A DNA stretch of 64,000 nucleotides from Lentisphaeria bacterium (GTDB lineage: Bacteria > Verrucomicrobiota > Lentisphaeria > Victivallales > Victivallaceae), in assembly GCA_017462015.1 (NCBI GenBank), contig JAFTRX010000106.1, positions 1 through 64,000 of the forward strand. Reading direction: 5' to 3'. The notes beneath the pieces were generated by a model that saw nothing but the letters and a program-made list of their open reading frames with translations, searched no databases and was not told where the DNA came from. The translations under genes were made by a program, and so were the position numbers. Each line of letters starts with the position of its first letter. The stretch's first letter is position 1. Positions 1 to 64,000 of the stretch are shown here, piece by piece.

Positions 1-99
1 ACCTCGCTCTGCGGCATTCCGCAGCTTGCGCTTTGCTCATGCCTTGAGAATGGTAGCTTATTAATTTTATTAGAGTCAAAAAATCTCCCTGCGGCGGCG

Positions 100-232
100 G
101 GTGAGCCGCCTCGCCGCGACAACGGAGCGGCGAAACACCTCGCTTTTTTTGAAAAGGGATAGGGGGTTCGGGGGGAAGGGGAAAACTTTTTTTCCCGTGA
201 AAAAAAGTTTTCCCCTTCCCCCCGAGAGCACC
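100..232 (-). repeat. Family B hairpin element, copy 1
   Basis: A 25-bp perfect inverted repeat (170-194 and 199-223, loop CCGT) is followed, reading on the minus strand, by a tail that ends in a CTCCGTTGTCGCGGC-like block. The same arrangement recurs at 34.1, 38.8 and 61.4 kb. It lies just past the 3' end of the minus-strand sigma-factor operon, so it could act as a terminator or mRNA 3' end, but no U-run follows the stem. Positions 1-99 hold nothing I recognise. Confidence 0.75.
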
Positions 233-237
233 CGCCC

Positions 238-753
238 TTATCGGGAACGCGGGGGGCGGCGCGATGTTTTGCCGGAAATGATCGAATCGGTAATGGCATC
301 GATCACGGCGGTGGAATTCTGTTCCCGCTTTTTCAGCTCTTTTTCCATAGCGGCGATCCGCTTTTTGTTGGCTTCGATGTTGCGGCGCAGAGTGGCAAGG
401 CGCTGTTCAAAATCGGTTTTGACCATCTCCTTGAGCTGTTGACGCAAAATATTTTTCTGCTTTTCATCCTTACAGGAGCGGATTTGTTCGGCGAGCTGCC
501 GGATTTTTTGCCGGCGGGCCTGGCGGGCGGCATGGATCTCGGCAGCTTTTTTCTGCATGACTTCCCGAAACTTTCCCGGGTCGGTGCGCTGAAGTTTCAT
601 CAACTCCTGCTGCTCCTGAGCCGACAACGTAGAGAATGCCCTCCAGATATTGAAATTGCGCGGCGCTTCACGGTGCGGCGGCGGTGCGGCGACAGCACAC
701 ACTGCGGCAACGGCAAAAAACATGATAAACGACATCGTGTTCAAACTCTTCAT
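238..753 (-). CDS. Exported coiled-coil protein of the ECF sigma operon
   Basis: 171 residues. An N-terminal signal peptide (hydrophobic FIMFFAVAAVCAVAA, cleavage near residue 23) is followed by a highly charged helical region (about 45-155) rich in Gln, Arg, Lys and Glu with heptad-like spacing, typical of a periplasmic coiled coil. The C-terminus is basic (SRRPPRSR). It is the last gene of a three-gene operon behind an ECF sigma factor, 19 bp after the membrane protein gene. A good AAGGAGA Shine-Dalgarno lies 8 nt before the ATG. The build resembles small periplasmic sensors of the Spy/CpxP/ZraP kind, but I see no LTxxQ motif, so the sensing or chaperone role is only inferred from context. 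Confidence 0.7.
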   Translation of the reverse strand: MKSLNTMSFIMFFAVAAVCAVAAPPPHREAPRNFNIWRAFSTLSAQEQQELMKLQRTDPGKFREVMQKKAAEIHAARQARRQKIRQLAEQIRSCKDEKQKNILRQQLKEMVKTDFEQRLATLRRNIEANKKRIAAMEKELKKREQNSTAVIDAITDSIISGKTSRRPPRSR

Positions 754-772
754 AATACGCGTCTCCTTGAGT

Positions 773-1096
773 TCAAATATAGCTTTCTTCCACCGTTTCG
801 CAAGCGGAATTCAGTTGGCCGATAGTATAACTCTCCTGCTCCAGAGAGGTGAAATCGTTCATTGCCAGCAGTTCGGAATGGGAGAGAGTCTGCTTTTTGA
901 TTTCTCCCGGCTGCAAAATGGCAAGCACGCCGGAGGCGAGGAAAAAGAGTGCGGCAACAGCCGGGAGGATCATCCGGACATATTTACGCATCTTCAACTG
1001 CCGCTGACGGATCGCCGCGTAGGCAAGTATTCCGGCATCCAGCTTTGCCGGTATCTCGCCGGAAAACATTTTGTTGATTCCAAGATTTTTTTTCAT
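773..1096 (-). CDS. Single-pass membrane protein, putative anti-sigma partner
   Basis: 107 residues. A basic N-terminal cytoplasmic part of about 40 residues is followed by one membrane helix (MILPAVAALFFLASGVLAIL, about 42-61) and an acidic external tail of about 45 residues. The start ATG overlaps the sigma-factor stop (ATGA, 1093-1096), so the two are translationally coupled, which is the usual arrangement of an ECF sigma factor and its membrane anti-sigma factor. No zinc-binding H-x3-C-x2-C motif is present, so this would be a non-ZAS type. Function is inferred from position and topology only. Confidence 0.65.
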   Translation of the reverse strand: MKKNLGINKMFSGEIPAKLDAGILAYAAIRQRQLKMRKYVRMILPAVAALFFLASGVLAILQPGEIKKQTLSHSELLAMNDFTSLEQESYTIGQLNSACETVEESYI

Positions 1097-1674
1097 TTTA
1101 TCAATCCTCCTCGGTCAAACTCCGATAAAAATTCTCTTAACGCTTTTATTGCATAATGCATCCGGCTCAAAGCCGTATTCAGCGAGCATTGCTGTATCTC
1201 CGCGATCTTCCGGAACGGCACATCCTGTTCCCGCAGTAAAAACACCTCTTTCTGCTCCTCCGGCAACCGGTCGACCGCCGCCATAATAGCTTTGCCGGTA
1301 TCTGTTGCGTTCAACTCCCGATCCGGGGAAGCCGCGTTATCATCCGGCAGTTCCGGCATATTTTCATCATCCATCGCGGTGTAGCGCTCCGGGTGATAAC
1401 GGCGTATCCGGTCGATAAAGATATTTTTTGCCAGCCGGAAGAGCCAGGCGCTGAATTTTCCTTCATCGCGATACGACGGCAGTTTATCGATGACCCGTTT
1501 CCATGTGTCGGAAAAAATCTCATCCGCATCCGCCTGATTACCGTGAAGCATGTTATTAAGATAACTGTAAAGTATCTGCCGGTAACGGAAATACAAGGTC
1601 TCAAAGGCACACTCATCCCCTTGCAGATATGCATCTATCAAATCCCGGTCACTTTTTTCAGCTTCACACATCAT
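1093..1674 (-). CDS. ECF-type RNA polymerase sigma factor
   Basis: 193 residues, the normal size for a group 4 sigma-70 factor. Region 2 is visible at about 10-95 (ADEIFSDTWKRV and KFSAWLFRLAKNIFIDRIRR, the -10 recognition and core-binding helices). Region 4 is at about 130-185 (RLPEEQKEVFLLREQD then an HTH, IAEIQQCSLNTALSRMHYAI) and would read the -35 box. It heads an operon with a single-pass membrane protein and an exported coiled-coil protein, suggesting an envelope-responsive regulon. Two adjacent ATG codons (1674 and 1671) are possible starts; neither has a clear Shine-Dalgarno. Confidence 0.9.
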   Translation of the reverse strand: MMCEAEKSDRDLIDAYLQGDECAFETLYFRYRQILYSYLNNMLHGNQADADEIFSDTWKRVIDKLPSYRDEGKFSAWLFRLAKNIFIDRIRRYHPERYTAMDDENMPELPDDNAASPDRELNATDTGKAIMAAVDRLPEEQKEVFLLREQDVPFRKIAEIQQCSLNTALSRMHYAIKALREFLSEFDRGGLIK

Positions 1675-1735
1675 AACTTTTTTACATCTGTTTTCGTTCC
1701 ATCAGTTTAACGCAGCGGAAGGCGGGAATATTGTA

Positions 1736-2101
1736 TCATGAGGTGATAAATTTCCAGAATTCTCTGTCGTTCTCCAACATTCCCTGCGGAAATTCCGGAG
1801 AAAGTTCAACCCACTTTATCTGCTGATTTTCGCATGGCGAGGGAGCATCCGTTCCTGCGGGGATGACCCGGACGAAAAACAGAGTTATCTTTGGCGTTTT
1901 CACCTGAAAAATTATATCCAGCGGCAGCACCTCCCAATTCAGTTCCTCCGCCAGTTCCCGGCGCGCCGCCTGCTGTGGAGTTTCACCTGATTCCAGCTTT
2001 CCGCCGGGGAACTCCCATCCGGCGGGAGGTTTGTTTTCCGGCCGGGAGGCAAGCAGAACTTTGCCGTCTTGAAAGCAGACCGCAGCGGCAACTTTTATCA
2101 T
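1736..2101 (-). CDS. NUDIX hydrolase, MutT-like
   Basis: 121 residues from the ATG at 2101, which overlaps the stop of the upstream site-2 protease gene by four bases (ATGA). A complete Nudix box is present (GGKLESGETPQQAARRELAEE, pattern G-x5-E-x7-R-E-L-x-E-E), preceded by VAAAVCFQDGKVLLASRP, typical of MutT/NudG 8-oxo-dGTP or CTP pyrophosphohydrolases. It would cleave a nucleoside diphosphate linked to another moiety, probably in nucleotide-pool cleaning. A longer reading frame extends back into the protease gene, but the coupled ATG and the family length favour this start. Confidence 0.85.
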   Translation of the reverse strand: MIKVAAAVCFQDGKVLLASRPENKPPAGWEFPGGKLESGETPQQAARRELAEELNWEVLPLDIIFQVKTPKITLFFVRVIPAGTDAPSPCENQQIKWVELSPEFPQGMLENDREFWKFITS

Positions 2102-2724
2102 CTGAAGCCTCCGATAAACAAAATGACTTCGACCATAAATTCGACCGCGATCTTCGCTGCCAGATATATGTAGTTGAAGAACGCAAAGAGCAGCATCACC
2201 AGAACGATAAAAACCCCTTTGACAAACTCCGGTGTGGTACGCAAATCTTTTTTCCAATATGTACGCAAAATGTTCCAGCCGTCCAAGCCCGGTACCGGAA
2301 GCAAGTTGAATATCGCCAGCACCATGTTGATAACGGCACCATAGACAAACATCCTCCGGGCAAAAAGATTCAGATCGCACAGCGCACCGACGATTATCAG
2401 CACCGAAAATCCCAGCGACAGCACGACATTTGCCGCAGGTCCGGCAAGTGCGGTCAATGCCGGAGCGTGTTTGCCTTTCAGATTCTGCGTATTGACCGGT
2501 ATCTGCCCCCAGGCTATCCCGATGAAAAACAGCATTATCAGCGACACGACCCCCATCTGCTTGAGCGGATTCAACGTAAGGTGTCCATATTCCGCCGGAG
2601 TCGGGTCCCCCAGTTTATACGCAACAAGTGCGTGAAAATATTCATGCACACAAATCGAAAAGACCACGACCAGCAGTTGGGAAAAAAAGAGCCGCGGATC
2701 GGCAAACAGCGTTTGAATAAACAT
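2098..2724 (-). CDS. Site-2 protease family (M50) membrane metalloprotease
   Basis: 208 residues with four to five membrane helices. The zinc motif HExxH is HEYFH near residue 27, inside the first hydrophobic segment, and the second metal-ligand motif is NLLPVPGLDG at about 140. This is the short M50 type without PDZ or CBS domains (YwhC-like). Such enzymes cut substrate helices within the membrane; the substrate here is unknown. It lies 9 bp after queA and overlaps the NUDIX gene. A rhomboid protease lies two genes upstream, so two intramembrane proteases share this operon. Confidence 0.88.
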   Translation of the reverse strand: MFIQTLFADPRLFFSQLLVVVFSICVHEYFHALVAYKLGDPTPAEYGHLTLNPLKQMGVVSLIMLFFIGIAWGQIPVNTQNLKGKHAPALTALAGPAANVVLSLGFSVLIIVGALCDLNLFARRMFVYGAVINMVLAIFNLLPVPGLDGWNILRTYWKKDLRTTPEFVKGVFIVLVMLLFAFFNYIYLAAKIAVEFMVEVILFIGGFR

Positions 2725-2733
2725 TTTCTCTCC

Positions 2734-3798
2734 TCATTTCAACAGCATACAGTCACCGTAACTGTAAAAACGCATCTTCTCTTTCACCGCCATCCGGTAT
2801 GCTTCCAACACCATTTCCCGCTCACAAAAGCAGCTGACCAGCATCAACAGCGTACTGCACGGCAGATGGAAGTTGGTCAACAGCATATCGGCAGATACAG
2901 CCTTATAGGGCGGATGCAGAAAGATATCCGTTCTGCCGCTGCGGGCGGTAAGCACACCGTTCCGGTCACAACAGCTCTCCAGCACCCGGACGGTAGTGGT
3001 TCCCACCGCCAGCACCTTATGTCCGGCACTCCGGGTGGCGTTGGCAAGAGCCGCCACCTCCGGAGGAAGAACAAATTCTTCAAAGTGCATCTTGTGTTCT
3101 TCGGCATAATCGGCACTTACCGGCTTGAACGTACCGGGGCCGACATGGAGGGTCAGCTCTCCGACGGAAACTCCTTTTTTCCGTGCCTGTTCAAAAATCT
3201 CCGGAGTGAAGTGAAGTCCGGCAGTCGGTGCCGCCACTGCGCCGGGAACGGCGGCATAGACGGTCTGATAACGTTCATCGTCCTCCGGTTCTGCCTCCCG
3301 GTTCAAGTAGGGCGGAAGCGGAATATGACCGAAACGCTGCTGAAGCGTATTGTCATCGTCCAAATCAAATTTGATATGGAACGTATCATCTCCATTGCGC
3401 TCGACAACGGTAAAACCGATACCGTCAGCGTTCAGCGAACCATCCTGCTCCAGAAGCACGGCATGAGTACCGTCTTTGGCGCGTTTTCCGGGTTTTATCA
3501 TGCAGTTCCATTCACCGGGGATACCGTTGAACGGTTCGACCAGGAGGATTTCAAACTTTGCGCCATCGGCAAGACCGGCTTTCCGGGCGAACATACGTCC
3601 GCGGCAGACTTTGGTGTTGTTGCAGATGATGGCATCCCCGCTGGATAAATAATTGACGATATCGGTAAACGGATGAATTTCCGCGTGTCCGGTTTTACGG
3701 TCAAGCACCATCATCCGGGAACCGTCGCGGTGCGCTGCCGGATAACGGGCGATAAGCTCCGGCGGCAGCTCGTAGTCAAACAGTGATGTAGCAAGCAT
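2734..3798 (-). CDS. queA: S-adenosylmethionine:tRNA ribosyltransferase-isomerase
   Basis: 354 residues, standard for QueA. It transfers and isomerises the ribose of SAM onto preQ1-modified tRNA to give epoxyqueuosine. Recognisable blocks are the N-terminal FDYELPPELIARYPA, the central AAPTAGLHFT, then LHVGPGTFKPV and, near the C-terminus, LLTNFHLPCSTLLMLVSCF. No other queuosine gene is visible in the window. It sits between the rhomboid gene (14 bp gap) and the M50 protease gene in one minus-strand transcription unit. Confidence 0.96.
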   Translation of the reverse strand: MLATSLFDYELPPELIARYPAAHRDGSRMMVLDRKTGHAEIHPFTDIVNYLSSGDAIICNNTKVCRGRMFARKAGLADGAKFEILLVEPFNGIPGEWNCMIKPGKRAKDGTHAVLLEQDGSLNADGIGFTVVERNGDDTFHIKFDLDDDNTLQQRFGHIPLPPYLNREAEPEDDERYQTVYAAVPGAVAAPTAGLHFTPEIFEQARKKGVSVGELTLHVGPGTFKPVSADYAEEHKMHFEEFVLPPEVAALANATRSAGHKVLAVGTTTVRVLESCCDRNGVLTARSGRTDIFLHPPYKAVSADMLLTNFHLPCSTLLMLVSCFCEREMVLEAYRMAVKEKMRFYSYGDCMLLK

Positions 3799-3812
3799 TT
3801 TTCCCCGTCCTC

Positions 3813-4694
3813 TTATTCTTCACCGCGCATCTGACGGCGCGCTTTTTTCAACCGTTCGAACTCGTGCGGAGAAAGGCTGTTTATTCCTTCCCGGGAAAGT
3901 TTATCCAGCAATGCATCCAATTCCCGCTGGGTCACCGGAGCATTGCTGTTTCCGAATGCGGTACTGCCGGAACCATTGAACATGCTGTCCGGCTGCGGAC
4001 GGGCGGTTTTGGCACTTCCCGGCGATGGCATTGGCGGCAGTTTGATGAAATTCAACGGATCCCAGGCGAGCCTGGTCTTGTAAAAAAGTATCTTCATGAC
4101 GATATAACCGCCGATAAAACCGCCGAGATGCGCAAGATGCGCCACGCCTTCATTGCGGTTCCCCATCAACATCAACACCTCCATCACCGTATAGCAGATC
4201 ACCAGCGTGGTGGTCTTTATCGGCGAAAACGGCAGAAACAGCAGCGTGAAACGGCGGTTGGGTTCCAGCATGGCAGCGGCGACCATGATTGCACACACCG
4301 CACCGGAAGCGCCGAGGCATCCGCCGCCGGCATTGAAATGGGTGACGTAATAGAGCAAATTTCCGGACACCGCTCCTGCCAGATAGATAATGAAAAACTT
4401 CCACCGGGAAACGTATGGTGTCACCAGTTGTCCAAAAAGGTACAATCCCCACATATTGAAGAATAAGTGCCAGAATTCACCGTGCGCAAAACCGGCAGAG
4501 GCGAGTTGAAACAAATTGGATGCACTGAATTCACCTGCAGTAATATCCAGCGCCAGTTGAGACGAACCACCGGGGATTTTAAAGACGAAATAGTTAAAGA
4601 TATTGATGATTATCAAAGTAATGAGCATCGGACGCCCATCCTGCGACGGATCAGGATTGGGAGAACGCATATATTCACGGTTGTGCAGACCCAT
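3813..4694 (-). CDS. Rhomboid family intramembrane serine protease
   Basis: 293 residues from the ATG at 4694, preceded by AGGAGGT at 6-8 nt; a longer frame to 4787 runs through a repeat fragment and is not supported. Six membrane segments carry the rhomboid signature: the loop motif HLFFNMWGLYLFG, the catalytic serine in GASGAVCAIM, and the catalytic histidine in HLAHLGGFIGG. The C-terminal 80 residues are a soluble tail with an SHOCT-like ending (LDALLDKLSREGINSLSPHEFERLKKA, shown in parts). This places a serine protease in the membrane, cutting helical substrates. It is the first gene of the operon with queA, M50 protease and NUDIX. Confidence 0.9.
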   Translation of the reverse strand: MGLHNREYMRSPNPDPSQDGRPMLITLIIINIFNYFVFKIPGGSSQLALDITAGEFSASNLFQLASAGFAHGEFWHLFFNMWGLYLFGQLVTPYVSRWKFFIIYLAGAVSGNLLYYVTHFNAGGGCLGASGAVCAIMVAAAMLEPNRRFTLLFLPFSPIKTTTLVICYTVMEVLMLMGNRNEGVAHLAHLGGFIGGYIVMKILFYKTRLAWDPLNFIKLPPMPSPGSAKTARPQPDSMFNGSGSTAFGNSNAPVTQRELDALLDKLSREGINSLSPHEFERLKKARRQMRGEE

Positions 4695-4736
4695 AACGGA
4701 ACCTCCTGAAATTTTCGTTGTAGTTAATCTATTTTT

Positions 4737-4795
4737 GTAAAAAACGACCTGCGGCGGCGCCTCGCGGGCAATCTTGGGCGCAAACAAGCTGTTTT
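4737..4795 (-). repeat. Family A repeat, internally deleted copy
   Basis: Reading on the minus strand, the ends match the A elements at 30.6 and 32.4 kb (outer block ATAAAACAGCTTGTTTGC and inner block GCGGCGCC...GCAGGTCGTTTTTTACAAAAA), but the roughly 90 bp between them is missing. It lies in the 5' leader of the rhomboid gene, about 40 bp before the start, in the same relative orientation as the copies before rpoN, araB and nagA. Confidence 0.8.
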
Positions 4796-4840
4796 ATCAA
4801 CTTTCGCATTTCACAAAATTCGAAATATTACCAAAATATT

Positions 4841-4869
4841 AATATACACTTTCTTTACACAATATACAA
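4841..4869 (-). promoter_or_regulatory. Sigma-70 type promoter of the rhomboid-queA operon
   Basis: On the minus strand TTGTAT (4869-4864) is followed after 17 bp by TATATT (4846-4841). It would give a leader of about 140 nt that includes the family A fragment. Confidence 0.5.
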
Positions 4870-4888
4870 CCTGTTCAATATATTTTTT

Positions 4889-5006
4889 CACAGCTATCCC
4901 ATAAAATCAGCGAAATGCTTGTTTTTCATTTTTTTTTCAGCGGAAGAAAATTGGAGTTGGAAAAGTGATTTTGTCAGATTTTGTTTTGCGAAAAGCAAAA
5001 CGCGCG
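4889..5006 (-). mobile_element. Family D MITE-like element, one end only
   Basis: Begins at 4889 with the terminal sequence CACAGCTATCCCATAAA and continues, inverted, through the same 115-bp module seen at 49.33-49.44 kb and 53.68-53.79 kb. It contains a GTTTTGC-GAAAA-GCAAAAC type stem-loop at about 4983-5001. The copy stops at CGCGCG near 5006, just before the metX promoter, so the other half of the element is missing. Confidence 0.75.
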
Positions 5007-5022
5007 TTAAAAAACACGGCAC

Positions 5023-5050
5023 TTGACAATTCAGTTTAAAGTGCTATATT
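5023..5050 (+). promoter_or_regulatory. Promoter of metX-metW
   Basis: TTGACA (5023-5028), 16 bp, TATATT (5045-5050), giving a predicted transcript start near 5057. No SAM riboswitch-like structure fits between this point and the coding region: the leader would be only about 30 nt. Confidence 0.7.
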
Positions 5051-5085
5051 ATACGTTTGGTATATTAAACATCAGAGGTGATAAA

Positions 5086-6237
5086 ATCGAAACCGAACAG
5101 AACAACAAAGAGGTTTTCATAACCCAGCCCCGTGACTTCCGTATGGATTCACCGCTGCCGCTGGATTGCGGCCGTGAACTCAAGGAGGTCAATATCCGTT
5201 ACGAAACCGCAGGAACATTGAACGCTGACCGCTCCAATGCGGTTCTGGTGACCCATGCTTTGTCCGGCGATGCCCATGTCTGCGGACGCCATACCCCCGA
5301 AGACAAGAAACCCGGCTGGTGGGATGAAATGATCGGTCCCGACCGTCCGGTTGATACCAACAAATATTTTGTCATTTGTTCCAACGTCATCGGCGGTTGT
5401 TCCGGCTCCACCGGACCGCAATCCATCGATCCGGACACCGGCAAACCTTATAACATGAGCTTTCCGGTCATCACGGTTGCCGACATGGTGCGCGCCCAGA
5501 AACGTCTGGTCGAGCATCTCGGAATAACCAAGCTGCTGGCAGTCCTCGGCGGCTCCATGGGCGGCATGCAGGTTCTGCAGTGGGCAGTCGATTATCCTGA
5601 AGCGATGGAGTGCTTCATCCCCATTGCCACTGCAAGCTGTTTTACTCCGCAGAACATCGCCTTTGACTGGGTCGCCCGGGAAGCGATAAAAGCTGACCCC
5701 AACTGGAACAACGGCAACTACACTCCGGACGCTTCGCCGGATCACGGTCTGGCGGCAGCCCGGATGCTGGCTCATATAACCTACTTGTCCGAAGAGTCCA
5801 TGGGCAGAAAGTTCGGCCGCGCCCTCCAAAACAAGTCAGAACTGGATTTTGCTTTCAACTACGACTTTGCCGTGGAAAGTTATCTCCAGTATCAGGGACA
5901 GCGTTTTGTCGAGCGTTTTGATGCCAACAGTTACTTCTACATCACCCGTGCCACCGACTATTTTGACGTGACCGCCAAAACGGACGGCGATCTGGTGAAA
6001 GCATTTTCCCAAGTGAAAGCCGCCGCGCTGGTCGTTGCGTTTTCCAGCGACTGGCTCTTCCCCCCGGAACAGTCCCGGAAAATCGTTGATGCACTGCTCC
6101 AAAATGGCAGTGAAGTCTCTTTCTGCGAAATCAAATCCGGCTACGGACACGATGCATTTTTGCTTGAAGTCGATACTCTGGGACGGATGATAAAAGATTT
6201 TCTCCACTACCATCAGGAGGGATATTGCCATGAATAA
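5086..6237 (+). CDS. metX: Homoserine O-acetyltransferase (MetX)
   Basis: About 383 residues. An alpha/beta-hydrolase enzyme that acylates homoserine in methionine synthesis. The oxyanion/substrate block THALSGDAHV, the nucleophile elbow GGSMGGMQVLQW and the C-terminal catalytic GHDAFL are all present, as is the SNVIGGCSGSTGP block of the family. The start is unusual. The frame opens at a TTG at 5023, but that TTG is the -35 box itself. A strong Shine-Dalgarno (AGAGGTGAT, 5074-5082) is followed at the right distance by ATC (5086), and the first in-frame ATG (5143) has no ribosome site and would cut into the conserved N-terminus. I therefore place the start at the ATC, tentatively. The 3' end overlaps metW by 8 bp. 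Confidence 0.92.
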   Translation: METEQNNKEVFITQPRDFRMDSPLPLDCGRELKEVNIRYETAGTLNADRSNAVLVTHALSGDAHVCGRHTPEDKKPGWWDEMIGPDRPVDTNKYFVICSNVIGGCSGSTGPQSIDPDTGKPYNMSFPVITVADMVRAQKRLVEHLGITKLLAVLGGSMGGMQVLQWAVDYPEAMECFIPIATASCFTPQNIAFDWVAREAIKADPNWNNGNYTPDASPDHGLAAARMLAHITYLSEESMGRKFGRALQNKSELDFAFNYDFAVESYLQYQGQRFVERFDANSYFYITRATDYFDVTAKTDGDLVKAFSQVKAAALVVAFSSDWLFPPEQSRKIVDALLQNGSEVSFCEIKSGYGHDAFLLEVDTLGRMIKDFLHYHQEGYCHE

Positions 6238-6844
6238 ACGTCAGTTTCTCGACCCGCAGCGGCGGCACGATCTTGATATTATCGCCGACGCGGTCAATCC
6301 CGGCGACCGGGTTCTTGACCTCGGTTGCGGTGACGGTATCTTTCTCCGTGAACTCAAAGAAAAACGTAAAGCACGCGTTCTCGGCGTGGAGATAGATCAG
6401 GACTCCATCGTCCGTTGTATCGGCAACGGCGTTCCGGTCATTCAGCGCGATTTGAACGGCGATCTGGGCTTTTTCCCGGATAAGTCGTTTGACCTTGCGG
6501 TACTCAGCCATACGCTTCAGGAAACCAGCCGTCCGGATCTGCTGCTGCGAAGCATCGTCCGCATCGGCAAACGCGCTGCAGTCAGTGTCATCAACTTCGG
6601 TCACTGGCGCTGCCGCACCCAGGTGATGTTCCGCGGCAGAATGCCCCGCAGTACCCAGATGCCGTTCCAATGGTACGATACGCCCAATATCCACTTCTGC
6701 ACACTGCGCGATTTCCGTGAATTATGCGCCCGGTTGAATATCAAAATCGTGGAAGAACGCCCGATTCCCGGACGTTTCCCCCGGTTGACGAAGCTCTTCC
6801 CCAACGCCTTTGCCACGGTATGTGTTTTCATCCTTGAAGGCTGA
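6230..6844 (+). CDS. metW: Methionine biosynthesis protein MetW
   Basis: 204 residues, a class I SAM-methyltransferase-like fold. Motif I is VLDLGCGDGIFLREL near residue 28, followed by an acidic end of strand 2 (VLGVEID) and FDLAVLSHTLQE. The family member-specific run FGHWRCRTQVMFRGRMP is present. MetW partners MetX in many proteobacteria and is coupled to it here too (ATG inside the last codons of metX, Shine-Dalgarno AGGAGGGAT). The pair is thought to convert homoserine to its O-acyl ester efficiently; the exact chemistry of MetW is not settled. Confidence 0.93.
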   Translation: MNKRQFLDPQRRHDLDIIADAVNPGDRVLDLGCGDGIFLRELKEKRKARVLGVEIDQDSIVRCIGNGVPVIQRDLNGDLGFFPDKSFDLAVLSHTLQETSRPDLLLRSIVRIGKRAAVSVINFGHWRCRTQVMFRGRMPRSTQMPFQWYDTPNIHFCTLRDFRELCARLNIKIVEERPIPGRFPRLTKLFPNAFATVCVFILEG

Positions 6845-6845
6845 A

Positions 6846-7260
6846 TCTTGCGGAGATCTTGCTTGCTCCCGCGAGCCTTTCCGGCGGACACGGAAGCAGT
6901 CGAGGACAGTAGTCCACTCCTGCTCCCGCGCCTTGGAAAAACTCGCGGATAGCGGCGCGATATCTCCGCAAGATGAAATAAGAATTTTATATTTCCGGCG
7001 GACACGGAAGCAGTCGAGGACGGTAGTCCACTCCTGCTCCCGCGCCTTGGAAAAACTCGCGGATAGCGGCGCGATATCTCCGCAAGATGAAATAAGAATT
7101 TTATATTTCCGGCGGACACGGAAGCTGTCGGGGACAGTAGTCCACTCCTGCTCCCGCGCCTTGGAAAAACTCGCGGATAGCGGCGCGATATCTCCGCAAG
7201 ATGAATAAGAATTTTATATTTCCGGAGGACACGGAAGCTGTCGGAGGACAGCATCCCGTG
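6846..7260 (+). repeat. Family C tandem repeat, 114-bp unit, three to four copies
   Basis: Unit starts can be placed at 6881, 6995, 7109 and 7222 (periods 114, 114, 113), the last unit degenerate after about 40 bp. Units differ by a few substitutions and one lost A. The stretch before the first unit (6846-6880) and the central block GGATAGCGGCGCGATATC match, in reverse complement, the repeats at 61.66-61.84 kb. The core CGAGGAC[AG]GTAGTCCACTCC is also found inside family A copies at 46.2 and 53.5 kb. As 114 is divisible by three the region stays open in several frames, but no convincing gene is present. It fills the whole metW-hydrolase gap. Confidence 0.9.
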
Positions 7261-7303
7261 CCGCGGAAAACGGCAACACGGATTTTGGGTTTCAGGAGGT
7301 ACT

Positions 7304-8167
7304 GTGAAAAAAACGGTTTTCATCGTTGCATTTTTGGCACTGGTCACGCTCTCCGGGAAAGAGGTTTTCTTCGTTCCCGGTTGGCGTACCGGCAGTTCTG
7401 CACGCGCCGGTTGCGTCCGCATTATGCGCGATATCTGGCCCGGAGTTCCGATAACGGTGAAATCATGGAACAGTCTCGTTTCCTACGAAGAAGCACGGAA
7501 AAACGCCGCAGAATTCAGCAAAGAGCTTCTCAACGAGCTCCGTTCCATGCCCGTTTCCCGCCGCAAAGAGCTGATTTTAGTCGGACACTCCATCGGCGCA
7601 AGCATCGCATTGGAAGTCATCTCCCAGCTGGCAAAGGAAAATATGCAAATATATGAAGCCGCCCTTCTCGGTGCCGCCGTTCCGGATGACGATCCGCGCA
7701 TGTGGAGTGTATTCAAAGTTGTCCGCACCCGCTGTTACGGCGTGGTCTTTCCCGGCGATGCCGTACTGAAGCTGCTCTATCCCCTGTCAGAACCCGGTAC
7801 GCCGCTGGGTCTATCCGGATGGAAATTCCACCACCCCAGATGGATTGAAGCAAAAGTTGAGCAGAAGTTGAGCTTTTTCAACCATTATGCCTACTTGTAT
7901 TTAGAAGCTTTAGACCGTCTGGTCGACTCCATGCCCTCACCTCAGGAAATCAAAATCGCCAATGCGATCGTACCATACTATTTTGATGAAAACGGCTTAT
8001 ATTGGCAGCCGGTGGAGGAGTTTTCCTGCTGGGTGCTGCAAAAGCACCTCTTTTATCCGGAATTCCGCATCCTTGACCCGGAAAAACGGGTACGGGCAAC
8101 CGGAAGCGAAGTTGACATGCGCCGGATATTCACCGACATCATCCGTCAGTTGTCTCCGGCAAAATAA
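7304..8167 (+). CDS. Exported alpha/beta hydrolase, lipase-like
   Basis: 287 residues from a GTG with a textbook CAGGAGG at 8 nt. A short signal peptide (KKTVFIVAFLALVTLSG) precedes FFVPGWRTGSS, the first strand and oxyanion loop of the fold. The nucleophile elbow is GHSIGAS near residue 95 (ELILVGHSIGASIALEV), and FPGDAVL (about 147) may supply the acidic residue. The C-terminal half is rich in aromatic residues. Substrate is unknown; an esterase or lipase acting in the periplasm is a reasonable reading. The 3' end overlaps apbE, which comes from the other strand, by 22 bp. Confidence 0.75.
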   Translation: MKKTVFIVAFLALVTLSGKEVFFVPGWRTGSSARAGCVRIMRDIWPGVPITVKSWNSLVSYEEARKNAAEFSKELLNELRSMPVSRRKELILVGHSIGASIALEVISQLAKENMQIYEAALLGAAVPDDDPRMWSVFKVVRTRCYGVVFPGDAVLKLLYPLSEPGTPLGLSGWKFHHPRWIEAKVEQKLSFFNHYAYLYLEALDRLVDSMPSPQEIKIANAIVPYYFDENGLYWQPVEEFSCWVLQKHLFYPEFRILDPEKRVRATGSEVDMRRIFTDIIRQLSPAK

Positions 8168-9138
8168 AATCCGGTATCCGGATACAGTGCGCTCAACTTT
8201 TCCGCACACACTTTTCCTCCCAGATATGCACTGGTGGAAAATATATCCGCATCAAGCGCCGAAACTGTCGTCACGGTAATTGCCGGACGCGCCTCCGGTC
8301 TGCCGCTTTCCGGGTCGATAATGTGACCGCACTTCACCCCGTCCAGAATAACAAAGCGCTCATAATCGCCGGATGTTGCAACTGCCCGGTCGCCGGGGAG
8401 TTCCAAAATCTTTTTCAACAGCCTCCCCGGTTGCGCCGGGTCCTTCATTCCGATGCGGTAAAACTTCTTTCCCGGCGGCAACTGCGGCAGCAGCTTCAAA
8501 TTGCCTCCAAGATCGATCACTCCACGGGTTATCCCGCTTTTCACAACGGCCTTTGCCGCCTGATCGGCGGCGTAACCTTTAGCGATGCCGCCCAAATCCA
8601 GCGCCATCCGGGGTACGGTAAACCGGACGGTTTTCCGGTTACGGTCAAATTTCAATTTTTCAAATCCGACTCTCTGCTTTGCCCGTGCGATTTCCTCCGG
8701 CGGCGGCAAATGTTTCTGCTTCCGGTAAAATCCCCAAACTTCCATCAGCGGCTTGACTGTAATATCAAATTTAGCGCACTCCCGGTGTGCTTTTTCCGCC
8801 CGCATCAATAACTGCCACATCTCTGCGGAACAACTGAAATCAGCTTCATACGCCGTTGCATTGAGCCGGGACAGCTCGCTCTCTTTATCATAAAGATTGG
8901 CAATTTTCATCACCGCCGTAAATTCACCTCTTCCGGCTTCGACCGCCCTCTGGAACTCAACTTCACTTGCGGCATATAAACTGAATGTCGCCACCGTACC
9001 CATTGTCAGCATACGGTATTGGTAAAGCTGAAGCTGTCCGACTTGCAGTTCTCCTTTTGCCAAATAAAAAACCGCACCTGCCGGGAACAATCCCAGCAGT
9101 GCGGCGATAATAATACCACTTACGGTACGCAAGCTCAT
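8146..9138 (-). CDS. apbE: FAD:protein FMN transferase
   Basis: 330 residues. An uncleaved signal anchor or signal peptide at 5-27 is followed by the ApbE domain: LTMGTVATFSLYA, the conserved SELSRLNATA, the glycine-rich MALDLGGIAKGYAAD and VIDLGGNLKLL, then ATSGDYERF and the metal-site HIIDPESGRP. It moves FMN from FAD onto a threonine of target flavoproteins such as NqrC or RnfG outside the membrane. No such targets are encoded here. It is separated from ileS upstream by only 2 bp and probably shares its transcript. Confidence 0.93.
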   Translation of the reverse strand: MSLRTVSGIIIAALLGLFPAGAVFYLAKGELQVGQLQLYQYRMLTMGTVATFSLYAASEVEFQRAVEAGRGEFTAVMKIANLYDKESELSRLNATAYEADFSCSAEMWQLLMRAEKAHRECAKFDITVKPLMEVWGFYRKQKHLPPPEEIARAKQRVGFEKLKFDRNRKTVRFTVPRMALDLGGIAKGYAADQAAKAVVKSGITRGVIDLGGNLKLLPQLPPGKKFYRIGMKDPAQPGRLLKKILELPGDRAVATSGDYERFVILDGVKCGHIIDPESGRPEARPAITVTTVSALDADIFSTSAYLGGKVCAEKLSALYPDTGFYFAGDN

Positions 9139-9140
9139 GG

Positions 9141-12100
9141 TCAGTTTGCCGTTTTGCTCACGTTGACCGCAACAGTTTTACCATTGACATCCAGTTCAGT
9201 CTCACCTTCTCCGGCAGCAAACTTGACTGCAAGCACTTCACCGGTGATATAATCGTGGAACTGCTCCAGCATGGCAGCAGTTGCCTCATCTGTCTTGTAG
9301 ACAACTTCGATGCGGTCAGTAACGTCAAACTTCAACTCTTTACGCAAATTCTGGATCTTGCTCACCAGTTCGCGCGCCATACCTTCAGCTTCAAGTTCCG
9401 GAGTAAGAGCGGTTTCCAACGCGATGGTAACACCGTTTTCGCTGGAAGCCACCAGTCCGGGACGCTCTTCACGGTTGATGACCAGATCGTCTGCGGTGAT
9501 CTTTTCGACTCTGCCGTCAGCGAGCTGGAGTTCCAGCGCTTTGCCATTGAGAATATCACCGATTTCGGCACCGGTCAACTGAGCGATCCGGGCGGCGGCG
9601 ACCTTCATCTCTTTGCCAAGTCTGGCTCCGAGCGCTTTGAAGTTGGCTTTGCAGCTGCGCTTGATGAGCTGCTCTTCATCGTCACAGAAGTCGACCTTCT
9701 TGACGTTGAGTTCGTCGGCGATGATCCACGCAGTCTTTTCCACCATCTCGCGGGCCGCGGCATCGGGCAGAGCGATGATGGCGCGGGCAAGCGGCTGACG
9801 CACTTTCAAGTTGTTGGCAGTACGGAGGAAACGTCCCTGCGTAACGGCGCACATGGTAAGTTCCATCTGCTTTTCCAGATACTCATCACGGCAATCATCC
9901 GGCGTGGGATAGTCGCACAAATGCACCGACTCCGGCATCTCTTCAGTGCGGAGTGCGCGGTAGATCGCTTCGGTGGTAAGCGGGATGAACGGCGCCGCAG
10001 TTTTCGCAAAGAGGATCAATACATAATGCAGTGTCGCATACGCTTCCTGCTTGTCGCTGTCGCTGGTACTCTTCCAGAAACGGCGGCGGCTGCGGCGGAT
10101 GTACCAGTTGGTCAAGTCGTCGATGAAACGGGTGAAGCGGGTCGCCGCCTTCTGAAGATTGTATTCATCCATCTCATGACGGATCTCTTCAACCATCTGG
10201 CTGGCGGAGGAAAGTATCCAGCGGTCAAGCACGTTGGAAGGATTGACCGGCGGTTTGACTTCACCCTTGGCAGGAGTGTAACCGTCAACGTTGGCGTAGG
10301 TGGTAAAGAAGCTCAACGCGTTCCACATCGGGATCATGACTTCGCGCAGAACTTCACGGACACCGGCTTCGGAGAAACGCAAATCTTCAGCACGCACCAC
10401 CTGACTGCCCAGCATAAAGAGACGCAGTGCATCGGCACCGCAGCGGTTGACGACTTCCAGCGGGTCGGGATAGTTTTTCAGACGTTTGGACATCTTCTTG
10501 CCGTCTTCAGCAAGGATAAGACCGTTCACCACCACGTTGCGGTAGGGAGACTGGTCAAAAAGGCAGGTTCCCAGCACCAGCAGAGTGTAGAACCAGCCGC
10601 GAGTCTGGTCGAGACCTTCAGCGATAAAGTCTGCGGGGAAGTTCTTTTCAAAACGTTCCTTGTTTTCAAAAGGATAGTGCTGCTGGGCGTAGGGCATGGC
10701 ACCGGATTCAAACCAGCAGTCCAGCACTTCCGGGGTGCGGTGATAAGTCTTGCCGTCCTTGCGGATGACGATCTTGTCAACAAAATGCTTGTGCAAGTCG
10801 GTGACCTTTTCGCCGGAAAGCTCTTCCAGTTCCGCGACACTGCCGACGCAGATACGGTCTTCCGGATCTTCATCGTTGATCCAGACCGGGATACAGGAAC
10901 CCCAGAAACGGTTGCGGCTGATGTTCCAGTCGCGGGCGTTGAGCAGCCAGTTGCCGAAACGTTTGGTTCCGACATAATCGGGCTGCCAGCGGACGATGGA
11001 GTTGTTTTTGGCAAGGCGCTCATGGAGATCCTCGACCTTGACATACCACGCTTCAATGGCGCGGTAAATAAGCGGAGTATCGGTACGGTCGCAGAAGGGA
11101 TAACTGTGGGTGATCGTCGCCTGATGGACCAGTTTGCCCTCCTCTTTGAGCCGTTTGATGATATCTTTGTCGCAATCCTTGCAGAAACGTCCGGCATATT
11201 CCGGAATTTTGTCGGTAAAGTTACAGGATGCATCCAACGGGTCAACGATAACATTGATTCCGGCTTCTTTGCAAACCCGGAAGTCGTCTTCGCCGTATGC
11301 CGGAGCCTGATGGACCAGACCGACACCGTCACCGGTACTGACGTAATCGTCATTGAGAACGCGGAACGCGCCCTCTTTGCTGTATTCGGCAAAGTACGGG
11401 AAGAGCGGTTCGTAAGTCCAGTCTTTCAACGCTGAACCTTTCATTCTGGCGACGATCTCAAAATCCTCTTCTTTCTTGAAGAGAGCAGAAACCCGCGCTT
11501 CAGCCATGACGTAACAAGCTTTTTCACTGTCGCTGAGGTCGCGGACTACGACGTAGTCGATGTCAGCACCGGCGCAGATAGCGAGGTTTTCCGGCAAAGT
11601 CCACGGCGTAGTAGTCCAGATGAGCAAGTAGGTTTTGCCCCAGGCGGGGTCACTGCCGGTAAGGACGGGAGTACGGACGGTAACAGCAGGGTCCTGAACA
11701 TCTTTGTAGTTGCTTCCGGCTTCAAAGTTGGAAAGCGGAGTGGAAAGTTTCCAGCTGTACGGCATGATGCGGTAGGATTTGTAAACCCGGTTCTGCTCCC
11801 AAAGTTTCTTGAAAATCCACCAGATAGTCTCCATGAAGCGCGGCTCCATGGTCTTGTAATCGTTGTCAAAATCCACCCAGCGCCCCATGCGGGTCACGGT
11901 ACGACGCCAGTCATCGACATAACGGAGAACCATGGAACGGCACTGTTCATTGAACTTGTCGATACCGAACTTCTTGATTTCGTATGTTCCGGAAATGCCG
12001 AGGGCATCCTGCGCGAGAGCTTCGATGGGCAAACCGTGAGTATCCCAGCCGAAACGGCGCTCGACATACTTTCCGCGCATGGTCTGATAACGGGGGACGA

Positions 12101-12302
12101 CGTCCTTGATGGTTCCGGCGAGCAGGTGTCCGTAGTGGGGCAGACCGGTAGCAAACGGAGGCCCGTCATAAAAGACGAACTCTTCGCCGTCTTTGCGCTG
12201 TTCCATAGATTTTTCGAAGGTGTTGTTCTCCTTCCAGAACTGCAAGACCTCTTCTTCCACTGCCGGGAAGTCGACCTGATTGGATATATTTTTGAATGCC
12301 AT
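9141..12302 (-). CDS. ileS: Isoleucyl-tRNA synthetase
   Basis: 1053 residues from the ATG at 12302, which has GGAG at 8 nt; a GTG nine bases upstream lacks spacing. Class I signatures are HYGH (in GLPHYGHLLAGT, near 55) and KMSKR (GKKMSKRLKNYP, near 600). The WDTHGLPIEA block identifies isoleucine rather than valine or leucine specificity. Length and the absence of a clear C-terminal zinc cluster point to the long, eukaryote-like type 2 IleS, the class associated with natural mupirocin resistance. The editing domain CP1 is present (LIWTTTPWTLPENLAI). Confidence 0.96.
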   Translation of the reverse strand: MAFKNISNQVDFPAVEEEVLQFWKENNTFEKSMEQRKDGEEFVFYDGPPFATGLPHYGHLLAGTIKDVVPRYQTMRGKYVERRFGWDTHGLPIEALAQDALGISGTYEIKKFGIDKFNEQCRSMVLRYVDDWRRTVTRMGRWVDFDNDYKTMEPRFMETIWWIFKKLWEQNRVYKSYRIMPYSWKLSTPLSNFEAGSNYKDVQDPAVTVRTPVLTGSDPAWGKTYLLIWTTTPWTLPENLAICAGADIDYVVVRDLSDSEKACYVMAEARVSALFKKEEDFEIVARMKGSALKDWTYEPLFPYFAEYSKEGAFRVLNDDYVSTGDGVGLVHQAPAYGEDDFRVCKEAGINVIVDPLDASCNFTDKIPEYAGRFCKDCDKDIIKRLKEEGKLVHQATITHSYPFCDRTDTPLIYRAIEAWYVKVEDLHERLAKNNSIVRWQPDYVGTKRFGNWLLNARDWNISRNRFWGSCIPVWINDEDPEDRICVGSVAELEELSGEKVTDLHKHFVDKIVIRKDGKTYHRTPEVLDCWFESGAMPYAQQHYPFENKERFEKNFPADFIAEGLDQTRGWFYTLLVLGTCLFDQSPYRNVVVNGLILAEDGKKMSKRLKNYPDPLEVVNRCGADALRLFMLGSQVVRAEDLRFSEAGVREVLREVMIPMWNALSFFTTYANVDGYTPAKGEVKPPVNPSNVLDRWILSSASQMVEEIRHEMDEYNLQKAATRFTRFIDDLTNWYIRRSRRRFWKSTSDSDKQEAYATLHYVLILFAKTAAPFIPLTTEAIYRALRTEEMPESVHLCDYPTPDDCRDEYLEKQMELTMCAVTQGRFLRTANNLKVRQPLARAIIALPDAAAREMVEKTAWIIADELNVKKVDFCDDEEQLIKRSCKANFKALGARLGKEMKVAAARIAQLTGAEIGDILNGKALELQLADGRVEKITADDLVINREERPGLVASSENGVTIALETALTPELEAEGMARELVSKIQNLRKELKFDVTDRIEVVYKTDEATAAMLEQFHDYITGEVLAVKFAAGEGETELDVNGKTVAVNVSKTAN

Positions 12303-12342
12303 GGTTTTCACTCCAATGTTTTGTGTTCAATAAATGCATAAT

Positions 12343-12371
12343 AATATAGCACTTGAAGAGCTTTTTTTCAA
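12343..12371 (-). promoter_or_regulatory. Promoter of ileS-apbE
   Basis: Minus strand: TTGAAA (12371-12366), 17 bp, TATATT (12348-12343), in the context GTGCTATATTAT, which is also seen at metX. A 7-bp inverted repeat ACTTGAA/TTCAAGT (12351-12373) overlaps the -35 region and could end feo transcription. Confidence 0.65.
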
Positions 12372-12401
12372 GTGCTTTACCCAAAGTGGACAGAATAAAA
12401 T

Positions 12402-12557
12402 CTACCGCTGTTTGCGGCAGTCGCTTCCGGAAAATTTGCAATCGCATCCGGAGCATCCGGCACATCCGCCGTGCTTTCTCTGCCGGACGATTGCCACAAC
12501 CGCCCCGGCAAGCATCAGCGCAACAACAGTTCCGGCGATAAGGTTTCCCCAGGTCAC
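12402..12557 (-). CDS. FeoB-associated Cys-rich membrane protein
   Basis: A 51-residue gene found by reading the gap after feoB. It starts at a GTG that overlaps the feoB stop (GTGA). One membrane helix (LIAGTVVALMLAGAVVAIV, about 6-24) is followed by RQRKHGGCAGCSGCDC and a short basic tail with five cysteines in all. This matches the small FeoB_associated family (helix, then a CxxC-type cluster) found next to feoB in many anaerobes. A role in the ferrous iron pump is inferred from linkage; the cysteines could bind iron. Confidence 0.9.
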   Translation of the reverse strand: MTWGNLIAGTVVALMLAGAVVAIVRQRKHGGCAGCSGCDCKFSGSDCRKQR

Positions 12558-14689
12558 TTTAAGTTTTCTCCGTGAAGTTCCACCGCATTACGGTCTTTTT
12601 TCCGGGCAAACTTGTTCTTGCGGAACAGCAGATAGAGGACAAAAACCAGCAGTACGATCGCCGGAACCATCCCCTGCCACTCAAAAACACCGGAGATGAA
12701 GAACTTTCCGAACTGGTAAATCAACAGCGATGTGATAAAGGCAAATGCCGTCTGATAACCCAGCGCAAAGAGCGTCCAGCGGGCGGACATCATCTCCCGG
12801 CGCACGGCACCAACTGCAGCAAAACAGGGCGCGCAGAGCAGATTGAAAAGCAGAAAACTGTATGCCGCAAGCCGGGAATAATCTCTGCGCAGCAAATCCC
12901 AGTACTCACTGCCGTCTTCCGCCGCTTCTGCCACTCCGTACAACACCCCGAGAGTTCCGACAACGTTTTCTTTGGCAATCAAGCCGGTAAGAGTCGCCAC
13001 CACCGCCCGCCAGTTGCCCCAGCCCAGCGGAACAAAGAGCGGAGAAAGTATGGAGCCGATGGAGGCAAGCATGGAGTCGTTGGCATCGACCATCTGGAAA
13101 CGCCAGTTGAAGTTCTGCAATCCCCAGATGATAACGGTGGACAACAGAATGATGGTCGCCGCCTTCCGGACAAAGCTCCATCCCCGCTGCAATGTGGTGC
13201 GCAGCACGCTGCTCCACAGCGGCAGATGATAGGAGGGCAGCTCCATAATAAACGGCGAAGGATCACCGGCAAAGAGACGGGTTTTCTTCAAAATCACACC
13301 GGAAATGACGACTGCCGCGATACCGGCAAGATAACAGGATGTCGCCACCCATGCGGCATTGTCAAACAACGCTCCGGCAATCAGCGCGATTACGGGAAGT
13401 TTGGCTCCGCAGGGGATAAAACCGGTGGTAAGTACTGTCATCCGGCGGTCACTCTCATTCTCAATAGTGCGCGAAGCCATGATCCCGGGGACACTGCATC
13501 CGGTGGCAATCAGCATCGGAATAAACGATTTTCCCGAAAGTCCGAAACTCCGGAATATCCGGTCCATGATAAACGCAACTCTGGACATGTAACCGCAATC
13601 CTCCAGAAACGACAGACAGAGAAACAGTACCAGCATCTGCGGTAAAAATCCCAATACCGCACCGACACCGTGGATTATGCCGTCAACGATCAACCCTTGC
13701 AGCCAGAGGGCGGTTTGGGCTTTTTCCAGCAAGCCGGTCACAAAGTCGGGAATGATCTCTCCAAAAAGAACATCGTTCACCCAGTCCGTCCCCATAGAGC
13801 CGATAGTGGTGATGGAAACATAGTAAACCAGAAACATCACCGCCGCAAAAACAGGCAGCGCCAGAAAGCGGTTGGTCACAATAGAGTCAATACGGGCTGA
13901 AGGATCAAGCGACGCCGGAGCTTTGGTGACACTTGAGGAAACGACTTTGCTGATAAAATCGTAACGTTCACGGGCGATGATCTCCTCCGGAGAACAACCG
14001 TTTTTGACCGTGCGTTCGATGATCGCTTCAATTTTTGCCGAAACATCAGCCGGGAGGGTAAGCGTTTCTGCCGCTTTTGCATCACGTTCAAAAAGCTTCA
14101 CCGCATACCAGCGGGAGGCGGGAATTTCCGGAAGCAGAGACTCGATTTCAATGAGCGCATTTTCGATTTCTTCATTGAAGCAGTGGATATGCGGGAACTC
14201 TTTACCGACCAGAGAGACCGCTTTTTCCACAGCGCCCTGACAACCGGTATTGCGGACTGCTGAGGTCGGGATCACGGTACAGCCGAGAAGTCCGCCCAAT
14301 TTTTCAAGGTCGATCTTATCCCCGCGCTTTGCCAGATCGTCAAACATATTGAGAGCAATTACGACCGGAATACCAAGTTCAGTAAGCTGGGTGGTCAGAT
14401 ACAAATTGCGTTCGATATTGGTGGCATCGACGATGTTGACGATGACATCGGGTTGCTCAGAAATAAGATAGTTGCGGGAAACCACCTCCTCCAGAGTATA
14501 TGGAGAAAGTGAGTATATTCCGGGCAAATCCTGAACGATGACGTCAGGGTTGCCTTTAAGTTTTCCCTCTTTGCGTTCAACGGTAACACCGGGCCAATTA
14601 CCGACCCGCTGATCGCTTCCGGTGAGAGCATTGAACATAGTTGTCTTGCCGCTGTTGGGATTACCGGCAAGAGAAAGCTTTATCGGCAT
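12554..14689 (-). CDS. feoB: Ferrous iron transport protein B
   Basis: 711 residues. The N-terminal G domain has G1 GNPNSGKTTMF, G3 DLPGIYSLSPYT and G4 NMFD. The helical GDI-like spacer follows (to about 265), then the membrane part with two Gate domains and FeoB-core segments, including GCSVPGIMASRTIE and IPCGAKLPVIAL. It drives Fe(II) uptake across the inner membrane. FeoA is encoded 27 bp upstream and the Cys-rich partner overlaps its end, so the operon is feoA-feoB-FeoB-associated. Confidence 0.97.
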   Translation of the reverse strand: MPIKLSLAGNPNSGKTTMFNALTGSDQRVGNWPGVTVERKEGKLKGNPDVIVQDLPGIYSLSPYTLEEVVSRNYLISEQPDVIVNIVDATNIERNLYLTTQLTELGIPVVIALNMFDDLAKRGDKIDLEKLGGLLGCTVIPTSAVRNTGCQGAVEKAVSLVGKEFPHIHCFNEEIENALIEIESLLPEIPASRWYAVKLFERDAKAAETLTLPADVSAKIEAIIERTVKNGCSPEEIIARERYDFISKVVSSSVTKAPASLDPSARIDSIVTNRFLALPVFAAVMFLVYYVSITTIGSMGTDWVNDVLFGEIIPDFVTGLLEKAQTALWLQGLIVDGIIHGVGAVLGFLPQMLVLFLCLSFLEDCGYMSRVAFIMDRIFRSFGLSGKSFIPMLIATGCSVPGIMASRTIENESDRRMTVLTTGFIPCGAKLPVIALIAGALFDNAAWVATSCYLAGIAAVVISGVILKKTRLFAGDPSPFIMELPSYHLPLWSSVLRTTLQRGWSFVRKAATIILLSTVIIWGLQNFNWRFQMVDANDSMLASIGSILSPLFVPLGWGNWRAVVATLTGLIAKENVVGTLGVLYGVAEAAEDGSEYWDLLRRDYSRLAAYSFLLFNLLCAPCFAAVGAVRREMMSARWTLFALGYQTAFAFITSLLIYQFGKFFISGVFEWQGMVPAIVLLVFVLYLLFRKNKFARKKDRNAVELHGENLK

Positions 14690-14716
14690 AAGGCAGTGAT
14701 CCTTTTGAGAACGATT

Positions 14717-14938
14717 TTATTCGATGACGATAACGTCGGCTTCCGACTTACGCAGAGAAAGTTCGTAACCTCTTACATTTATCGCCATGGGGTCGCCGAG
14801 GGGGGCGACTTTGCGGACAAAAATCTCAGTACCATTCAGCAAACCGAGATCCATCATGCGGCGCTGCAAAGGACCTGTACCGTTGATACGGCAAACTCTG
14901 ACCTTCTCGCCGACGGCGGCATTTTTGAGTGTTTTCAT
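14717..14938 (-). CDS. feoA: Ferrous iron transport protein A
   Basis: 73 residues from the ATG at 14938 (GAGG at 9 nt); two upstream in-frame ATGs lack ribosome sites. The SH3-like FeoA fold is recognisable by GEKVRVCRINGTGPLQRRMM then DLGLLNGTEI and the C-terminal SLRKSEADVIVIE. It binds FeoB in the cytoplasm and tunes iron transport. First gene of the feo operon. Confidence 0.94.
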   Translation of the reverse strand: MKTLKNAAVGEKVRVCRINGTGPLQRRMMDLGLLNGTEIFVRKVAPLGDPMAINVRGYELSLRKSEADVIVIE

Positions 14939-14976
14939 CGGTTCAAACCTCATATTTATATTTTTGCTCGTTTTAT

Positions 14977-15005
14977 AAATTAGCACAGACTAACTAATTT
15001 TTCAA
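14977..15005 (-). promoter_or_regulatory. feo promoter with candidate metal-repressor operator
   Basis: Minus strand: TTGAAA (15005-15000), 17 bp, TAATTT (14982-14977). The spacer and -10 box lie in an inverted repeat AAATTAG-N10-CTAATTT (14977-15000). The half TTAGTTAG resembles the TTAGGTTAG half of a DtxR/IdeR box; the other half is weaker. Iron-dependent repression is inferred. Confidence 0.45.
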
Positions 15006-15104
15006 GTCATCTCCGATTAATTTTTGCACTTATTCCACGGTGTCCAATAAAAAATGTGATAAAACTTTGCGCAGACACTTGCAAAGTTGATAAACCGGCT
15101 GTAT

Positions 15105-15116
15105 TTTACATGTAAA
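15105..15116. promoter_or_regulatory. Candidate operator for the GntR/LacI regulator
   Basis: A perfect 12-bp palindrome TTTACATGTAAA lies 32 bp before the regulator gene. Two similar GTTGATAA/CTTGATAA motifs flank it. It could serve autoregulation. Confidence 0.35.
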
Positions 15117-15147
15117 GACAACTTGATAACACAGGATTTCACCGCTT

Positions 15148-16158
15148 ATGAAGAAAATATCCAAAGCTGATCCGCTGCGCAATACTCTCCTTATGAAAAT
15201 ACGCAACGGTCTGATTTCCCCCGGAGAAGCGATCCCTTCCGAAAATCAGCTGTGTATGATCTACAGCCTGACCCGCCCCACTGTCCGCAAAGTCCTTGCC
15301 GAACTGTGCGATATGGGACTTCTGGAAAAGAAGCCCGGGATCGGCGCGTTTGTCAAAACTCCCCGGGACAAAAGCTGCAACATGGAACGGGAGATCCATA
15401 TCGGCAGCGATGTCATATTCCGCGGTTCGGAATACTATGCCCAACCTATTGCCGCCGGTATCCAAAACAGTGCTTACGGCAAACACTGTTTCTTTTCTCC
15501 TTTTACCTTGAACGGCTTCTCCGCAGCAGACTATCCGCATCTGGATGCTCTGCTGCTGAACAATCTGCCGTCAGATGCCAAAGTACAGGTAACTGCCTTC
15601 AAAAAGCCGGTCGTCTTTCTCAACCGGACCATCAATATCCCCAACGCCGGTACGATATACATCGACAACTACCGGGAAACCCGGCGGGCTGTGGAGTACC
15701 TTGTCAAATACGGTCACCGCAAAATCGCCGTCATTGGGGCCTCTGATCCTTCCGGATGCATCCGGCTCCAGGCATTCGAAGACACTCTCGCCGCCAACGG
15801 CATCACCCCGGATCCGGAACTGTATCTGATCGACCGGGATTATGACACCCCGGAGCGGATGAACAGCTTTCTGAAGAAAAGCAAATTCACCGCCATGTTT
15901 TTCACCAACGGTTCAGCCTTTTTGAAGACATTTCAGTTTTTCCGCGCCAAACTGGGAGATGACTTCAATCAGCTTCAAGTCCTGATTTTTGACGACATCA
16001 GCAAGATGAATGTATTTGATAAGATCCCTGCGGCTTTCGTCCGCATGCCCCTGCGTGAGATGGGAGAACTGGCGGTCGAATACCTGCGCCGGAAAGTATG
16101 CGATCCGGAATATCCGGTCATAGACAAGTGTTTAAGTTGCAGCCTTTTAATAAAGTAA
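15148..16158 (+). CDS. GntR-type HTH, LacI-type sensor transcription regulator
   Basis: 336 residues. The N-terminal winged helix (about 7-70) is GntR-like: PLRNTLLMKIRNGLISPGE, PSENQLC and TRPTVRKVLAEL. The C-terminal half (about 90-336) is a LacI/periplasmic-binding-like domain with YLVKYGHRKIAVIG, the usual sugar-sensing fold, as in AraR. It would repress or activate the following exported PHP, pseudopilin and beta-helix genes in response to a sugar. The ATG has only a distant AGGAT. It is divergent from feoA. Confidence 0.85.
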   Translation: MKKISKADPLRNTLLMKIRNGLISPGEAIPSENQLCMIYSLTRPTVRKVLAELCDMGLLEKKPGIGAFVKTPRDKSCNMEREIHIGSDVIFRGSEYYAQPIAAGIQNSAYGKHCFFSPFTLNGFSAADYPHLDALLLNNLPSDAKVQVTAFKKPVVFLNRTINIPNAGTIYIDNYRETRRAVEYLVKYGHRKIAVIGASDPSGCIRLQAFEDTLAANGITPDPELYLIDRDYDTPERMNSFLKKSKFTAMFFTNGSAFLKTFQFFRAKLGDDFNQLQVLIFDDISKMNVFDKIPAAFVRMPLREMGELAVEYLRRKVCDPEYPVIDKCLSCSLLIK

Positions 16159-16172
16159 ATGGAGGGAAAAAA

Positions 16173-18035
16173 ATGAAAAAATCACTCGCCGTCCTGTGCG
16201 TGACAGTATCAGCAGTGTTCACTCTCTTTGGAGCTGTACCGGCAAGGTTCGGTTCCGGTCCGTGGCGCTGCACGGTGAGCAATGGTAAAGTCAACGTTGC
16301 GCTCGCCGGTAAACCGTTGGCATCAGTTTCAATCGAAAATGCAGTTCTGACACTGAACGCCAAGCCCGGTGCGGAGTTCTGCCGCGATTTTTTCGCCGGT
16401 AAAGAATTCGCCGGTAAATATCAACTGCAGCGCATGAAACTCGCCGTCAATAAAAAAGATCTGCTGCTGCGGTTCGTCAGTACACTGCCGGGTGCCAACG
16501 GTACTCTGCCGCTGGAAAAATTCTACCACTTCACTCCTGACGGCAAAGAGGTGTATGTCTCCGTCCGGGTCCACAATCCGGGTAAACAAATCGAAAAACT
16601 CAACTATGGAGTACGCCACTCAACTGCGATAAATGCACCGGTTTTCCTGCAGGGCACCGGAAAAATCGAGCTGACAGAAGGCAAAGAGTATTCCATGTTC
16701 CCCTACGATTCCAACTATGCAAAAATCGGCGATCTCTATATCGGCTGGGCCCGTTCCATCCCCGATAAATTTTCCTTTGCCAATCGTGGCGGCATTGTCA
16801 TGGATGCCGGTAATTCCAAGGCAACGATCCGCCCGGGACGGCGCTATCTCTTCCACACCGAGCATATCATCCGTTTTATCGGCAAAGATGAAATCCTGGA
16901 TAAACCCTGGCAAACCCCTGCTGCGTTCACCGTTTCCAATCCTTACGCGGTCAAAAAGAAAAACGCATGGCGGGCCTCGCTCCATAATCACTCCAAATAC
17001 TCCCCCAGCTACACACACAGCAAATGGGATTCCGTCCGCCGCCTGACCAGCTACCGGGATGCCAACGTCACGCCGCGCTACAAAATAGTGGTCATCACCG
17101 AACACGGCAGACTTACGCTCCCGGAAAACACCATCCCCGTCGGTAAAGCTCCGCAATGGGGAGTGGAAGGTATCCTCTTCGTCCCCGGCATGGAACGCAA
17201 TACCGGCATCAAGGCGAATCTCGCCGGGTCATGGCTTTACGGCAGAAGCCGGGACTTCACCGGAGAGCTGAACTGTGTCGGCCTGTCCAGAGAGTATACC
17301 ATGGTCAAAGGCAAAAAAGCATATAAACATGAATTATCCAGGCTTCAACCCGACATGGTCATCAAACGGTATATCGATGACGGTGTCTTTATTTCCGTCT
17401 GCCACCCCAATGCCAACCCGACACGGAACTGGGTTGCTTCCGGTTGGACTTACGATGAGCTGGATATGATCTTCGGCAACAGCGAAAAAGGATTTTCCGG
17501 CTTCCCGGTACTGCCGCATGCCGTGGAGATCGGCAATCAGAATTATGACTTGAATGCCCGCGGCAATGTCCCCGGACAACCGTTCCGCAATGCCGAAGCA
17601 AAATGGGATTATCTGCTCTCTCAAGGACACAAACTGCATGGAACAGCTTCCGATGATTCCCATAACGCTTCCGTCATGGGCGGATGGGTGGTGGTGTTTC
17701 TGGATGAACTTACCGAAAAAGAGTTCATCCACGCCATGAAAAGCGGCAACTTCTACTCTTCACAGGGCCCGGAGATCAAAGAGATCAAACTGGAAGGCAA
17801 AAAGTTGACTGTCCGTTCCGATCTGCCTGCTAAAATCGAATTCATCGGAAGATACGGCAAAGTGTTGAAAACTGAAAACGCTGTCACGGTCAGCAGTTAT
17901 GAGATCAACGGCAGTGAAATGTATGTCCGCGCCAAAGTCACCCGGCTCTGTCCGGAAATGCGCAACATCGAAGGCGGCATCGGAAAAATGCGTTCCGCCT
18001 GGACCAATCCGTTCTATATCACACCTGAAAAATAA
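16173..18035 (+). CDS. Exported PHP-domain metallohydrolase-like protein
   Basis: 620 residues from the ATG at 16173 with GGAGGG; the longer frame overlapping the regulator is rejected. A signal peptide (KKSLAVLCVTVSAVFTLFGA) is followed by an about 240-residue beta-rich domain. A PHP-like metal site then appears: HNHS (271-274), TEHG (near 310), an ERN block, CHPN (near 410) and DDSH (494-497). PHP domains bind two or three metals and cleave phosphate esters. Exported versions such as this are found in polysaccharide loci, where the substrate is unknown. It is followed 33 bp on by the pseudopilin gene. Confidence 0.75.
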   Translation: MKKSLAVLCVTVSAVFTLFGAVPARFGSGPWRCTVSNGKVNVALAGKPLASVSIENAVLTLNAKPGAEFCRDFFAGKEFAGKYQLQRMKLAVNKKDLLLRFVSTLPGANGTLPLEKFYHFTPDGKEVYVSVRVHNPGKQIEKLNYGVRHSTAINAPVFLQGTGKIELTEGKEYSMFPYDSNYAKIGDLYIGWARSIPDKFSFANRGGIVMDAGNSKATIRPGRRYLFHTEHIIRFIGKDEILDKPWQTPAAFTVSNPYAVKKKNAWRASLHNHSKYSPSYTHSKWDSVRRLTSYRDANVTPRYKIVVITEHGRLTLPENTIPVGKAPQWGVEGILFVPGMERNTGIKANLAGSWLYGRSRDFTGELNCVGLSREYTMVKGKKAYKHELSRLQPDMVIKRYIDDGVFISVCHPNANPTRNWVASGWTYDELDMIFGNSEKGFSGFPVLPHAVEIGNQNYDLNARGNVPGQPFRNAEAKWDYLLSQGHKLHGTASDDSHNASVMGGWVVVFLDELTEKEFIHAMKSGNFYSSQGPEIKEIKLEGKKLTVRSDLPAKIEFIGRYGKVLKTENAVTVSSYEINGSEMYVRAKVTRLCPEMRNIEGGIGKMRSAWTNPFYITPEK

Positions 18036-18068
18036 ACTTCCAAACCATAAAAACAAGGAGGAGCGTTT

Positions 18069-18809
18069 ATGTTCAAAAAACAAACTCACAAACACAGCAG
18101 CTTTACTTTGATCGAACTTCTGGTGGTTATAGCGATAATCGCAATATTGGCAGCAATGCTGCTGCCCGCTCTGCAGAGCGCACGGGAGCGGGGACGGCGC
18201 ACCCATTGTCTGAATAACGAAAAACAGATCGGAACAGCGTTCCAGATATATATCGACTCTTACGGCGGCTATTTCCCCAATTACAACAGCGTTGCCTACT
18301 CTGACGATTCCGGAGCAATTGCCTCTGCGCACTGGCAAGTCGGCATGTTCAAAAACAAACTGCTGTCCATAAATTCTCTGGTGGATCTCAGTCTGCCCTC
18401 AGCAGAAACTATGAGAGCATCTGACGGCATCCCCACGGATTCTATCGGCTACGGTTACAACTCCAAAGGTGTCGGCAGCCGCAGTTTGGTCGATGATGGA
18501 GGAGGCACCCACATCAAACAGTCTGAATTGAGACGCCCCGGTGCAACTTATTTGATGATGGACAGTCTCAATGTCACGACCCCATCCCAGGGACGTTATA
18601 TAGTCCGGGAGCAGAGTACGCAGAGCAGTAATCAAGGACAAGCCGATGCGTACCGCCACCAAAAATACATAAATATCCTCTACTGCGATCTTCACGCCTC
18701 GGCGATGAAGATACTCAATCCCGCCCTGCCCTATTCCACACTGACCAGATGGAACTATAAAAAAGCTGACGGCAGCGGTCAACGTCCCATCTGCTGGCAG
18801 CCGTTTTGA
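18069..18809 (+). CDS. Type II secretion-like pseudopilin
   Basis: 246 residues. The class III leader is short and basic, with the peptidase site before [20 protein letters not shown], the N-terminal methylation helix. After the helix come [13 protein letters not shown] and CLNNEKQIG, then a variable domain. The C-terminal part has the H-X9-D arrangement of the Planctomycetes/Lentisphaerae pseudopilin family ([17 protein letters not shown]), with DL where most members have DG. A good GGAGG precedes the ATG. Its place between an exported hydrolase and a beta-helix enzyme suggests a dedicated pilus or secretion component for this locus. Confidence 0.9.
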
Positions 18810-18823
18810 CAAGGAGTTGAACC

Positions 18824-21800
18824 ATGTTCCGTTTTATAATATCACTGTTACCGCTCCTCCTGCTGTCAACTCAACTTGCGGCAAAGAGCGTTTCCACTCT
18901 TGACTTCGGTTTTTCCCCGACCGATGCCACGGATTGTCTGCAAAAAGCCTTTGATTCCGGCGCCGCCAGAGTCATCATCAAAAACACCGGGAAACCATAT
19001 TTTATCTCCCGGACGGTTCAATTACGCTCCAATCAGGAGATCATTCTTGAACCGGGAGTGATCATCTGCAATACCAGAGGCAGTTTCAAAACCCCTGCCC
19101 CCATGTTCATCTGCAAACTGGTGAAAAACATCACCATCTGCGGCGGTAAAGGCAGTACCATCAAAATGACCAAAGCTGATTTCCGCAATCAGAAAGTGTA
19201 TTCACACAGTGAACACCGTCATATCCTGACCATGCTCGGCGCGGACAACATCACCATCAAAAATCTTATTCTCCGGGATTCCGGCGGCGATATGCTCTAT
19301 CTGGGCGGTTATTCCAAAAAACGTAATTTCAACAGCAACATCCTTATCGAAAATGTCATTTTTGACAACGCCATGCGTCTGGGCATCGGCGCGATTTCGG
19401 TAAAAAATCTGACCGTCCGCAACTGCGTATTCAAAAATGCCATCGGCGCCCCGCCGCAGGGAGGAATCGATTTTGAACCCAATAAAGACGATGAGCAGCT
19501 GGTAAACTGTCTGGTGGAAAATTGCACCTTCCTCAATAACCGGGGAATGGGATGTTCCATCTACGCCGGCAATCTTTCCGACCGGTCCAAACCGGTTTCG
19601 GTAACGGTGAAAAACTGCCGTTTTTCCGGAAACGGCAACAGTTTCTACATCCACTCTTACACCCCGAGAAAAGCCAGACAGATCCCGGTCAAAGGCAAAA
19701 TCCTGATCGAAAATTGCACCACCGACGATATCTGGCAGCTGCGGGACCCGGTTGCATCGATCGCAACGGTTATCCGCAACTGCACGCACACTGCAAAAAA
19801 GCAGCGCAACGACGGCGTTCTGCAGATCCACGGAACCCACGGCGGCCGCTTCCCGCTGGGCAACATCCGCATGGAGAACTTCCGCATCAACGACAATGCC
19901 GGATTGAAAAATTATATTACAACCAGCTATTTCGGCAATTCGATACTGGCAGAAGATTTTATCTCCGGAAATATCAGCATAAAACCGGCAAATGGAAAAA
20001 TGTTTAAATTTGATTTGAAAGCATTCTGCAAAAAATGGCGGGACTTTTTCGCATTGTGCAACCGCTATCAGCTTGCGCCGAAAGCTCTGGAACAGACTCT
20101 GCTTCCGCCGCGTTCCGCCAAGCCGTTCACCGCAAAATCCTCTCTGCCGGTACGCCGGGGGGAATTTGTTCAGTTTGCCGAACGCAACAGCCGTATTTCC
20201 ATTGATTTGACTGCCGTTGATAAAAGCTACGATGATGACATCGGTGTCACCGTCTACACGCCGAATGGCGCTGTCCTCAAAAAGGTTTCCTTCAACAAAG
20301 GAACCAAAACCAAACTGGAGTTCACCGCCCCGGAAAGCGGCATATACCGGATCGCCGTCCACTCCTTCAATGCCACGATTCTCCACTCCAACCACCCCGG
20401 AAACGGCTGGTCCATGGCATCTTCAGGCGGCTTGACCCTGCTCAATCCCAAAGGAGATTTTTACTTCAGGGTCCCGGAGGGTATCAAAAAGTTTGCCATC
20501 TCGGTGAATGCCGCGCCGTCAGCCGGAGTTGCACTCTTTTCTCCGGATGGCAAGCGGAAATTCAAAAAAACAGTTTCCGGATTGGAGATCATCGAGTGTG
20601 ATGCACTTCCCGGAGTATGGAAATTGAATTTCAGCAAGGCAAAATGGTCGGTTATACTGAAACTGTTTGCACCGCTCAACGGTATCGTGTCCAGCAATCC
20701 GGAAACATTGTTTGAATACCCGAAAGTAAAAAATGACGGCAAAAAAAAGATATTCATCCCCAAAGCCATGACCGGCAAAGCCATTCAGGAGGCGATCGAC
20801 CTTGCCAACCGTTCCGGCGGCGGCAAAGTGGTGCTGCAGCCGGGAGTTTATCTCTCCGGCACCATCCGGATGAAAAGCAATGTAGAGTTGAATATCCCCA
20901 CCGGAAGTATCATCCGCGGATACAACACTCCGGATAAATACGATGACTTTTCCCATCCGGAATTCTGCAATATCCGCCCGGAAAAGTCGGACAAATGTTT
21001 TATCACCGCCTACAAAGTGGAAAACATCGCCATTACCGGCGGCGGCATTATCGACGGTTGCGGTCCGGATTTTTATAAAAAGGTCGTTCCGTTCGGAAAA
21101 AGATTTTACTCCAAACCGCCGATCGCCCGTCCCCGCATGCTTCAAATCTGCAACAGCAAAAATATCCGGCTGACCGGAGTCACTTATCACAACGCCCCCG
21201 GCTGGACCATGTGGATACGCGAATGCAAAAATGTCGAAGTCGAAAATGTTTTTGTCCGGGGCGATCAGAAAATGATAAACAACGATGGCGTGGACTTCGA
21301 CGGCTGCCAGAATGTAACGTTGAAAAACAGTGTCTTCATCACCGGAGACGACTGCGTGGTACTGCGTGCCATGCGCAATGATGATACAACCAAAGTGATC
21401 TGCCGCGACGTGCTGGTGGAAAACTGTTATCTCGACAGTGCCTGTCAGGGTATCCGGGTCGGCTGTCCCAGCGATGACATCGTCGAAAATTGCGTGGTGC
21501 GCAATGTAAAAATCAACGGCTACGGCAATGGTATTTATTTCAACAATCCGACGCATTATCTTGCGCCGGGAGACAATGGATTTCTGAAAATGAACAATTT
21601 GAGCTTCAGTGATATTTCCATCAGCAGCAACCTGTGGCCGATAAAAATCGATGTCTGGGCAAAAATCAAATTGCGCCAACTCAACAACGTAACCTTCCGC
21701 AATATAAAAGTTAATGCCCGCATGCCGATCTCTCTCAAAGGCAACAGCGAAACGCAGATCACCAATATTGTAATGGAGAATATTTCCGGCAAAGTTCAAT

Positions 21801-23161
21801 CGAAACAGCCTCTGGAACAGGAGTTTATTGACTTGAAGCTCAAAAACTTCAGCGTGACCGGCGGAAATCCTCCGGAGATCACGTTGACCTCTGATCCGGC
21901 TGTAAATACGCTGCTGTTGCAAAATGTACTCGATGCAGGCGGCACCATCCGGCTGACCACGCCCGGCACTTATGATGTAAATGGACCGTTATTTATCGGA
22001 AGCGACACCACACTTGAGTTTGCCCCCGGAGTCTTCATCCGCCGCGCAGCAGGCGGCAGAAATCAACCGTTCCTGGTCAACAAGGGTATCCTCAAAGGGG
22101 AGTGGAATGAAAATATCAAGATCATCGGACTGCATCTGCTGGTCAATGGAGTGGATGTGTCGCACACCGCCTTTTATCCCGGATTGCGCGGGCATCTCTC
22201 TTTTTTGAAAGTACGGAATCTTACCGTCCGGGATTATGAATGCAGTGAACTCGTCCGGCTGGGATATGGAATACATATCTGTACTTTCCGGAACATCACA
22301 CTTGAGAAGCTCCGGATAGAAGGGAACAAAGATGGCGTACATTTGAGTGACGGCAGATATTTCACCATTCGGGACAGCGTATTTTGCACCTATGATGATG
22401 CGATCGCTCTCAATGCTTATGACTTTTGTCTTTCTACTGCGGTCTACGGAGACCTGGAAGACGGACTTATTGAAAATTGCACCGATCTCAACTCGGAAAA
22501 GCACAAAGTTGCCGGATATTTCTGCCGTATGCTCGGAGGAGCATGGAAAAATTGGCACAAAGGCATGACCGTTCAGAACAGCACCCTTGCCGTATACAAC
22601 GGTCACTTGTACAGTGCCTGCTTCCCCGTCCCGTCAGCTAAAGCACCGGCGGTTTCCCAAATCCCGCCGACCCATCGCTCCGGCATTGCCGATCACGGTG
22701 GTATCTCCTGGCGCTATGTCCGGGAACACCGGGGCGATTACGAAGCGACCTGCCGCCGGATCATCTGCCGGAACATCACATTGCAAAAACCCAGAATCGG
22801 ATTCGGATTCACTTTCAGCTGGGGCAAATGGGCAGAGAGCGTACCGGGAAAATTGAAGATGCCGGTACTGGAAGAGCTGACCTTTGAAAAAATCAACTGT
22901 CAATGTGACATGAGAGCAGTCTTCGGAGGAGCCGCTCCCGCCCGGAATGTCCGGTTTGCCGATTCGGTTTTACGCGGAAAAATACTTTTTGCCGAAGCAT
23001 ACCCCGGACGGAAGGATGAAGAATATCCGGTCATGGATGTCACCTTTTCCAAAGTTGACATTCCCCAGAGCAGCGCACAGTTCTTTTTCAGACCGACCAC
23101 GCGCAAACTGGCGATCACCCGCTCCGGATGCAGCGGCGATGGATTTGCCAACGCAGAATAA
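18824..23161 (+). CDS. Exported triple beta-helix polysaccharide-degrading protein, GH28-like
   Basis: 1445 residues with a signal peptide (FIISLLPLLLLSTQLA). Three right-handed parallel beta-helix regions are evident from rows of N-x-x-I/V repeats. The first (about 25-400) resembles pectate-lyase-fold proteins. A beta-sandwich linker follows (about 430-610). The second helix (about 625-1020) has polygalacturonase (GH28)-like acids: NNDGVDFD (819-826), GDDC (841-844) and QGIRVG (875-880); the canonical GHG and RIK are not obvious. The third (about 1060-1430) repeats the pattern with NKDGVHL (1168-1174) and YDDAIAL (1190-1196). It probably degrades pectin-like or other uronic-acid glycans. The start has AAGGAG at 8 nt. 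Confidence 0.8.
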   Translation: MFRFIISLLPLLLLSTQLAAKSVSTLDFGFSPTDATDCLQKAFDSGAARVIIKNTGKPYFISRTVQLRSNQEIILEPGVIICNTRGSFKTPAPMFICKLVKNITICGGKGSTIKMTKADFRNQKVYSHSEHRHILTMLGADNITIKNLILRDSGGDMLYLGGYSKKRNFNSNILIENVIFDNAMRLGIGAISVKNLTVRNCVFKNAIGAPPQGGIDFEPNKDDEQLVNCLVENCTFLNNRGMGCSIYAGNLSDRSKPVSVTVKNCRFSGNGNSFYIHSYTPRKARQIPVKGKILIENCTTDDIWQLRDPVASIATVIRNCTHTAKKQRNDGVLQIHGTHGGRFPLGNIRMENFRINDNAGLKNYITTSYFGNSILAEDFISGNISIKPANGKMFKFDLKAFCKKWRDFFALCNRYQLAPKALEQTLLPPRSAKPFTAKSSLPVRRGEFVQFAERNSRISIDLTAVDKSYDDDIGVTVYTPNGAVLKKVSFNKGTKTKLEFTAPESGIYRIAVHSFNATILHSNHPGNGWSMASSGGLTLLNPKGDFYFRVPEGIKKFAISVNAAPSAGVALFSPDGKRKFKKTVSGLEIIECDALPGVWKLNFSKAKWSVILKLFAPLNGIVSSNPETLFEYPKVKNDGKKKIFIPKAMTGKAIQEAIDLANRSGGGKVVLQPGVYLSGTIRMKSNVELNIPTGSIIRGYNTPDKYDDFSHPEFCNIRPEKSDKCFITAYKVENIAITGGGIIDGCGPDFYKKVVPFGKRFYSKPPIARPRMLQICNSKNIRLTGVTYHNAPGWTMWIRECKNVEVENVFVRGDQKMINNDGVDFDGCQNVTLKNSVFITGDDCVVLRAMRNDDTTKVICRDVLVENCYLDSACQGIRVGCPSDDIVENCVVRNVKINGYGNGIYFNNPTHYLAPGDNGFLKMNNLSFSDISISSNLWPIKIDVWAKIKLRQLNNVTFRNIKVNARMPISLKGNSETQITNIVMENISGKVQSKQPLEQEFIDLKLKNFSVTGGNPPEITLTSDPAVNTLLLQNVLDAGGTIRLTTPGTYDVNGPLFIGSDTTLEFAPGVFIRRAAGGRNQPFLVNKGILKGEWNENIKIIGLHLLVNGVDVSHTAFYPGLRGHLSFLKVRNLTVRDYECSELVRLGYGIHICTFRNITLEKLRIEGNKDGVHLSDGRYFTIRDSVFCTYDDAIALNAYDFCLSTAVYGDLEDGLIENCTDLNSEKHKVAGYFCRMLGGAWKNWHKGMTVQNSTLAVYNGHLYSACFPVPSAKAPAVSQIPPTHRSGIADHGGISWRYVREHRGDYEATCRRIICRNITLQKPRIGFGFTFSWGKWAESVPGKLKMPVLEELTFEKINCQCDMRAVFGGAAPARNVRFADSVLRGKILFAEAYPGRKDEEYPVMDVTFSKVDIPQSSAQFFFRPTTRKLAITRSGCSGDGFANAE

Positions 23162-23175
23162 CGGCGGCAAATTTT

Positions 23176-23202
23176 GAATACCGGCATTATCTGCCGGTAT
23201 TC
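23176..23202. other. Stem-loop between convergent genes
   Basis: An 11-bp perfect inverted repeat, GAATACCGGCA and its complement, with a TTATC loop, sits between the 3' ends of two convergent operons and overlaps the last codons of the SGNH gene. No T-run follows on either strand, so it may protect or end transcripts rather than act as an intrinsic terminator. Confidence 0.55.
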
Positions 23203-24329
23203 AAAGCAGCTTTCACCACCGGCAGAAGACGGCGGAACATCAAATAGAAGCCCAGATCGTTGGGGTGACAGCGGTCAACGGTACAATAATTCGGCCCCGC
23301 TTCTCCGAAAAGTTCACTGCCGTCAACGAACCACACCTTCTTATCTCCGGCTTTGACGGCGTTATCGTAGGTTCGCTTGACCGCATCCCGCCGGGCATCC
23401 TGCATCAAAGAGCATCGGGAAAGAATGATGATGGGAAGTTCCGGTTGGGCTTTGCGGATGATTTGAAAAAACTTTTCGTGCGTTTTGAGCAGATGTGCCG
23501 CATTGGGCGCGTTGTAGTCATAATCCATGACAAAAAGACTCAAGTCGAGCTTGCTGATGGCTTCTGCCATAGCAGTTTCGCCTTTGGCGCTGCCGGAAAA
23601 ACCGAGGTTGATTTGAGGCGCATCCACGGCACGGCAGAGCATGGTGGTGTAGTTGTTCGCCGGACGGGAGGCGCATCCGCCTTGAGTGATGGAAGAGCCG
23701 TAAAAGAGGATCGGCTTACTGATTTTCTGCGGCGGCGGCGGCAGCATCTTTGCATCGGGCGCAATGCCGATCTCCAACTCTTTCACACCGCTGTACAGCG
23801 GCAGGTAAATGGTGTAGAGCCGGGGAGCTTTCTGTTTCGGCATCCGGTACTTGAAAAGTTGTACCAGCGGTTTCTTATCGTTGCCCCGGTCGGGATTTAT
23901 GGTACTGACATAAATTTCATTGCCTTTTTCATCCACCGAATAGAGGTCAAAACCGCCGCTGCCGCTGCGGGGCATGTGATTCATATCCCGGAAACTTTTG
24001 TACACTGCCCGCAGTGCGATAAATGGGGAATCGGTGACAAAACGCACCGCTCCGCCGCTGGAGTGATGTGCCAGAGTAAGGACGCCGCGATTGACCTCTT
24101 TGAGCGTAAACCCCGCCGGGATACGGTAAGGGCCGTTTTTGCCGTCCCACCAGGGGAAACCGGTGACTTCACAGGGTTTGGCGAAGGCGTTGAAAAAGTT
24201 GACCTTCTGCTTCTTGCCGATGGTGACTGCCCGGAAATTTTTGTCGATCTTTTCGATACTGTCACTTCCGCAAAGCGATGAAACTGCCGCCAACATGGCG
24301 GCAACTGCCAGAAAAATACCTTTTTTCAT
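23187..24329 (-). CDS. Exported SGNH/GDSL carbohydrate esterase
   Basis: 380 residues from the ATG at 24329 (GGGAGA at 7 nt). A signal peptide (residues 1-21) precedes a beta-sandwich domain with the GxDLY motif (GGFDLY, 125-130), then the SGNH hydrolase domain. Block I is YGSSITQGG (210-218, nucleophile Ser), block II NLGFSGSAKG, and the C-terminal D-x-x-H is in TVDRCHPNDLG. Together the two domains match bacterial acetyl-sugar esterases. The gene ends the amidohydrolase-azlC-azlD operon but by function fits the glycan locus it faces. Confidence 0.85.
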   Translation of the reverse strand: MKKGIFLAVAAMLAAVSSLCGSDSIEKIDKNFRAVTIGKKQKVNFFNAFAKPCEVTGFPWWDGKNGPYRIPAGFTLKEVNRGVLTLAHHSSGGAVRFVTDSPFIALRAVYKSFRDMNHMPRSGSGGFDLYSVDEKGNEIYVSTINPDRGNDKKPLVQLFKYRMPKQKAPRLYTIYLPLYSGVKELEIGIAPDAKMLPPPPQKISKPILFYGSSITQGGCASRPANNYTTMLCRAVDAPQINLGFSGSAKGETAMAEAISKLDLSLFVMDYDYNAPNAAHLLKTHEKFFQIIRKAQPELPIIILSRCSLMQDARRDAVKRTYDNAVKAGDKKVWFVDGSELFGEAGPNYCTVDRCHPNDLGFYLMFRRLLPVVKAALNTGR

Positions 24330-24355
24330 ATCTATTCTCCCAAGCTGGTTGATAG

Positions 24356-24697
24356 TTACACAAAATTCTGGACGATGACCATGTAAAGCACGGTTCCGGC
24401 AATGATGGAGAGCAACGGGTTGCGTTTCCATATCTGAAGCGCCACCACCAGTACCGAGGCGGCAAGCTCCGGAACACCGAAGCCTCCGGAAGCAAAACTC
24501 TTACCCTGATATGCCGAACAGTAACAATACACAATAAGCATCGCTATCGCCGCCGGCGGCAAAACTCTTCCGATATACCGTATCACCGTCGGCACCGGAC
24601 GGTTGCCGCTGAACATCAGAAACGGAAATGCCCGGAGTGCGATCGTCACCACCCCGGCAACCAGAGTCATGCACAAAAAATAAACTTCTCTGCTCAT
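24356..24697 (-). CDS. azlD: Branched-chain amino acid exporter subunit AzlD
   Basis: 113 residues with three to four membrane helices. The family signature ALRAFPFLMFSG appears near residue 22 and YIGRVLPPAAIAMLIVYC after it. It pairs with AzlC to export branched-chain amino acids or analogues. The ATG overlaps the azlC stop (ATGA) and has GGAGGAG upstream; a second possible ATG six bases upstream is less well placed. Confidence 0.9.
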   Translation of the reverse strand: MSREVYFLCMTLVAGVVTIALRAFPFLMFSGNRPVPTVIRYIGRVLPPAAIAMLIVYCYCSAYQGKSFASGGFGVPELAASVLVVALQIWKRNPLLSIIAGTVLYMVIVQNFV

Positions 24698-25419
24698 TGG
24701 CACTCCTCCTTCTGCGGCAAACGCCTTTCAAACTTCCCCCGGAAGATGACAAACACCGCGCCCATCATCACCATCGCCGGAATCAGCATATTGGAGGTGG
24801 AAAAGAAGACTCTGCCGCAAATGGCAGAAATTATTCCGACTGCGGCACTGAGCCGGTTGACTTTGCTCTGGCACTGGTCAGTCAACACCACCAGAAAAAG
24901 TGCGGTCATGGCAAAATCTATCCCCCGGCTGTCAAATGGCAGCGCAGTTCCGATCACCGCTCCGGCAGTCACTCCGAATATCCAATAAAGATGATCGAGA
25001 AACGCCACCCCGAAACAGAAATCCAACTGATTCTCCCCCGCCGGAGTACGGGCGGCGGAATCGACTTCCAGCGCGTAAGTTTCATCGGTCAGACTCCAGA
25101 TGAGATAACAGCGCTTGAGCCAGGGCAGCGGGCGGAATTTTTCAATCAGAGAAAAACCGTACATCGCGTAACGGACATTGAGACAAAAAGTGAGCAATGC
25201 CACCTGAGCCAACGGCAGCAGAGCTTCCGTCCAGTTCACCATGATGAACTGCAAGGCGCCGGAGATATTTATTCCGCTGCTCAAAAACGCCCAGAACGGC
25301 AGAAATTTCAGCTTAACCGTTCCGGCGAGCAGTATTCCTGCCGCCATTCCCATGGCAGAATACCCCATCAGCACCGGAAGCGAACTGATAAATGCTGCTT
25401 TTAACACCCGTTTGGTCAT
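24694..25419 (-). CDS. azlC: Branched-chain amino acid exporter subunit AzlC
   Basis: 241 residues, six or so membrane helices, of the AzlC family: FISSLPVLMGYSAMGMAAG at the N-terminus and NVRYAMYGFSL near 80 are characteristic, as is LTDETYAL near 110. It forms the transporter with AzlD, to which it is translationally coupled. It begins 20 bp after the amidohydrolase gene. Confidence 0.9.
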   Translation of the reverse strand: MTKRVLKAAFISSLPVLMGYSAMGMAAGILLAGTVKLKFLPFWAFLSSGINISGALQFIMVNWTEALLPLAQVALLTFCLNVRYAMYGFSLIEKFRPLPWLKRCYLIWSLTDETYALEVDSAARTPAGENQLDFCFGVAFLDHLYWIFGVTAGAVIGTALPFDSRGIDFAMTALFLVVLTDQCQSKVNRLSAAVGIISAICGRVFFSTSNMLIPAMVMMGAVFVIFRGKFERRLPQKEECQ

Positions 25420-25439
25420 AATAACAAAAAATCCGGAAT

Positions 25440-26210
25440 TCAGAGCGAAGTAAGACGGCGGAAATTGCCGGAGAAGATCAATTCCAAATCAGCGTCGGTC
25501 AGGTTTTCCGCCAGCACCGCCGCGCGGTTCATCGCCGCGTTGCACACCGGAAAGTCGGAACCGAAAAGGAAACGTTCAGCGCCGAGCTGCTGTACTCCGT
25601 ATTTGAGCATCCCCCAGCGGAACATGCCGGTTCCACTCAAATCAAGGTGCAAATTGGGAAGCTTCTTCATCAAGTCGATCTTTTCCTGATAGGGCTCTTT
25701 TTCTCCGGGATGGGCCATTACCACGTTGAGTTTGGGAAAGTTTTCCGCAACCTTTGCCACATCTGAAGCGTTGACGGGATGGATATTTATGGGCAAATTC
25801 AATGATGCGGCAAGTTCGTAGACAGGAAAGAGTTCTTCGATGGAATAGTTGAATGTTCCGGTGGTATAAGGAACGATCTCACCGATCCAGTGAAGTTTTC
25901 CCGTGGCATGGTATTTTTCGATCTCGGCGCAGGATTCCTCCGGGAACGCGGCGTGGATGAGCAGCCCCGGGATGAGAAAATCCGGGTACTCCTCTGCCAA
26001 CTGGAAACACTCCCGGTTGCACAACTGTATCCAGCGCGGAGAAGCGAACCAGTTGGAGCGCAAGACCGAACCGCAGCAAAGAGTTATTCCCGCCTTTTTG
26101 AGCAGACGCACCATATCAGCCATATCAGTGGGAGTGCCGTATCTTCCGATATTGCTTTCCGGCTGGACAAAAGGGTGGACATGAGCATCAACGCATGTAA
26201 AATCGTACAT
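25440..26210 (-). CDS. Amidohydrolase family 2 (TIM-barrel) metallohydrolase
   Basis: 256 residues from the ATG at 26210 (GGAGGT at 5 nt). The N-terminal metal site is DAHVHPF. A central histidine (INIHPVNA) and strand-end residues (VMAHPGEKEP, then HLDLSGTG) follow, and the C-terminal aspartate is in FGSDFPV. This is the amidohydrolase_2 layout, which includes hydrolases and decarboxylases of small acids. The substrate is unknown. It is the first gene of a four-gene operon with azlCD and the SGNH esterase. Confidence 0.82.
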   Translation of the reverse strand: MYDFTCVDAHVHPFVQPESNIGRYGTPTDMADMVRLLKKAGITLCCGSVLRSNWFASPRWIQLCNRECFQLAEEYPDFLIPGLLIHAAFPEESCAEIEKYHATGKLHWIGEIVPYTTGTFNYSIEELFPVYELAASLNLPINIHPVNASDVAKVAENFPKLNVVMAHPGEKEPYQEKIDLMKKLPNLHLDLSGTGMFRWGMLKYGVQQLGAERFLFGSDFPVCNAAMNRAAVLAENLTDADLELIFSGNFRRLTSL

Positions 26211-26265
26211 AAAAACCTCCGGGAATATCAGTCTGTTCACAGCGGCACACCGTGCCATTCTGAAT

Positions 26266-26294
26266 AATATAATGTTCAAACGGAAATTTTTCAA
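26266..26294 (-). promoter_or_regulatory. Promoter of the amidohydrolase-azlCD operon
   Basis: Minus strand: TTGAAA (26294-26289), 17 bp, TATATT (26271-26266), about 56 bp before the ATG. Confidence 0.6.
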
Positions 26295-26305
26295 GCAGTT
26301 TGAAT

Positions 26306-26351
26306 CTCTCAAAGGTTGATTTTAAACAGTTGAGAGGTTATATTTTCTCAA
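26306..26351. promoter_or_regulatory. Repeated CTCTCAA/TTGAGAG boxes before nadC
   Basis: CTCTCAA (26306-26312), TTGAGAG (26330-26336) and TCTCAA (26346-26351) lie within 90 bp of nadC. They can pair as two alternative stems or form operator half-sites for a repressor. Confidence 0.3.
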
Positions 26352-26391
26352 AGACATTTTATCTTGTAATATTATAAAGAAAGGTACTGTT

Positions 26392-27279
26392 ATGAGTATC
26401 GAAAAAAATCTTGTTACTCCTATCGACTGGAAACGGGCGGATCTGCTGATCGATTTGGCACTGGAAGAGGATCTTGACGCTGCCGGAGATACGACCACTT
26501 TGTCGGTCGTACCGGAGAATGCAATCAGCCGTGCGGTTCTGTTGTGCAAAGAGGACACAATGGTGCTTGCCGGTCTGGAAGTTGCCAAACGCGTGTTTGA
26601 AAAAGTCGAACCTTCACTCAAATTCACCGCATTCAAAAAGGACGGAGACACCTGTGTCCGCGGCGAATTTCTGGCAGAAATCAGCGGCCCGGCGCGCGGG
26701 ATCATCACCGCAGAGCGGACTGCGCTCAACTTTTTGCAGCGCATGTGCGGAGTTGCCACCATGTCGTGCCGTTACGCCGAAGCGCTCAAAGATACTGACT
26801 GCGTGGTGCTGGACACCCGCAAAACCACTCCGGGATACCGCAATTTGGAAAAATATGCCGTTGCTGTCGGCGGAGCAACCAATCACCGCATCGGTCTTTT
26901 TGACCGCATCATGATAAAAGACAACCACCGGGAACTTGCCGCTTTGGAAGGTGACGGCGCCATCATGCGCGCTGTGGCACGGGCGCGTCAGGCTTATCCG
27001 GATTTGGAAATCGAAGTCGAGACCGACACTTTGGAAGAAGTGCGCGAAGCCGCCGAAAGCGGAGCAGAGTACATCATGCTCGACAATATGTCCGATGAGA
27101 TGATGGCAGAAGCGGTAAAAATCGTCAACGGCCGCGCCAAACTGGAAGCTTCCGGCGGGATCACCATCGAACGCCTGCCCCGTATCGGCAAACTGGGCGT
27201 GGATTTCGTCTCCTCCGGAGCATTGACCCACTCCGTGAAATCCATGGATATCTCCCTTGATATCGAGGTGATCAAATGA
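26392..27279 (+). CDS. nadC: Nicotinate-nucleotide pyrophosphorylase (carboxylating)
   Basis: 295 residues, standard length. It makes nicotinate mononucleotide from quinolinate and PRPP in NAD synthesis. Conserved blocks are EDLDAAGDTTT, ERTALNFLQRMCGVAT, DTRKTTPGYRNLEKYAV and GGATNHRIGLFD with the substrate-binding arginine, lysine and histidine residues, and at the end ASGGITIERL and GVDFVSSGALTHS. AAAGG precedes the ATG. Its end overlaps ruvA (ATGA). Confidence 0.97.
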   Translation: MSIEKNLVTPIDWKRADLLIDLALEEDLDAAGDTTTLSVVPENAISRAVLLCKEDTMVLAGLEVAKRVFEKVEPSLKFTAFKKDGDTCVRGEFLAEISGPARGIITAERTALNFLQRMCGVATMSCRYAEALKDTDCVVLDTRKTTPGYRNLEKYAVAVGGATNHRIGLFDRIMIKDNHRELAALEGDGAIMRAVARARQAYPDLEIEVETDTLEEVREAAESGAEYIMLDNMSDEMMAEAVKIVNGRAKLEASGGITIERLPRIGKLGVDFVSSGALTHSVKSMDISLDIEVIK

Positions 27280-27875
27280 TAGGTTACCTGTCCGGAACAC
27301 TTCTGGAGAGGGATTTTTCCTCCTGTCTGGTGGATGTCAATGGTGTCGGCTATGAGTTGTCCATTGCGCTGTCCACTTTTGACAAACTTCCGCTGGAAGG
27401 CGGGAAAGTGAAACTTTTCGTCCACACTCAGGTGCGGGAGGATGCCATAACGTTGTTCGGATTTGCCGACAAAGCAGAGCGGGCGCTGTTCCGCAAACTT
27501 ATCGACGTTTCCGGAGTCGGCGGCAAGCTGGCGCTCAATGTCTTGAGTTCGATGCCGGTGGCGAACTTCTGTTCTGCCGTCGATGCCGGAGATGTCAAAG
27601 CGTTGAGCCGGATCAACGGTGTCGGGAAACGCACCGCAGAACGGCTGGTCGTGGAACTCAAAGGACGGTTGGAAAACAGCGATCCCGCTGCGGCACCGGT
27701 CGATCCGGGCAACAGTGCCGCTTCCGATGCGTGCGCCGCGCTGGAACAGCTGGGCTTCAAGCGCGATACTGTAAACAAGTGCATCAACGCGCTGCTGGCT
27801 GAACTTCCGGAAAATGAACAGAATACGGAAAATTTGCTGCGAAAGGCACTGGTACGCCTCAACAGCGGAAAATAA
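27276..27875 (+). CDS. ruvA: Holliday junction DNA helicase subunit RuvA
   Basis: 199 residues with the three RuvA domains: the OB fold (MIGYLSGTL and VDVNGVGYEL), two helix-hairpin-helix motifs (LIDVSGVGGKLALNVL and LSRINGVGKRTAERLV) and the C-terminal RuvB-binding domain (about 150-199). It tetramerises on four-way junctions. Coupled to nadC; ruvB is not in the window. Confidence 0.96.
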   Translation: MIGYLSGTLLERDFSSCLVDVNGVGYELSIALSTFDKLPLEGGKVKLFVHTQVREDAITLFGFADKAERALFRKLIDVSGVGGKLALNVLSSMPVANFCSAVDAGDVKALSRINGVGKRTAERLVVELKGRLENSDPAAAPVDPGNSAASDACAALEQLGFKRDTVNKCINALLAELPENEQNTENLLRKALVRLNSGK

Positions 27876-27902
27876 AACAATATAAAACGAAAGAATACTT
27901 TT

Positions 27903-29498
27903 ATGAGAGAACATTGGGGAAGCCGCTGGGGCTTCATTCTGGCGGTAGCAGGTTCAGCCATCGGACTTGGCAATATCTGGAAATTTCCGTTTATCTGCGG
28001 CATGAACGGTGGTGGGGCATTTGTCATACTTTACATTTTGTGCGTACTGTTCGTCGGCTTTCCGCTGCTGCTGGCAGAGTTGACTCTGGGCAGAGCGGCA
28101 CAGCGCAGTGCAGTCGGAGCATTTGCCAAAATGACCAAAGCCAAAACCATCTTTGCCGATGGCTTGGGCGTACTGCTGGTGGCGCTCGGCGTGATATTGC
28201 TGGTTTTCAAATACTGGGGTCACGGTACATTCTGCCTTACTGCGGGAATTTCTTTACTGCTGTTCGGTTGGAAAACAGTCGGTTTCATCAGCGGTATGGT
28301 CATTCCGGTCATCATCACCGGATATTATGCGGTGATCGGTGGCTGGACCTTGATCTATATGTGCAAATCCTTCCTCGGACAGCTCAATTTCAATGACCAA
28401 ACGGGCGCAGAAGCGGTAATGGGACCGATCGCATCCGCTTCCAACGGTATGATGGGATGGGTTATCGCCAGTTCGATTTTGTTTTTGCTGCTGTGCGGCG
28501 GTGTGGTTTTCAGCGGCGTGCAGAAAGGTATTGAACGCTGGAGCAAAGTTTTGATGCCGATGCTCTTCGTACTGTTGATCGTCCTCATCTGCCGGGGCTT
28601 GTCACTGCCGGGAGCGATGAAAGGGGTCAAATGGTTTTTGTCACCGGATTTCTCCAAACTCAACGCCGACAGCGTTATTGCGGCAATGGGGCACTCCTTT
28701 TTCTCACTCAGCCTTGCCATGGGTATCGTGCTGACCTACGGCAGTTATCTCTCCAAAAAAGAGAACATCGTTCAATCCGCAGTAAGTATTCTGGTGCTGG
28801 ATACGACGGCGGCGCTGATGGCGGGATTGGCAATTTTCCCGGCAGTCTTCGCCATGGGCTTCAAAGAGACCAGCGGCCCGGTACTGATTTATGAAATTCT
28901 TCCGGCGGCGTTCAATCAGCTTCCCGCCGGATGGTTGTGGAACGGACTTTTCTTTATGATGATCTCGGTCGCAGCGCTGACCAGCGGAATGAGTTTGCTG
29001 GAACCGCCGGTGCGAATATTTACCGATGAATTCAAAATGAAACGCTCTCCGGCAATATGCCTGACGTTGTTTATGATTCTGGTCATCACGGTGGCGTGTT
29101 CAATATCCATGGCAAACTGGAACAACTTCCCCCGTTTGCATGCGTTTTTGCTTAAAGTGTGGAATAACGACCTCTCCGGCTCCATGTTCGGGATGCTGGA
29201 CAGCTTCGCCTGCAACTGGCTGCTGCCGCTGTGCGGTTTCATGCTGGCAATCTACGTCGGCTGGACCTGGGGTGCGCGCAAGGCACTCAAAGAACTGCGG
29301 GAAGGAACCTCCCCTGCCATCGACGGCAATTTGTGGCTGCGCCTTGCCGGGATCAAGGACGAAGGCGGTTCCGGCGGACGCAAAGTCAGCTTGTTCTCCT
29401 TCTCCGTGATCTGGGGATTTTTCATCCGTCTGGTAACTCCGATCCTGGTTTTCATCGCGTTTCTGGATGTGATCGGCGTGATCAAATTCACTGCATAA
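27903..29498 (+). CDS. Sodium-dependent amino acid symporter, NSS/SNF family
   Basis: 531 residues with about 12 membrane helices. The TM1 signature is complete: WGFILAVAGSAIGLGNIWKFPF, split here as AVAGSAIGLGNIWKFP, and TM6 has the unwound SFFSLSLAMG segment that binds Na+ and substrate. It resembles the bacterial tryptophan/leucine-type transporters (TnaT, LeuT) and would import an amino acid with Na+. It begins 27 bp after ruvA. Confidence 0.92.
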   Translation: MREHWGSRWGFILAVAGSAIGLGNIWKFPFICGMNGGGAFVILYILCVLFVGFPLLLAELTLGRAAQRSAVGAFAKMTKAKTIFADGLGVLLVALGVILLVFKYWGHGTFCLTAGISLLLFGWKTVGFISGMVIPVIITGYYAVIGGWTLIYMCKSFLGQLNFNDQTGAEAVMGPIASASNGMMGWVIASSILFLLLCGGVVFSGVQKGIERWSKVLMPMLFVLLIVLICRGLSLPGAMKGVKWFLSPDFSKLNADSVIAAMGHSFFSLSLAMGIVLTYGSYLSKKENIVQSAVSILVLDTTAALMAGLAIFPAVFAMGFKETSGPVLIYEILPAAFNQLPAGWLWNGLFFMMISVAALTSGMSLLEPPVRIFTDEFKMKRSPAICLTLFMILVITVACSISMANWNNFPRLHAFLLKVWNNDLSGSMFGMLDSFACNWLLPLCGFMLAIYVGWTWGARKALKELREGTSPAIDGNLWLRLAGIKDEGGSGGRKVSLFSFSVIWGFFIRLVTPILVFIAFLDVIGVIKFTA

Positions 29499-29510
29499 GG
29501 ACAAATTGAA

Positions 29511-30353
29511 ATGAAGTACATCGGCGCTCATGTATCTATTTCCGGCGGCGTGGAAAACGCGCCGCTCAACGCCGCCGCGCTGGGAGCGACCGCGTTTGCG
29601 CTGTTCACCAAAAACCAGCGCCAGTGGAGCGCGCCGCCGTTCCGGGAGGAACAAATCGCCGCGTTCAAAGAGAACTGCCGGAAATTCAACTACACTCCGG
29701 AACAGATACTGCCGCATGACAGTTACCTTATAAATCTGGGACAGCCTGATCCGGAGAAGCGGGAACGGGCGCTGAAAGCCTTTGTGGAAGAGCTGGAACG
29801 CTGCCGCCAGCTCGGACTTGACCGCTTGAATTTCCATCCCGGCAGTACTTTGAAACTGGTCAGCGAAAGTGAAGGTTGCCGCATCATCGGAGAAACCGTG
29901 CGGCAGGCTCTTGATGAGGTTCCCGGCGTGACGGCAGTCTTTGAAAATACTGCCGGACAGGGAAGCAATCTCGGGTATACATTTGAACAGCTCGCCATGA
30001 TGCTGGAATGTGTTGACCGCCCCGGCAGAGTGGGAGTGTGCATAGACACCTGTCATGCGTTTGCCGCCGGATATGATCTGTCGTCGGCAGAGGGGTTTGA
30101 ACAGTGCTTTTCCGCCTTTGATTCCATCATCGGTTTCGATTTACTGCGCGGAATGCATCTCAACGATGCCAAAGGTGTCCTCGGTCAGCGCCTCGACCGG
30201 CATGAGTCGCTGGGTAAAGGCAATCTGGGATTTGATTTATTCAAGCGTATCGTTACCGACAGCCGCTTTGACCGAATCCCGTTGATTCTGGAAACCCCGG
30301 ACGAAACGATATGGAAAGATGAGATTGCCGCATTGCAGCACTCTGCGGTATAA
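29511..30353 (+). CDS. nfo: Endonuclease IV (AP endonuclease)
   Basis: 280 residues. A TIM-barrel enzyme with three metals that cuts DNA 5' to abasic sites. Visible blocks: IGAHVSISGGVENA at the N-terminus, the zinc ligands in LNFHPGS and ENTAGQGSNLG, CIDTCHAFAAGYD, then HLNDAKG and the end LILETPDE. AAGGA lies 9 nt before the ATG. Family A repeats follow directly. Confidence 0.97.
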   Translation: MKYIGAHVSISGGVENAPLNAAALGATAFALFTKNQRQWSAPPFREEQIAAFKENCRKFNYTPEQILPHDSYLINLGQPDPEKRERALKAFVEELERCRQLGLDRLNFHPGSTLKLVSESEGCRIIGETVRQALDEVPGVTAVFENTAGQGSNLGYTFEQLAMMLECVDRPGRVGVCIDTCHAFAAGYDLSSAEGFEQCFSAFDSIIGFDLLRGMHLNDAKGVLGQRLDRHESLGKGNLGFDLFKRIVTDSRFDRIPLILETPDETIWKDEIAALQHSAV

Positions 30354-30398
30354 AAATCTGGTAATGTCAAAAATGACAGAGTTTGCAGCAATAAATAC

Positions 30399-30713
30399 AA
30401 TAAAACGGCTTGTTCGCGACCGGCGGATGGATCATGGAGCAAGGTTGGGGGTAAATCAAGGCGAAGCCGAGGGAGTGTACGACTGTACTCGACCGAGGAT
30501 GAGTCCGCAGATTTGCCCGCAAGATTGCCCGCGAGGCGCCGCGAAGGTTCTGAAAAAGACTGTACTCGACCGGCGGATGCATCGTGGTGCAAGGTTGGGG
30601 GTAAATCAAGGCGAAGCCGAGGGAGTGTACGACTGTACTCGACCGAGGATAAGTCCGCAGATTTGCCCGCAAGATTGCCCGCGAGGCGCCGCCGCAGGTT
30701 GTATTTTTCACGA
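30399..30713 (+). repeat. Family A repeat, head-to-tail dimer before rpoN
   Basis: Two near-identical copies (about 30399-30559 and 30560-30713) with a period of 150 bp are joined by a 30-bp linker of the form CGAAGGTTCTGAAAAAG...ACTCGACCGG. Each has AAGGTTGGGGGTAAATCAAG, the GTACGACTGTACTCGACCG block and a GCGAGGCGCC palindrome. The outer end GGTTGTATTTTTCAC is near-inverted to the leading AATAAAAC block. It ends 13 bp before rpoN. The region is open in several frames because of the 150-bp period, but I do not read it as coding. Confidence 0.9.
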
Positions 30714-30726
30714 AACGTAAAAGAAT

Positions 30727-32157
30727 ATGTCCTCCATCGAACAGCATCTGCAAACAGGATTGACCCAACAGCAAACCACTGCGCTATCCATGCAGCAGCG
30801 GTTAGGGTTGGAATTGCTCCATTTGCCGTTGCAGGAGCTGGAAAACCGTCTGGCGCAAGAACTTATTTCCAATCCGGTACTGGAGGAACTTCCACCGGAA
30901 CCGGCAGAAGCCACGCCGCAGGAGCATGAGAAAGAATCTCAAAACGACGACGATTATGAATCAGCTTTTGAAGTGACTCTCGCTGAAAACGACCGCTGGA
31001 CGGATGAATTGCCGCTCCCGGCAAACGCAGAAGCTGACGACGATGACCGCAAGCTGGATTTTTTATCCAACTCCCCGGCATCAGCACCCGCGCTGACGGA
31101 ACTGCTGCTGATCGAATTGGAAACGAACGACCTTCCGGACAACATCCGGAAGGCGGCAATTGAGATCATCTTCTCCATTGATCCGGACGGTTTTCTCCGG
31201 GTCAACCTCGCCGATCTGGCAATGAGCTGTGATTGTGAAATGGATGAAATGCAGACTGCATTAGCTCTGGTGCAGGAGCTTGCCCCGCCCGGTGTCGGAG
31301 CGCGTGATCTGCCGGAGTGTCTGGAACTGCAGTTGAAACGGCGCGGCAAACTGGATGAAAAAATGCATACCCTCATCCACAACCACTTGGATGATGTGGC
31401 GCAGGGAAATCTGTCTGCATTGCAAAAAAAACTTGCAATCAGCGCGGAGGAGTTGGACAAAATGCTGGCATTACTGCGGCAGTTGGCCCCGGTTCCCGGG
31501 ACATCGTTCAATTCCGCGCACGCGCCGGTGGTAATGCCGGAACTGGAAATAGAACAGCTTCCGGATGGAACATTTATCATCCGGCAGCTGCGGGAAAATT
31601 TCCGGAAAATCACCATCTCCAACTATTATGAAAAACTTCTGGAAGATGCGTCTCTAAGTTCCGATGACCGCAAATATCTGAATGAAAAACTTCTGCGCGC
31701 CCGGGAGCTGATAAAATCTCTGACGATGCGGGATTCGACCCTGACTCTTCTGGGCAAACTTATCATCGAACAGCAGGAGGAATTCCTCCATCGCGGTATT
31801 GCCGGATTGAAAACTTTCACCATGCGGGAAGCCGGAGCGCTTCTCGGTTATGACGAAAGTACCATCAGCCGCGCCGTTGCCGACAAATTCATCCGGACTC
31901 CGCACGGTGTATTTCCGTTGCGTTTTTTCTTCTCCAGCGGCGGCGGAAGCAGCGGCGACGGAGAGAAAATCGCCGCTGCCGCAATCATGGAGCAGATCAG
32001 GCAAATCATCGCACAAGAAGAGCCGGCAAAACCGGTTTCAGACGAAAATATCGCCCGCACTTTGTCTGAACAAGGCATAAATGTGGCGCGCCGTACCGTG
32101 GCAAAATACCGCGATGCACTGAAAATACCTCCGGCATCGGCACGCAAACGGCGTTAA
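30727..32157 (+). CDS. rpoN: RNA polymerase sigma-54 factor
   Basis: 476 residues. Region I (1-50) is Gln/Leu-rich and interacts with enhancer proteins (SMQQRLGLELLHLPLQELE); region II is acidic (about 60-110); region III has core-binding repeats; near the C-terminus is the HTH (FTMREAGALLGYDESTISRAV, in parts) that reads the -12 element and finally the RpoN box ARRTVAKYR. No bacterial enhancer-binding activator is encoded in the window. Repeats of the same family flank the gene on both sides; the ribosome site is weak. Confidence 0.96.
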   Translation: MSSIEQHLQTGLTQQQTTALSMQQRLGLELLHLPLQELENRLAQELISNPVLEELPPEPAEATPQEHEKESQNDDDYESAFEVTLAENDRWTDELPLPANAEADDDDRKLDFLSNSPASAPALTELLLIELETNDLPDNIRKAAIEIIFSIDPDGFLRVNLADLAMSCDCEMDEMQTALALVQELAPPGVGARDLPECLELQLKRRGKLDEKMHTLIHNHLDDVAQGNLSALQKKLAISAEELDKMLALLRQLAPVPGTSFNSAHAPVVMPELEIEQLPDGTFIIRQLRENFRKITISNYYEKLLEDASLSSDDRKYLNEKLLRARELIKSLTMRDSTLTLLGKLIIEQQEEFLHRGIAGLKTFTMREAGALLGYDESTISRAVADKFIRTPHGVFPLRFFFSSGGGSSGDGEKIAAAAIMEQIRQIIAQEEPAKPVSDENIARTLSEQGINVARRTVAKYRDALKIPPASARKRR

Positions 32158-32192
32158 ATCAAAGAAAATTATAAGATACAAAATTCAGTTGA

Positions 32193-32476
32193 ACGTGAAA
32201 AATAAAACAGCTTGTTTGCAACCGCCGGATGGATCGTGGAGCATCCTCCTTCGCCTCGATGGCTACGGAGGACAGGAGCAAGATTGCCCGCTCTTCTCCG
32301 CCGCGAAGGTTCAGAAAAAGAATGAACTCGACCGGCGGATGGATCGTGGAGCAAGGTTGGGGGTAAATCAAGGCGAAGCCGAGGGAGTGTACGACTGTAC
32401 TCGACCGAGGATAAGTCCGCAGATTTGCCCGCAAGATTGCCCGCGAGGCGCCGCCGCAGGTCGTTTTTCACAAAAA
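32193..32476 (+). repeat. Family A repeat, dimer before araB
   Basis: The first copy (32193-32320) is degenerate: its middle is replaced by a CCTCCTTCGCCTCGATGGC-type stretch. The second (about 32326-32476) is complete and matches 30560-30713 almost base for base. The linker AAGGTTCAGAAAAAGAATG also recurs at 49.64 kb. The outer end GTCGTTTTTCACAAAAA stops 17 bp before the araB ATG. Confidence 0.88.
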
Positions 32477-32492
32477 ACTCGTGGAGTTAAAA

Positions 32493-34076
32493 ATGAACAG
32501 AACATTTATCGGTCTTGACTTCGGTTCGGACAGTGTACGCGCGGTACTGGTGAGCGAAAAAGGTGAACAGCTGGGCAGTTGTGTACACAATTACGCCCGC
32601 TGGGCGGAAAAACGCTACTGCGATGCCGCCCGGAACATCTTCCGTCAGCACCCGCTGGATTATCTTGAAGGAATGGAAGCTGTCATTTGCGGCGTGCTTG
32701 CCGGTCAGGACAAATCCGCTGTAACCGGTATCGCCATCGACACCACTGGCGCCACACCGTGCGCAGTTGACAGCAATGGTGTGCCGCTGGCGCTGCTGCC
32801 GGAATTTGCCGATGATCCGGATGCGATGTTTCTGCTGTGGAAAGATCACTCGGCACAGTTGGAAGCTGACCGGATAAACGCTGTTGCCGCCGCATGGGAC
32901 GGTGTGGATTACCGGAAATATGAGGGCGGAACGTACTCATCTGAATGGTTTTTCAGCAAACTGCTTTATGTACTGAAACACAACCCGCGAGTGCGCGATG
33001 CTGCGGCAAGTTTTGTCGAACACTGCGACTGGATAAGCGCAGAACTTACCGGCGACACCCGTCCGGACAAAATCGTCCGCAGCCGCTGTGCCGCCGGTCA
33101 CAAAGCGATGTGGCACACCGACTGGGGCGGTCTGCCTCCGGAAGAATTTCTAACCGCGATCGACCCGCTGCTTTCCGGCTGGCGCGCCCGCTTATACACC
33201 GAAACGCAAACAGCGGACAAACCGATAGGTACGCTTTCTCCCCGGTGGGCGGGAAAATTCGGTTTATCCACCAGTGTCGTTATCGGCGGCAGCGGTTTTG
33301 ATTGTCACTTCGGCGCAGTCGGAGCGCAGATCGATGCCGATACTCTGGTCAAAGTCGTGGGAACTTCCACTTGTGATATATTGGTCGCACCGGAAATGCC
33401 GCGCTGCATCCGGGGGATTTGCGGTCAGGTCGATGGTTCTGTCGTTCCCGGCATGATCGGTCTGGAAGCCGGTCAATCCGCCTTCGGTGACGTCTACGCC
33501 TGGTTCAAACGGGTGCTGGAATATGCAGGCAAGGTTTCCATCGCCGACCTGGAAAAAGATGCCGCCGCTGTCGCTCCGGGTGCCGGTGGTGTTTGCGCTG
33601 TCGACTGGTTCAACGGCAGACGTTCTCCCGATGCCGACACCACGCTGACGGGCGCTCTTTTGGGATTGAACCTCGGTTCCACGACTCCAATGCTCTTCCG
33701 CGCTCTGTTGGAAAGTACCGTCTTCGGTGCGCGCGCCATAATCGAGCGCTTCCGGGAAGAGGGGGTTGCTGTTAAAAACGTTGCCGCCATCGGCGGTATC
33801 AGCCGCAAATCACCGTTGGTAATGCAAATGTGCGCGGATATCTTCAACATGCCGGTGAAAGTCGCCAAAAGCGATCAAACCTGCGCTTTGGGCGGCGCGA
33901 TGTTTGCCGCAACAGCAGCCGGTGTCTTCCCCGATGTCACTGCCGCAATGAATGCAATGGGTGCCGGTTTTGATTTGACCTACATCCCCAACGCCGCCAA
34001 CGTTCCCGTCTACGAAGCGTTGTATCAACGTTATCTCAAAAATGGAAAAATGCTGGAAAATTCCGCCATGCGGTAA
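32493..34076 (+). CDS. araB: L-ribulokinase
   Basis: 527 residues from the ATG at 32493 (GGAG at 7 nt). FGGY-type sugar kinase: FIGLDFGSDSVRAVL binds phosphate at the N-terminus, GIAIDTTGATPCAVD and LLWKDHSAQLEAD follow, and the C-terminal ATP site has GGISRKSPLVMQM and CALGGAMFAA. The kinase phosphorylates L-ribulose in L-arabinose breakdown. It is followed by araD after a hairpin element; araA is not in the window. Confidence 0.93.
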   Translation: MNRTFIGLDFGSDSVRAVLVSEKGEQLGSCVHNYARWAEKRYCDAARNIFRQHPLDYLEGMEAVICGVLAGQDKSAVTGIAIDTTGATPCAVDSNGVPLALLPEFADDPDAMFLLWKDHSAQLEADRINAVAAAWDGVDYRKYEGGTYSSEWFFSKLLYVLKHNPRVRDAAASFVEHCDWISAELTGDTRPDKIVRSRCAAGHKAMWHTDWGGLPPEEFLTAIDPLLSGWRARLYTETQTADKPIGTLSPRWAGKFGLSTSVVIGGSGFDCHFGAVGAQIDADTLVKVVGTSTCDILVAPEMPRCIRGICGQVDGSVVPGMIGLEAGQSAFGDVYAWFKRVLEYAGKVSIADLEKDAAAVAPGAGGVCAVDWFNGRRSPDADTTLTGALLGLNLGSTTPMLFRALLESTVFGARAIIERFREEGVAVKNVAAIGGISRKSPLVMQMCADIFNMPVKVAKSDQTCALGGAMFAATAAGVFPDVTAAMNAMGAGFDLTYIPNAANVPVYEALYQRYLKNGKMLENSAMR

Positions 34077-34095
34077 ATTGTACACGATGTTCACG

Positions 34096-34225
34096 ATAAG
34101 GGGAAATTGCTCAGGAGAAGGGAAAAACTTCTTTTCACGAGAAAAGAAGTTTTTCCCTTCTCCCGAACCCTCATCCCTTTTCAAGAAAAGCGAAGTATTT
34201 TATTTTCTCCGTTGTCGCGGCATAA
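34096..34225 (+). repeat. Family B hairpin element, copy 2 (araB-araD gap)
   Basis: A perfect 23-bp inverted repeat (34114-34136 and 34141-34163, loop ACGA) is followed by the family tail CGAACCCTCATCCC...AAAAGCGAAGTATTT and CTCCGTTGTCGCGGC. It resembles a strong RNA hairpin and separates araB from araD, where it may lower araD expression or stabilise the araB mRNA. Confidence 0.85.
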
Positions 34226-34315
34226 CGTGTTTCAATGACAGCAAAATTATTAAAAAAACATTATCTCCCCTGAATGGGAATAGAACTAAACAGTAATATA
34301 AGGAAATATTGTATC

Positions 34316-35014
34316 ATGTTCACAAAATTACAGGAAGAGTGCTGTAAAGCCAATTTGCTGTTGCCGGAACTCGGTCTGGTGCTGTACACCTTCGGCAACG
34401 TCAGCTGCGTTGACCGGGAAAAAAATGTTTTTGCCATCAAACCCTCCGGAGTGGATTACGCAAATTTGAAACCGCAGGATATCGTCGTCGTCGATATCGC
34501 CACCGGAAACAAAGTTGCCGGAACCATGCGTCCGTCCAGCGATACCAACACCCATCTCGAACTTTACCGCGCCTGGAAAAATATCGGCGGTATCGTACAC
34601 ACTCATTCAACCTGTGCCACCGCCTGGGCGCAGGCGGCAAAAGATGTTCCCGTTTTCGGAACCACCCACGCCGACCATCTTGCCAACCCCATCCCCTGCA
34701 CCGATTTCATGCCGGATGAACGGATAAAAAATGATTACGAAACCGAAACCGGATTTCAGATAATCGACTGCTTCAACAACAAACACCTTTCCCCGGATGA
34801 AAATCAAATGGTTCTCGTCGCCGGACACGGCCCATTCACCTGGGGCAAAAACGGCGAACAAGCGGTCTACAACGCCCGCGTTCTGGAAGAGTTGTGCAAA
34901 ATGGCTCTGTTCACCTGCCAGATAAATCCCGATGCCGCCCCCCTGAAAGCCTCGCTCATCGCCAAACACTATGAACGTAAACACGGCAAAAACGCCTACT
35001 ACGGTCAAAAGTAA
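34316..35014 (+). CDS. araD: L-ribulose-5-phosphate 4-epimerase
   Basis: 232 residues from the ATG at 34316 (TAAGGA upstream). Class II aldolase fold: FGNVSCVDRE and IKPSGVDY bind phosphate, HTHSTCATAWAQ and the earlier THADH-type run supply zinc-binding histidines, and VLVAGHGPFTWG holds the third. It gives D-xylulose 5-phosphate as the third step of arabinose use after araB. Confidence 0.95.
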   Translation: MFTKLQEECCKANLLLPELGLVLYTFGNVSCVDREKNVFAIKPSGVDYANLKPQDIVVVDIATGNKVAGTMRPSSDTNTHLELYRAWKNIGGIVHTHSTCATAWAQAAKDVPVFGTTHADHLANPIPCTDFMPDERIKNDYETETGFQIIDCFNNKHLSPDENQMVLVAGHGPFTWGKNGEQAVYNARVLEELCKMALFTCQINPDAAPLKASLIAKHYERKHGKNAYYGQK

Positions 35015-35065
35015 AGGCTTATCGTATCGGGGGTGCCGCAAGGCGTTTTTACGATACCGCGGTTT

Positions 35066-35869
35066 TCAAAGCTCCACGGTGCGGAAAGAAAATGTCCGGG
35101 AACTTACGTCACACTCGATTTCCATCATCGTCCCATTGCGGGTCACAGAACCGGAGATGCACTCTCCCCTGCCCTGTTCATCCACTTTCAACGACGGTTT
35201 GTGCACATGTCCGCACAAAACCAGATCAAGTTTTTTCTCTGCCATCAGTTCCAGAACTTTTTTCTGCCCGAACAACCGGTGACGGACCCGGAACACCGGA
35301 TGCTCTTCTATCATGGGATAATGAGTCACCATCACTTTGGGAACATTATTCGTCTCTTCACACTTTTCAATGATGAATTTTTCCGCTTCCTTCTTCAGAA
35401 ATCCCCACGAACAAAGCAAATTGGACGGAGCACTGGTGTTCACGATGATAAATTCCACCCCTCCGATCTCCCGCGACAACGGCATATCATCAAAGGTGTA
35501 CGCTCCGCAGGAAAGGTATTCCACCGCCTCTTTCACCGCCCGGACACACTGCGGACGGGCAACGTAACAATCGTGATTCCCCGGCGTATAAAGAAGCGGT
35601 ATCCCCGAATTGCGCAGCGGCTTGAGTATCTCGATCACCCTCTTGAACTCCCCGGGCTGTCCGGCGCTGGTCAAATCTCCGGTACAAACTGCCGCATCCG
35701 GTTTCACATCAAGGATATACTCCACCGCCGTCTGCAACTTGGAAAGATCGTGCCGGAACCTCCGCCGGAACCGGTAATTGAACACCCCGACCCAGCGTTT
35801 GTCAAAATATGCCATCCAATCCTCGGCAGGCCCTCCGCCGTGCGGATCAGAAAAGTGAATTATCTTCAT
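35066..35869 (-). CDS. Calcineurin-like metallophosphoesterase
   Basis: 267 residues from the ATG at 35869. The dimetal motifs are complete: FSDPHGGG (D-x-H), CTGDLTSAG (GD), TPGNHDC (GNHD), VTHYP (H) and LCGHVHKP (GHxH). This is the CpdA/YfcE-like cytoplasmic type, which hydrolyses phosphodiesters such as cyclic AMP; the substrate here is unknown. It is divergent from argD and has its own promoter. Confidence 0.88.
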   Translation of the reverse strand: MKIIHFSDPHGGGPAEDWMAYFDKRWVGVFNYRFRRRFRHDLSKLQTAVEYILDVKPDAAVCTGDLTSAGQPGEFKRVIEILKPLRNSGIPLLYTPGNHDCYVARPQCVRAVKEAVEYLSCGAYTFDDMPLSREIGGVEFIIVNTSAPSNLLCSWGFLKKEAEKFIIEKCEETNNVPKVMVTHYPMIEEHPVFRVRHRLFGQKKVLELMAEKKLDLVLCGHVHKPSLKVDEQGRGECISGSVTRNGTMMEIECDVSSRTFSFRTVEL

Positions 35870-35900
35870 AAATCGTCCATGAATATGTTGTTTTCCTCTA

Positions 35901-35929
35901 AATATAGTTGATAAAGCTGTTGTTGTCAA
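35901..35929 (-). promoter_or_regulatory. Promoter of the metallophosphoesterase gene
   Basis: Minus strand: TTGACA (35929-35924), 17 bp, TATATT (35906-35901); about 32 bp to the ATG. Confidence 0.75.
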
Positions 35930-35939
35930 GTATTTCCGC

Positions 35940-35967
35940 TTGCATTTTTCAATTATGAGTGTATATT
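35940..35967 (+). promoter_or_regulatory. Promoter of argD-argF
   Basis: TTGCAT (35940-35945), 16 bp, TATATT (35962-35967). It is divergent from the phosphoesterase promoter with only 10 bp between the two -35 boxes. Confidence 0.6.
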
Positions 35968-35984
35968 AATCATTTCTTGATCGT

Positions 35985-36007
35985 GGAGCCGGTACAGTTC
36001 CGGTTCC
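35985..36007 (+). promoter_or_regulatory. Stem-loop in the argD leader
   Basis: GGAGCCGG (35985-35992) pairs with CCGGTTCC (36000-36007) through one G-U pair, with a seven-base loop, about 15 nt after the predicted transcript start. It is 33 bp before the argD start and could affect translation or mRNA decay. Confidence 0.4.
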
Positions 36008-36040
36008 GGTAAAAAATATTTGATGGAGAATATTGGAAAA

Positions 36041-37246
36041 ATGGGTAAACTTTTTAACGAGACCAACGAAAAATTCGCAAAGTATTGTGTCCCGACCTAT
36101 GCCCCGGCAAAGATGTTTGTCCGCGGCGAGGGCGCCAGACTTTGGGATGATGAAGGAGTGGAGTATCTCGACTTCGCTGCCGGTATCTCGGTCTGCAACC
36201 TCGGTCACTGTAACGAGCGCGTCTCCCGCGCCATTGAGACCCAGTGCCGACGATTGGTCCATATTTCCAATTTGTATATGAACGACCTCATGCCGGTTCT
36301 GGCGGAAAAACTTGCCGTCTCCTCCGGAATGCCCGATGCTCAGGTCTTTTTCGCCAACTCCGGCGCTGAAGCCAACGAAGGCATGATCAAACTCGCCCGT
36401 AAATACGGCAACCAGACCGGACGCAATACCATTATCAGCATGGATAACAGCTTCCACGGCAGAACCCTTGCCACTCTTGCCGCCACCGGCAGAGCCAAGT
36501 ACCGCAAAGGTTTTGAACCGGATATGCCCGGTTTCAAACAGGTTCCGTTCAACGACTTTGAAGCGCTGGAAAAAGCAGTCACTCCCGATGTCTGCGCCAT
36601 CATGCTGGAGATGGTTCAGGGCGAAGGCGGTATTTACCCCGCCGACGTTGAATACTTGAAAAAAGTCCGCGCCCTCTGCGATGAAAAAGATATACTTATG
36701 CTCTGCGATGAGGTCCAGTGCGGAATGGGTCGTCTCGGAACCCGTTTTGCCTTCCAGAGCTTCGGTGTTATCCCCGATGCCATCAGCATGGCAAAAGCGA
36801 TCGCCAACGGTCTCCCCATGGGCGGCTTCATGGCACGGAAAAAATTCGCTTCGTTGATGGTTGTCGGCACTCACGCCAGCACCTTCGGCGGAACTCCTCT
36901 TGCCTGTGCCGCAGCTCTCGCGGTTCAGGAAGCTTTCGACAAAGACGGTGTTTTGGAAAATACCATCGAAGTCGGCAGCTACATCATGGACAAACTTTCC
37001 GCTTTCGTGGACAAATATGACTTCGTTCAGACCGTCCGGGGCAAAGGACTGATGATCGGACTCGTCCTCAACTGCAATGCCGCTCCGCTTTCCGGAATCC
37101 TGATGAAGAAAAATCTGATAACCCTTACCGCAGGTGAAACGGTTCTCCGTCTCCTGCCGCCGTTGACTATAACCAAAGCCGATGCCGATATTGCCGTTGC
37201 CAAAATCGGCGAAGCACTTGAAGAATTTGCAAAGGAACAAAAATGA
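36041..37246 (+). CDS. argD: Acetylornithine aminotransferase
   Basis: About 401 residues. PLP-dependent class III transaminase of arginine synthesis. Blocks: RLWDDEGVEYLDFAAGI, FFANSGAEANEGMIKLARK, SFHGRTLATLAATG, LMLCDEVQCGMGRLG, and the PLP lysine in ISMAKAIANGLPMGG. The start at 36041 has GGA at 5 nt; an ATG at 36023 is also possible. The stop overlaps argF (ATGA). Confidence 0.94.
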   Translation: MGKLFNETNEKFAKYCVPTYAPAKMFVRGEGARLWDDEGVEYLDFAAGISVCNLGHCNERVSRAIETQCRRLVHISNLYMNDLMPVLAEKLAVSSGMPDAQVFFANSGAEANEGMIKLARKYGNQTGRNTIISMDNSFHGRTLATLAATGRAKYRKGFEPDMPGFKQVPFNDFEALEKAVTPDVCAIMLEMVQGEGGIYPADVEYLKKVRALCDEKDILMLCDEVQCGMGRLGTRFAFQSFGVIPDAISMAKAIANGLPMGGFMARKKFASLMVVGTHASTFGGTPLACAAALAVQEAFDKDGVLENTIEVGSYIMDKLSAFVDKYDFVQTVRGKGLMIGLVLNCNAAPLSGILMKKNLITLTAGETVLRLLPPLTITKADADIAVAKIGEALEEFAKEQK

Positions 37247-38148
37247 AAAAAGATCTGCTTACACTTCAGGACATCACCAGAGACGATCTGGAAAAAATCT
37301 TTGAACTTTCCGCCAAGCTCAAAGCTGAGCGCGGTAAAGTCGATTTCAAACCGCTCGCCGGAAAAAGCGTCGGTCTGATCTTCGCTAAATCCTCAACCCG
37401 TACCCGTGTTTCATTTGAAGTCGGTGTCAGCGAGCTGGGCGGCACTCCGCTTTATCTCGATCAGGGCAAAATGCAGGTCGGTCGCGGCGAAACCGTCGCC
37501 GATACCGCCAATGTTCTGAGCCGTTATCTGCACGGTATCGTTATCCGCACCTTTGAACACAGCGAAGTCGAAGAACTCGCCCGTGTTGCCAAGTGTCCGG
37601 TCATCAACGCTCTGACCAACGATTTCCACCCCTGTCAGCTGCTCGCCGATCTGCTCACCATCAAAGAGTATTCCGGCAAAGTCGATAAATCCATCCGTAT
37701 GGCTTTCTACGGTGACGGACGCAGCAATATGGCGAACTCCTGCATCATGGCGGCAAAACTTACCGGCATGGAACTGGTCATCGCCGCGCCCGAACAGGAA
37801 GCTCCCCGCGCCGACCTTATCGGTGATTCCAAGAACATCATCTGGGAAAGCGATCCCGTGAAAGCCGCCGAAGGCGTGGATTACTTCTACACCGATGTCT
37901 GGGTCAGCATGGGTTTTGAGGAAGAACGCGCCCGGAGAATGGAAATTTTCCGTCCCTATCAGGTCACTTCCGCTCTCTTTGACAAAGCCAAAAAGGATGC
38001 CAAATTCCTCCACTGTCTCCCCGCTCACCGCGGCGAAGAGGTCGCCGCCGATGTAATGGATGATCCTAAACGTTCCATCGTCTTCGATGAAGCCGAAAAC
38101 CGTCTCCATGCCCAGAAAGCGGTCATGACCATGCTGATGGGGGAGTAA
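37243..38148 (+). CDS. argF: Ornithine carbamoyltransferase
   Basis: 301 residues. All family signatures are present: carbamoyl-phosphate site STRTR in AKSSTRTRVSFEVG, FEHSEVEELA, the ornithine-side NDFHPCQLLAD, and the C-terminal FLHCLPAHRGEEV. It makes citrulline and is coupled to argD, so the two are co-expressed. Confidence 0.97.
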   Translation: MKKDLLTLQDITRDDLEKIFELSAKLKAERGKVDFKPLAGKSVGLIFAKSSTRTRVSFEVGVSELGGTPLYLDQGKMQVGRGETVADTANVLSRYLHGIVIRTFEHSEVEELARVAKCPVINALTNDFHPCQLLADLLTIKEYSGKVDKSIRMAFYGDGRSNMANSCIMAAKLTGMELVIAAPEQEAPRADLIGDSKNIIWESDPVKAAEGVDYFYTDVWVSMGFEEERARRMEIFRPYQVTSALFDKAKKDAKFLHCLPAHRGEEVAADVMDDPKRSIVFDEAENRLHAQKAVMTMLMGE

Positions 38149-38157
38149 AAATCCCCC
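38139..38157 (+). promoter_or_regulatory. Stem-loop spanning the argF stop and mntP start
   Basis: GGGGGA (38139-38144) and TCCCCC (38152-38157) can pair with a GTAAAAA loop. The 3' arm directly touches the mntP ATG, which has no Shine-Dalgarno, so the structure could control mntP translation. Confidence 0.45.
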
Positions 38158-38745
38158 ATGTATGTAATTGAAGTTCTGCTGATTTCGCTGGGAGTAGCCA
38201 TTGATGCCTTTGCGGTATCGACCAGCGGAAGTTTATGCAAACCGTTTCTTCCGCGCCGTATTCGTGCATTGAATGCGGCGCTGTTTTTTGGCATATTCCA
38301 ATTCATCATGCCGGTTGCCGGATTTTTCATCGCCAATCTGGCGATGGATCTGGTGCGGTGCATCGACCACTACGTCGCCTTTGCGCTGCTCGCTTTCGTC
38401 GGCGGAAAAATGGTCTGGGAAGCATTCAAAGGCGATGATGCCCCCGATATCTGCGACCCAAATGCAAAAAGTGACTTTTTTGCCGTAAAGAATCTCTTTC
38501 TTCCCGCCATTGCCACCAGTATGGATGCGATGGCAGTCGGAGCAGGTTTTGCCTTTTCCGGCAGACCGTTGTGGATACCGGCGGCAAGCATGGGTATCAT
38601 CACCGGAATAATATCTGCTTTCGGCGTAATGCTGGGCAGCCGTCTGCGCGACATCATCCCCCAGAAATATCTCACCTTCGCCGGGGGATGTGCCATAATA
38701 CTTATCGGCGTAAAAATACTTATCACCGATCTCTTTTTTGGATGA
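38158..38745 (+). CDS. mntP: Manganese efflux pump MntP
   Basis: 195 residues with six membrane helices. The two internal repeats each have the DUF204/MntP signature: GVAIDAFAVSTSG near residue 15 and TSMDAMAVGAGFAF near 120, whose aspartates are needed for Mn transport. It exports Mn(II). It starts 9 bp after argF, an unusual partner, and no yybP-ykoY manganese riboswitch fits in that gap. Confidence 0.93.
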   Translation: MYVIEVLLISLGVAIDAFAVSTSGSLCKPFLPRRIRALNAALFFGIFQFIMPVAGFFIANLAMDLVRCIDHYVAFALLAFVGGKMVWEAFKGDDAPDICDPNAKSDFFAVKNLFLPAIATSMDAMAVGAGFAFSGRPLWIPAASMGIITGIISAFGVMLGSRLRDIIPQKYLTFAGGCAIILIGVKILITDLFFG

Positions 38746-38756
38746 GGCGGTGTTTT

Positions 38757-38870
38757 TTTGGGGAGGGGGGAAACCTCTTTTCACGTGAAAAGAGGTTTCC
38801 CCCCTCCCCAAACCCCTCCCCTCTTCGAGAAAAGCGGCGTAGCGTTTGCTCCAGTTTGTCGCAAACGGCA
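38757..38870 (+). repeat. Family B hairpin element, copy 3
   Basis: A 25-bp perfect palindrome without a loop (38760-38784 and 38785-38809, centre CACGTG). The tail AAACCCCTCCCCTCTTCGAGAAAAGCGGCGTAGCG is a diverged form of the family tail. The arms differ in sequence from copies 1 and 2 yet stay perfectly complementary, which shows compensating change and selection or gene-conversion for the hairpin. Confidence 0.85.
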
Positions 38871-38898
38871 TTGTATTTTTTCTTTTAAGTGGTATATT
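38871..38898 (+). promoter_or_regulatory. Promoter before the glycosidase-like gene
   Basis: TTGTAT (38871-38876), 16 bp, TATATT (38893-38898). Confidence 0.5.
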
Positions 38899-38938
38899 AT
38901 GTCAGAATCTGTTTCAACTGCTGAGAAAGTTTTTTACT

Positions 38939-40297
38939 ATGGTAAATCTTGATACTCTTGTACCGCGATTTCAATGCCCTGACCCGCAAATAGAAGAGAT
39001 ATTCCGCTATCGCTGGTATGCCTACTCCACTCATATTGAGAAACGCCAGAACGGCAAGTTCGTTATCACCGAGTTTTCCACTCCGGTTCGCCATTCCGGT
39101 GTCGATGGAACCATCAGTTGTCCGGCGCAGCACCATATTTACGAGGGACGCTGGATACAGGATCACACATTCATCCGTGACTATATCACCTTCTGGTGCA
39201 GCAGCGAAGCCGCGCCGCGCCTTTACAGTTTCCCCCTTGCCGACAGCTGTTTCAAATACTGCCTCGTCAGCGGCGAAGATGATCTCGCCGCAGATCTTTT
39301 TGACGCGATGAAAGAAAACTATTTCCAATGGGAAAAAGACCGCTTAGATGAAAATACCGGTCTCTTCTGGCAGATCCCTGACCGCGATGGTATGGAATTC
39401 GCCCTGCTGGCACTGGATTACGGCAAAAGTCATGGAGGCGAAGGTTATCGCAGTACGTTGAACTCCTATATGTACAGCGACGCGATCGCCCTCGCACACA
39501 TCGCCCAAAGAGCCGGACGCTCCGCCGATGCAGAACTTTTCCGCGAAAAAGCAGAAAAACTCAAACAGCAGTTTCTTCTGCTCATGTGGAACAAAAAGCG
39601 TTCATTTTTCGTTGACCGCCGCCGGGACAACCGCTTTTTCATCAACGGCGCAGAACTGCACGGCTATCTTCCGTGGAGCTGCAACCTCCCCGATGAACGC
39701 TTCAACGCGGCGTGGAAATATATCATGGACAGTGAATATTTCAACGCCCCCTGCGGCTTGCGTACTGTTGAAAAAAATCACGAAGATTATCTGGTCGAAC
39801 ACGGACGTCCCGGCGGCTGTATGTGGAACGGCTGGTGTTGGCCCTTTGCTTTCTCTCAGGCTCTGACCTCAATGGCAAACTTTATCAATGACTATCAGCA
39901 AAATGAAGTCTCTGCCGCTGATTACTTCCAGCTTTTCAAAAAATATACCGCCATCCACTACAAAGACGGCAAACCCCACTTGGCAGAAAGCTGCGATCCT
40001 GAAACCGGCGAATGGTACGCCGACTTCGGTCCCCGCAGTCTTAATTACAATCACTCATCTTACTGCGATCAGCTCATTACCGGAGTTGCCGGACTGCGCA
40101 TTGCGCCGGACGGTTCTCTGAAAGTCAATCCGCTCATTCCGGATGATTGGGACTACTTTGCACTTACCGGAGTGCCATTCCGGGGCGCGTTGCTTGATAT
40201 TATTTTTGACCGGAGCGGCAAAAAATTCTCTCTTGGGAAAGGCGTGTCTCTGCTTTCAAACGGCAACGTGATCAACCATTATCCCATGGAGAAATAA
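38939..40297 (+). CDS. Six-hairpin glycosidase-like protein
   Basis: 452 residues from the ATG at 38939; no signal peptide, so probably cytoplasmic. The run of paired helices with conserved aromatic/acidic spots is of the alpha/alpha-toroid type found in GH37, GH63 and MGH1-like glycosidases: FWQIPDRDGMEFALLALD, TLNSYMYSDAIALAHIA, LLMWNKKRSFFVDRR, WNGWCWPFAFSQALTSM and SYCDQLITGVAGLR. The last 60 residues look like a small beta domain. It probably cleaves an oligosaccharide; specificity cannot be told. It opens a three-gene unit with two Tat-type proteins. Confidence 0.7.
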   Translation: MVNLDTLVPRFQCPDPQIEEIFRYRWYAYSTHIEKRQNGKFVITEFSTPVRHSGVDGTISCPAQHHIYEGRWIQDHTFIRDYITFWCSSEAAPRLYSFPLADSCFKYCLVSGEDDLAADLFDAMKENYFQWEKDRLDENTGLFWQIPDRDGMEFALLALDYGKSHGGEGYRSTLNSYMYSDAIALAHIAQRAGRSADAELFREKAEKLKQQFLLLMWNKKRSFFVDRRRDNRFFINGAELHGYLPWSCNLPDERFNAAWKYIMDSEYFNAPCGLRTVEKNHEDYLVEHGRPGGCMWNGWCWPFAFSQALTSMANFINDYQQNEVSAADYFQLFKKYTAIHYKDGKPHLAESCDPETGEWYADFGPRSLNYNHSSYCDQLITGVAGLRIAPDGSLKVNPLIPDDWDYFALTGVPFRGALLDIIFDRSGKKFSLGKGVSLLSNGNVINHYPMEK

Positions 40298-40300
40298 TCA

Positions 40301-41656
40301 ATGAACCGACGTAAATTCCTGAAAAATGCACTGACGCTTGCCGCACTGACACCTGTTGCCAAAGTTTCTACGGCGTTAGCCGCGTCCGAAAACAGCACTC
40401 AGGCAAGTTCTGCATCCGTTACGCAAAAGAAACCCCGGCCAACTGCATTTATTTATGGAGCAACAATGATGCATCTTTCTGATCTGGAAGTACAAGACAA
40501 GGTTATGCGTTGTTTGAAAACGGTTGAAAATAATCTTTTTCATCCCGGAACTAACCTGATCTATGATTACCTGACCTCCTGGGATTCTGCGCGGAAATTC
40601 GATCACCTGCCAACTCCGGTTGAAATCTCCCGATGCCTGCCCAACCCCTGCAGCTGGCGTTCCGGACAGGAGGATTCCGTCATCAACGGCGGAGTGGCTC
40701 TGGATATGTACATCCATTCCGGCAACGGAGATATGGCACGGAAAATATACCAGGGCCTCATGGCTTGCGGAACTGTTTCCGGTATTCCCGGCTTCGTTGC
40801 CCGCAGTATATCTCCCCGTGACGGAAAGAGTTTTTATCCGGAAAGTTCCCGCGATCAGTACACCCATTATGTCTATGCTTTGTGGCACTATTTTCACAGC
40901 GACCTCTCTTCCAAAGAAGAGAAAAGCGAGATCGTCAAACTCCTGACCGATGTGGCAGACTTCTGCGAAAAGCATGTCACCAAAGAGAACAACTGGACTC
41001 TCCCCCGCGCCGATGGCAACCCGCACCGCTCATCGGTCTGCCGTATGTGGGAATCTCAGGCGCATGAAATCGCACGGCTGCCGATGTTTTACGCCGCCGC
41101 CTGGTCGGTTTCCGGAAATGACCGCTACCTTAAATGCTTCAACCGCTACGCTTATGAAGCTGCTGAACGGAGCATGAATCTTTACAGCAAAAGTTACCGC
41201 AGCTTTGCGCTGATGCAAATGACACTTTCCTGCCGTTTGATCCATGATCTTGCCCCGGACGCCGCGCTGAAGCAGAAATACGCCCAGGTGATGGATCTGA
41301 TCGATGAATATTTGAACTTCAATCTGCTCCGCGCCGGAACGAACTGCAACACTGCGGATTTTTCGGCGATGATGCCTAACTGGCGCACGATCAAGCGGGC
41401 AGAAGTCATCACCGATTGCGGCTATACCTTGCCGGAACGCCCGGAAGCTCTGCAGCTGGCGTTCCAGACCATCCGGGATTGTACCGAAAGCATAATAGCG
41501 GCACTGTTAATGCCGACACCACGGGTCACTCTGTTGCGCCGGAGGATTTTCCGGGCGGTATTGAAAACTCTGACTCCGGAAAAACACTGTACCTTCGCGC
41601 CGCTCTTTTTCCCGGCGGCATGGTATCTTGCCAAGCACCGCAACGTAAAACTTTAA
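40301..41656 (+). CDS. Tat-exported protein of unknown function, helical toroid-like
   Basis: 451 residues. The leader MNRRKFLKNALTLAALTPV is a twin-arginine type signal (RRKFLK) and nearly matches that of the next gene. The mature part is mostly helical with HYVYALWHYFHSDLSS, RMWESQAHEIARLPMFY and YRSFALMQMTLSC, reminiscent of alpha/alpha-toroid lyases or glycosidases, but I recognise no catalytic motif. The last about 70 codons are ambiguous: another frame (41467-41640) also reads like coding sequence, so a pair of frameshifts is possible. GGAG is 9 nt before the ATG. Confidence 0.6.
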   Translation: MNRRKFLKNALTLAALTPVAKVSTALAASENSTQASSASVTQKKPRPTAFIYGATMMHLSDLEVQDKVMRCLKTVENNLFHPGTNLIYDYLTSWDSARKFDHLPTPVEISRCLPNPCSWRSGQEDSVINGGVALDMYIHSGNGDMARKIYQGLMACGTVSGIPGFVARSISPRDGKSFYPESSRDQYTHYVYALWHYFHSDLSSKEEKSEIVKLLTDVADFCEKHVTKENNWTLPRADGNPHRSSVCRMWESQAHEIARLPMFYAAAWSVSGNDRYLKCFNRYAYEAAERSMNLYSKSYRSFALMQMTLSCRLIHDLAPDAALKQKYAQVMDLIDEYLNFNLLRAGTNCNTADFSAMMPNWRTIKRAEVITDCGYTLPERPEALQLAFQTIRDCTESIIAALLMPTPRVTLLRRRIFRAVLKTLTPEKHCTFAPLFFPAAWYLAKHRNVKL

Positions 41657-41693
41657 GAAACTATGCAATAACAATTCACCAAAGGACAAACTT

Positions 41694-42917
41694 ATGGACA
41701 GACGTAATTTTTTGAAAAGCCTGCTTACTCTCGCCTCCCTCGCTCCCGTTTCCAAAGTTACCACCGCCATCGCCGCCCCTGCCGTTCCGGATGCCCCCGG
41801 CAAAGTTTCCCGCCGCCGTTACAAGAACACCGCTCTTACCGTTCCCATGCTGGGCTACGGCATGATGCGCCTCCCCAGGCTCAATGGTGAAATCGACATC
41901 GAAACGGTCAAAAAACAGGTCGCTATCGCCATGAAGCACGGAGTCAATTACTTTGATACGGCATACTTTTATCACGGCGGCGAAAGTGAAAACTGCGCTG
42001 GAAAAGTTCTCAGCCAATACCCCCGCAGCTCCTACATGCTTGCGGATAAAATGCCGGTCAGCAGGGCGCGTTCTGCCGCAGATGTGGAGCGTATCTTCAA
42101 CGAGCAGCTCAAAAAGTGCAAGGTCGATTACTTTGACTTCTATCTTCTGCACGCACTCAACGCCGGCACCTGGAAGAAAGCCCAACGCTTAAAAGTTTAC
42201 GAGTTTCTGAAAAAGAAAAAAGATGAAGGGAAAATCCGTCACTTGGGATTTTCTTTCCACGATACCCCCGATGTTCTGAAGAAAATTGCCGAAGCTTATC
42301 CCTGGGATTTTGCTCAAATCCAGCTCAATTATCTGGACTGGACCATCTACCGTTCCCGCGAACAGTATGAGATATTGACCAGACTCGGCATCCCCGTCAT
42401 CGTGATGGAACCCCTGCGCGGCGGTGCGCTGGCGACCTTGAACCAGAGTGCCCGGGAAGTTTTCACCCGCAGCAATCCCGATGTCAGTGTTGCCTCCTGG
42501 GCGTTCCGTTATGTTGGTTCTCTGCCCAATGTGCTGTGCGTTCTCTCCGGCATGACCATGACCGAACACCTTATGGACAACATCAAAACGTTCACCAATT
42601 TCAAACCACTCTCTCCGGCTGAACAGAACGTCATCACATCCGCGTTGAACGCCTACCAGAAAACCGGCATCATCCTTTGTACCGCATGCCAATATTGCAT
42701 GCCCTGCCCGGTCGGAGTAAACATCCCGGCAAACTTCAATATTTACAACACACTGAAAATCAATGGAAATCAACAGCGTTTCAACCGCAGTTATGCCAAC
42801 CTCGGAAAAAAACAACAGGCGGCAAGCTGTGTTTCCTGCGGACTTTGCAAAAAGAAATGTCCTCAGCAGATCGACATCCCGGCGATGTTGAAAAAAGTTG
42901 CAGCTGCCAAAAACTGA
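41694..42917 (+). CDS. Tat-exported aldo/keto reductase with ferredoxin tail
   Basis: 407 residues. Twin-arginine leader MDRRNFLKSLLTLASLAPV, then an aldo/keto reductase barrel (about 50-315): GYGMMRLPRLNG, NYFDTAYFYHGGESE with the catalytic Tyr, YLLHALNAG, and VMEPLRGGAL. The C-terminus carries Cys clusters CTACQYCMPCPVG and CVSCGLCKKKCPQ that would bind two [4Fe-4S] clusters. The same domain pair without a leader is encoded at 52.3 kb. Export would allow the cofactor-loaded enzyme to act in the periplasm on sugars. Confidence 0.85.
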   Translation: MDRRNFLKSLLTLASLAPVSKVTTAIAAPAVPDAPGKVSRRRYKNTALTVPMLGYGMMRLPRLNGEIDIETVKKQVAIAMKHGVNYFDTAYFYHGGESENCAGKVLSQYPRSSYMLADKMPVSRARSAADVERIFNEQLKKCKVDYFDFYLLHALNAGTWKKAQRLKVYEFLKKKKDEGKIRHLGFSFHDTPDVLKKIAEAYPWDFAQIQLNYLDWTIYRSREQYEILTRLGIPVIVMEPLRGGALATLNQSAREVFTRSNPDVSVASWAFRYVGSLPNVLCVLSGMTMTEHLMDNIKTFTNFKPLSPAEQNVITSALNAYQKTGIILCTACQYCMPCPVGVNIPANFNIYNTLKINGNQQRFNRSYANLGKKQQAASCVSCGLCKKKCPQQIDIPAMLKKVAAAKN

Positions 42918-42977
42918 CACCTCCACGACGGAAGTTGAAAAAATACCATACAAGATTGATAAGATAACATACATTCA

Positions 42978-42999
42978 GGGGTTGCAAAACCCCTTTTTT
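42978..42999 (+). terminator. Intrinsic terminator after the reductase gene
   Basis: GGGGTT and AACCCC with a GCAA tetraloop, followed by six Ts. It closes the 38.9-42.9 kb unit. A possible weak promoter for the next gene overlaps it (TTGCAA at 42982, 17 bp, TATTTT at 43005). Confidence 0.9.
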
Positions 43000-43041
43000 C
43001 GTGCTATTTTACGTTGAAACCACAAAATTTGGAGGTGTTTT

Positions 43042-45375
43042 ATGAAAAAGTTTACGTTATCGCTGTTGACATTGATGCTGACGTATACCCTATCCGCAGG
43101 CAATGTGTTCGTACTGAAATCAACCAAATTTCAGGCTCCCGGCGTTCCGGAACTGCTGAAAAAGGTTCTTGCTGAAGGCGAAGCGGCTCTTCCCGCCGAT
43201 ACAAAGCCGGTCGAAGTTTATGCCGGTTCCGTAAAAAACGAACCCTTTGCCTCCGTCTTCAAAAAACATCTCCCCGGAAAAAAACTGGAGTATGACGGTT
43301 ATGCCGTCGTCGTCTCCGGCAGAAAGGTCTACCTTATCGGCAACGTTGAACGTGCCGTCATTTATGCCGCCAACGATTTTCTGGAAAAGCAAGCCGGATT
43401 TTACCGCCGTGTCCGCCCCGTGGACAACGGTACCCCCGGAAAAAAACTGGCACTGAAAAATGATGCCTGGTTCAGCAATCCGGCTTTTGAACTCCGCGGG
43501 CTTGCCGGTTTTGCCTACAAGCGCCTGCATCCGGATTTCCTCGATTGGGAGACCATCAACAACTATAACTTCCGTCCCTTCAACATGAAGGAAAATGCCT
43601 TCACCATGGATGAACTCGTCCGCCGCGGATATGCCATCAAACATTCCGGTCACGCCTTCTATTACTGGATCAACAATGATGACTACGCAAAACACCCCGA
43701 ATATTTCCCGCTTATCAAAGGCAAACGTCAGAAATTTGAAAAGCGCAACTACTCCACCAAAGTCATGATCAACGTCGGCAACAAAGAGGTCCAGGATCTC
43801 GTCGTTCAGCGGATGTTTGATTACATGGAGAAATACCCCGAAACCACCATGATCTCCATGGGAATGAATGACGGTACCGGGTGGGGCGACTCTCCGGAAG
43901 AGCGTGCCATGGACGATCCCGAAGAGTACAAACGCGGCATCTACTCCACCCGTTACTTCCGCTTCTGCAACATCATCGCGGAAAAGTTCTGCAAACGTTA
44001 CCCCAACGTCCAGATTTTTGTCTACGCTTACCTGACGGCAGTTCAGCCCCCCAATCTCAAAAAACTCCACCCCAATTTGTTCGTCTCCCTCTGCACCTAC
44101 CGCCGCGACTACAAGCACCGTATCAACGATCCCACGTCCTCGGTCAACGCCTACTGGAACGACCTTATTCTGCGCTGGAAAAAGTTCGGCAATCCAGTCT
44201 ATATCCGTGATTACATCCTCTTCGGCGGCAGTCCCGCATTCGATGTGCCGCTGCTGAAAATTCTGCAGCAGGATATGCAGTATTACCGTTCCATCGGCAT
44301 CAATGCATATCATTCGGAATGTATCGTCGACATGCCCCGTCCTGATGCCTCTCAGGAAATCCTCAGCAACTACAAGGGCAAAGGAACCGCCAACGGCAGA
44401 TGCCGTTACTACTGGCACGGCATGAAGATGGTATATCATCTGCTGGGCAAGCTCCTCTGGAACCCGTACGCCGATCTGGAACAGCTCAAAGCGGAATATT
44501 TCCAAAAATATTATGGTCCTGCGGCAAAATATGTTGCCAACATCCACAACCTCATCTCCAAACGCTGGGATGCTGACCCCGCACCTTATATCTGGAACAA
44601 ATACGACACCAACTTCCCCCAGATGCTCTTTGCTCCCGAAGATATGGGATATATCGCCAAACAGTTGAAATCCGCTGAAGCTGCGGCAAAAAAGTCCGGC
44701 AACAAACTTTTCATCGAGCGCATCCGCCGGGAAAAAGAGCTTGTCAACAACGAGTACCGCAAACGTTATGCCGCCGCACAAAACATTCTCAATGTCGTTC
44801 CGATGAAGGGCAAAATCACCATTGATGCGGTCAAGAAACATGCCGTTGCCGCCAAGTCGGTCATCAACGGCTTCAAAACCTTTGAGCGCCAAAGCAAAAC
44901 TGTCACCAACTCCAAATTCCCGGCAAAGATCTATTGCGCCGTGCAGGGAGACAACCTCATCATCGTCAGTGAATTCGATCAGAAAAAAATACCGGTCTCC
45001 TTTGAGAAACAGGAAAATGACAATCAGGTCTGGAAAGGCAACTCAACACTGGAACTCTTTATCAGCGCCGGTCCCGCTAAAGCCGGTGACGGTTACTATC
45101 AGCTTATCGTCACTCCGCTTGGCAACTATTGGGATGCCCAGCTGAGCCGCAACGCCTGGAACAGCAAAGCCGCCTTCTCTGCCCGTAAGAGCAAGTTCAA
45201 ATGGGAGGCAATGGTGGTCATCCCGCTCTCCAATCTGGGTTATCCTGCCGATGTGAAAAACTTCAAGCTCCGCATGAACTTCGGCCGCAGTATCCCCGGC
45301 AAAGAGATCTCCAGCTGGACAAACGGCACCTTTGCCAATGAATCCGCCTTTGGCGTATTGAATATCAAACGGTGA
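43042..45375 (+). CDS. Exported DUF4838-type protein with carbohydrate-binding C-terminus
   Basis: 777 residues with a signal peptide (KKFTLSLLTLMLTYTLSA). The N-terminal 130 residues look like a GH20/GH67-type accessory beta-alpha domain (VYLIGNVERAVIYAANDFLE), followed by a TIM-barrel-like region (about 150-480) with the DUF4838 pattern: HAFYYWINNDDYAKHPEYF, MISMGMNDGTGW, FVSLCTYRRDYKH. The C-terminal 180 residues (about 590-777) resemble a CBM9-like sandwich (STLELFISAG, WEAMVVIPLSNLG, RMNFGRS). It may degrade an acidic or amino-sugar glycan. The ATG has GGAGGTG at 6 nt. Confidence 0.75.
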   Translation: MKKFTLSLLTLMLTYTLSAGNVFVLKSTKFQAPGVPELLKKVLAEGEAALPADTKPVEVYAGSVKNEPFASVFKKHLPGKKLEYDGYAVVVSGRKVYLIGNVERAVIYAANDFLEKQAGFYRRVRPVDNGTPGKKLALKNDAWFSNPAFELRGLAGFAYKRLHPDFLDWETINNYNFRPFNMKENAFTMDELVRRGYAIKHSGHAFYYWINNDDYAKHPEYFPLIKGKRQKFEKRNYSTKVMINVGNKEVQDLVVQRMFDYMEKYPETTMISMGMNDGTGWGDSPEERAMDDPEEYKRGIYSTRYFRFCNIIAEKFCKRYPNVQIFVYAYLTAVQPPNLKKLHPNLFVSLCTYRRDYKHRINDPTSSVNAYWNDLILRWKKFGNPVYIRDYILFGGSPAFDVPLLKILQQDMQYYRSIGINAYHSECIVDMPRPDASQEILSNYKGKGTANGRCRYYWHGMKMVYHLLGKLLWNPYADLEQLKAEYFQKYYGPAAKYVANIHNLISKRWDADPAPYIWNKYDTNFPQMLFAPEDMGYIAKQLKSAEAAAKKSGNKLFIERIRREKELVNNEYRKRYAAAQNILNVVPMKGKITIDAVKKHAVAAKSVINGFKTFERQSKTVTNSKFPAKIYCAVQGDNLIIVSEFDQKKIPVSFEKQENDNQVWKGNSTLELFISAGPAKAGDGYYQLIVTPLGNYWDAQLSRNAWNSKAAFSARKSKFKWEAMVVIPLSNLGYPADVKNFKLRMNFGRSIPGKEISSWTNGTFANESAFGVLNIKR

Positions 45376-45380
45376 CTGCA

Positions 45381-46118
45381 ATGAAACGTTTTTTCACCAT
45401 ACTGGCGGCGTTGACCATCGGCGCCGCCGGTGCCATTGAACTCAACGTCAACGGCAGTCATGAGCATATTGCGCTGAATTGGAAAAACACTATGGCTTAC
45501 CCCGCGTTTACGGTGAGCTTCAAAGTGCGGATGAATAAAAAAGATATGGTGCTTCCTGCCAGCGTAAAAAATCGCGGCAGAATATTGTTCCAACTCAATT
45601 CCGGTACCCCCAAAGCTCCCGGACTGCAGAATATCAAGATATTCTTCAGTGTTCCCTCTCATCCGGCAGGCGGCTATGCCGGAATTCAATCCAGCAGCAA
45701 AAATCATTCCGGGAAAGAGGAAAGAATCCGCTACAACGTCTTCTGGCGCGCGGAAAACAGTCAGGTTCCGACCGATGAGTTTGTCACCGTCACCCTGGTT
45801 TATGCCGACGGCAGACTGGATGCCTATTTGAATCAGCAGAACCACGCCGCGCTGCATAAACTTATGACCCACACCATCATCCATGCCGCACCGGAATATC
45901 AGATGAGTTTCGGCGGAATGGGGAAACGCTACAGCGTCCCCTGCGCAATAAAGGATATCGCCATATTCGACCGGGCATTGACGGCACAGGATGCCAAACT
46001 TCTTGCAACAGGAACCAAACCGCAAAAAATCATCGGACTGCTGGCATATTACCCCTTGGAGAAAAACGGAAATCCTGCGGTCGCCTCATCGCAAATCAAG
46101 CTGAAAGTGATTAAATAA
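45381..46118 (+). CDS. Exported LamG/concanavalin-like domain protein
   Basis: 245 residues from the ATG at 45381, six bases after the upstream stop; a GTG at 45372 overlapping that stop is an alternative. A signal peptide (FFTILAALTIGAAGA) precedes one jelly-roll domain: FTVSFKVRMNKKD, VTVTLVYADGRLDAYLN and IKDIAIFDRALTAQDAKLLATG are the classic LamG strands. It probably binds glycan and acts with the DUF4838-type protein with which it is coupled. No catalytic residues are recognised. Confidence 0.72.
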   Translation: MKRFFTILAALTIGAAGAIELNVNGSHEHIALNWKNTMAYPAFTVSFKVRMNKKDMVLPASVKNRGRILFQLNSGTPKAPGLQNIKIFFSVPSHPAGGYAGIQSSSKNHSGKEERIRYNVFWRAENSQVPTDEFVTVTLVYADGRLDAYLNQQNHAALHKLMTHTIIHAAPEYQMSFGGMGKRYSVPCAIKDIAIFDRALTAQDAKLLATGTKPQKIIGLLAYYPLEKNGNPAVASSQIKLKVIK

Positions 46119-46125
46119 TACCACC

Positions 46126-46310
46126 CATAAGAAACGGCCTGCGGCGGCGCCTCGCGGGCAATCTTGGGGGCAAATCTGCGGACTCAGCTTCAGTCGAGGA
46201 CGGAAGTCCACTCCTTCAGTTTCGCCTTGATTTACCCACAACCTTGCTCCACGATCCATCCGCCGGTCGCGACAGACCATTTTGAACGCAGTTTACAGGG
46301 GATGCGTTCA
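46126..46310 (-). repeat. Family A core with partial family D flanks
   Basis: Inverted relative to the rpoN copies. The left flank CATAAGAAACG and right flank CCGGTCGCGACAGACCATTTTGAACGCAG are those of the MITE-like element at 53.5 kb, but its terminal repeats are gone. It lies between convergent genes. Confidence 0.85.
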
Positions 46311-46380
46311 AAGCGGTTATGAATGTGCGCGAAGGCTCCAACCGCCTCGCATCACTATTCCAAGACAGGCTTTTCTGCCG

Positions 46381-47097
46381 TCACTGTTCTCCGGCAGCGT
46401 TGACAAATGCCTGTATCACTGCGGCGCTGTCAGCGTTATCCTCGAAGTACCACTCCGGATGCCACTGCACCGCCCAAACAAACCGGCGGTCAGGCATATA
46501 AATCGCTTCGACGATACCATCTTCCGATACCGCCATCGGCTTCAGCTTCTCTCCAAGAACCTTCGCCCCCTGATGGTGAACACTGTTCACAGCAAAGGGC
46601 GCAGTTCCCAACAGTTCAGCAAGCGGAGTTCCGGGAACCGCAGTAACATTATGCACACTGCGGTTATAGGGTTCCGTCATCCGGTGCTGCAACTCGGTAC
46701 CGTAATCGATTTTCAAATCCTGATAAAGCGTACCACCGCAAGCGACATTCAACATCTGAAATCCCCGGCAGATACCCAGCAACGCCTTGTCCAACTCCAT
46801 CGCCCGTTCAAAAAGATACGTTTCGATACGGTCACGCGCAGGCTGGACTTCGCCGCAGTGCGGTTGGACTTCCTCACCATAAAGTTGAGGCTGGATGTCG
46901 TTTCCGCCGCTCAACAGCAGCGCGTCACAATTTTCGATATAAAAATCCAGTGTCCGGCGATTTTCCGTAAAGGGGATAATGACCGGAACCGCTCCGGCAT
47001 GTTCCAATGCGGCAATATATGACGGCCGCATGGTACACAAGCCGAGTTCAGTGTTCCACTGAGAAGAAATACCGATTTTCGGAAATTTGTTTTTCAT
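46381..47097 (-). CDS. Class I glutamine amidotransferase, peptidase C26 type
   Basis: 238 residues from the ATG at 47097. It belongs to the gamma-glutamyl hydrolase/PuuD group: DALLLSGGNDIQPQLYG, the nucleophile in LLGICRGFQMLNVA, NSVHHQGAKVLG, and the catalytic HxE in WAVQWHPEW. Such enzymes split gamma-glutamyl amide bonds, for instance gamma-glutamyl-GABA. Here it ends an operon with a sugar-1-kinase-like and a nucleotidyltransferase gene, so its real substrate may lie in amino-sugar salvage. It starts right after the kinase stop. Confidence 0.85.
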   Translation of the reverse strand: MKNKFPKIGISSQWNTELGLCTMRPSYIAALEHAGAVPVIIPFTENRRTLDFYIENCDALLLSGGNDIQPQLYGEEVQPHCGEVQPARDRIETYLFERAMELDKALLGICRGFQMLNVACGGTLYQDLKIDYGTELQHRMTEPYNRSVHNVTAVPGTPLAELLGTAPFAVNSVHHQGAKVLGEKLKPMAVSEDGIVEAIYMPDRRFVWAVQWHPEWYFEDNADSAAVIQAFVNAAGEQ

Positions 47098-47099
47098 TT

Positions 47100-48197
47100 T
47101 CAAAGCAATGCTTTCATTCGTTTCATCTGTGCTTCCATGGACTCAACCAGTTTGAACTGGGTGCGGCACCGGTCAAGATTCTGCCGGGGACGGCGGGTCT
47201 TGAAGTAAACGTCTCCGGAGAGATAATCGGTCAAAAAGCGCATACCGATCTCCAAAGTTATCAGCTTGCCGGAGAAAGGCAGATACTCTTTTTCCGCCGG
47301 AGTCAAAACCTTTCCGGCAGCATCGACAAATCCCTCGTAAAAACCTTTATACATATCAAAGCGCATACCGACTTTGTCGAGGTTGATTTCATCCTCCTCG
47401 GCAGGGTTGGTTCCACTGCGGACCATGTCTCCGAAATCATACAGCGAAAGTCCGGGCATGACCGTGTCCAAATCGATAACACACACCGCCTCTCCGGAAA
47501 GATCGTCAATAAGGATATTGTTGGCTTTGGTGTCGTTGTGAGTAATGCGCTCAGGGATGTCGCCGGATGCATTGAGTTTAATCAATGTATCAGTTTCATC
47601 CTTGCGGGAAAGGACAAAATCAATCTCCCGCTCGACCTCTTTGGCACGGTTGCAAACATCAGCTTTCACTGCGGCTTCCAGTGCCGCCACCCGTTTCGGA
47701 GTGTTGTGGAAATCGGGGATAGTCTCATGAAGTCTGCCGTTGAAATCGACCAGCTGGCGCTGGAATTCTCCAAAGCCCTGAGCCACGCGGAACGCCTGTT
47801 CCGGACTTTCCAGAACCTCATAAGCCCGGGCATGCTCCACAAAAATATATGCCCGCCAGCAATTTCCGCAGTCATCGAAAGCAAAAGGTCTGCCATCGTG
47901 CGCGTTGAGCAGACGGATAGTCCGCTTTTTGGTCTCCTGATGACTTGCTCTGATTTTTTTGAGCAGATGATCGGTCACCCGGGCAACGTTTTCCATAACC
48001 TTGATCGGCTCTTTGAAGACGTGGGAGTTTATCCGCTGCAGGATATAGTGCAGACGGATACCGCCCTGATCGAAAGTTAATTGAAATGTATCGTTGACAT
48101 TACCATTGCCGAATGGAGTTCCCACCAGAAAATCGCCGTAGACATCGAACATACCGATCAGACGGCGGATCTCACGCTGAGTGTAAGGAGTTGCCAT
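47100..48197 (-). CDS. Phosphotransferase similar to N-acetylhexosamine 1-kinase
   Basis: 365 residues from the ATG at 48197 (AGGTGA at 6 nt). Aminoglycoside phosphotransferase/choline kinase fold: the N-lobe has PFGNGNVNDTF and YILQRIN, the catalytic loop HNDTKANNILID (Asp and Asn) and the metal site CVIDLDTVMPG. These match the NahK group of anomeric N-acetylhexosamine kinases known from Bifidobacterium. With the nucleotidyltransferase gene just upstream it could make an NDP-amino sugar from the free sugar. No lacto-N-biose phosphorylase gene is present, so the physiological sugar is open. Confidence 0.75.
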   Translation of the reverse strand: MATPYTQREIRRLIGMFDVYGDFLVGTPFGNGNVNDTFQLTFDQGGIRLHYILQRINSHVFKEPIKVMENVARVTDHLLKKIRASHQETKKRTIRLLNAHDGRPFAFDDCGNCWRAYIFVEHARAYEVLESPEQAFRVAQGFGEFQRQLVDFNGRLHETIPDFHNTPKRVAALEAAVKADVCNRAKEVEREIDFVLSRKDETDTLIKLNASGDIPERITHNDTKANNILIDDLSGEAVCVIDLDTVMPGLSLYDFGDMVRSGTNPAEEDEINLDKVGMRFDMYKGFYEGFVDAAGKVLTPAEKEYLPFSGKLITLEIGMRFLTDYLSGDVYFKTRRPRQNLDRCRTQFKLVESMEAQMKRMKALL

Positions 48198-48215
48198 TGT
48201 TGTCACCTGCCGGCA

Positions 48216-49124
48216 TTAAAACAGTTTTTCCGGATAAGCTCCGGAGTCGACAAGTTTCCTCAACGCCGCCTGCACCAGCGGGCGGTCTTCTTTGTAGGTA
48301 ACGCCGAACCAGCTGTCGCGGCTGTAACGCATGGCAATCTCAGCTTTTCCGGCACGGATGAGAGAATCGACCACGCCGGGCAGATAAAATTCGCTCTTCA
48401 ACTCCGTACCGCGTGCGGAGAGGAAGTCGATGAACAATTTTTCGATTTCGCCAACCATCTCCGGCATAAAGCCCCAGGAGTTCATGGATGCCGGTTCTTC
48501 GCCAGTCAACTCGACTTCACTGCCGTCATCCATCAAGCTGACGACTTTTCCATCGGCGCGGCGGTAGATTTTGGTATTCTCCACAACTTTGACCAGATGA
48601 CCGTCCGCATCGGAAGTACAAATTCCCCGGGAAACTGAACCATTTTCACTCAAAGTGTTGCTCAACACAAAACTGGCAATACAACCGCGCACCTTCCCCG
48701 GAGCCGGAGGATTTTTCAGATATTCAGCCAACTGTCCGTAGCTGTCACGACCATAAAAATCGTCGGCATTGATCACGGCAAAAGGCTCATTGAGCAAATG
48801 ACGGGCGGCATAAACGGCGTGTCCGGTACCCCAGGGTTTCTCTCTGCCTTCCGGACGCTTGAAATTTCCCGGCAGATCGTCAAGATCCTGAAACGCATAA
48901 TCAAGTTTGACTTTTCCGGCATAACGTTTGCCGATGACCTCTTTGAACTCTGCTTCAAAATCGCGGCGGATAACAAAAATCACCCGGTCAAATCCGGAAC
49001 GCATGGCATCAAAGACCGAATAATCCATCACCGTTTCACCGGACGGTCCCATCTGGTCAAGCTGTTTCAAACTTCCATAACGGCTTCCCATTCCGGCGGC
49101 GAGAACTAAAAGTGACAAACCCAT
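48216..49124 (-). CDS. Sugar-phosphate nucleotidyltransferase
   Basis: 302 residues from the ATG at 49124, with AAGGA at 8 nt; an ATG six bases upstream has spacing of only 2. Rossmann-like nucleotidyltransferase: LLVLAAGMGSRYGSLKQLD is the nucleotide signature, GTGHAVYAARHLL and FAVINADDFYG supply base and metal contacts. It would join a sugar 1-phosphate to a nucleotide. It leads the operon with the 1-kinase-like gene, 18 bp downstream, consistent with a salvage route to an activated amino sugar. Confidence 0.82.
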   Translation of the reverse strand: MGLSLLVLAAGMGSRYGSLKQLDQMGPSGETVMDYSVFDAMRSGFDRVIFVIRRDFEAEFKEVIGKRYAGKVKLDYAFQDLDDLPGNFKRPEGREKPWGTGHAVYAARHLLNEPFAVINADDFYGRDSYGQLAEYLKNPPAPGKVRGCIASFVLSNTLSENGSVSRGICTSDADGHLVKVVENTKIYRRADGKVVSLMDDGSEVELTGEEPASMNSWGFMPEMVGEIEKLFIDFLSARGTELKSEFYLPGVVDSLIRAGKAEIAMRYSRDSWFGVTYKEDRPLVQAALRKLVDSGAYPEKLF

Positions 49125-49174
49125 AATCATATTCCTTAAAGTTAGTATGTTTATTGTTGACTGTAATTTTATAA

Positions 49175-49203
49175 AATATAGTACACGTTACGGCGGAAAT
49201 CAA
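49175..49203 (-). promoter_or_regulatory. Promoter of the nucleotidyltransferase-kinase operon
   Basis: Minus strand: TTGATT (49203-49198), 17 bp, TATATT (49180-49175); about 50 bp before the start codon. Confidence 0.65.
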
Positions 49204-49243
49204 ATCAAGAGCGGAACTTCTGCACTTTTTTTCACGTTAATGT

Positions 49244-49441
49244 CACAGCTGTCTCATAAGAAACGCCGGTCGCGAACAAACCATTTTGAACGCAGCTCCA
49301 CTGGTGGCGCGGCGCATAGCGCACGCGCGTTTTTGCTTGCGCAAAACAAAATCTGACAAAATCACTTTTTCCAACTCCAATTTTCTTCCGATGAAAAAAA
49401 TTGAAAAACAAGCATTTTGCTGATTTTATGGGATATCTGTG
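49244..49441 (+). mobile_element. Family D MITE-like element, form without the A core
   Basis: About 198 bp bounded by imperfect 17-bp terminal inverted repeats (CACAGCTGTCTCATAAG at the left; complement of the right end CACAGATATCCCATAAA; 13 of 17 match). Compared with 53469-53791 it lacks exactly 125 bp between GAAACG (49260-49265) and CCGGTCGCG (49266). Flanking 9-mers GTTAATGTC and GTTATTATC are similar, hinting at a target duplication. No protein is encoded. Confidence 0.82.
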
Positions 49442-49473
49442 TTATTATCCATAGATAATGTAAATTTATGCAT

Positions 49474-49501
49474 TTGCAGTTTGACGTTTCTGTACTATAT
49501 T
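49474..49501 (+). promoter_or_regulatory. Possible promoter of nagA
   Basis: TTGCAG (49474-49479), 16 bp, TATATT (49496-49501). The 110 bp from here to the family A repeat hold nothing I recognise. The leader would be about 310 nt and contain the repeat. Confidence 0.45.
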
Positions 49502-49611
49502 AAACAGAAGACAATGCCACAATTTTTGCAAAGCAGGTGGATTTTGCAGCAGCGAACATTGTGATGCAGAAATATAGTCAAAAAAGAGGTGATTTGTTAA
49601 ACAATAAGGAC

Positions 49612-49807
49612 AATCCTGCTCCGCGAGGCGCCGCCGCGAAGGTTCAGAAAAAAGAATGAACTCGACCGGTGGATGCATCGTGGTGCAAGGTTGGGGGTAA
49701 ATCAAGGCGAAGCAGAGGGAGTGTACGACTGTACTCGACCGAAGCTGAGTCCGCAGATTTGCGCCCAAGATTGCCCGCGAGGCGCCGCCGCAGGTTGTAT
49801 TTTACAA
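49612..49807 (+). repeat. Family A repeat before nagA
   Basis: A remnant of a first copy (CCGCGAGGCGCCGCCG), the usual linker AAGGTTCAGAAAAAAGAATG and a full second copy (about 49660-49807) ending GGTTGTATTTTACAAAC, 15 bp before the nagA ATG. Some positions (GAAGCTGAGTCCGCAG) match the 46 and 53 kb copies rather than the rpoN copy. The repeat stays open in frame with nagA, so automated callers may wrongly extend nagA by 51 codons. Confidence 0.88.
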
Positions 49808-49821
49808 ACAAAGGAACTAAC

Positions 49822-50967
49822 ATGTACACAATTATAGAAAACGCTCATATCGTCTCCCCCGATCTTGACATTGCCAACGGTTCACTGCTTATCAAAGATG
49901 ACCGCATCGTCAACGTTGCTTCCGGCAATATCAGCGCCCCGGCAGGAGCAAAAAAAATCGATGCTGCCGGAATGTTGACCGTCCCCGGCTTTATCGATGT
50001 CCACTGCCACGGCAGAAACAACTTCGATTTCTGTGACGGCGATGCCGCAGGAACCGCGCTTATCGCCGAAAATAAACTTGCCGAAGGTGTGACCACGCTT
50101 CTGCCGACCACACTGACCGTCTCCGAAGAACAACTTGCCTCCGCCCTCGCCGCCTGCGCCGCTTACGACCAGAAAAGCGGCTGCCGTATTCCCGGCGTGC
50201 ATCTGGAAGGACCTTACATCAACCCCAAGTGCGCAGGCGCCCAGAATCCGGCATTCGTCCGGCTTCCTGATGCGGCGGAAGTCGACCGGCTCAACGCGGT
50301 GTTCCCGGTGAAAAAGATCACCTTTGCTGTGGAAATGGAAGGCGGAACCGCTTTCACCGCCGCCATGCTGGAACGCAACATCACCCCATCCTGCTCCCAC
50401 AGCGGCGCAAAGTACGCTGATTTTGCCGCCGCACACCAGGCGGGATTGCGCAACTTGTCCCACTTTTGCAACCAGATGACTCCGCTGCATCACCGGGATA
50501 TCGGTCTGGTCGGCGCCGGGCTGCTCCATTTGGATGTGTTTGCAGAACTCATTTGCGACAAACTTCATATCGACCCGGCGATGATAAAGCTGGTATTCCA
50601 GACCAAAGGCGCTGAACACGTCGTCCTCATCACCGATGCCATGCGCGCCGCCGGTATGCCCAACGGTGAATATGATTTGGGCGGACTTCCCGTGATCGTG
50701 GCAGACGGCGCGGCAAGATTGAAAGAGGGCGGCGCGCTCGCCGGAAGTACACTCCAGTTGGCGACTGCGTTTAAAAATGTGGTGGAAGTCACCGGATTGC
50801 CGCTGAAAGAGGCAGTGAAAGCCACTTCACTTTCGGCGGCGAACTCGCTGAAACTTACCGATCGCGGCAGACTGGAACCGGGTTATCTTGCCGACATCGT
50901 CATGCTGGATGAGAGCTACACCGTCCGCAAGACCATGGTCGGAAGCGAAGTGCGTTTTGAAAAATAA
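49822..50967 (+). CDS. nagA: N-acetylglucosamine-6-phosphate deacetylase
   Basis: 381 residues from the ATG at 49822 (AAGGA at 7 nt). Amidohydrolase barrel: metal site VPGFIDVHCHGRNNFDF, GVHLEGPYINP with the metal-binding Glu, then PSCSHSGAKY, NLSHFCNQMTPLHHRD and the catalytic Asp in VLITDAMRAAG. NagA yields glucosamine 6-phosphate and acetate. The usual FNAM block is FCNQM here. It is followed 12 bp later by a transporter gene; a diverged paralogue is encoded at 62.7-63.9 kb. Confidence 0.9.
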   Translation: MYTIIENAHIVSPDLDIANGSLLIKDDRIVNVASGNISAPAGAKKIDAAGMLTVPGFIDVHCHGRNNFDFCDGDAAGTALIAENKLAEGVTTLLPTTLTVSEEQLASALAACAAYDQKSGCRIPGVHLEGPYINPKCAGAQNPAFVRLPDAAEVDRLNAVFPVKKITFAVEMEGGTAFTAAMLERNITPSCSHSGAKYADFAAAHQAGLRNLSHFCNQMTPLHHRDIGLVGAGLLHLDVFAELICDKLHIDPAMIKLVFQTKGAEHVVLITDAMRAAGMPNGEYDLGGLPVIVADGAARLKEGGALAGSTLQLATAFKNVVEVTGLPLKEAVKATSLSAANSLKLTDRGRLEPGYLADIVMLDESYTVRKTMVGSEVRFEK

Positions 50968-50979
50968 TACACTCTCATC

Positions 50980-52257
50980 ATGAAAATCGCCGGAATGCCA
51001 ACTTCCCCGGTGCGGGATCTGTGCATGTACAATCTCTTTATCGGATGTGCACTGACCATTGCTGCCAATTTGACCTTTATGGATAAGTTGCTGCTGCGGA
51101 TGGATATCGATCTCGGATTGTTCGGAACGATCAAGGGGGTAATGTTTCTCATTCCGGCAATAATTTACCAGTTTCTGGTAACGTTTCTGAAACGTGCGCG
51201 GCGCGATGTGCAAATTTGTGCAGTCAGTTACTTTCTGAGAGTGCTGCTGCCGGTTCTGCTGCCGTTCATGGCGATGCTGACCGACAACCGCAAACTGCTG
51301 ACCCTCGGCAGCATCACACTGTTGCCCTTGGGAATGTTGTTTGCGGTCATTGCCAACAACACGCTGATGACGATTTACCGGAAGGTCATACCGCAGGAGA
51401 AGTTCAACTACTCCATCGGCATAATAAACATGTGTCTGGCAATGCCGACATATCTGATTGGACTGCCGTTCGCGTGGCTGCTGGATAAGCTGGAACATTT
51501 GAACAACTTTGATTACTTTCTGGTTTTCGGGATCGCCCAACTGGCGACATTGGCATTTGAGATCCCGGCAATATTGTTTATCCGCAAAGTAAAAGTTCCG
51601 TACAGCGCAACGGAGAGTATTGAAAAGCCCGATATGCTTTCCCCGTACCGTGACCCCAAACTCAAATTGGTATTGCTGATAAATGTTCTGCACCGGATAG
51701 TCAGCGGGCTTATGATCGCTTATATCACGGTTTATTTTCTGGAAGCGGTCAAATTCAGCATGACCACATTGCTGACCATCAGTATAACTCTCGGATTGCT
51801 GTCGACATTTTCAATGCCGCACGCCGGAAAAATCATGGACCGCTGGGGCTACGACAGATTTTTCATCATTATCACCGGGGTGATGCTGACCGGTTTCGTA
51901 CTGTTCATAACTTTGGGCAAAAGTTGGTTTATTCTGCCGCTGTTTGCACTTTTCTGCTGGGATTGCAGTGCCAGCCCGGTCGGCTCCTGGTTGAATATGG
52001 GAACCTATTCCGCCTCGGCGAAGCTGGCAAATCAGAACGATTTGAACGCCGCCGTTGCCGCATACAGTATCTGTTTCAACGGCGGATTATCTGCGGGATT
52101 ACTGCTGGCATCCGGACTTTTCGCCATATCCGGATGGCTCAGCGGCGGCACTCTTGAAGAAAGATTGCACACCTACTTTCTGCTGACATTGCCCTTTTTC
52201 ATCCTCCTGCTCGGAACGACACTTTACTTCCGGAAAGTCAACGGTAAAGAGGCGTGA
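50980..52257 (+). CDS. MFS transporter
   Basis: 425 residues with 12 predicted membrane helices in two halves separated by a charged loop at about 205-225. The half-specific loop AGKIMDRWGYDRFF in the second half is a typical major facilitator motif; motif A in the first half is weak. It begins 12 bp after nagA, so uptake of an amino sugar or its product is a reasonable guess. No clear Shine-Dalgarno is seen; an ATG five codons later is possible. Confidence 0.75.
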   Translation: MKIAGMPTSPVRDLCMYNLFIGCALTIAANLTFMDKLLLRMDIDLGLFGTIKGVMFLIPAIIYQFLVTFLKRARRDVQICAVSYFLRVLLPVLLPFMAMLTDNRKLLTLGSITLLPLGMLFAVIANNTLMTIYRKVIPQEKFNYSIGIINMCLAMPTYLIGLPFAWLLDKLEHLNNFDYFLVFGIAQLATLAFEIPAILFIRKVKVPYSATESIEKPDMLSPYRDPKLKLVLLINVLHRIVSGLMIAYITVYFLEAVKFSMTTLLTISITLGLLSTFSMPHAGKIMDRWGYDRFFIIITGVMLTGFVLFITLGKSWFILPLFALFCWDCSASPVGSWLNMGTYSASAKLANQNDLNAAVAAYSICFNGGLSAGLLLASGLFAISGWLSGGTLEERLHTYFLLTLPFFILLLGTTLYFRKVNGKEA

Positions 52258-52266
52258 CAGCAAACC

Positions 52267-53364
52267 TCACTTTCCCTTTGCCCAGCGGGCAAGTGAAGCC
52301 AGATGCAAGGGGATATCCAGATGCTGCGGGCAAACTTTACTGCAAGCGCCGCATTTGATACACTCATCGGGAGTGTGGACATTCATTTTGTAACCGTTTA
52401 TAAGCTGCGGAGTATCGCCGAAGATCCGGGTGTTGTTGAGAAGCCGAATAAAGCCGGGAATCGGCAGCTTTACCGGACACTCCGGCTGACAATATCCGCA
52501 AGCAGTACACTCCACTTGCGGATTACGGTGCAAAAACTCCCGCAACCGCGCCAGTGTCCGGGATTCTTCATCGCTCAACGGCTGAAAATCTTTCATCAGC
52601 GCCACATTGTCCTGCATCTGCTCCATCGTGGAAATACCGCTCAAAACGGTGTCCACTCCCTCAAGTCCGGCGGCAAAGCGGATTGCCCAGGAGGCTATTG
52701 ATGCTTCAGGAGAGACCGTTTTCAACATCGAAACGCCCTCCTCCGGCAAATTTGCCAGCAATCCGCCTTTGACCGGCTCCATTATCAAAATCTTTTTCCG
52801 GTGTTTCCGGGCGATTTCATAACACTCTCCGGCGCGGACTGCCGGATTGTCCCAGTCGATATAGTTGATCTGCAGCTGAACAAAATCAACTTCCGGATAT
52901 TCGGTCAGGACTTTTTCCAGAAGTTCAGGTTTGCCGTGAAAAGAGAATCCCGCCTCCCGCACCAGTCCCTTTGCCTTCTTTTCAAAGATAAAGTCGAAGT
53001 AACGTTTTTCAACCGCCTCCGGGTAAAGCCGCTCTTCCATGGAGTGAAACAGATACCGGTCAAAATACCCGACTCCGGTAACTTCGAGCTGTTTCTGAAA
53101 AAACTGCTCAGCACTGCCGTCTGCGGCGATCCGCCACGAAGAAAGTTTATCCGCGATTTCAAAGCTGTCGCGTGCGTACCGTTTGACGATGCACTCCCGG
53201 ATCGCATGTTCGGATTCCGTGTTATGATAAACTTCCGCCGTATCAAATTTACGGAATCCGTTTTCCAGAAAATAATCGACCAGAGTGTTCGTTGCGTTAT
53301 AATCAATTTTTTTATCGGCACCGACCGGCAGCCGCATCATCCCCAAAGCAAGCTCTTTTCTCAT
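52267..53364 (-). CDS. Aldo/keto reductase with C-terminal [4Fe-4S] domain
   Basis: 365 residues, no leader. The barrel has LGMMRLPVGADKK, KFDTAEVYHNTESE (Asp and Tyr of the active site), FSFHGKPELLE, INYIDWDNP and MEPVKGGLLANLP. The tail has CTACGYCQPECPV and CIKCGACSKVCPQ, two ferredoxin-type clusters. It is the cytoplasmic counterpart of the exported enzyme at 41.7 kb. GAGGAG lies 8 nt before the ATG. It converges with the MFS gene (9-bp gap). Confidence 0.88.
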   Translation of the reverse strand: MRKELALGMMRLPVGADKKIDYNATNTLVDYFLENGFRKFDTAEVYHNTESEHAIRECIVKRYARDSFEIADKLSSWRIAADGSAEQFFQKQLEVTGVGYFDRYLFHSMEERLYPEAVEKRYFDFIFEKKAKGLVREAGFSFHGKPELLEKVLTEYPEVDFVQLQINYIDWDNPAVRAGECYEIARKHRKKILIMEPVKGGLLANLPEEGVSMLKTVSPEASIASWAIRFAAGLEGVDTVLSGISTMEQMQDNVALMKDFQPLSDEESRTLARLREFLHRNPQVECTACGYCQPECPVKLPIPGFIRLLNNTRIFGDTPQLINGYKMNVHTPDECIKCGACSKVCPQHLDIPLHLASLARWAKGK

Positions 53365-53468
53365 AAGTAAAGCTCCTCAAACAGTACCCGTTGCAGATTT
53401 TCAGTTAATGTATCACACTTTTTTTAAAAGTCAAACTCCGGGAAGCACCGGGTTTTTTTGTGTTTTAG

Positions 53469-53791
53469 CACAGCTGTCACATAGGAAACGACCTGCGGCG
53501 GCGCCTCGTGGGCAATCTTGGGGGCAAATCAGCGGACTCAGCTTCGGTCGAGGACGGTAGTCCACTCCCTCAGCTTCGCCTTGATTTACCCCCAACCTTG
53601 CCCACGATCCATCCACCGGTCGCGACAGACCATTTTGAACGCAGTGTCACTGGTGGCGCGGCGCATGGCGCACGCGCGTTTTGCTTGCGCAAAACAAAAT
53701 CTGACAAAATCACTTTTTCAAGATCCAATTTTCTTCCGCTGAAAAAAATTGAAAAAATAAACTTTTTTCTGATTTTATAAGATATCTGTGG
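53469..53791 (+). mobile_element. Family D MITE-like element carrying the A core
   Basis: About 323 bp. The left end is CACAGCTGTCACATAGG and the right end ATATCTGTG, as in the 49.2 kb element; the 125-bp family A core (about 53491-53615, inverted) is present between GAAACG and CCGGTCGCG. Flanking 9-mers GTGTTTTAG and GTGTTTTTG differ at one base, a plausible 9-bp target duplication. It lies between the divergent reductase and tig genes. Confidence 0.85.
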
Positions 53792-53811
53792 TGTTTTTGT
53801 AAAAAAACTGT

Positions 53812-53840
53812 TTGTAAAAAGAGCAGAACCGGGGTATATT
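53812..53840 (+). promoter_or_regulatory. Promoter of the tig-clpP-clpX operon
   Basis: TTGTAA (53812-53817), 17 bp, TATATT (53835-53840), 64 bp before tig and just outside the MITE-like element. Confidence 0.65.
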
Positions 53841-53903
53841 ATAGAGATTGTATTGTAAATCATAGAACAAATTAATAAATATTTCAAGAAAGGTTTTACC
53901 AAA

Positions 53904-55211
53904 ATGGCTAAAAATCTGAACGATTCCATCCGGATGGAAATCAAAGATGCCGGTGTCTGTACCCGCGAATTCACCTTCTCTGTCAGCGCTGATGATGCAA
54001 AAAGCGAAAGCGCCAAAGTCCTGAACAACATCGCCGGTATGGTTCAGCTCCCCGGTTTCCGCGCCGGCAAAGCTCCTCTCGGCATGGTCAGCAAAAAGTA
54101 CGCTGCCGAAATCGTCGAAGAAGTCCGCAGCCGTTACCTCAGCGCCGCTGTCAACAAAATTGAAAGCGACGACTCCCTCGATCTGCTCTCTTTGCGCATC
54201 ACCAAAATGGACGAAATCAAAGTCAACGAAGCTTGCGAATTTGTCTTTGAAGCCGTTGTCGCTCCGGAATTTGAACTGGGCGATTACAGCGCCATCAAAC
54301 TCGACATCCCCGTTGATGCCGTCACTGAAGATGCCGTCAAAGAACGCCTCGACCTCTACCGCAACATGTACGGAACCTACGCTGATGCCGATTCCGCGGC
54401 TCAGAAAGAAGATATGCTCAAAGTCGATTACAAGGGCGACTTTGAAGTTGCCGAAGATGCTCCGGCTTCTCTGAAACGCCAGATCGAAGCCAAAGACAGC
54501 TTCATGTGGCTCAACGAACCTGAAAACATCCCCGGCGCCATCGAAGCTCTCACCGGTGCTGAAGTCGGCAAAGAGTACAGCTTCACTGCCAACTATCCCG
54601 CCGATTACCGCGAAGAAGCCCTCGCCGGCAAGAGCGTCAACTACACCGTCAAAGTCAACGCCATCCAGCGCCGCAAAGCTCTGACTGACGAAGAACTTAT
54701 CGCCCGCACCAACTCCGAATCCATGGACAAGCTCACCGACAACATCCGCAAGAGCCTCGAAGGTGATGCCGAGCAAAAACGCCGTCAGGATGCGGTCGAA
54801 GCCTACTACAAGAAACTCGATGAAAGCGTTGCTCAGTTCGATCTGCCCGCTCTGCTCGTTGACAGCGAGATCCAGAAGGCTCTGGAACGTCTCGCCCGCG
54901 AAACCGTCAAAGACGAAGCCGATGCCGAAAAGTTCAAAGCTGAACTCGACAACCATCGCAAAGCCGTCGAAGCTGATGCCCGCGCCGCCGTCCGCCGCCA
55001 GCTCATCCTCCGCAAGGCTGCCATTGCTGAAAAGGTCGAAGTTTCCGACAACGAACTCGATTTCCAGCTCAACATGATGAGCCGTTACTACGGTTTCAAC
55101 GCCAAAGAGATGCGCTCCACTCTGGAGAAGAATGGCGGCATCGATGAACTGCGTTCCGATCTTATCAACGGCAAAGTGCTGGAGAAACTCGCAACTGCTG
55201 CTCTCAACTGA
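53904..55211 (+). CDS. tig: Trigger factor
   Basis: 435 residues. Ribosome-binding N-terminal domain with the signature GFRAGKAPLGMV near residue 50, a central FKBP-like PPIase domain (about 160-245; LKVDYKGDFEVAE), and the helical C-terminal chaperone arms rich in Lys, Glu and Ala. It folds nascent proteins. The order tig-clpP-clpX is the standard one. Codon use is strongly biased (AAA/GAA/CTC/GCC), as expected for high expression. Confidence 0.96.
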   Translation: MAKNLNDSIRMEIKDAGVCTREFTFSVSADDAKSESAKVLNNIAGMVQLPGFRAGKAPLGMVSKKYAAEIVEEVRSRYLSAAVNKIESDDSLDLLSLRITKMDEIKVNEACEFVFEAVVAPEFELGDYSAIKLDIPVDAVTEDAVKERLDLYRNMYGTYADADSAAQKEDMLKVDYKGDFEVAEDAPASLKRQIEAKDSFMWLNEPENIPGAIEALTGAEVGKEYSFTANYPADYREEALAGKSVNYTVKVNAIQRRKALTDEELIARTNSESMDKLTDNIRKSLEGDAEQKRRQDAVEAYYKKLDESVAQFDLPALLVDSEIQKALERLARETVKDEADAEKFKAELDNHRKAVEADARAAVRRQLILRKAAIAEKVEVSDNELDFQLNMMSRYYGFNAKEMRSTLEKNGGIDELRSDLINGKVLEKLATAALN

Positions 55212-55271
55212 GTGCAGCAGTAACCGTCAATTCCGGGGCTGAACAGGGGCATAACACCAATGGAGAAGAAA

Positions 55272-55880
55272 ATGACTTCACTCAAATCTTATCTGGTCCC
55301 GACGGTCATTGAACAGACCAGTCAGGGAGAACGTGCATTTGACATTTACAGCCGCCTCCTCAAGGATCGTATCGTTTTGCTCGGTACCCCGATTGACGAT
55401 GCTGTGGCTAATCTGGTCATCGCTCAGCTGCTCTTTCTGCAGGCAGAAGACCCCAAAAAAGATATTGAACTTTACATCAACAGCCCCGGCGGTTCTGTGA
55501 CCGCCGGTCTGGCGATTTATGACACCATGCAGATTTTGTCCTGCGATGTCAAAACCTACTGTCTCGGACAGTGCGCCAGCATGGGCGCGGTTCTGCTTGC
55601 CGCCGGTGCCGCCGGAAAACGTTACGCCCTCCCCAACAGCCGGATCATGATCCATCAGCCCTGGGGCGGTGCGGAAGGCACTGCCGCCGACATCAGTATC
55701 CAGGCCAAAGAGATTCTCCGCCTGAAAGCGATGCTCAACAATATTCTGTCCAGTCATTCCGGACAGCCGCTCAAAAAAATCGAAAAAGATACTGAGCGTG
55801 ACTTTTTCATGAGTGCAAAAGAGGCAGTGGAGTACCATCTGGTCGACAGTGTCATCTATCCGAAAAAGAACGACAAGTAA
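55272..55880 (+). CDS. clpP: ATP-dependent Clp protease proteolytic subunit
   Basis: 202 residues from the ATG at 55272 (GGAG at 6 nt; an ATG four codons upstream lacks one). The serine protease triad is intact: Ser103 in GQCASMGA, His128 in [10 protein letters not shown] and Asp173 in KDTERD. The N-terminus [20 protein letters not shown] is typical of processed ClpP. It pairs with ClpX, encoded 22 bp downstream. Confidence 0.97.
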
Positions 55881-55902
55881 ATCCAAGTGAGTTCAGGCAG
55901 AT

Positions 55903-57198
55903 ATGGCAAACAATAAAGAAAAAATCCAGTGCGCGTTTTGCGGTCAATCCCCCAGTTCCAAGAAGAAAGATCTCTTTTTCCTTCCCAGTATGTACGAGGG
56001 GTTGAGCATTTGTACAGAGTGTCTGGAGAAAGCAAACTCGTTTCTCAACGATGCTGCCGCCGCGAAAAACGCCCGCAAAGATGATGCCACTGCCGCATAC
56101 ATCCGCTCACTCAAAGTGCCGACCCCGGTCGAAATAAAAGCGGAACTTGACCGTTGCGTTATCGGTCAGGAGTCGGCAAAAAAAGTTTTATCGGTTGCAG
56201 TGCATAACCACTACCACCGGTTGAAAAGCCGTCTCTCCGGAGTGGCGGATGCCCTGCCGGAAGAATTGAAAGAGGTGAAGCTCGACAAAAGCAACGTGTT
56301 GCTCCTCGGTCCTACCGGAAGCGGTAAGACGCTGCTCGCGCAGACCCTTGCCAATATGCTGGATGTTCCCTTTGCCATCGCGGATGCCACCACGTTGACT
56401 GAAGCCGGGTATGTCGGCGAAGATGTGGAAAACATCCTGTTGCGGCTTTATCAGGCATCCGGCAACGATCTGGAACGTACCCAGATCGGTATTATTTACA
56501 TTGACGAACTGGATAAAATTTCCCGCAAAGGCGAAAATGCTTCCATCACCCGCGACGTTTCCGGCGAAGGTGTCCAGCAGGCTCTGTTGAAGATTCTGGA
56601 AGGAACCGTTGCCAATGTTCCGCCGCAGGGAGGGCGCAAGCATCCCAATCAGGAGTTTATCCATATTGATACCACCAACATTCTCTTTATCTGTGCCGGA
56701 GCATTCGTCGGGCTGGATAAATTAGTCAAACGGCGCAAAGGCAACCGGGTTCTCGGTTTTGACGATGCCGGAAAAAGCGAGATGCCGGAAGAGGACGAAA
56801 GCCGCAATCCGCTCTTGGAGTGCGAGCCGGAAGATCTCGTTCACTTCGGTCTTATTCCGGAACTGGTGGGACGTCTGCCGGTGATCTCCGCCCTCGATGC
56901 ATTGGATAAAGATGCTCTTGTCCGGGTGTTGAGCGAACCGCGCAATGCGCTGACCAAGCAGTACCGCAAACTTCTTGCGTTGGAAAATGTCGATCTCGAA
57001 TTCACTCCGGCGGCACTCGAAGCGATTGCCGAAAAGGCCGTCAAGCGCGGCACCGGAGCGCGTGGTCTGCGCGCTCTGATGGAGGAATTGATGCTTGATG
57101 TCATGTTTGCCGCCCCCGCCGTGAAAGGCAAGGCGCGCTGTATCATCGGGGATGATGCTGTCCGTGGAGAAAATAAACCGCAACTTGTCGACCTCTGA
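55903..57198 (+). CDS. clpX: ATP-dependent Clp protease ATP-binding subunit ClpX
   Basis: 431 residues. The N-terminal zinc-binding domain has CAFCG and CTEC pairs. The AAA+ module has Walker [18 protein letters not shown], Walker [12 protein letters not shown], the pore-loop GYVGED and sensor blocks with [12 protein letters not shown] (the LGF region carries the ClpP-contact loop at about 275-290 in this family). The last 47 bp overlap the kinase gene in another frame. Confidence 0.96.
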
Positions 57199-58258
57199 GC
57201 AGGATTCGCTGGATCAGACGATCATTATTTCTGACACCGGTAACAAAAAAGAGTCTGCCGATGAAAGTTTTGATGCGGTTTCCAAACTTCCGGTGAAATC
57301 GCAGGAACGCTATAAATTCATCCGCAGCATCGGTTTCGGCGGCATGAAAGGCGTTCTGCTTGTCCACGACAAAGATACCGGACGGGATGTTGCCATGGCA
57401 ATCATGCCGGATTTCCGCGACCGCCCCCGCCGGGATTTGAACCGGTTTGTCCGGGAGGCAAATATTACCGCGCAGTTGGAACACCCGAATATCGTCCCGG
57501 TGCATGATATCGGTATCGACGGTTCCGGTTCACCATATTTCACCATGAAATATCTGCGCGGTCAGACACTGGCGATGATTTTGCGCCAGAAGCACAGCGG
57601 CAAAGAAACAACATACGATCTTGACCGGCTGCTGCGGGTGTTGATCCGGGTCTGCAACGCGGTCGCATTCGCGCACAGCAAAGGCATCTGCCATCTGGAT
57701 TTGAAACCCGCCAACATCCATTGCGGTGAATTCGGTGAAGTTCAAGTGCTGGACTGGGGTCTGGCAGCGGCGGAAGATGATGATTTTGACAGCGGTCTGC
57801 TTCAGGGTACACCGGGATATATGTCACCGGAATTCATCCGGTCGGCAGGTAAAGTCCGTCCGGGGCCGGGAGCGGATATTTACGCTATCGGCGCCATACT
57901 TTATGCAATTCTGACCAACGACACCCCCTTCGCCGGTTTGCCGCAGCAGGAGGTTTTGCGCCGTACCGTGGAAGGAAGAATAAAACCGCCATCCAGTCGC
58001 GGTCTCCACATAAACCCCGGATTGGAAGCAATATGTATGAAAGCACTTGCCACAACGCCGGAAGAACGTTACCACAGTGTCATGGAGTTACGTCAGGAGA
58101 TACTCAACTGCATGAACGGATTCCCGACGCAGGCGGAAAATCCGTCAGAATGGCGGCGGGCATCACTCTATATCAAGCGCCACTGGGCTAATATGGTCAT
58201 TGTTCTGCTGGTGATGGTAATAGCAATGTTGACCTTCATCCTGCTGGGACACAAATAA
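57152..58258 (+). CDS. Membrane-anchored Ser/Thr protein kinase with displaced lysine
   Basis: About 368 residues; the exact start inside clpX is uncertain. A 50-residue N-terminal extension precedes a Hanks-type kinase domain. The glycine-rich loop is GFGGMKGV (61-68), the catalytic loop HLDLKPAN (181-188), the metal site DWG (201-203) and the APE motif SPE (225-227). The VAIK motif reads VAMA (80-83): its lysine is replaced by alanine, and Lys66 sits in the glycine-rich loop instead, as in WNK kinases. Glu102 could be the helix-C partner. One C-terminal helix (about 345-363) anchors it to the membrane with almost nothing outside. Coupled to clpX and dxr; targets unknown. Confidence 0.85.
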
Positions 58259-58269
58259 AGGATATCACG

Positions 58270-59424
58270 ATGACGAAAAATAATGTTGCCCTGCTCGGCG
58301 CGACCGGTTCCATCGGTCGCAGTGCGACAGTTGTTTTATCCTGTTACAAAGAGCGTTTCAATGTGCCGCTGGTTGCCGCAAGAAGCAGTATCAAAGAGCT
58401 TGCCGCATGCGCAAAAGAGTTGAATTCGGCAATGGCGCTGACTACAGACAAAGCGTTTTACAGCGAATTATCTGCCGCACTGCCGCAGGGAACGGCGGCG
58501 TTGTCCGGGATGGAAAAGTTGATTGAAGTTGTCTCTTCAGATCAGGTTGATACCGTGTTGTGTGCCATCATCGGAACAGCGGGCATCCGTCCGGTGCTGG
58601 CGGCGATCGAAGCAGGAAAAACGATTGCACTTGCCAGCAAAGAGGTGATGGTCTCTGCCGGAGAATTGGTCAATGCGGCACTGAAAGCCAATCCTCAAGC
58701 CCGGCTGATTCCGGTGGACAGTGAACACTCCGGAGTTTTCCAGTCGCTTGCCGGAAGAGCAAAAAATGAGGTTGAAACGATTATCCTGACCGCAAGCGGC
58801 GGCCCTTTCCGCACCTGGAGCGCAGAGAGAATAGCCAGCGCCACACTCGCGGAAGCACTCAATCATCCGACCTGGAGCATGGGAAAAAAAATCACCATTG
58901 ATTCCGCATCCATGATGAACAAAGCGTTGGAACTGGTGGAAGCGCGTTATCTCTTTGAAGAGTACAATGCCAAACTTGATGTACTTGTCCATCCGCAATC
59001 GGCGGTACATGCATTGATCGAACTTACCGACGGGTCACTCATCGCCCAGTGCGCGATCACCGATATGAAACTGCCGATCGCGTATGCGCTGACCTATCCG
59101 GAACGGGTGACGCTTCCGGCAGCAAAGTTATCTCTTGCCGAAATGGGAAAACTTGAGTTCTTCGCTCCTGACCGAAAACGGTTCCCGGCGTTTGATTTTG
59201 CGTATGCGGCAGTGGAAAGCGGCGGCACACTGCCGTGCGCGATGAATGCGGCAAATGAAGTTGCCGTAGAGCGCTTCTGCGCCGGAGAGATCACCTTCGG
59301 TTCAATTTACCGCATAATTGATAAAGTTATGTCCGATTGGCACAACGAGCCGCAAAAATCCCTGGAGCAGCTCGATGCCGCAGATGCCGAAGCCCGGAGC
59401 AAAGCCCGGGAGGTGAAGTTGTGA
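58270..59424 (+). CDS. dxr: 1-deoxy-D-xylulose 5-phosphate reductoisomerase
   Basis: 384 residues. Second step of the MEP isoprenoid route. The NADPH site is VALLGATGSIGRSA at the N-terminus; ASKEVMVSAGELV, PVDSEHSG with the metal-binding residues, TASGGPF, HPTWSMGKKITIDSASMMNK and AANEVAVERF follow. AAGGA lies 7 nt before the ATG. It overlaps the next gene by four bases (GTGA). Confidence 0.97.
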   Translation: MTKNNVALLGATGSIGRSATVVLSCYKERFNVPLVAARSSIKELAACAKELNSAMALTTDKAFYSELSAALPQGTAALSGMEKLIEVVSSDQVDTVLCAIIGTAGIRPVLAAIEAGKTIALASKEVMVSAGELVNAALKANPQARLIPVDSEHSGVFQSLAGRAKNEVETIILTASGGPFRTWSAERIASATLAEALNHPTWSMGKKITIDSASMMNKALELVEARYLFEEYNAKLDVLVHPQSAVHALIELTDGSLIAQCAITDMKLPIAYALTYPERVTLPAAKLSLAEMGKLEFFAPDRKRFPAFDFAYAAVESGGTLPCAMNAANEVAVERFCAGEITFGSIYRIIDKVMSDWHNEPQKSLEQLDAADAEARSKAREVKL

Positions 59425-60965
59425 AAAAAACGGTCGCAGAACCGCCAATGACCGTTTCTCCGGCGATGGCAACGGTACTGCTGCTGTTATTTGCGGCAAT
59501 ACTGCGGACAGTGTGGCTTCAGGTCGAACTGCAGTACGATGAATTGTGGACGTTGATACATTTCACGCCGCTTGACACGTTTCAGATATTGACAGATTTG
59601 TCATTGCCCAACAACCATCCGGTAAATACGCTGGTACTGAAATTTTTATCACAATTCACTCTGACACCGGCGATTCTACGTCTGGGAGTGTTTTTATGCG
59701 GCATCGGAGTCGTCCATCTGACCGGAAAGTGTGCAGAAATGCTCTCTTGTGACCGGGGATATTCGCTTGCAGCGCGATTTCTGGCGGCGTTATCGATGCC
59801 GTTGATATACTTCAGTGTCTACGCAAGAGGGTATATGTTCCAGCTTGCAGGATTACAGTTGTGTATTCTGGGGATGTACAGAATTACCGGCAATGACAAT
59901 GATAAATGGGCTCCATTCATGGTGATTGGAGGCGGGATATTGTGCTGTATCAGCGTATCAAGCGGCATCATGTTTCTGCTTTGTGCGGCAGCGGGGCACT
60001 TGCTGATTGCGCCCAAAGCATACCGGTTCAAATGCAAACTGGTGTTCAGCGGTGTCGCGCTCGGAGTTATATTGCTGATCTATTATACGGCGCTATACTC
60101 CCGGATCAAGGCCGGTCAGCAATGGGGGATCGAAATAAATTCAGTTACCGCATGGTTCAACTTTGCCGCAAGGACGGTTGCGGCGCTGCTGCCGTTGTTT
60201 CTGATTCCGTGGGTCATAGCAGGAGCAGTTTTCGACTGCCGCTGGCGCAAAGTGCTGTTGGCAGGGCTGGTGCCGCTGCTGTTGGCAATCATCACCAAAG
60301 GAGGCCCGGAGCGGGTGTATCTGCCCTTGGCATTGGTATTTATTCTTTGTGCGGCAAGCGGATTCAACGCATTGTGGAAAAAGTTTCCTCAGCATAAAAA
60401 AATATTGCTGACATTATTGGTGGCAAGCGGTATCGGTAACTGGCTGCTGCCCGAACCGGCATGGCAACTGCAGACACCGGCGGCGGATTTACGGCAGGTG
60501 TTGGCAGAGACGACGGAAAAAACGATGGTGATATTGCCCGGAACAGCGGGATTTCCGGTAACGCTCAACGCGCCGGAAGTTGCCGCCATCGCCGAACAAC
60601 GGGCGTTGCTTCCGGCAGAAGAGATTATAATGCTTCACTGTGCCAACGGCGAATTCAACGGAAGCGATATGTCCCATGGCGAAGTTGCGATGAGTTTCCC
60701 GCTCCGGGGGAAAATGAACGCCGGTATTCCGGGATACCGTTACCCGTTGAGCAAATGTGAGACCGTGCCAGGTTCAGGAAGTACGGTGCTGGTACGTTTT
60801 TCCGGAACGCCGCCGGAAGAGTTTATAAAATATTCCGGAAGAAAAATACGTCTTAATCTCTGGTTGAACAAGAGTTGTCAACTTTATATTTGCGAAGTAG
60901 TGCAGGAAGAGTTTCCTGCCGGATATGATGCGTGTTACCAAATTGGAGAATGTGTAAATGAGTAA
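59421..60965 (+). CDS. Polytopic membrane protein, GT-C glycosyltransferase-like
   Basis: 514 residues from the GTG at 59421 (GGAGGTGA at 5 nt), overlapping dxr. Nine to ten membrane helices lie between 10 and 350, followed by a soluble domain of about 150 residues outside. The first extracellular loop has YDELWTLIHF, an acidic motif like that of PMT/ArnT-type (GT39) enzymes, followed by LPNNHPVNTLVLKFL and YARGYMFQL. These use polyprenyl-phosphate sugars, which would fit its coupling to an isoprenoid gene, but the assignment to a sugar transfer role is inferred. Confidence 0.65.
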   Translation: MKKTVAEPPMTVSPAMATVLLLLFAAILRTVWLQVELQYDELWTLIHFTPLDTFQILTDLSLPNNHPVNTLVLKFLSQFTLTPAILRLGVFLCGIGVVHLTGKCAEMLSCDRGYSLAARFLAALSMPLIYFSVYARGYMFQLAGLQLCILGMYRITGNDNDKWAPFMVIGGGILCCISVSSGIMFLLCAAAGHLLIAPKAYRFKCKLVFSGVALGVILLIYYTALYSRIKAGQQWGIEINSVTAWFNFAARTVAALLPLFLIPWVIAGAVFDCRWRKVLLAGLVPLLLAIITKGGPERVYLPLALVFILCAASGFNALWKKFPQHKKILLTLLVASGIGNWLLPEPAWQLQTPAADLRQVLAETTEKTMVILPGTAGFPVTLNAPEVAAIAEQRALLPAEEIIMLHCANGEFNGSDMSHGEVAMSFPLRGKMNAGIPGYRYPLSKCETVPGSGSTVLVRFSGTPPEEFIKYSGRKIRLNLWLNKSCQLYICEVVQEEFPAGYDACYQIGECVNE

Positions 60966-61344
60966 ACGTCCGTCACCGCTGCTGCTGATTGCAGCAGTAA
61001 TGTTTACCGCACTTGCGCCAATGGGGATACCGTCAGCGAAGGCGGTCGATCCGTCGACGTTGATAACCGCCGCGCCGCACGCCGCGCAGCTGGCGAAGCT
61101 GTGGAGCCCGCAGCTGTTCCGGGCGCTGGGCTCAACCGGGACAGGATTATACAAAATGGGTGCAGCGATGCTGAATATCTTCCGCTTGCCGCTGGGATTG
61201 CTCCAGTGTACACTGGGAGCGCCATTCGGATTTTTCGGAGACGGAACATCCAACGTGGCACAAGGATTGATCGCGCCATGCGAATTGCTGCTGCAAACCC
61301 TGCTCCTTCCAGTACGGATAATAAGCCTCGGCACAATATACTAA
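60958..61344 (+). CDS. Small exported hydrophobic protein
   Basis: 128 residues, starting 8 bp inside the end of the GT-C-like gene. A signal peptide (PSPLLLIAAVMFTALA, cleavage near AKA at about 29) precedes a hydrophobic, Gly/Leu-rich mature part with two cysteines and the repeating LPLGLLQC / PCELLLQTLLLPV pattern. I recognise no family. It is last in the tig-to-GT-C series and is followed by a family B hairpin. Confidence 0.65.
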   Translation: MSKRPSPLLLIAAVMFTALAPMGIPSAKAVDPSTLITAAPHAAQLAKLWSPQLFRALGSTGTGLYKMGAAMLNIFRLPLGLLQCTLGAPFGFFGDGTSNVAQGLIAPCELLLQTLLLPVRIISLGTIY

Positions 61345-61345
61345 A

Positions 61346-61462
61346 GGGGAGATTGCTCAGGAGAAGGGAAAAACTTCTTTTCACGAGAAAAGAGCCGAAC
61401 GTCGGCCTCGGAGTATCCCTTCTCCCGAACCCTCATCCCTTTTCAAGAAAAGCGAAGTATTA
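61346..61462 (+). repeat. Family B hairpin element, copy 4 with broken right arm
   Basis: The start AGGGGAGATTGCTCAGGAGAAGGG, left arm, loop and tail match the araB-araD copy almost exactly, but in the right arm AGTTTTT is replaced by about 21 bases (GCCGAACGTCGGCCTCGGAG and two more). The long hairpin can no longer form fully; the inserted stretch has its own GCCGA/TCGGC stem. Confidence 0.85.
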
Positions 61463-61470
61463 ACACAAAA

Positions 61471-61644
61471 AAAAGCCGCCTTCAGGCGACATTCCTCAAC
61501 AACTACCTTGGTCGCCGACAGGCGACACCAAGCCAGCCAACACGGCAGGCACCGAAAAAAACGCCGACAGGCGTTTCATAAGCCGCGCAAGCGGCGCCAT
61601 CCACCACTACCTTGGTCGCCGACAGGCGACACCAAGCCAGCCAA
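61471..61644 (+). repeat. Array of five short four-base-loop hairpins
   Basis: CGCC-TTCA-GGCG (61477-61488), GTCGCC-GACA-GGCGAC (61511-61526), AAACGCC-GACA-GGCGTTT (61559-61576), GCCGC-GCAA-GCGGC (61582-61595) and GTCGCC-GACA-GGCGAC again (61615-61630). The second and fifth lie in a 38-bp direct repeat (61503-61540 and 61607-61644, period 104). No reading frame of note. Confidence 0.8.
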
Positions 61645-61654
61645 GCTCATAGGC

Positions 61655-61842
61655 GGCGATATCGCGCCGCTATCCGGGAGTTTTTCCGAGGCGGCGGCGA
61701 GGGCGTGGGCTCACGCCCTCAACCGAGCCGACGCCCGACGGAAAGGCTCGCGGGAGCAAGCGAGATCGTCGCCCCTTATCACGCCCTCAACCGAGCCGAC
61801 TTCCGACGGAAAGGCTCGCGGGAGCAAGCGAGATCGTCGCCC
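61655..61842 (-). repeat. Family C relative, inverted
   Basis: Two direct copies of about 64 bp (CACGCCCTCAACCGAGCCGAC then CGACGGAAAGGCTCGCGGG and a GCAAGCGAGATCGTCGCCC end; 61713-61776 and 61778-61842). Their reverse complement and the adjoining GATATCGCGCCGCTATCC (61666-61690) match the start and centre of the 114-bp unit at 6.85-7.2 kb. It lies at the 3' end of the minus-strand methyltransferase gene. Confidence 0.8.
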
Positions 61843-62676
61843 TTAATCAACAACGGCACGCAGGCCGATCCCTGCGGGCAAAACGCGGCCGGTGGATTCG
61901 GGAATGAACATCTCGCCGCCGTCGATGTCACATTTTTTGCCAAAGACATCAGTGACAAGACGGGACAACACCATCAGCGAAAAGCCGGGAGAGTGACAGC
62001 TCAATACCAGAGTGAAAGGTTTCTCCGGCTTACGGAGCTGGCGGCATAATTCAAGGAGTTTCGGCAAATCAGTTTCGATTTTCCACAACTGACCGGAAGG
62101 GCCGCGGCCGAAGGTCGGAGGGTCGAGAGCGATCAGATCATATTTGGAGTTGCGGCGGAGTTCGCGCTGACAGAAGCGGTTGACATCTTCGGCGATCCAG
62201 CGTACAGCGTTGGGGATATCCGGATTGAGAGCATGATTTTCCCTGCCCCATTCGATCATACCGCGAGCGGCATCGATATGGCAAACCTTAGCGCCGCCGG
62301 CAGCCATAGCCAGAGACCCCAGACCGGAGTAAGCAAAGAGGTTCAGAGTATCCATATTGCGGCAATTCCGGCGGAAATATTCCCAGTTGCGGAACTGTTC
62401 GGCAAAGAAGCCAAGATGCCCGAAGCTGGTGGGTTTGATTTTTATCGTCATCTTGCCCAGGATGCAATTCCAGGTTTCCGGCAAAGCTTCGCGGTTATGC
62501 CAGCGGCCGTTGCCGGAACTGTCACGAACAAATTCCGATACAGCAGATTTCCATTCGCGTTCCGGCAGAGCGGGTTTCCAGAATGCGTTCAAAGCCGGAC
62601 GGATGATACGGTAAGGTCCGACCTGTTCAAGTTTTTTCAAATTTCCGCTGTCGAGCAGAATATATTCGTTTTTCAT
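61843..62676 (-). CDS. SAM-dependent methyltransferase, RlmI/RlmK-like
   Basis: 277 residues from the ATG at 62676, in a TGATG overlap with the nagA-like stop; an ATG two codons upstream is an alternative. A Rossmann methyltransferase with LNLFAYSGLGSLAMAAGGAKV as SAM motif I (split: LFAYSGLGSLAMAAGG), CHIDAARGMIEWGREN, and the catalytic LIALDPPTFGRG of the 23S rRNA m5C/m7G group. The PUA domain of full RlmI is absent. Probably methylates RNA; the target base is unknown. Confidence 0.82.
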   Translation of the reverse strand: MKNEYILLDSGNLKKLEQVGPYRIIRPALNAFWKPALPEREWKSAVSEFVRDSSGNGRWHNREALPETWNCILGKMTIKIKPTSFGHLGFFAEQFRNWEYFRRNCRNMDTLNLFAYSGLGSLAMAAGGAKVCHIDAARGMIEWGRENHALNPDIPNAVRWIAEDVNRFCQRELRRNSKYDLIALDPPTFGRGPSGQLWKIETDLPKLLELCRQLRKPEKPFTLVLSCHSPGFSLMVLSRLVTDVFGKKCDIDGGEMFIPESTGRVLPAGIGLRAVVD

Positions 62677-63866
62677 CAGCATTTCTCCGCGTGATAAATA
62701 ATTTGTCCCCGCCGCACAGTCAACAGCGGACGGTTGCTGCCAAGTTCAAATACTGCCAAATCCGCCCGCCGTCCGGGGAGCAAAATGCCACGGTCATCAA
62801 AACCGAAGTGACGTGCGGGGTTGTAGGTCACAGCCCCGGCGGCACGGGTTTCAGAAAGATGCCCGCTGGACATCAAACTGTGCCATCCGGAATCCAGCAT
62901 GGTGGTCGTACCGGCGAGTTTTCCTTCCGGATTCTGCGAAAAGCCGCCGATGACCCGGATTGCCGATGGCCCGATGCAATAGTCACCGTCCGGCATGCCG
63001 GATGCCATCGTACAATCGCTGATACCGATAAGCTGATGCTCCGGTTTGCAGCGGCACGCCAGATCGACCATACGCGGATGCACATGGCGTCCGTCGATAA
63101 TCAATTCCACCGTTACGCGGTCATCGGTCAACGCCATTCCGGCAAGACCGATCTGCCGCTGATGCAGAGGCTCCATACCGTTGAACAAGTGAGTACAATG
63201 GGTGGAACCGGCTTCGATTGCCCGCAAAGTCTGCTTACCATCGGCAAGACTGTGTCCCATAGAGGCAACAACGCCGTTTTCTTTAAGCAGTGTAATCAAT
63301 TTTTCCGCGCCGGAAAGCTCCGGAGCAAAGGTCATTATCTTTACCAAACCGTCTCCGGCAGCAATAAGTTCCCCGGCAAAACCGGTGTCGATCTCACTCA
63401 ACACCTCACGGGGCTGGGAACCGGAACGTTTGGGATTGAGGAACGGACCTTCAATATTTATTGCAATAGCATCGGCACCAGGAAGCGGAGAACGCATCGC
63501 TTTAGCCAGAGCGGCAAGATTTTCCAGCATAACCTCTTTCCGGTCAGCTACTACCGTGGGAAAAAATCCGGTAACACCGCGCTCGCCCAGAATACGGCTC
63601 ATCGCGGCAAGGTCGCGCGGAGAGGTTTCACAACGGGAACAATCGCAACCGCCGGCGCCGTGGATGTGGGTATCAAGAAAACCGGGAGCGATGTAGGCTT
63701 TTTCATAATTAAAAATTTCTATCTCCGGTTCGACTGAAAATCCGGAAAAACCTCCGACACCGATAATACGCTCATTTTCACACAGCACTGCGCCGTGCGG
63801 TATCACCCGATCCGGGGTTATAAGATAATCAGCAACATAAAGTCGACGTACCCGCTTTTTTTCCAT
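62676..63866 (-). CDS. nagA: NagA-like amidohydrolase, second paralogue
   Basis: 396 residues from the first ATG (near 63866); an upstream in-frame GTG is possible. APGFLDTHIHGAGGCD is the metal site, INIEGPFLNPKRSG carries the Glu ligand, SMGHSLADGKQ and THLFNGMEPLHQRQIG the histidines and substrate loop, and GISDCTMASGMPDGDY the catalytic Asp. This copy has the canonical LFNGM block, unlike the paralogue at 49.8 kb. It probably deacetylates N-acetylglucosamine or a related sugar 6-phosphate. The 134 bp beyond it to the window end show no feature I recognise. Confidence 0.88.
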   Translation of the reverse strand: MEKKRVRRLYVADYLITPDRVIPHGAVLCENERIIGVGGFSGFSVEPEIEIFNYEKAYIAPGFLDTHIHGAGGCDCSRCETSPRDLAAMSRILGERGVTGFFPTVVADRKEVMLENLAALAKAMRSPLPGADAIAINIEGPFLNPKRSGSQPREVLSEIDTGFAGELIAAGDGLVKIMTFAPELSGAEKLITLLKENGVVASMGHSLADGKQTLRAIEAGSTHCTHLFNGMEPLHQRQIGLAGMALTDDRVTVELIIDGRHVHPRMVDLACRCKPEHQLIGISDCTMASGMPDGDYCIGPSAIRVIGGFSQNPEGKLAGTTTMLDSGWHSLMSSGHLSETRAAGAVTYNPARHFGFDDRGILLPGRRADLAVFELGSNRPLLTVRRGQIIYHAEKC

Positions 63867-64000
63867 CTTCAACACACTTTCCACATTCTGTTTTTACGGA
63901 GATAAAATATACCGCCATTATGACAGATTTTCAAGCGCCGCAAGGATCCGCAACGCATTATCCCGGGGAAAATCCCCTGCCCCCGGTACGATTTTTAATT

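Follow-up and report, generated by a model that had tools for sequence, protein, structure and literature searches.

A dispersed hairpin repeat upstream of rpoN is probably the core of a modular MITE family in one genus of gut Lentisphaeria

The 150-bp repeat that recurs in front of several genes of an uncultured gut Lentisphaeria is very probably the internal hairpin of a non-autonomous, modular family of MITEs belonging to one genus of these bacteria. It was noticed in a 64,000-nucleotide stretch of DNA (the window), which lies on contig C55 of the 2.8-Mb draft genome (131 contigs); judged by RpoN (80% identity), the named relative closest to this organism is a sheep-colon MAG of the Lentisphaeria. 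An initial annotation had proposed that the repeat serves as a mobile 5' leader (structured RNA, promoter or translation enhancer) that ties unrelated genes into one control circuit. We trained a covariance model of the core (R1) on 22 copies and then ran it on the genome and on those of its congeners. The family is short and multicopy, possesses terminal inverted repeats and target duplications of fixed length, and has, at one site, an empty counterpart in a relative.

Copies in the window and structure of the core

The leader of rpoN (30727..32157, + strand; three Sigma54 Pfam domains, DBD, CBD and AID) contains two copies of the core. They are preceded by a degenerate type-A1 5' module (30360..30415, +) that starts with a remnant 5' terminal inverted repeat, GGTAATGTC, and matches the module of other A1 copies (GGTAATGTCCCGAATTTTGTGAAACGC...AAACGGCTTGTT). 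Core copy 1, truncated at its 3' end (30416..30551, +; R1 score 147.2 bits), is followed by a linker common to the "D" copies (30543..30565, +), by core copy 2 with the consensus structure of 42 pairs (30566..30702, +; 166.2 bits), and by a 3' tail (30703..30716, +) that represents a residual 3' terminal inverted repeat, GTATTTTTCAC. Upstream of an FGGY-family kinase (called araB in the initial annotation), a variant first unit with a short alternative hairpin core and the linker (32195..32327, +) precede the core (32328..32464, +; 166.2 bits) and its 3' tail (32465..32476, +). At an amidohydrolase gene (nagA), a first-unit remnant with the linker (49618..49661, +) stands before the core (49662..49798, +; 157.1 bits). 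The three head-to-tail dimers described earlier share their linker, but a true tandem of two cores exists only at rpoN, since the first unit at the kinase is a different, shorter hairpin and that at nagA a mere remnant. From the end of the core as defined by the model, the distance to the ATG is 24 nt for rpoN (30727; last core), 28 nt for the kinase (32493) and 23 nt for the amidohydrolase (49822); the closeness to the start codons stands, with 23-28 nt measured from this point in place of the 13-17 bp given before. An internally deleted copy on the minus strand (4742..4828), in which the 3' part of the core (about 4742-4798) adjoins the 5' terminal inverted repeat, ends approximately 47 nt short of the rhomboid start codon (ATG at 4694, minus strand), a distance previously put at about 40 bp. 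All four copies lie in the sense orientation relative to their genes, as had been reported.

Two additional full copies are present in the window. One belongs to a full-length type-B element (53469..53790, -) composed of the 3' terminal inverted repeat (53469-53487), the core (53488-53623), and a type-B 5' module with the 5' terminal inverted repeat (53624-53790); it is flanked by a target-site duplication, CTAAAACAC on the 3' side (53460..53468, -; 8/9 match) and CAAAAACAC on the 5' side (53791..53799, -). Its core is in the sense orientation, but 123 nt away from the start codon. The other, a type-B core with truncated ends (46134..46270, -), lies antisense 15 nt past the stop of the gene at 45381-46118 and is a counterexample to the leader rule. 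Distant core matches were found at 6840..6976 (-; 65.3 bits), where a 114-bp tandem array begins, and at 61649..61779 (+; 53.4 bits). The array comprises three tandem units (6878-7219), parts of which weakly match the core model (65 bits for the first stretch), and a direct 68-bp tandem repeat (61711-61846) lies near the second match.

The core folds into a long hairpin whose stability depends on the strand. The sense strand of the copy at 32328..32464 has a predicted folding energy of -68.7 kcal/mol (z -5.9), as compared with -49 kcal/mol (z -2.0) for the opposite strand, and the sense strand was the more stable one in each of the 119 testable copies (mean -71.3 versus -51.5). The paired positions of the model are conserved through compensatory change, with 97.0% of cells pairing and both-side changes in 30 of the 42 pairs in the studied genome, and 93.7% and 29 of 42, respectively, in a set of copies from its congeners; since the copies share descent and the structure guided the alignments, these counts overstate the number of independent events. 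None of 500 shuffles reached any of the covariation measures in either set, and in the studied genome structures slid along the alignment fell to 36-47%. G-U cells outnumber A-C cells by 417 to 23, as expected if one strand, either as RNA or as single-stranded DNA, is what is conserved. The idea of a structured RNA is borne out by the covariation in two sets of copies and by the strand-specific fold. Consistent with the earlier statement that no known riboswitch matches, Rfam yielded no family at the gathering threshold in the window and none overlapping the element at E<=5.

Element ends, mobility and distribution

Reading outward from the core revealed larger elements with inverted ends. These are MITEs of two kinds, which we refer to as A and B, and the 150-bp element forms the core of both. 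Type-A elements have the 5' end GTTAATGTCCCAAATTTTGTGAAAC or GGTAATGTCCCGAATTTTGTGAAAC and the 3' end ...CACAAAAAATGAGACAACACC, while type-B elements have the 5' end CACAGATATCCCATAAAATC and the 3' end ...CTTATGGGACAGCTGTG; in both, terminal inverted repeats are present on the two sides, and full copies measure about 280-330 bp end to end. The sequences flanking type-A elements show an 8-bp target duplication (84% match versus 45% in shuffled pairs; 6 of 10 perfect), those flanking type-B elements one of 9 bp (74% versus 37%; 6 of 15 perfect), and no comparable signal was seen at other lengths for either type. Clean 8-bp duplications accompany a young A subfamily in the congener G018. The target duplications of the A1 and D copies are degraded, and insertion is therefore not demonstrated for each of these copies. 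Shorter hairpins of other kinds also occur within type-A ends (L169:2632-2803, L263, L264 and L268), that at L169 having a short core like the one upstream of the kinase. Because one and the same core is found within A and B ends, and A ends surround other cores, the family is modular. Some elements are composite and have taken up further modules, for instance CTTCACATCTTCACGCGCCGGAGGCGCTCTTCACGCAATCAGCG (L184, L168, L263, and D copies such as L107 and L164), and look as if repeats insert into repeats.

An empty site was found in the nearest relative, G003, in which only 20 bp, free of any repeat, separate rpoN from the gene preceding it, as compared with about 370 bp between the two genes here. 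The relatives examined for rpoN and for grpE had no core next to the respective gene; when grpE was tried as a second empty site, the G003 draft gave no match, and the other relatives are too distant for the exact site to be defined. Together with the terminal inverted repeats and the exact 8- and 9-bp duplications, the empty rpoN site upholds the earlier suggestion that the element is mobile. Most likely, the elements would be parasitic passengers of a putative DDE transposase, which, by acting on the A ends (8 bp) or the B ends (9 bp), would carry the core along. A very improbable alternative is that they resemble REP/BIME elements and are moved via single-stranded DNA by a RAYT (Y1) transposase; such a route would account for the strand-specific hairpin, whose stability and G-T pairs suit single-stranded DNA as well as RNA, but exact duplications of 8 or 9 bp combined with terminal inverted repeats indicate a cut-and-paste (DDE) enzyme.

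The inspected copies contained no transposase gene within their ends, and a search with PF00872 and through the neighborhoods of end sequences in these draft assemblies, which break at repeats, yielded none with matching ends; the autonomous partner could therefore be missing from the assemblies. We take the 8-9 bp duplications and the GTCC...TTTTGTG-like ends as a likeness to the IS256 family that serves as a lead only. An IS256 transposase was considered as the source and rejected: PF00872 had no match in the studied genome or in the copy-rich congeners searched, and the ends of the sole intact IS256-type element of the genus (G017) differ from those described here. IS256-type transposase matches occur in the core-free genomes G005, G011, G013 and G014 and are absent from the most copy-rich ones. 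Open reading frames of about 420 codons near solitary ends were likewise inspected; two had Pfam matches, to a Kdo transferase and an amidohydrolase, two had no Pfam match, and none was a recognized transposase.

The R1 model detected 129 core copies in the studied genome, where DNA searches and exact patterns had recovered dozens. That the repeat occurs beyond chance is evident from 36 near-exact 41-mers, as compared to none for a reversed-pattern control. Since many copies lie at contig ends, the true copy number is probably above 129. Among 23 sampled genomes of the same genus, 14 had R1 matches (in two cases just one, and weak), with 82 copies in G003 and 67 in G018 when more candidates were scored; no matches were obtained in the other nine (G005, G006, G009, G010, G011, G013, G014, G019 and G023) or in any of 16 genomes representing other genera of the same order. 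A plasmid search gave no match. As far as sampled, the family is confined to one genus of uncultured gut Lentisphaeria. Numerous contig ends of the studied genome (C17, C18, C21, C29, C65, C90, C98, C103 and others) lie inside the family, which probably limits and fragments the assembly of these genomes.

Position of the copies relative to genes

We derived position statistics from stretches around the copies, in which genes were predicted by a simple codon-based caller. Across the genome, 60 copies have a gene in the sense orientation as their 3' neighbor and 55 have one in antisense, and the classes of 5'/3' neighbors are same/same in 31, opposite/opposite in 12, opposite/same in 17 and same/opposite in 26; because the caller misplaced or missed some starts (that of rpoN by 63 bp too late), these counts contain a few errors, such as C83:5221, which was scored as antisense even though a sense ATG follows. 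Elements with recognizable ends have a median distance of 115 nt to a sense start (3 of 30 within 20 nt) and of 20 nt from their 3' end to an antisense stop codon. As would be expected of tolerated insertions, most occupy the stretch that separates a stop codon from the following promoter. The orientation and short spacing recorded at the first four genes do not extend to the family as a whole. Most insertions may persist where they are harmless, either immediately past a stop codon or ahead of the promoter that follows.

A different picture is seen for the copies with the 5' modules ...AAACGGCTTG and ...GAAAAAGAATGAACTCG (the A1/D subset), to which the rpoN, kinase and nagA copies belong. Within 90 nt of a gene, 18 A1 and D copies stand sense before a start and 9 antisense after a stop, as compared to 5 and 34 for all others (Fisher p = 1.2e-5), and between co-directional genes the ratio of sense to antisense copies is 16 to 1 versus 15 to 11 (p = 0.014); this grouping was chosen after the data had been seen, and both p-values are optimistic. 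The D copies alone are divided 11:9, while every A1 copy called at this distance is in the sense orientation (7:0). In sense A1/D copies, 14-50 nt separate the hairpin from the ATG, a distance that leaves no room for a promoter, and the hairpin must therefore be part of the mRNA leader. The description as a 5' leader consequently holds for this subset, but it does not apply to the family in general. Where A1/D copies land between a promoter and a start codon, they may persist almost only in the sense orientation, the antisense form perhaps being lost because it would place an outward promoter or a different hairpin before the gene.

Promoter sequences are indeed carried by some elements. Most intact A2/A3 copies contain a near-consensus sigma-70 promoter, TTGACA-17-TATATT (or TATACT), with 1 mismatch in 12 positions, that leads out of the 5' end in the direction opposite to the sense direction of the core; A1 copies have it in varied states, and type-B copies lack it. 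In the copies noted initially, this outward promoter points away from the downstream gene and hence does not drive it. The rpoN copy has, in addition, a weaker match in the sense direction, ATGACA-17-TACAAT (30373-30401).

These data bear on the proposal that the repeat is a dedicated cis-regulatory leader that has spread to many genes and tunes their expression together, which we consider unlikely. The bias of the A1/D copies, the covarying hairpin of a single strand, and a core that is 88-93% identical among A1 and D copies with flanks of only about 59% identity are in its favor. A riboswitch-like leader would always be sense and precede related genes, but the family-wide orientation is balanced, and the genes downstream of the A1/D copies are unrelated (GrpE, Hsp20, phosphoglucose isomerase, an epimerase, a HAD hydrolase, an AraC regulator, a recombinase, DUF1846 and others), so that neither a shared control circuit nor a regulated switch is supported. 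Moreover, the same core is found antisense past stop codons and within type-B elements, was not seen beside rpoN or grpE in the relatives checked, and is absent from nine congeners. It is conceivable, albeit rather unlikely, that the A1/D copies have become a domesticated mobile leader, retained in one orientation before about 20 unrelated genes (among them rpoN, grpE, hsp20, pgi and nagA), where it would jointly set mRNA stability or translation.

Many copies lie antisense 0-30 nt past a stop codon, a position that would suit a terminator-like or insulating repeat whose hairpin ends transcription after genes. We regard this as improbable: 14-50 nt before a start, such a hairpin would cut off rpoN and grpE unless read-through took place there, the rpoN copies showed no terminator-like site, and the more stable strand is opposite to the one transcribed after the stop codons.

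Relation to known intergenic repeats

In its architecture, though without any claim to a relation in sequence, the BOX repeat of Streptococcus pneumoniae and S. suis is the nearest parallel to the MITE family described here. In S. suis, two kinds of ends (boxA/C and boxE/F) surround the same boxB, and an action of BOX on mRNA has been proposed (PMC3049150). The two families have in common modular ends with exchangeable internal parts, RNA stem-loops, an intergenic location and about 100 copies per genome, and here, too, different end modules (A and B) share the same core. They differ in that our family belongs to another phylum, has a central long hairpin in place of boxB arrays, and generates 8- or 9-bp duplications.

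The NEMIS/Correia elements of Neisseria produce a short target duplication of the TA type, whereas duplications of 8 and 9 bp are found here. These elements are likewise MITEs with inverted ends and promoter sequences, and their transcribed hairpin is a proposed target of RNase III (PMC2229807, PMC2649163); the family studied here differs in sequence, is larger and is modular. ERIC, a 127-bp long imperfect palindrome of enterobacteria, is co-transcribed with its neighbors and influences mRNA in an orientation-dependent manner, and a role in mRNA processing or stability has been proposed for the hairpins of both NEMIS and ERIC (PMC2229807). The likeness to ERIC is one without a demonstrated link in sequence, and ends and duplications are explicit in our elements. 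By analogy with NEMIS and ERIC, the sense A1/D hairpin, transcribed as a 5' leader or as an inter-cistronic hairpin, would probably function as an mRNA processing or stability element of the RNase III or RNase E type.

A narrow search of open papers on Lentisphaerae and MITEs or intergenic repeats turned up no description of this family. It adds to the Lentisphaerota a well-anatomized, genus-wide modular MITE family in which the hairpin of one strand is maintained through compensatory changes and some copies are now obligatory parts of mRNA leaders. The filled, empty, sense and antisense insertions provide a ready set for asking whether such elements are tolerated passengers or recruited regulators. 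Another dispersed hairpin repeat (CTTTTCACGAGAAAAGAAGTTTTTCCCTTCTCC...), apparently unrelated to the core in sequence, is present in the window at 34085-34192, 151-242 and 61343-61461.

Follow-up and report, generated by a model that had tools for sequence, protein, structure and literature searches.

A clpX-linked Ser/Thr kinase of a Lentisphaeria bacterium with a WNK-like lysine position represents a large and apparently undescribed clade of bacterial kinases

We analysed a stretch of 64,000 nucleotides from a Lentisphaeria bacterium (phylum Verrucomicrobiota; GenBank assembly GCA_017462015.1, contig JAFTRX010000106.1, positions 1 to 64,000 of the forward strand), referred to here as the window. 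It holds a protein kinase gene between clpX and dxr. The genes of the locus and the features of the kinase are the following.

53904 to 55211, forward strand: tig, trigger factor (ORF list and synteny).
55260 to 55880, forward strand: clpP (ORF list and synteny).
55903 to 57198, forward strand: clpX, directly upstream of the kinase ORF and overlapping it by 47 bases (ORF list and conserved synteny).
57152 to 58258, forward strand: the lysine-shifted Ser/Thr kinase, 368 aa (ORF, translation, PF00069, AlphaFold2 model).
57218 to 57220, forward strand: Thr23 codon in the disordered N-terminus, with I, L or V at +3 (Thr in 30/30 orthologues).
57332 to 57355, forward strand: glycine loop GFGGMKGV, residues 61-68 (translation; GFGGMK in 30/30 orthologues).
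57347 to 57349, forward strand: Lys66 codon, the lysine proposed as catalytic; it occupies the third Gly of GxGxxG, as in WNK (translation and alignments).
57398 to 57400, forward strand: Ala83 codon, in place of the invariant strand-3 (VAIK) lysine (translation and alignments).
57455 to 57457, forward strand: Glu102 codon, the alpha-C glutamate and proposed partner of Lys66 (invariant in 151/151 alignment rows).
57692 to 57715, forward strand: catalytic loop HLDLKPAN, residues 181-188, non-RD, with Leu182 for Arg (translation and alignments).
57752 to 57760, forward strand: metal-binding DWG, residues 201-203 (translation and alignments).
58193 to 58249, forward strand: C-terminal membrane anchor, residues ~348-366 (hydropathy; helix 331-365 in the model).
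58270 to 59424, forward strand: dxr (ispC), downstream of the kinase (synteny).

The ATG at 57152 lies inside clpX in another frame, the overlap being the last 47 bases of clpX. The N-terminal conservation within the overlap is probably due to clpX itself, and the true start of the kinase may be further downstream, e.g., the TTG at 57185 or another codon.

The Pfam Pkinase profile (PF00069) matched residues 54-308 of the kinase with 128 bits (E = 5e-37). The closest fold to the AlphaFold2 model (pLDDT 88) was M. tuberculosis PknB (5u94, Z 32.5, rmsd 1.7 A over 256 residues, 37% identity), also the best match by sequence (151 bits), and by fold and profile the protein belongs with the PknB-like bacterial Ser/Thr kinases. 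WNK structures were absent among the best 50 fold matches listed, which means only that other kinases rank higher. The likeness to PknB and the PASTA-type kinases has its limits: PknB has the strand-3 lysine (VAVK) and HRD, whereas the window protein has neither of them and has no PASTA domains. The earlier note had read from the translation a strand 3 of VAMA (residues 80-83), the loop GFGGMKGV with Lys66, and intact HLDLKPAN, DWG and SPE motifs (the last from S225), and we found all of these as described. Judged by its strand 3 the kinase is a variant, the VAIK lysine being absent and Ala83 present in 30/30 orthologues. We use "shifted" for kinases with the lysine in the glycine loop and none in strand 3; the window kinase is the sole shifted one among the 11 Pkinase matches in its genome.

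Lys66, Ala83, Glu102, Asp183, Lys185, Asn188 and Asp201 are identical in 30/30 orthologues (the window kinase included, down to ~50% identity), and the loop lysine with the strand-3 alanine is also found order-wide in more distant relatives. The normal arrangement, with a VAIK lysine and no lysine in the loop, had been named beforehand as the observation to look for against a relocation; it occurs in 0 of the orthologues and, within or adjoining the shifted clade, in one distant relative, L101. Judging from these alignments, the loop lysine is conserved and is neither a sequencing slip nor a product of decay. For the more distant homologues we aligned the best kinase ORF per locus from 150 loci picked by overall similarity, the motif being ignored, which gave 142 distinct sequences. 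The loop lysine without a strand-3 lysine was found in 113 of them and the reverse in 29, with 0 having both and 0 having neither. Position 66 is lysine and position 83 is alanine (112) or glycine (1) in the shifted homologues, and the normal homologues have Gly, Ser or Ala at position 66 and lysine at position 83. Glu102, Asp183, Asn188 and Asp201 are 100% conserved in the 151 rows of this similarity-chosen alignment, and Lys185 in 150/151.

An independent count was made with DNA patterns for the four lysine combinations in the same 26 genomes. It gave 218 matches for loop-Lys/strand-Ala (~215 without one duplicate genome), 88 for loop-Gly/strand-Lys and 0 for loop-Lys/strand-Lys; the one match for loop-Gly/strand-Ala was rejected as chance, with no kinase ORF around it. 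The Fisher value for the table is 1e-78, which is not a count of independent trials, since the shift is close to a single event. With roughly one origin of the trait, the 215:0:0:88 distribution reflects one evolutionary event followed by strong conservation, and the weight of the reciprocity evidence is that of conservation. Such exact reciprocity is expected if one lysine replaces the function of the other. Two shifted kinases (L106, L112) have VAKA in strand 3 and so carry, besides the loop lysine, another one immediately N-terminal to the canonical site.

The shifted pattern was detected in 95/388 genomes of the Verrucomicrobiota and the reversed control pattern in four. Lentisphaeria genomes of the window's family usually have one shifted kinase, and the marine Lentisphaera-type genomes G406 (Lentisphaera marina, locus L112), G343 and G243 have 34-43 shifted vs 6-7 normal kinases each. 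Kiritimatiellae also carry shifted kinases, 22 in Pontiella sulfatireligans, and a few Verrucomicrobiia do, with 2 in Roseibacillus persicicus. Shifted vs normal patterns numbered 34 vs 6 in a Lentisphaera and 22 vs 1 in a Pontiella genome. Several larger members of the clade have leucine-rich repeats after the kinase domain. Among 246 Planctomycetota genomes, shifted kinases were found in one, the MAG nwagbin3 (G412, locus L114), with ten copies beside 8 normal kinases, possibly the result of gene transfer or mis-binned contigs. Six further pattern matches in Planctomycetota genomes and one in G411 were chance matches without a surrounding kinase ORF. The single match among 117 Myxococcota genomes (L258) was rejected, its translation alone being the basis for concluding that it is not a kinase loop, and Fibrobacterota, the phylum of a Chitinivibrionales MAG, gave 0 matches in 81 genomes.

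A tree of 121 kinases separates the shifted ones from the others by a single branch (SH-aLRT 94; 1 change), and judging from the sequences the lysine shift seems to have occurred once in this clade. The trait being deep in the phylum, the earlier suggestion of an ancient relocation is right within bacteria. L101 (positions 758-1660 of its locus), a Verrucomicrobia kinase with HLD, GGMG and the normal strand-3 lysine (VAMK), is either an ancestor-like intermediate or a reversal. With all columns it is the sister of the whole shifted clade (SH-aLRT 98), the position of an ancestor-like kinase in which the HRD arginine was lost before the lysine moved. When the trait columns are excluded L101 falls inside the shifted group and 2 changes are counted, as would be the case if the lysine position were reversible and some lineages had gone back to strand 3 after one shift. 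We regard such a reversal as possible, though somewhat short of an even chance; it is a question of history, not of mechanism, and is compatible with the explanation that we favour, namely an active kinase with a relocated lysine.

The lysine move is accompanied by the loss of the HRD arginine. The 122 shifted rows of the similarity-chosen alignment have Leu (108), Phe (13) or Tyr (1) and no Arg at this position, and the normal class keeps the arginine in 22/29. Two shifted kinases that keep the HRD arginine, L171 and L172, were also observed, both from one Verrucomicrobiota family (f70). The replacement of the arginine by Leu or Phe alongside the lysine move would make these non-RD kinases, and since the arginine is replaced, its classic contact with an activation-loop phosphate is probably not the switch. 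Low activity is possible in non-RD kinases. In inactive WNK1 the alpha-C glutamate is paired with the HRD arginine (PMC1821047, Fig. 5 legend), and by analogy we infer that the loss of this arginine may remove one competitor for the alpha-C glutamate in the shifted clade. This coupled loss, the clade as a whole and the dozens of paralogues in some genomes had been overlooked in the earlier note.

The strand-3 lysine is a textbook invariant of protein kinases, and mutating it is the standard way to inactivate them. Its absence, together with that of the HRD arginine, could suggest a pseudokinase, in which ATP would be bound weakly or the protein would serve as a scaffold, with Lys66 retained on other grounds, e.g., to stabilise the loop; of the three motif residues by which pseudokinases are recognised (definition in PMC10211241), one is indeed missing. 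However, the lysine is swapped and not lost, there being 0 homologues with neither lysine, and the HRD aspartate, the asparagine and the DFG aspartate are 100% conserved in the 113 shifted homologues. Thus the motif loss comes with a replacement at a second site and with the other motifs conserved. The pseudokinase families catalogued in bacteria (O'Boyle et al. 2025, PMC12599244) are alike in having an altered strand-3 lysine but, in the part of that paper available to us, they degrade further motifs or change the lysine to Arg or Thr, and ActPs1-3, CP1, GLW, DYD and DLHK differ from the window clade by other motif losses. The same part of the paper describes no family with a glycine-loop lysine and the other motifs intact, and WNK appears there as a comparison only. 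We consider a pseudokinase unlikely.

An active kinase with a relocated lysine has precedents. WNK1, one of the human WNK ("with no lysine") kinases, is active and requires the lysine of its glycine loop (PMC1821047, PMC4718504), and in 2007 the WNKs were described as the sole family of functional ePKs without a lysine in strand 3 (PMC1821047). POMK is the second relocated-lysine case (PMC10211241, PMC5142810): a lysine of the glycine loop/strand 2 likewise serves for the strand-3 lysine, and its return to strand 3 by mutation has a precedent there (PMC10211241), but POMK is an animal sugar kinase with other migrated motifs on an unrelated branch. In CAK-chloro (Kannan et al. 2007, PMC1821047), which is also microbial, a positive charge seemingly moved from strand 3 to the third glycine, as Arg; that family is small-molecule-kinase-like and has Phe for the alpha-C glutamate, whereas the window clade is protein-kinase-like and keeps the glutamate.

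The WNK-like lysine position proposed earlier holds residue by residue, Lys66 corresponding to K233 of WNK1 (GRGSFK233TV), Ala83 to C250 (VAWC250) and Glu102 to E268, with both lysine positions and their spacing matching. The window kinase shares with WNK1-4 the catalytic lysine at the third glycine, the small strand-3 residue (Cys in WNK1, Ala here), the lysine spacing, the alpha-C glutamate, the catalytic aspartate and DxG. The WNK-type arrangement, a third-glycine lysine and no strand-3 lysine, is that of 113/142 homologues, and the alpha-C glutamate, catalytic aspartate, asparagine and DxG aspartate are retained in 100%. The differences are that the window protein is PknB-like by fold and tree, is tail-anchored, as predicted, beside clpX and has HLD, the HRD arginine of the WNK family being replaced by Leu, Phe or Tyr in 122/122 shifted rows, and that no chloride sensing or SPAK/OSR1 pathway is known for it.

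In the tree, the shifted clade does not group with WNK either. WNK1 clusters with PKA, STK3 and CDK2 (SH-aLRT 99), apart from the shifted clade, which nests among bacterial kinases with the normal lysine (SH-aLRT 95-98). The PKA, STK3 and WNK1 sequences were checked against PDB. Since WNK1 lies among the eukaryotic kinases, the lysine move in bacteria looks convergent with that of WNK on the sequences compared, and the relocation postulated as independent is favoured. A single origin of the relocation, with the shifted kinases and the WNKs of eukaryotes linked by common descent or by gene transfer, would account for the identical lysine position and loop-to-strand-3 spacing, and the AU test did not reject the joint grouping (p = 0.16; p = 0.37 without other eukaryotic kinases), but we consider it very improbable given these placements, the best fold match to PknB with no WNK among the 50 best listed, and the HRD kept in WNK vs the HLD of the bacterial clade. 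We conclude that the window kinase is WNK-like at the active site, yet not a WNK.

The clpX linkage pointed out earlier was borne out, the kinase being immediately 3' of clpX in 30/30 orthologues (window included). The order tig-clpP-clpX-kinase was found on named Victivallales contigs, and the dxr-kinase linkage is limited to the closer part of the genus. The kinase had been described as having almost no extracellular sensor, and this fits with its sole hydrophobic helix (~348-366), which ends two residues before the C-terminus. Since this helix is alone and at the extreme C-terminus, the hydropathy and the model suggest that the kinase is probably a tail-anchored cytoplasmic protein that lacks an extracellular sensor. 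The Thr23 site appears to resemble the FHA-binding pTxx[IL] pattern, and the three FHA-domain proteins of the window genome could be readers of phosphorylated Thr23. The N-terminal Thr motif was found in 41/154 shifted kinases, mostly clpX-linked orthologues; it was rejected as a clade-wide feature and belongs to these orthologues.

Taken together, we suggest with a probability of about 0.8 that the window encodes an active tail-anchored PknB-type kinase, in which the lysine has moved from position 83 to position 66 independently of WNK and which is tied to ClpXP and trigger factor. The ATP-phosphate-binding lysine would have been relocated from strand 3 into the glycine loop, where Lys66, standing at the third glycine, would pair with the alpha-C Glu102 and position the ATP phosphates, as K233 of WNK1. 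Roughly a single relocation event is proposed, in an ancestral lineage during the radiation of the Verrucomicrobiota. For the window's family, the gene order suggests that the kinase belongs to the tig-clpP-clpX operon and that, at the membrane, it most likely phosphorylates the proteostasis machinery of ClpXP and trigger factor or shares regulation with it. Thr23 is a candidate autophosphorylation site that would be read by an FHA protein. The catalytic role of Lys66, the kinase activity, the substrates and the role of Thr23 are predicted from sequence and gene order.

By analogy with WNK, the vacated strand-3 site might leave an anion-binding cavity behind the ATP site, so that the shifted clade would be sensors of halide or other anions. 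We regard this as a long shot; if true, it could account for the expansion of shifted kinases in marine Lentisphaera (34-43), and convergent invention would then extend from the lysine shift to ion sensing.

Our search of the open-access literature, which does not cover all papers, yielded no account of a bacterial clade resembling WNK, and this large lysine-shifted clade is apparently undescribed. A bacterial clade hundreds strong and apparently of separate origin indicates that lysine relocation is repeatable, and it provides many natural sequences for probing what permits relocation, here the coupled loss of the HRD arginine. Motif-based scans would misfile the shifted kinases as pseudokinases. 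In the window's family, the strict clpX linkage points to phosphorylation as an unstudied input to the ClpXP protease.
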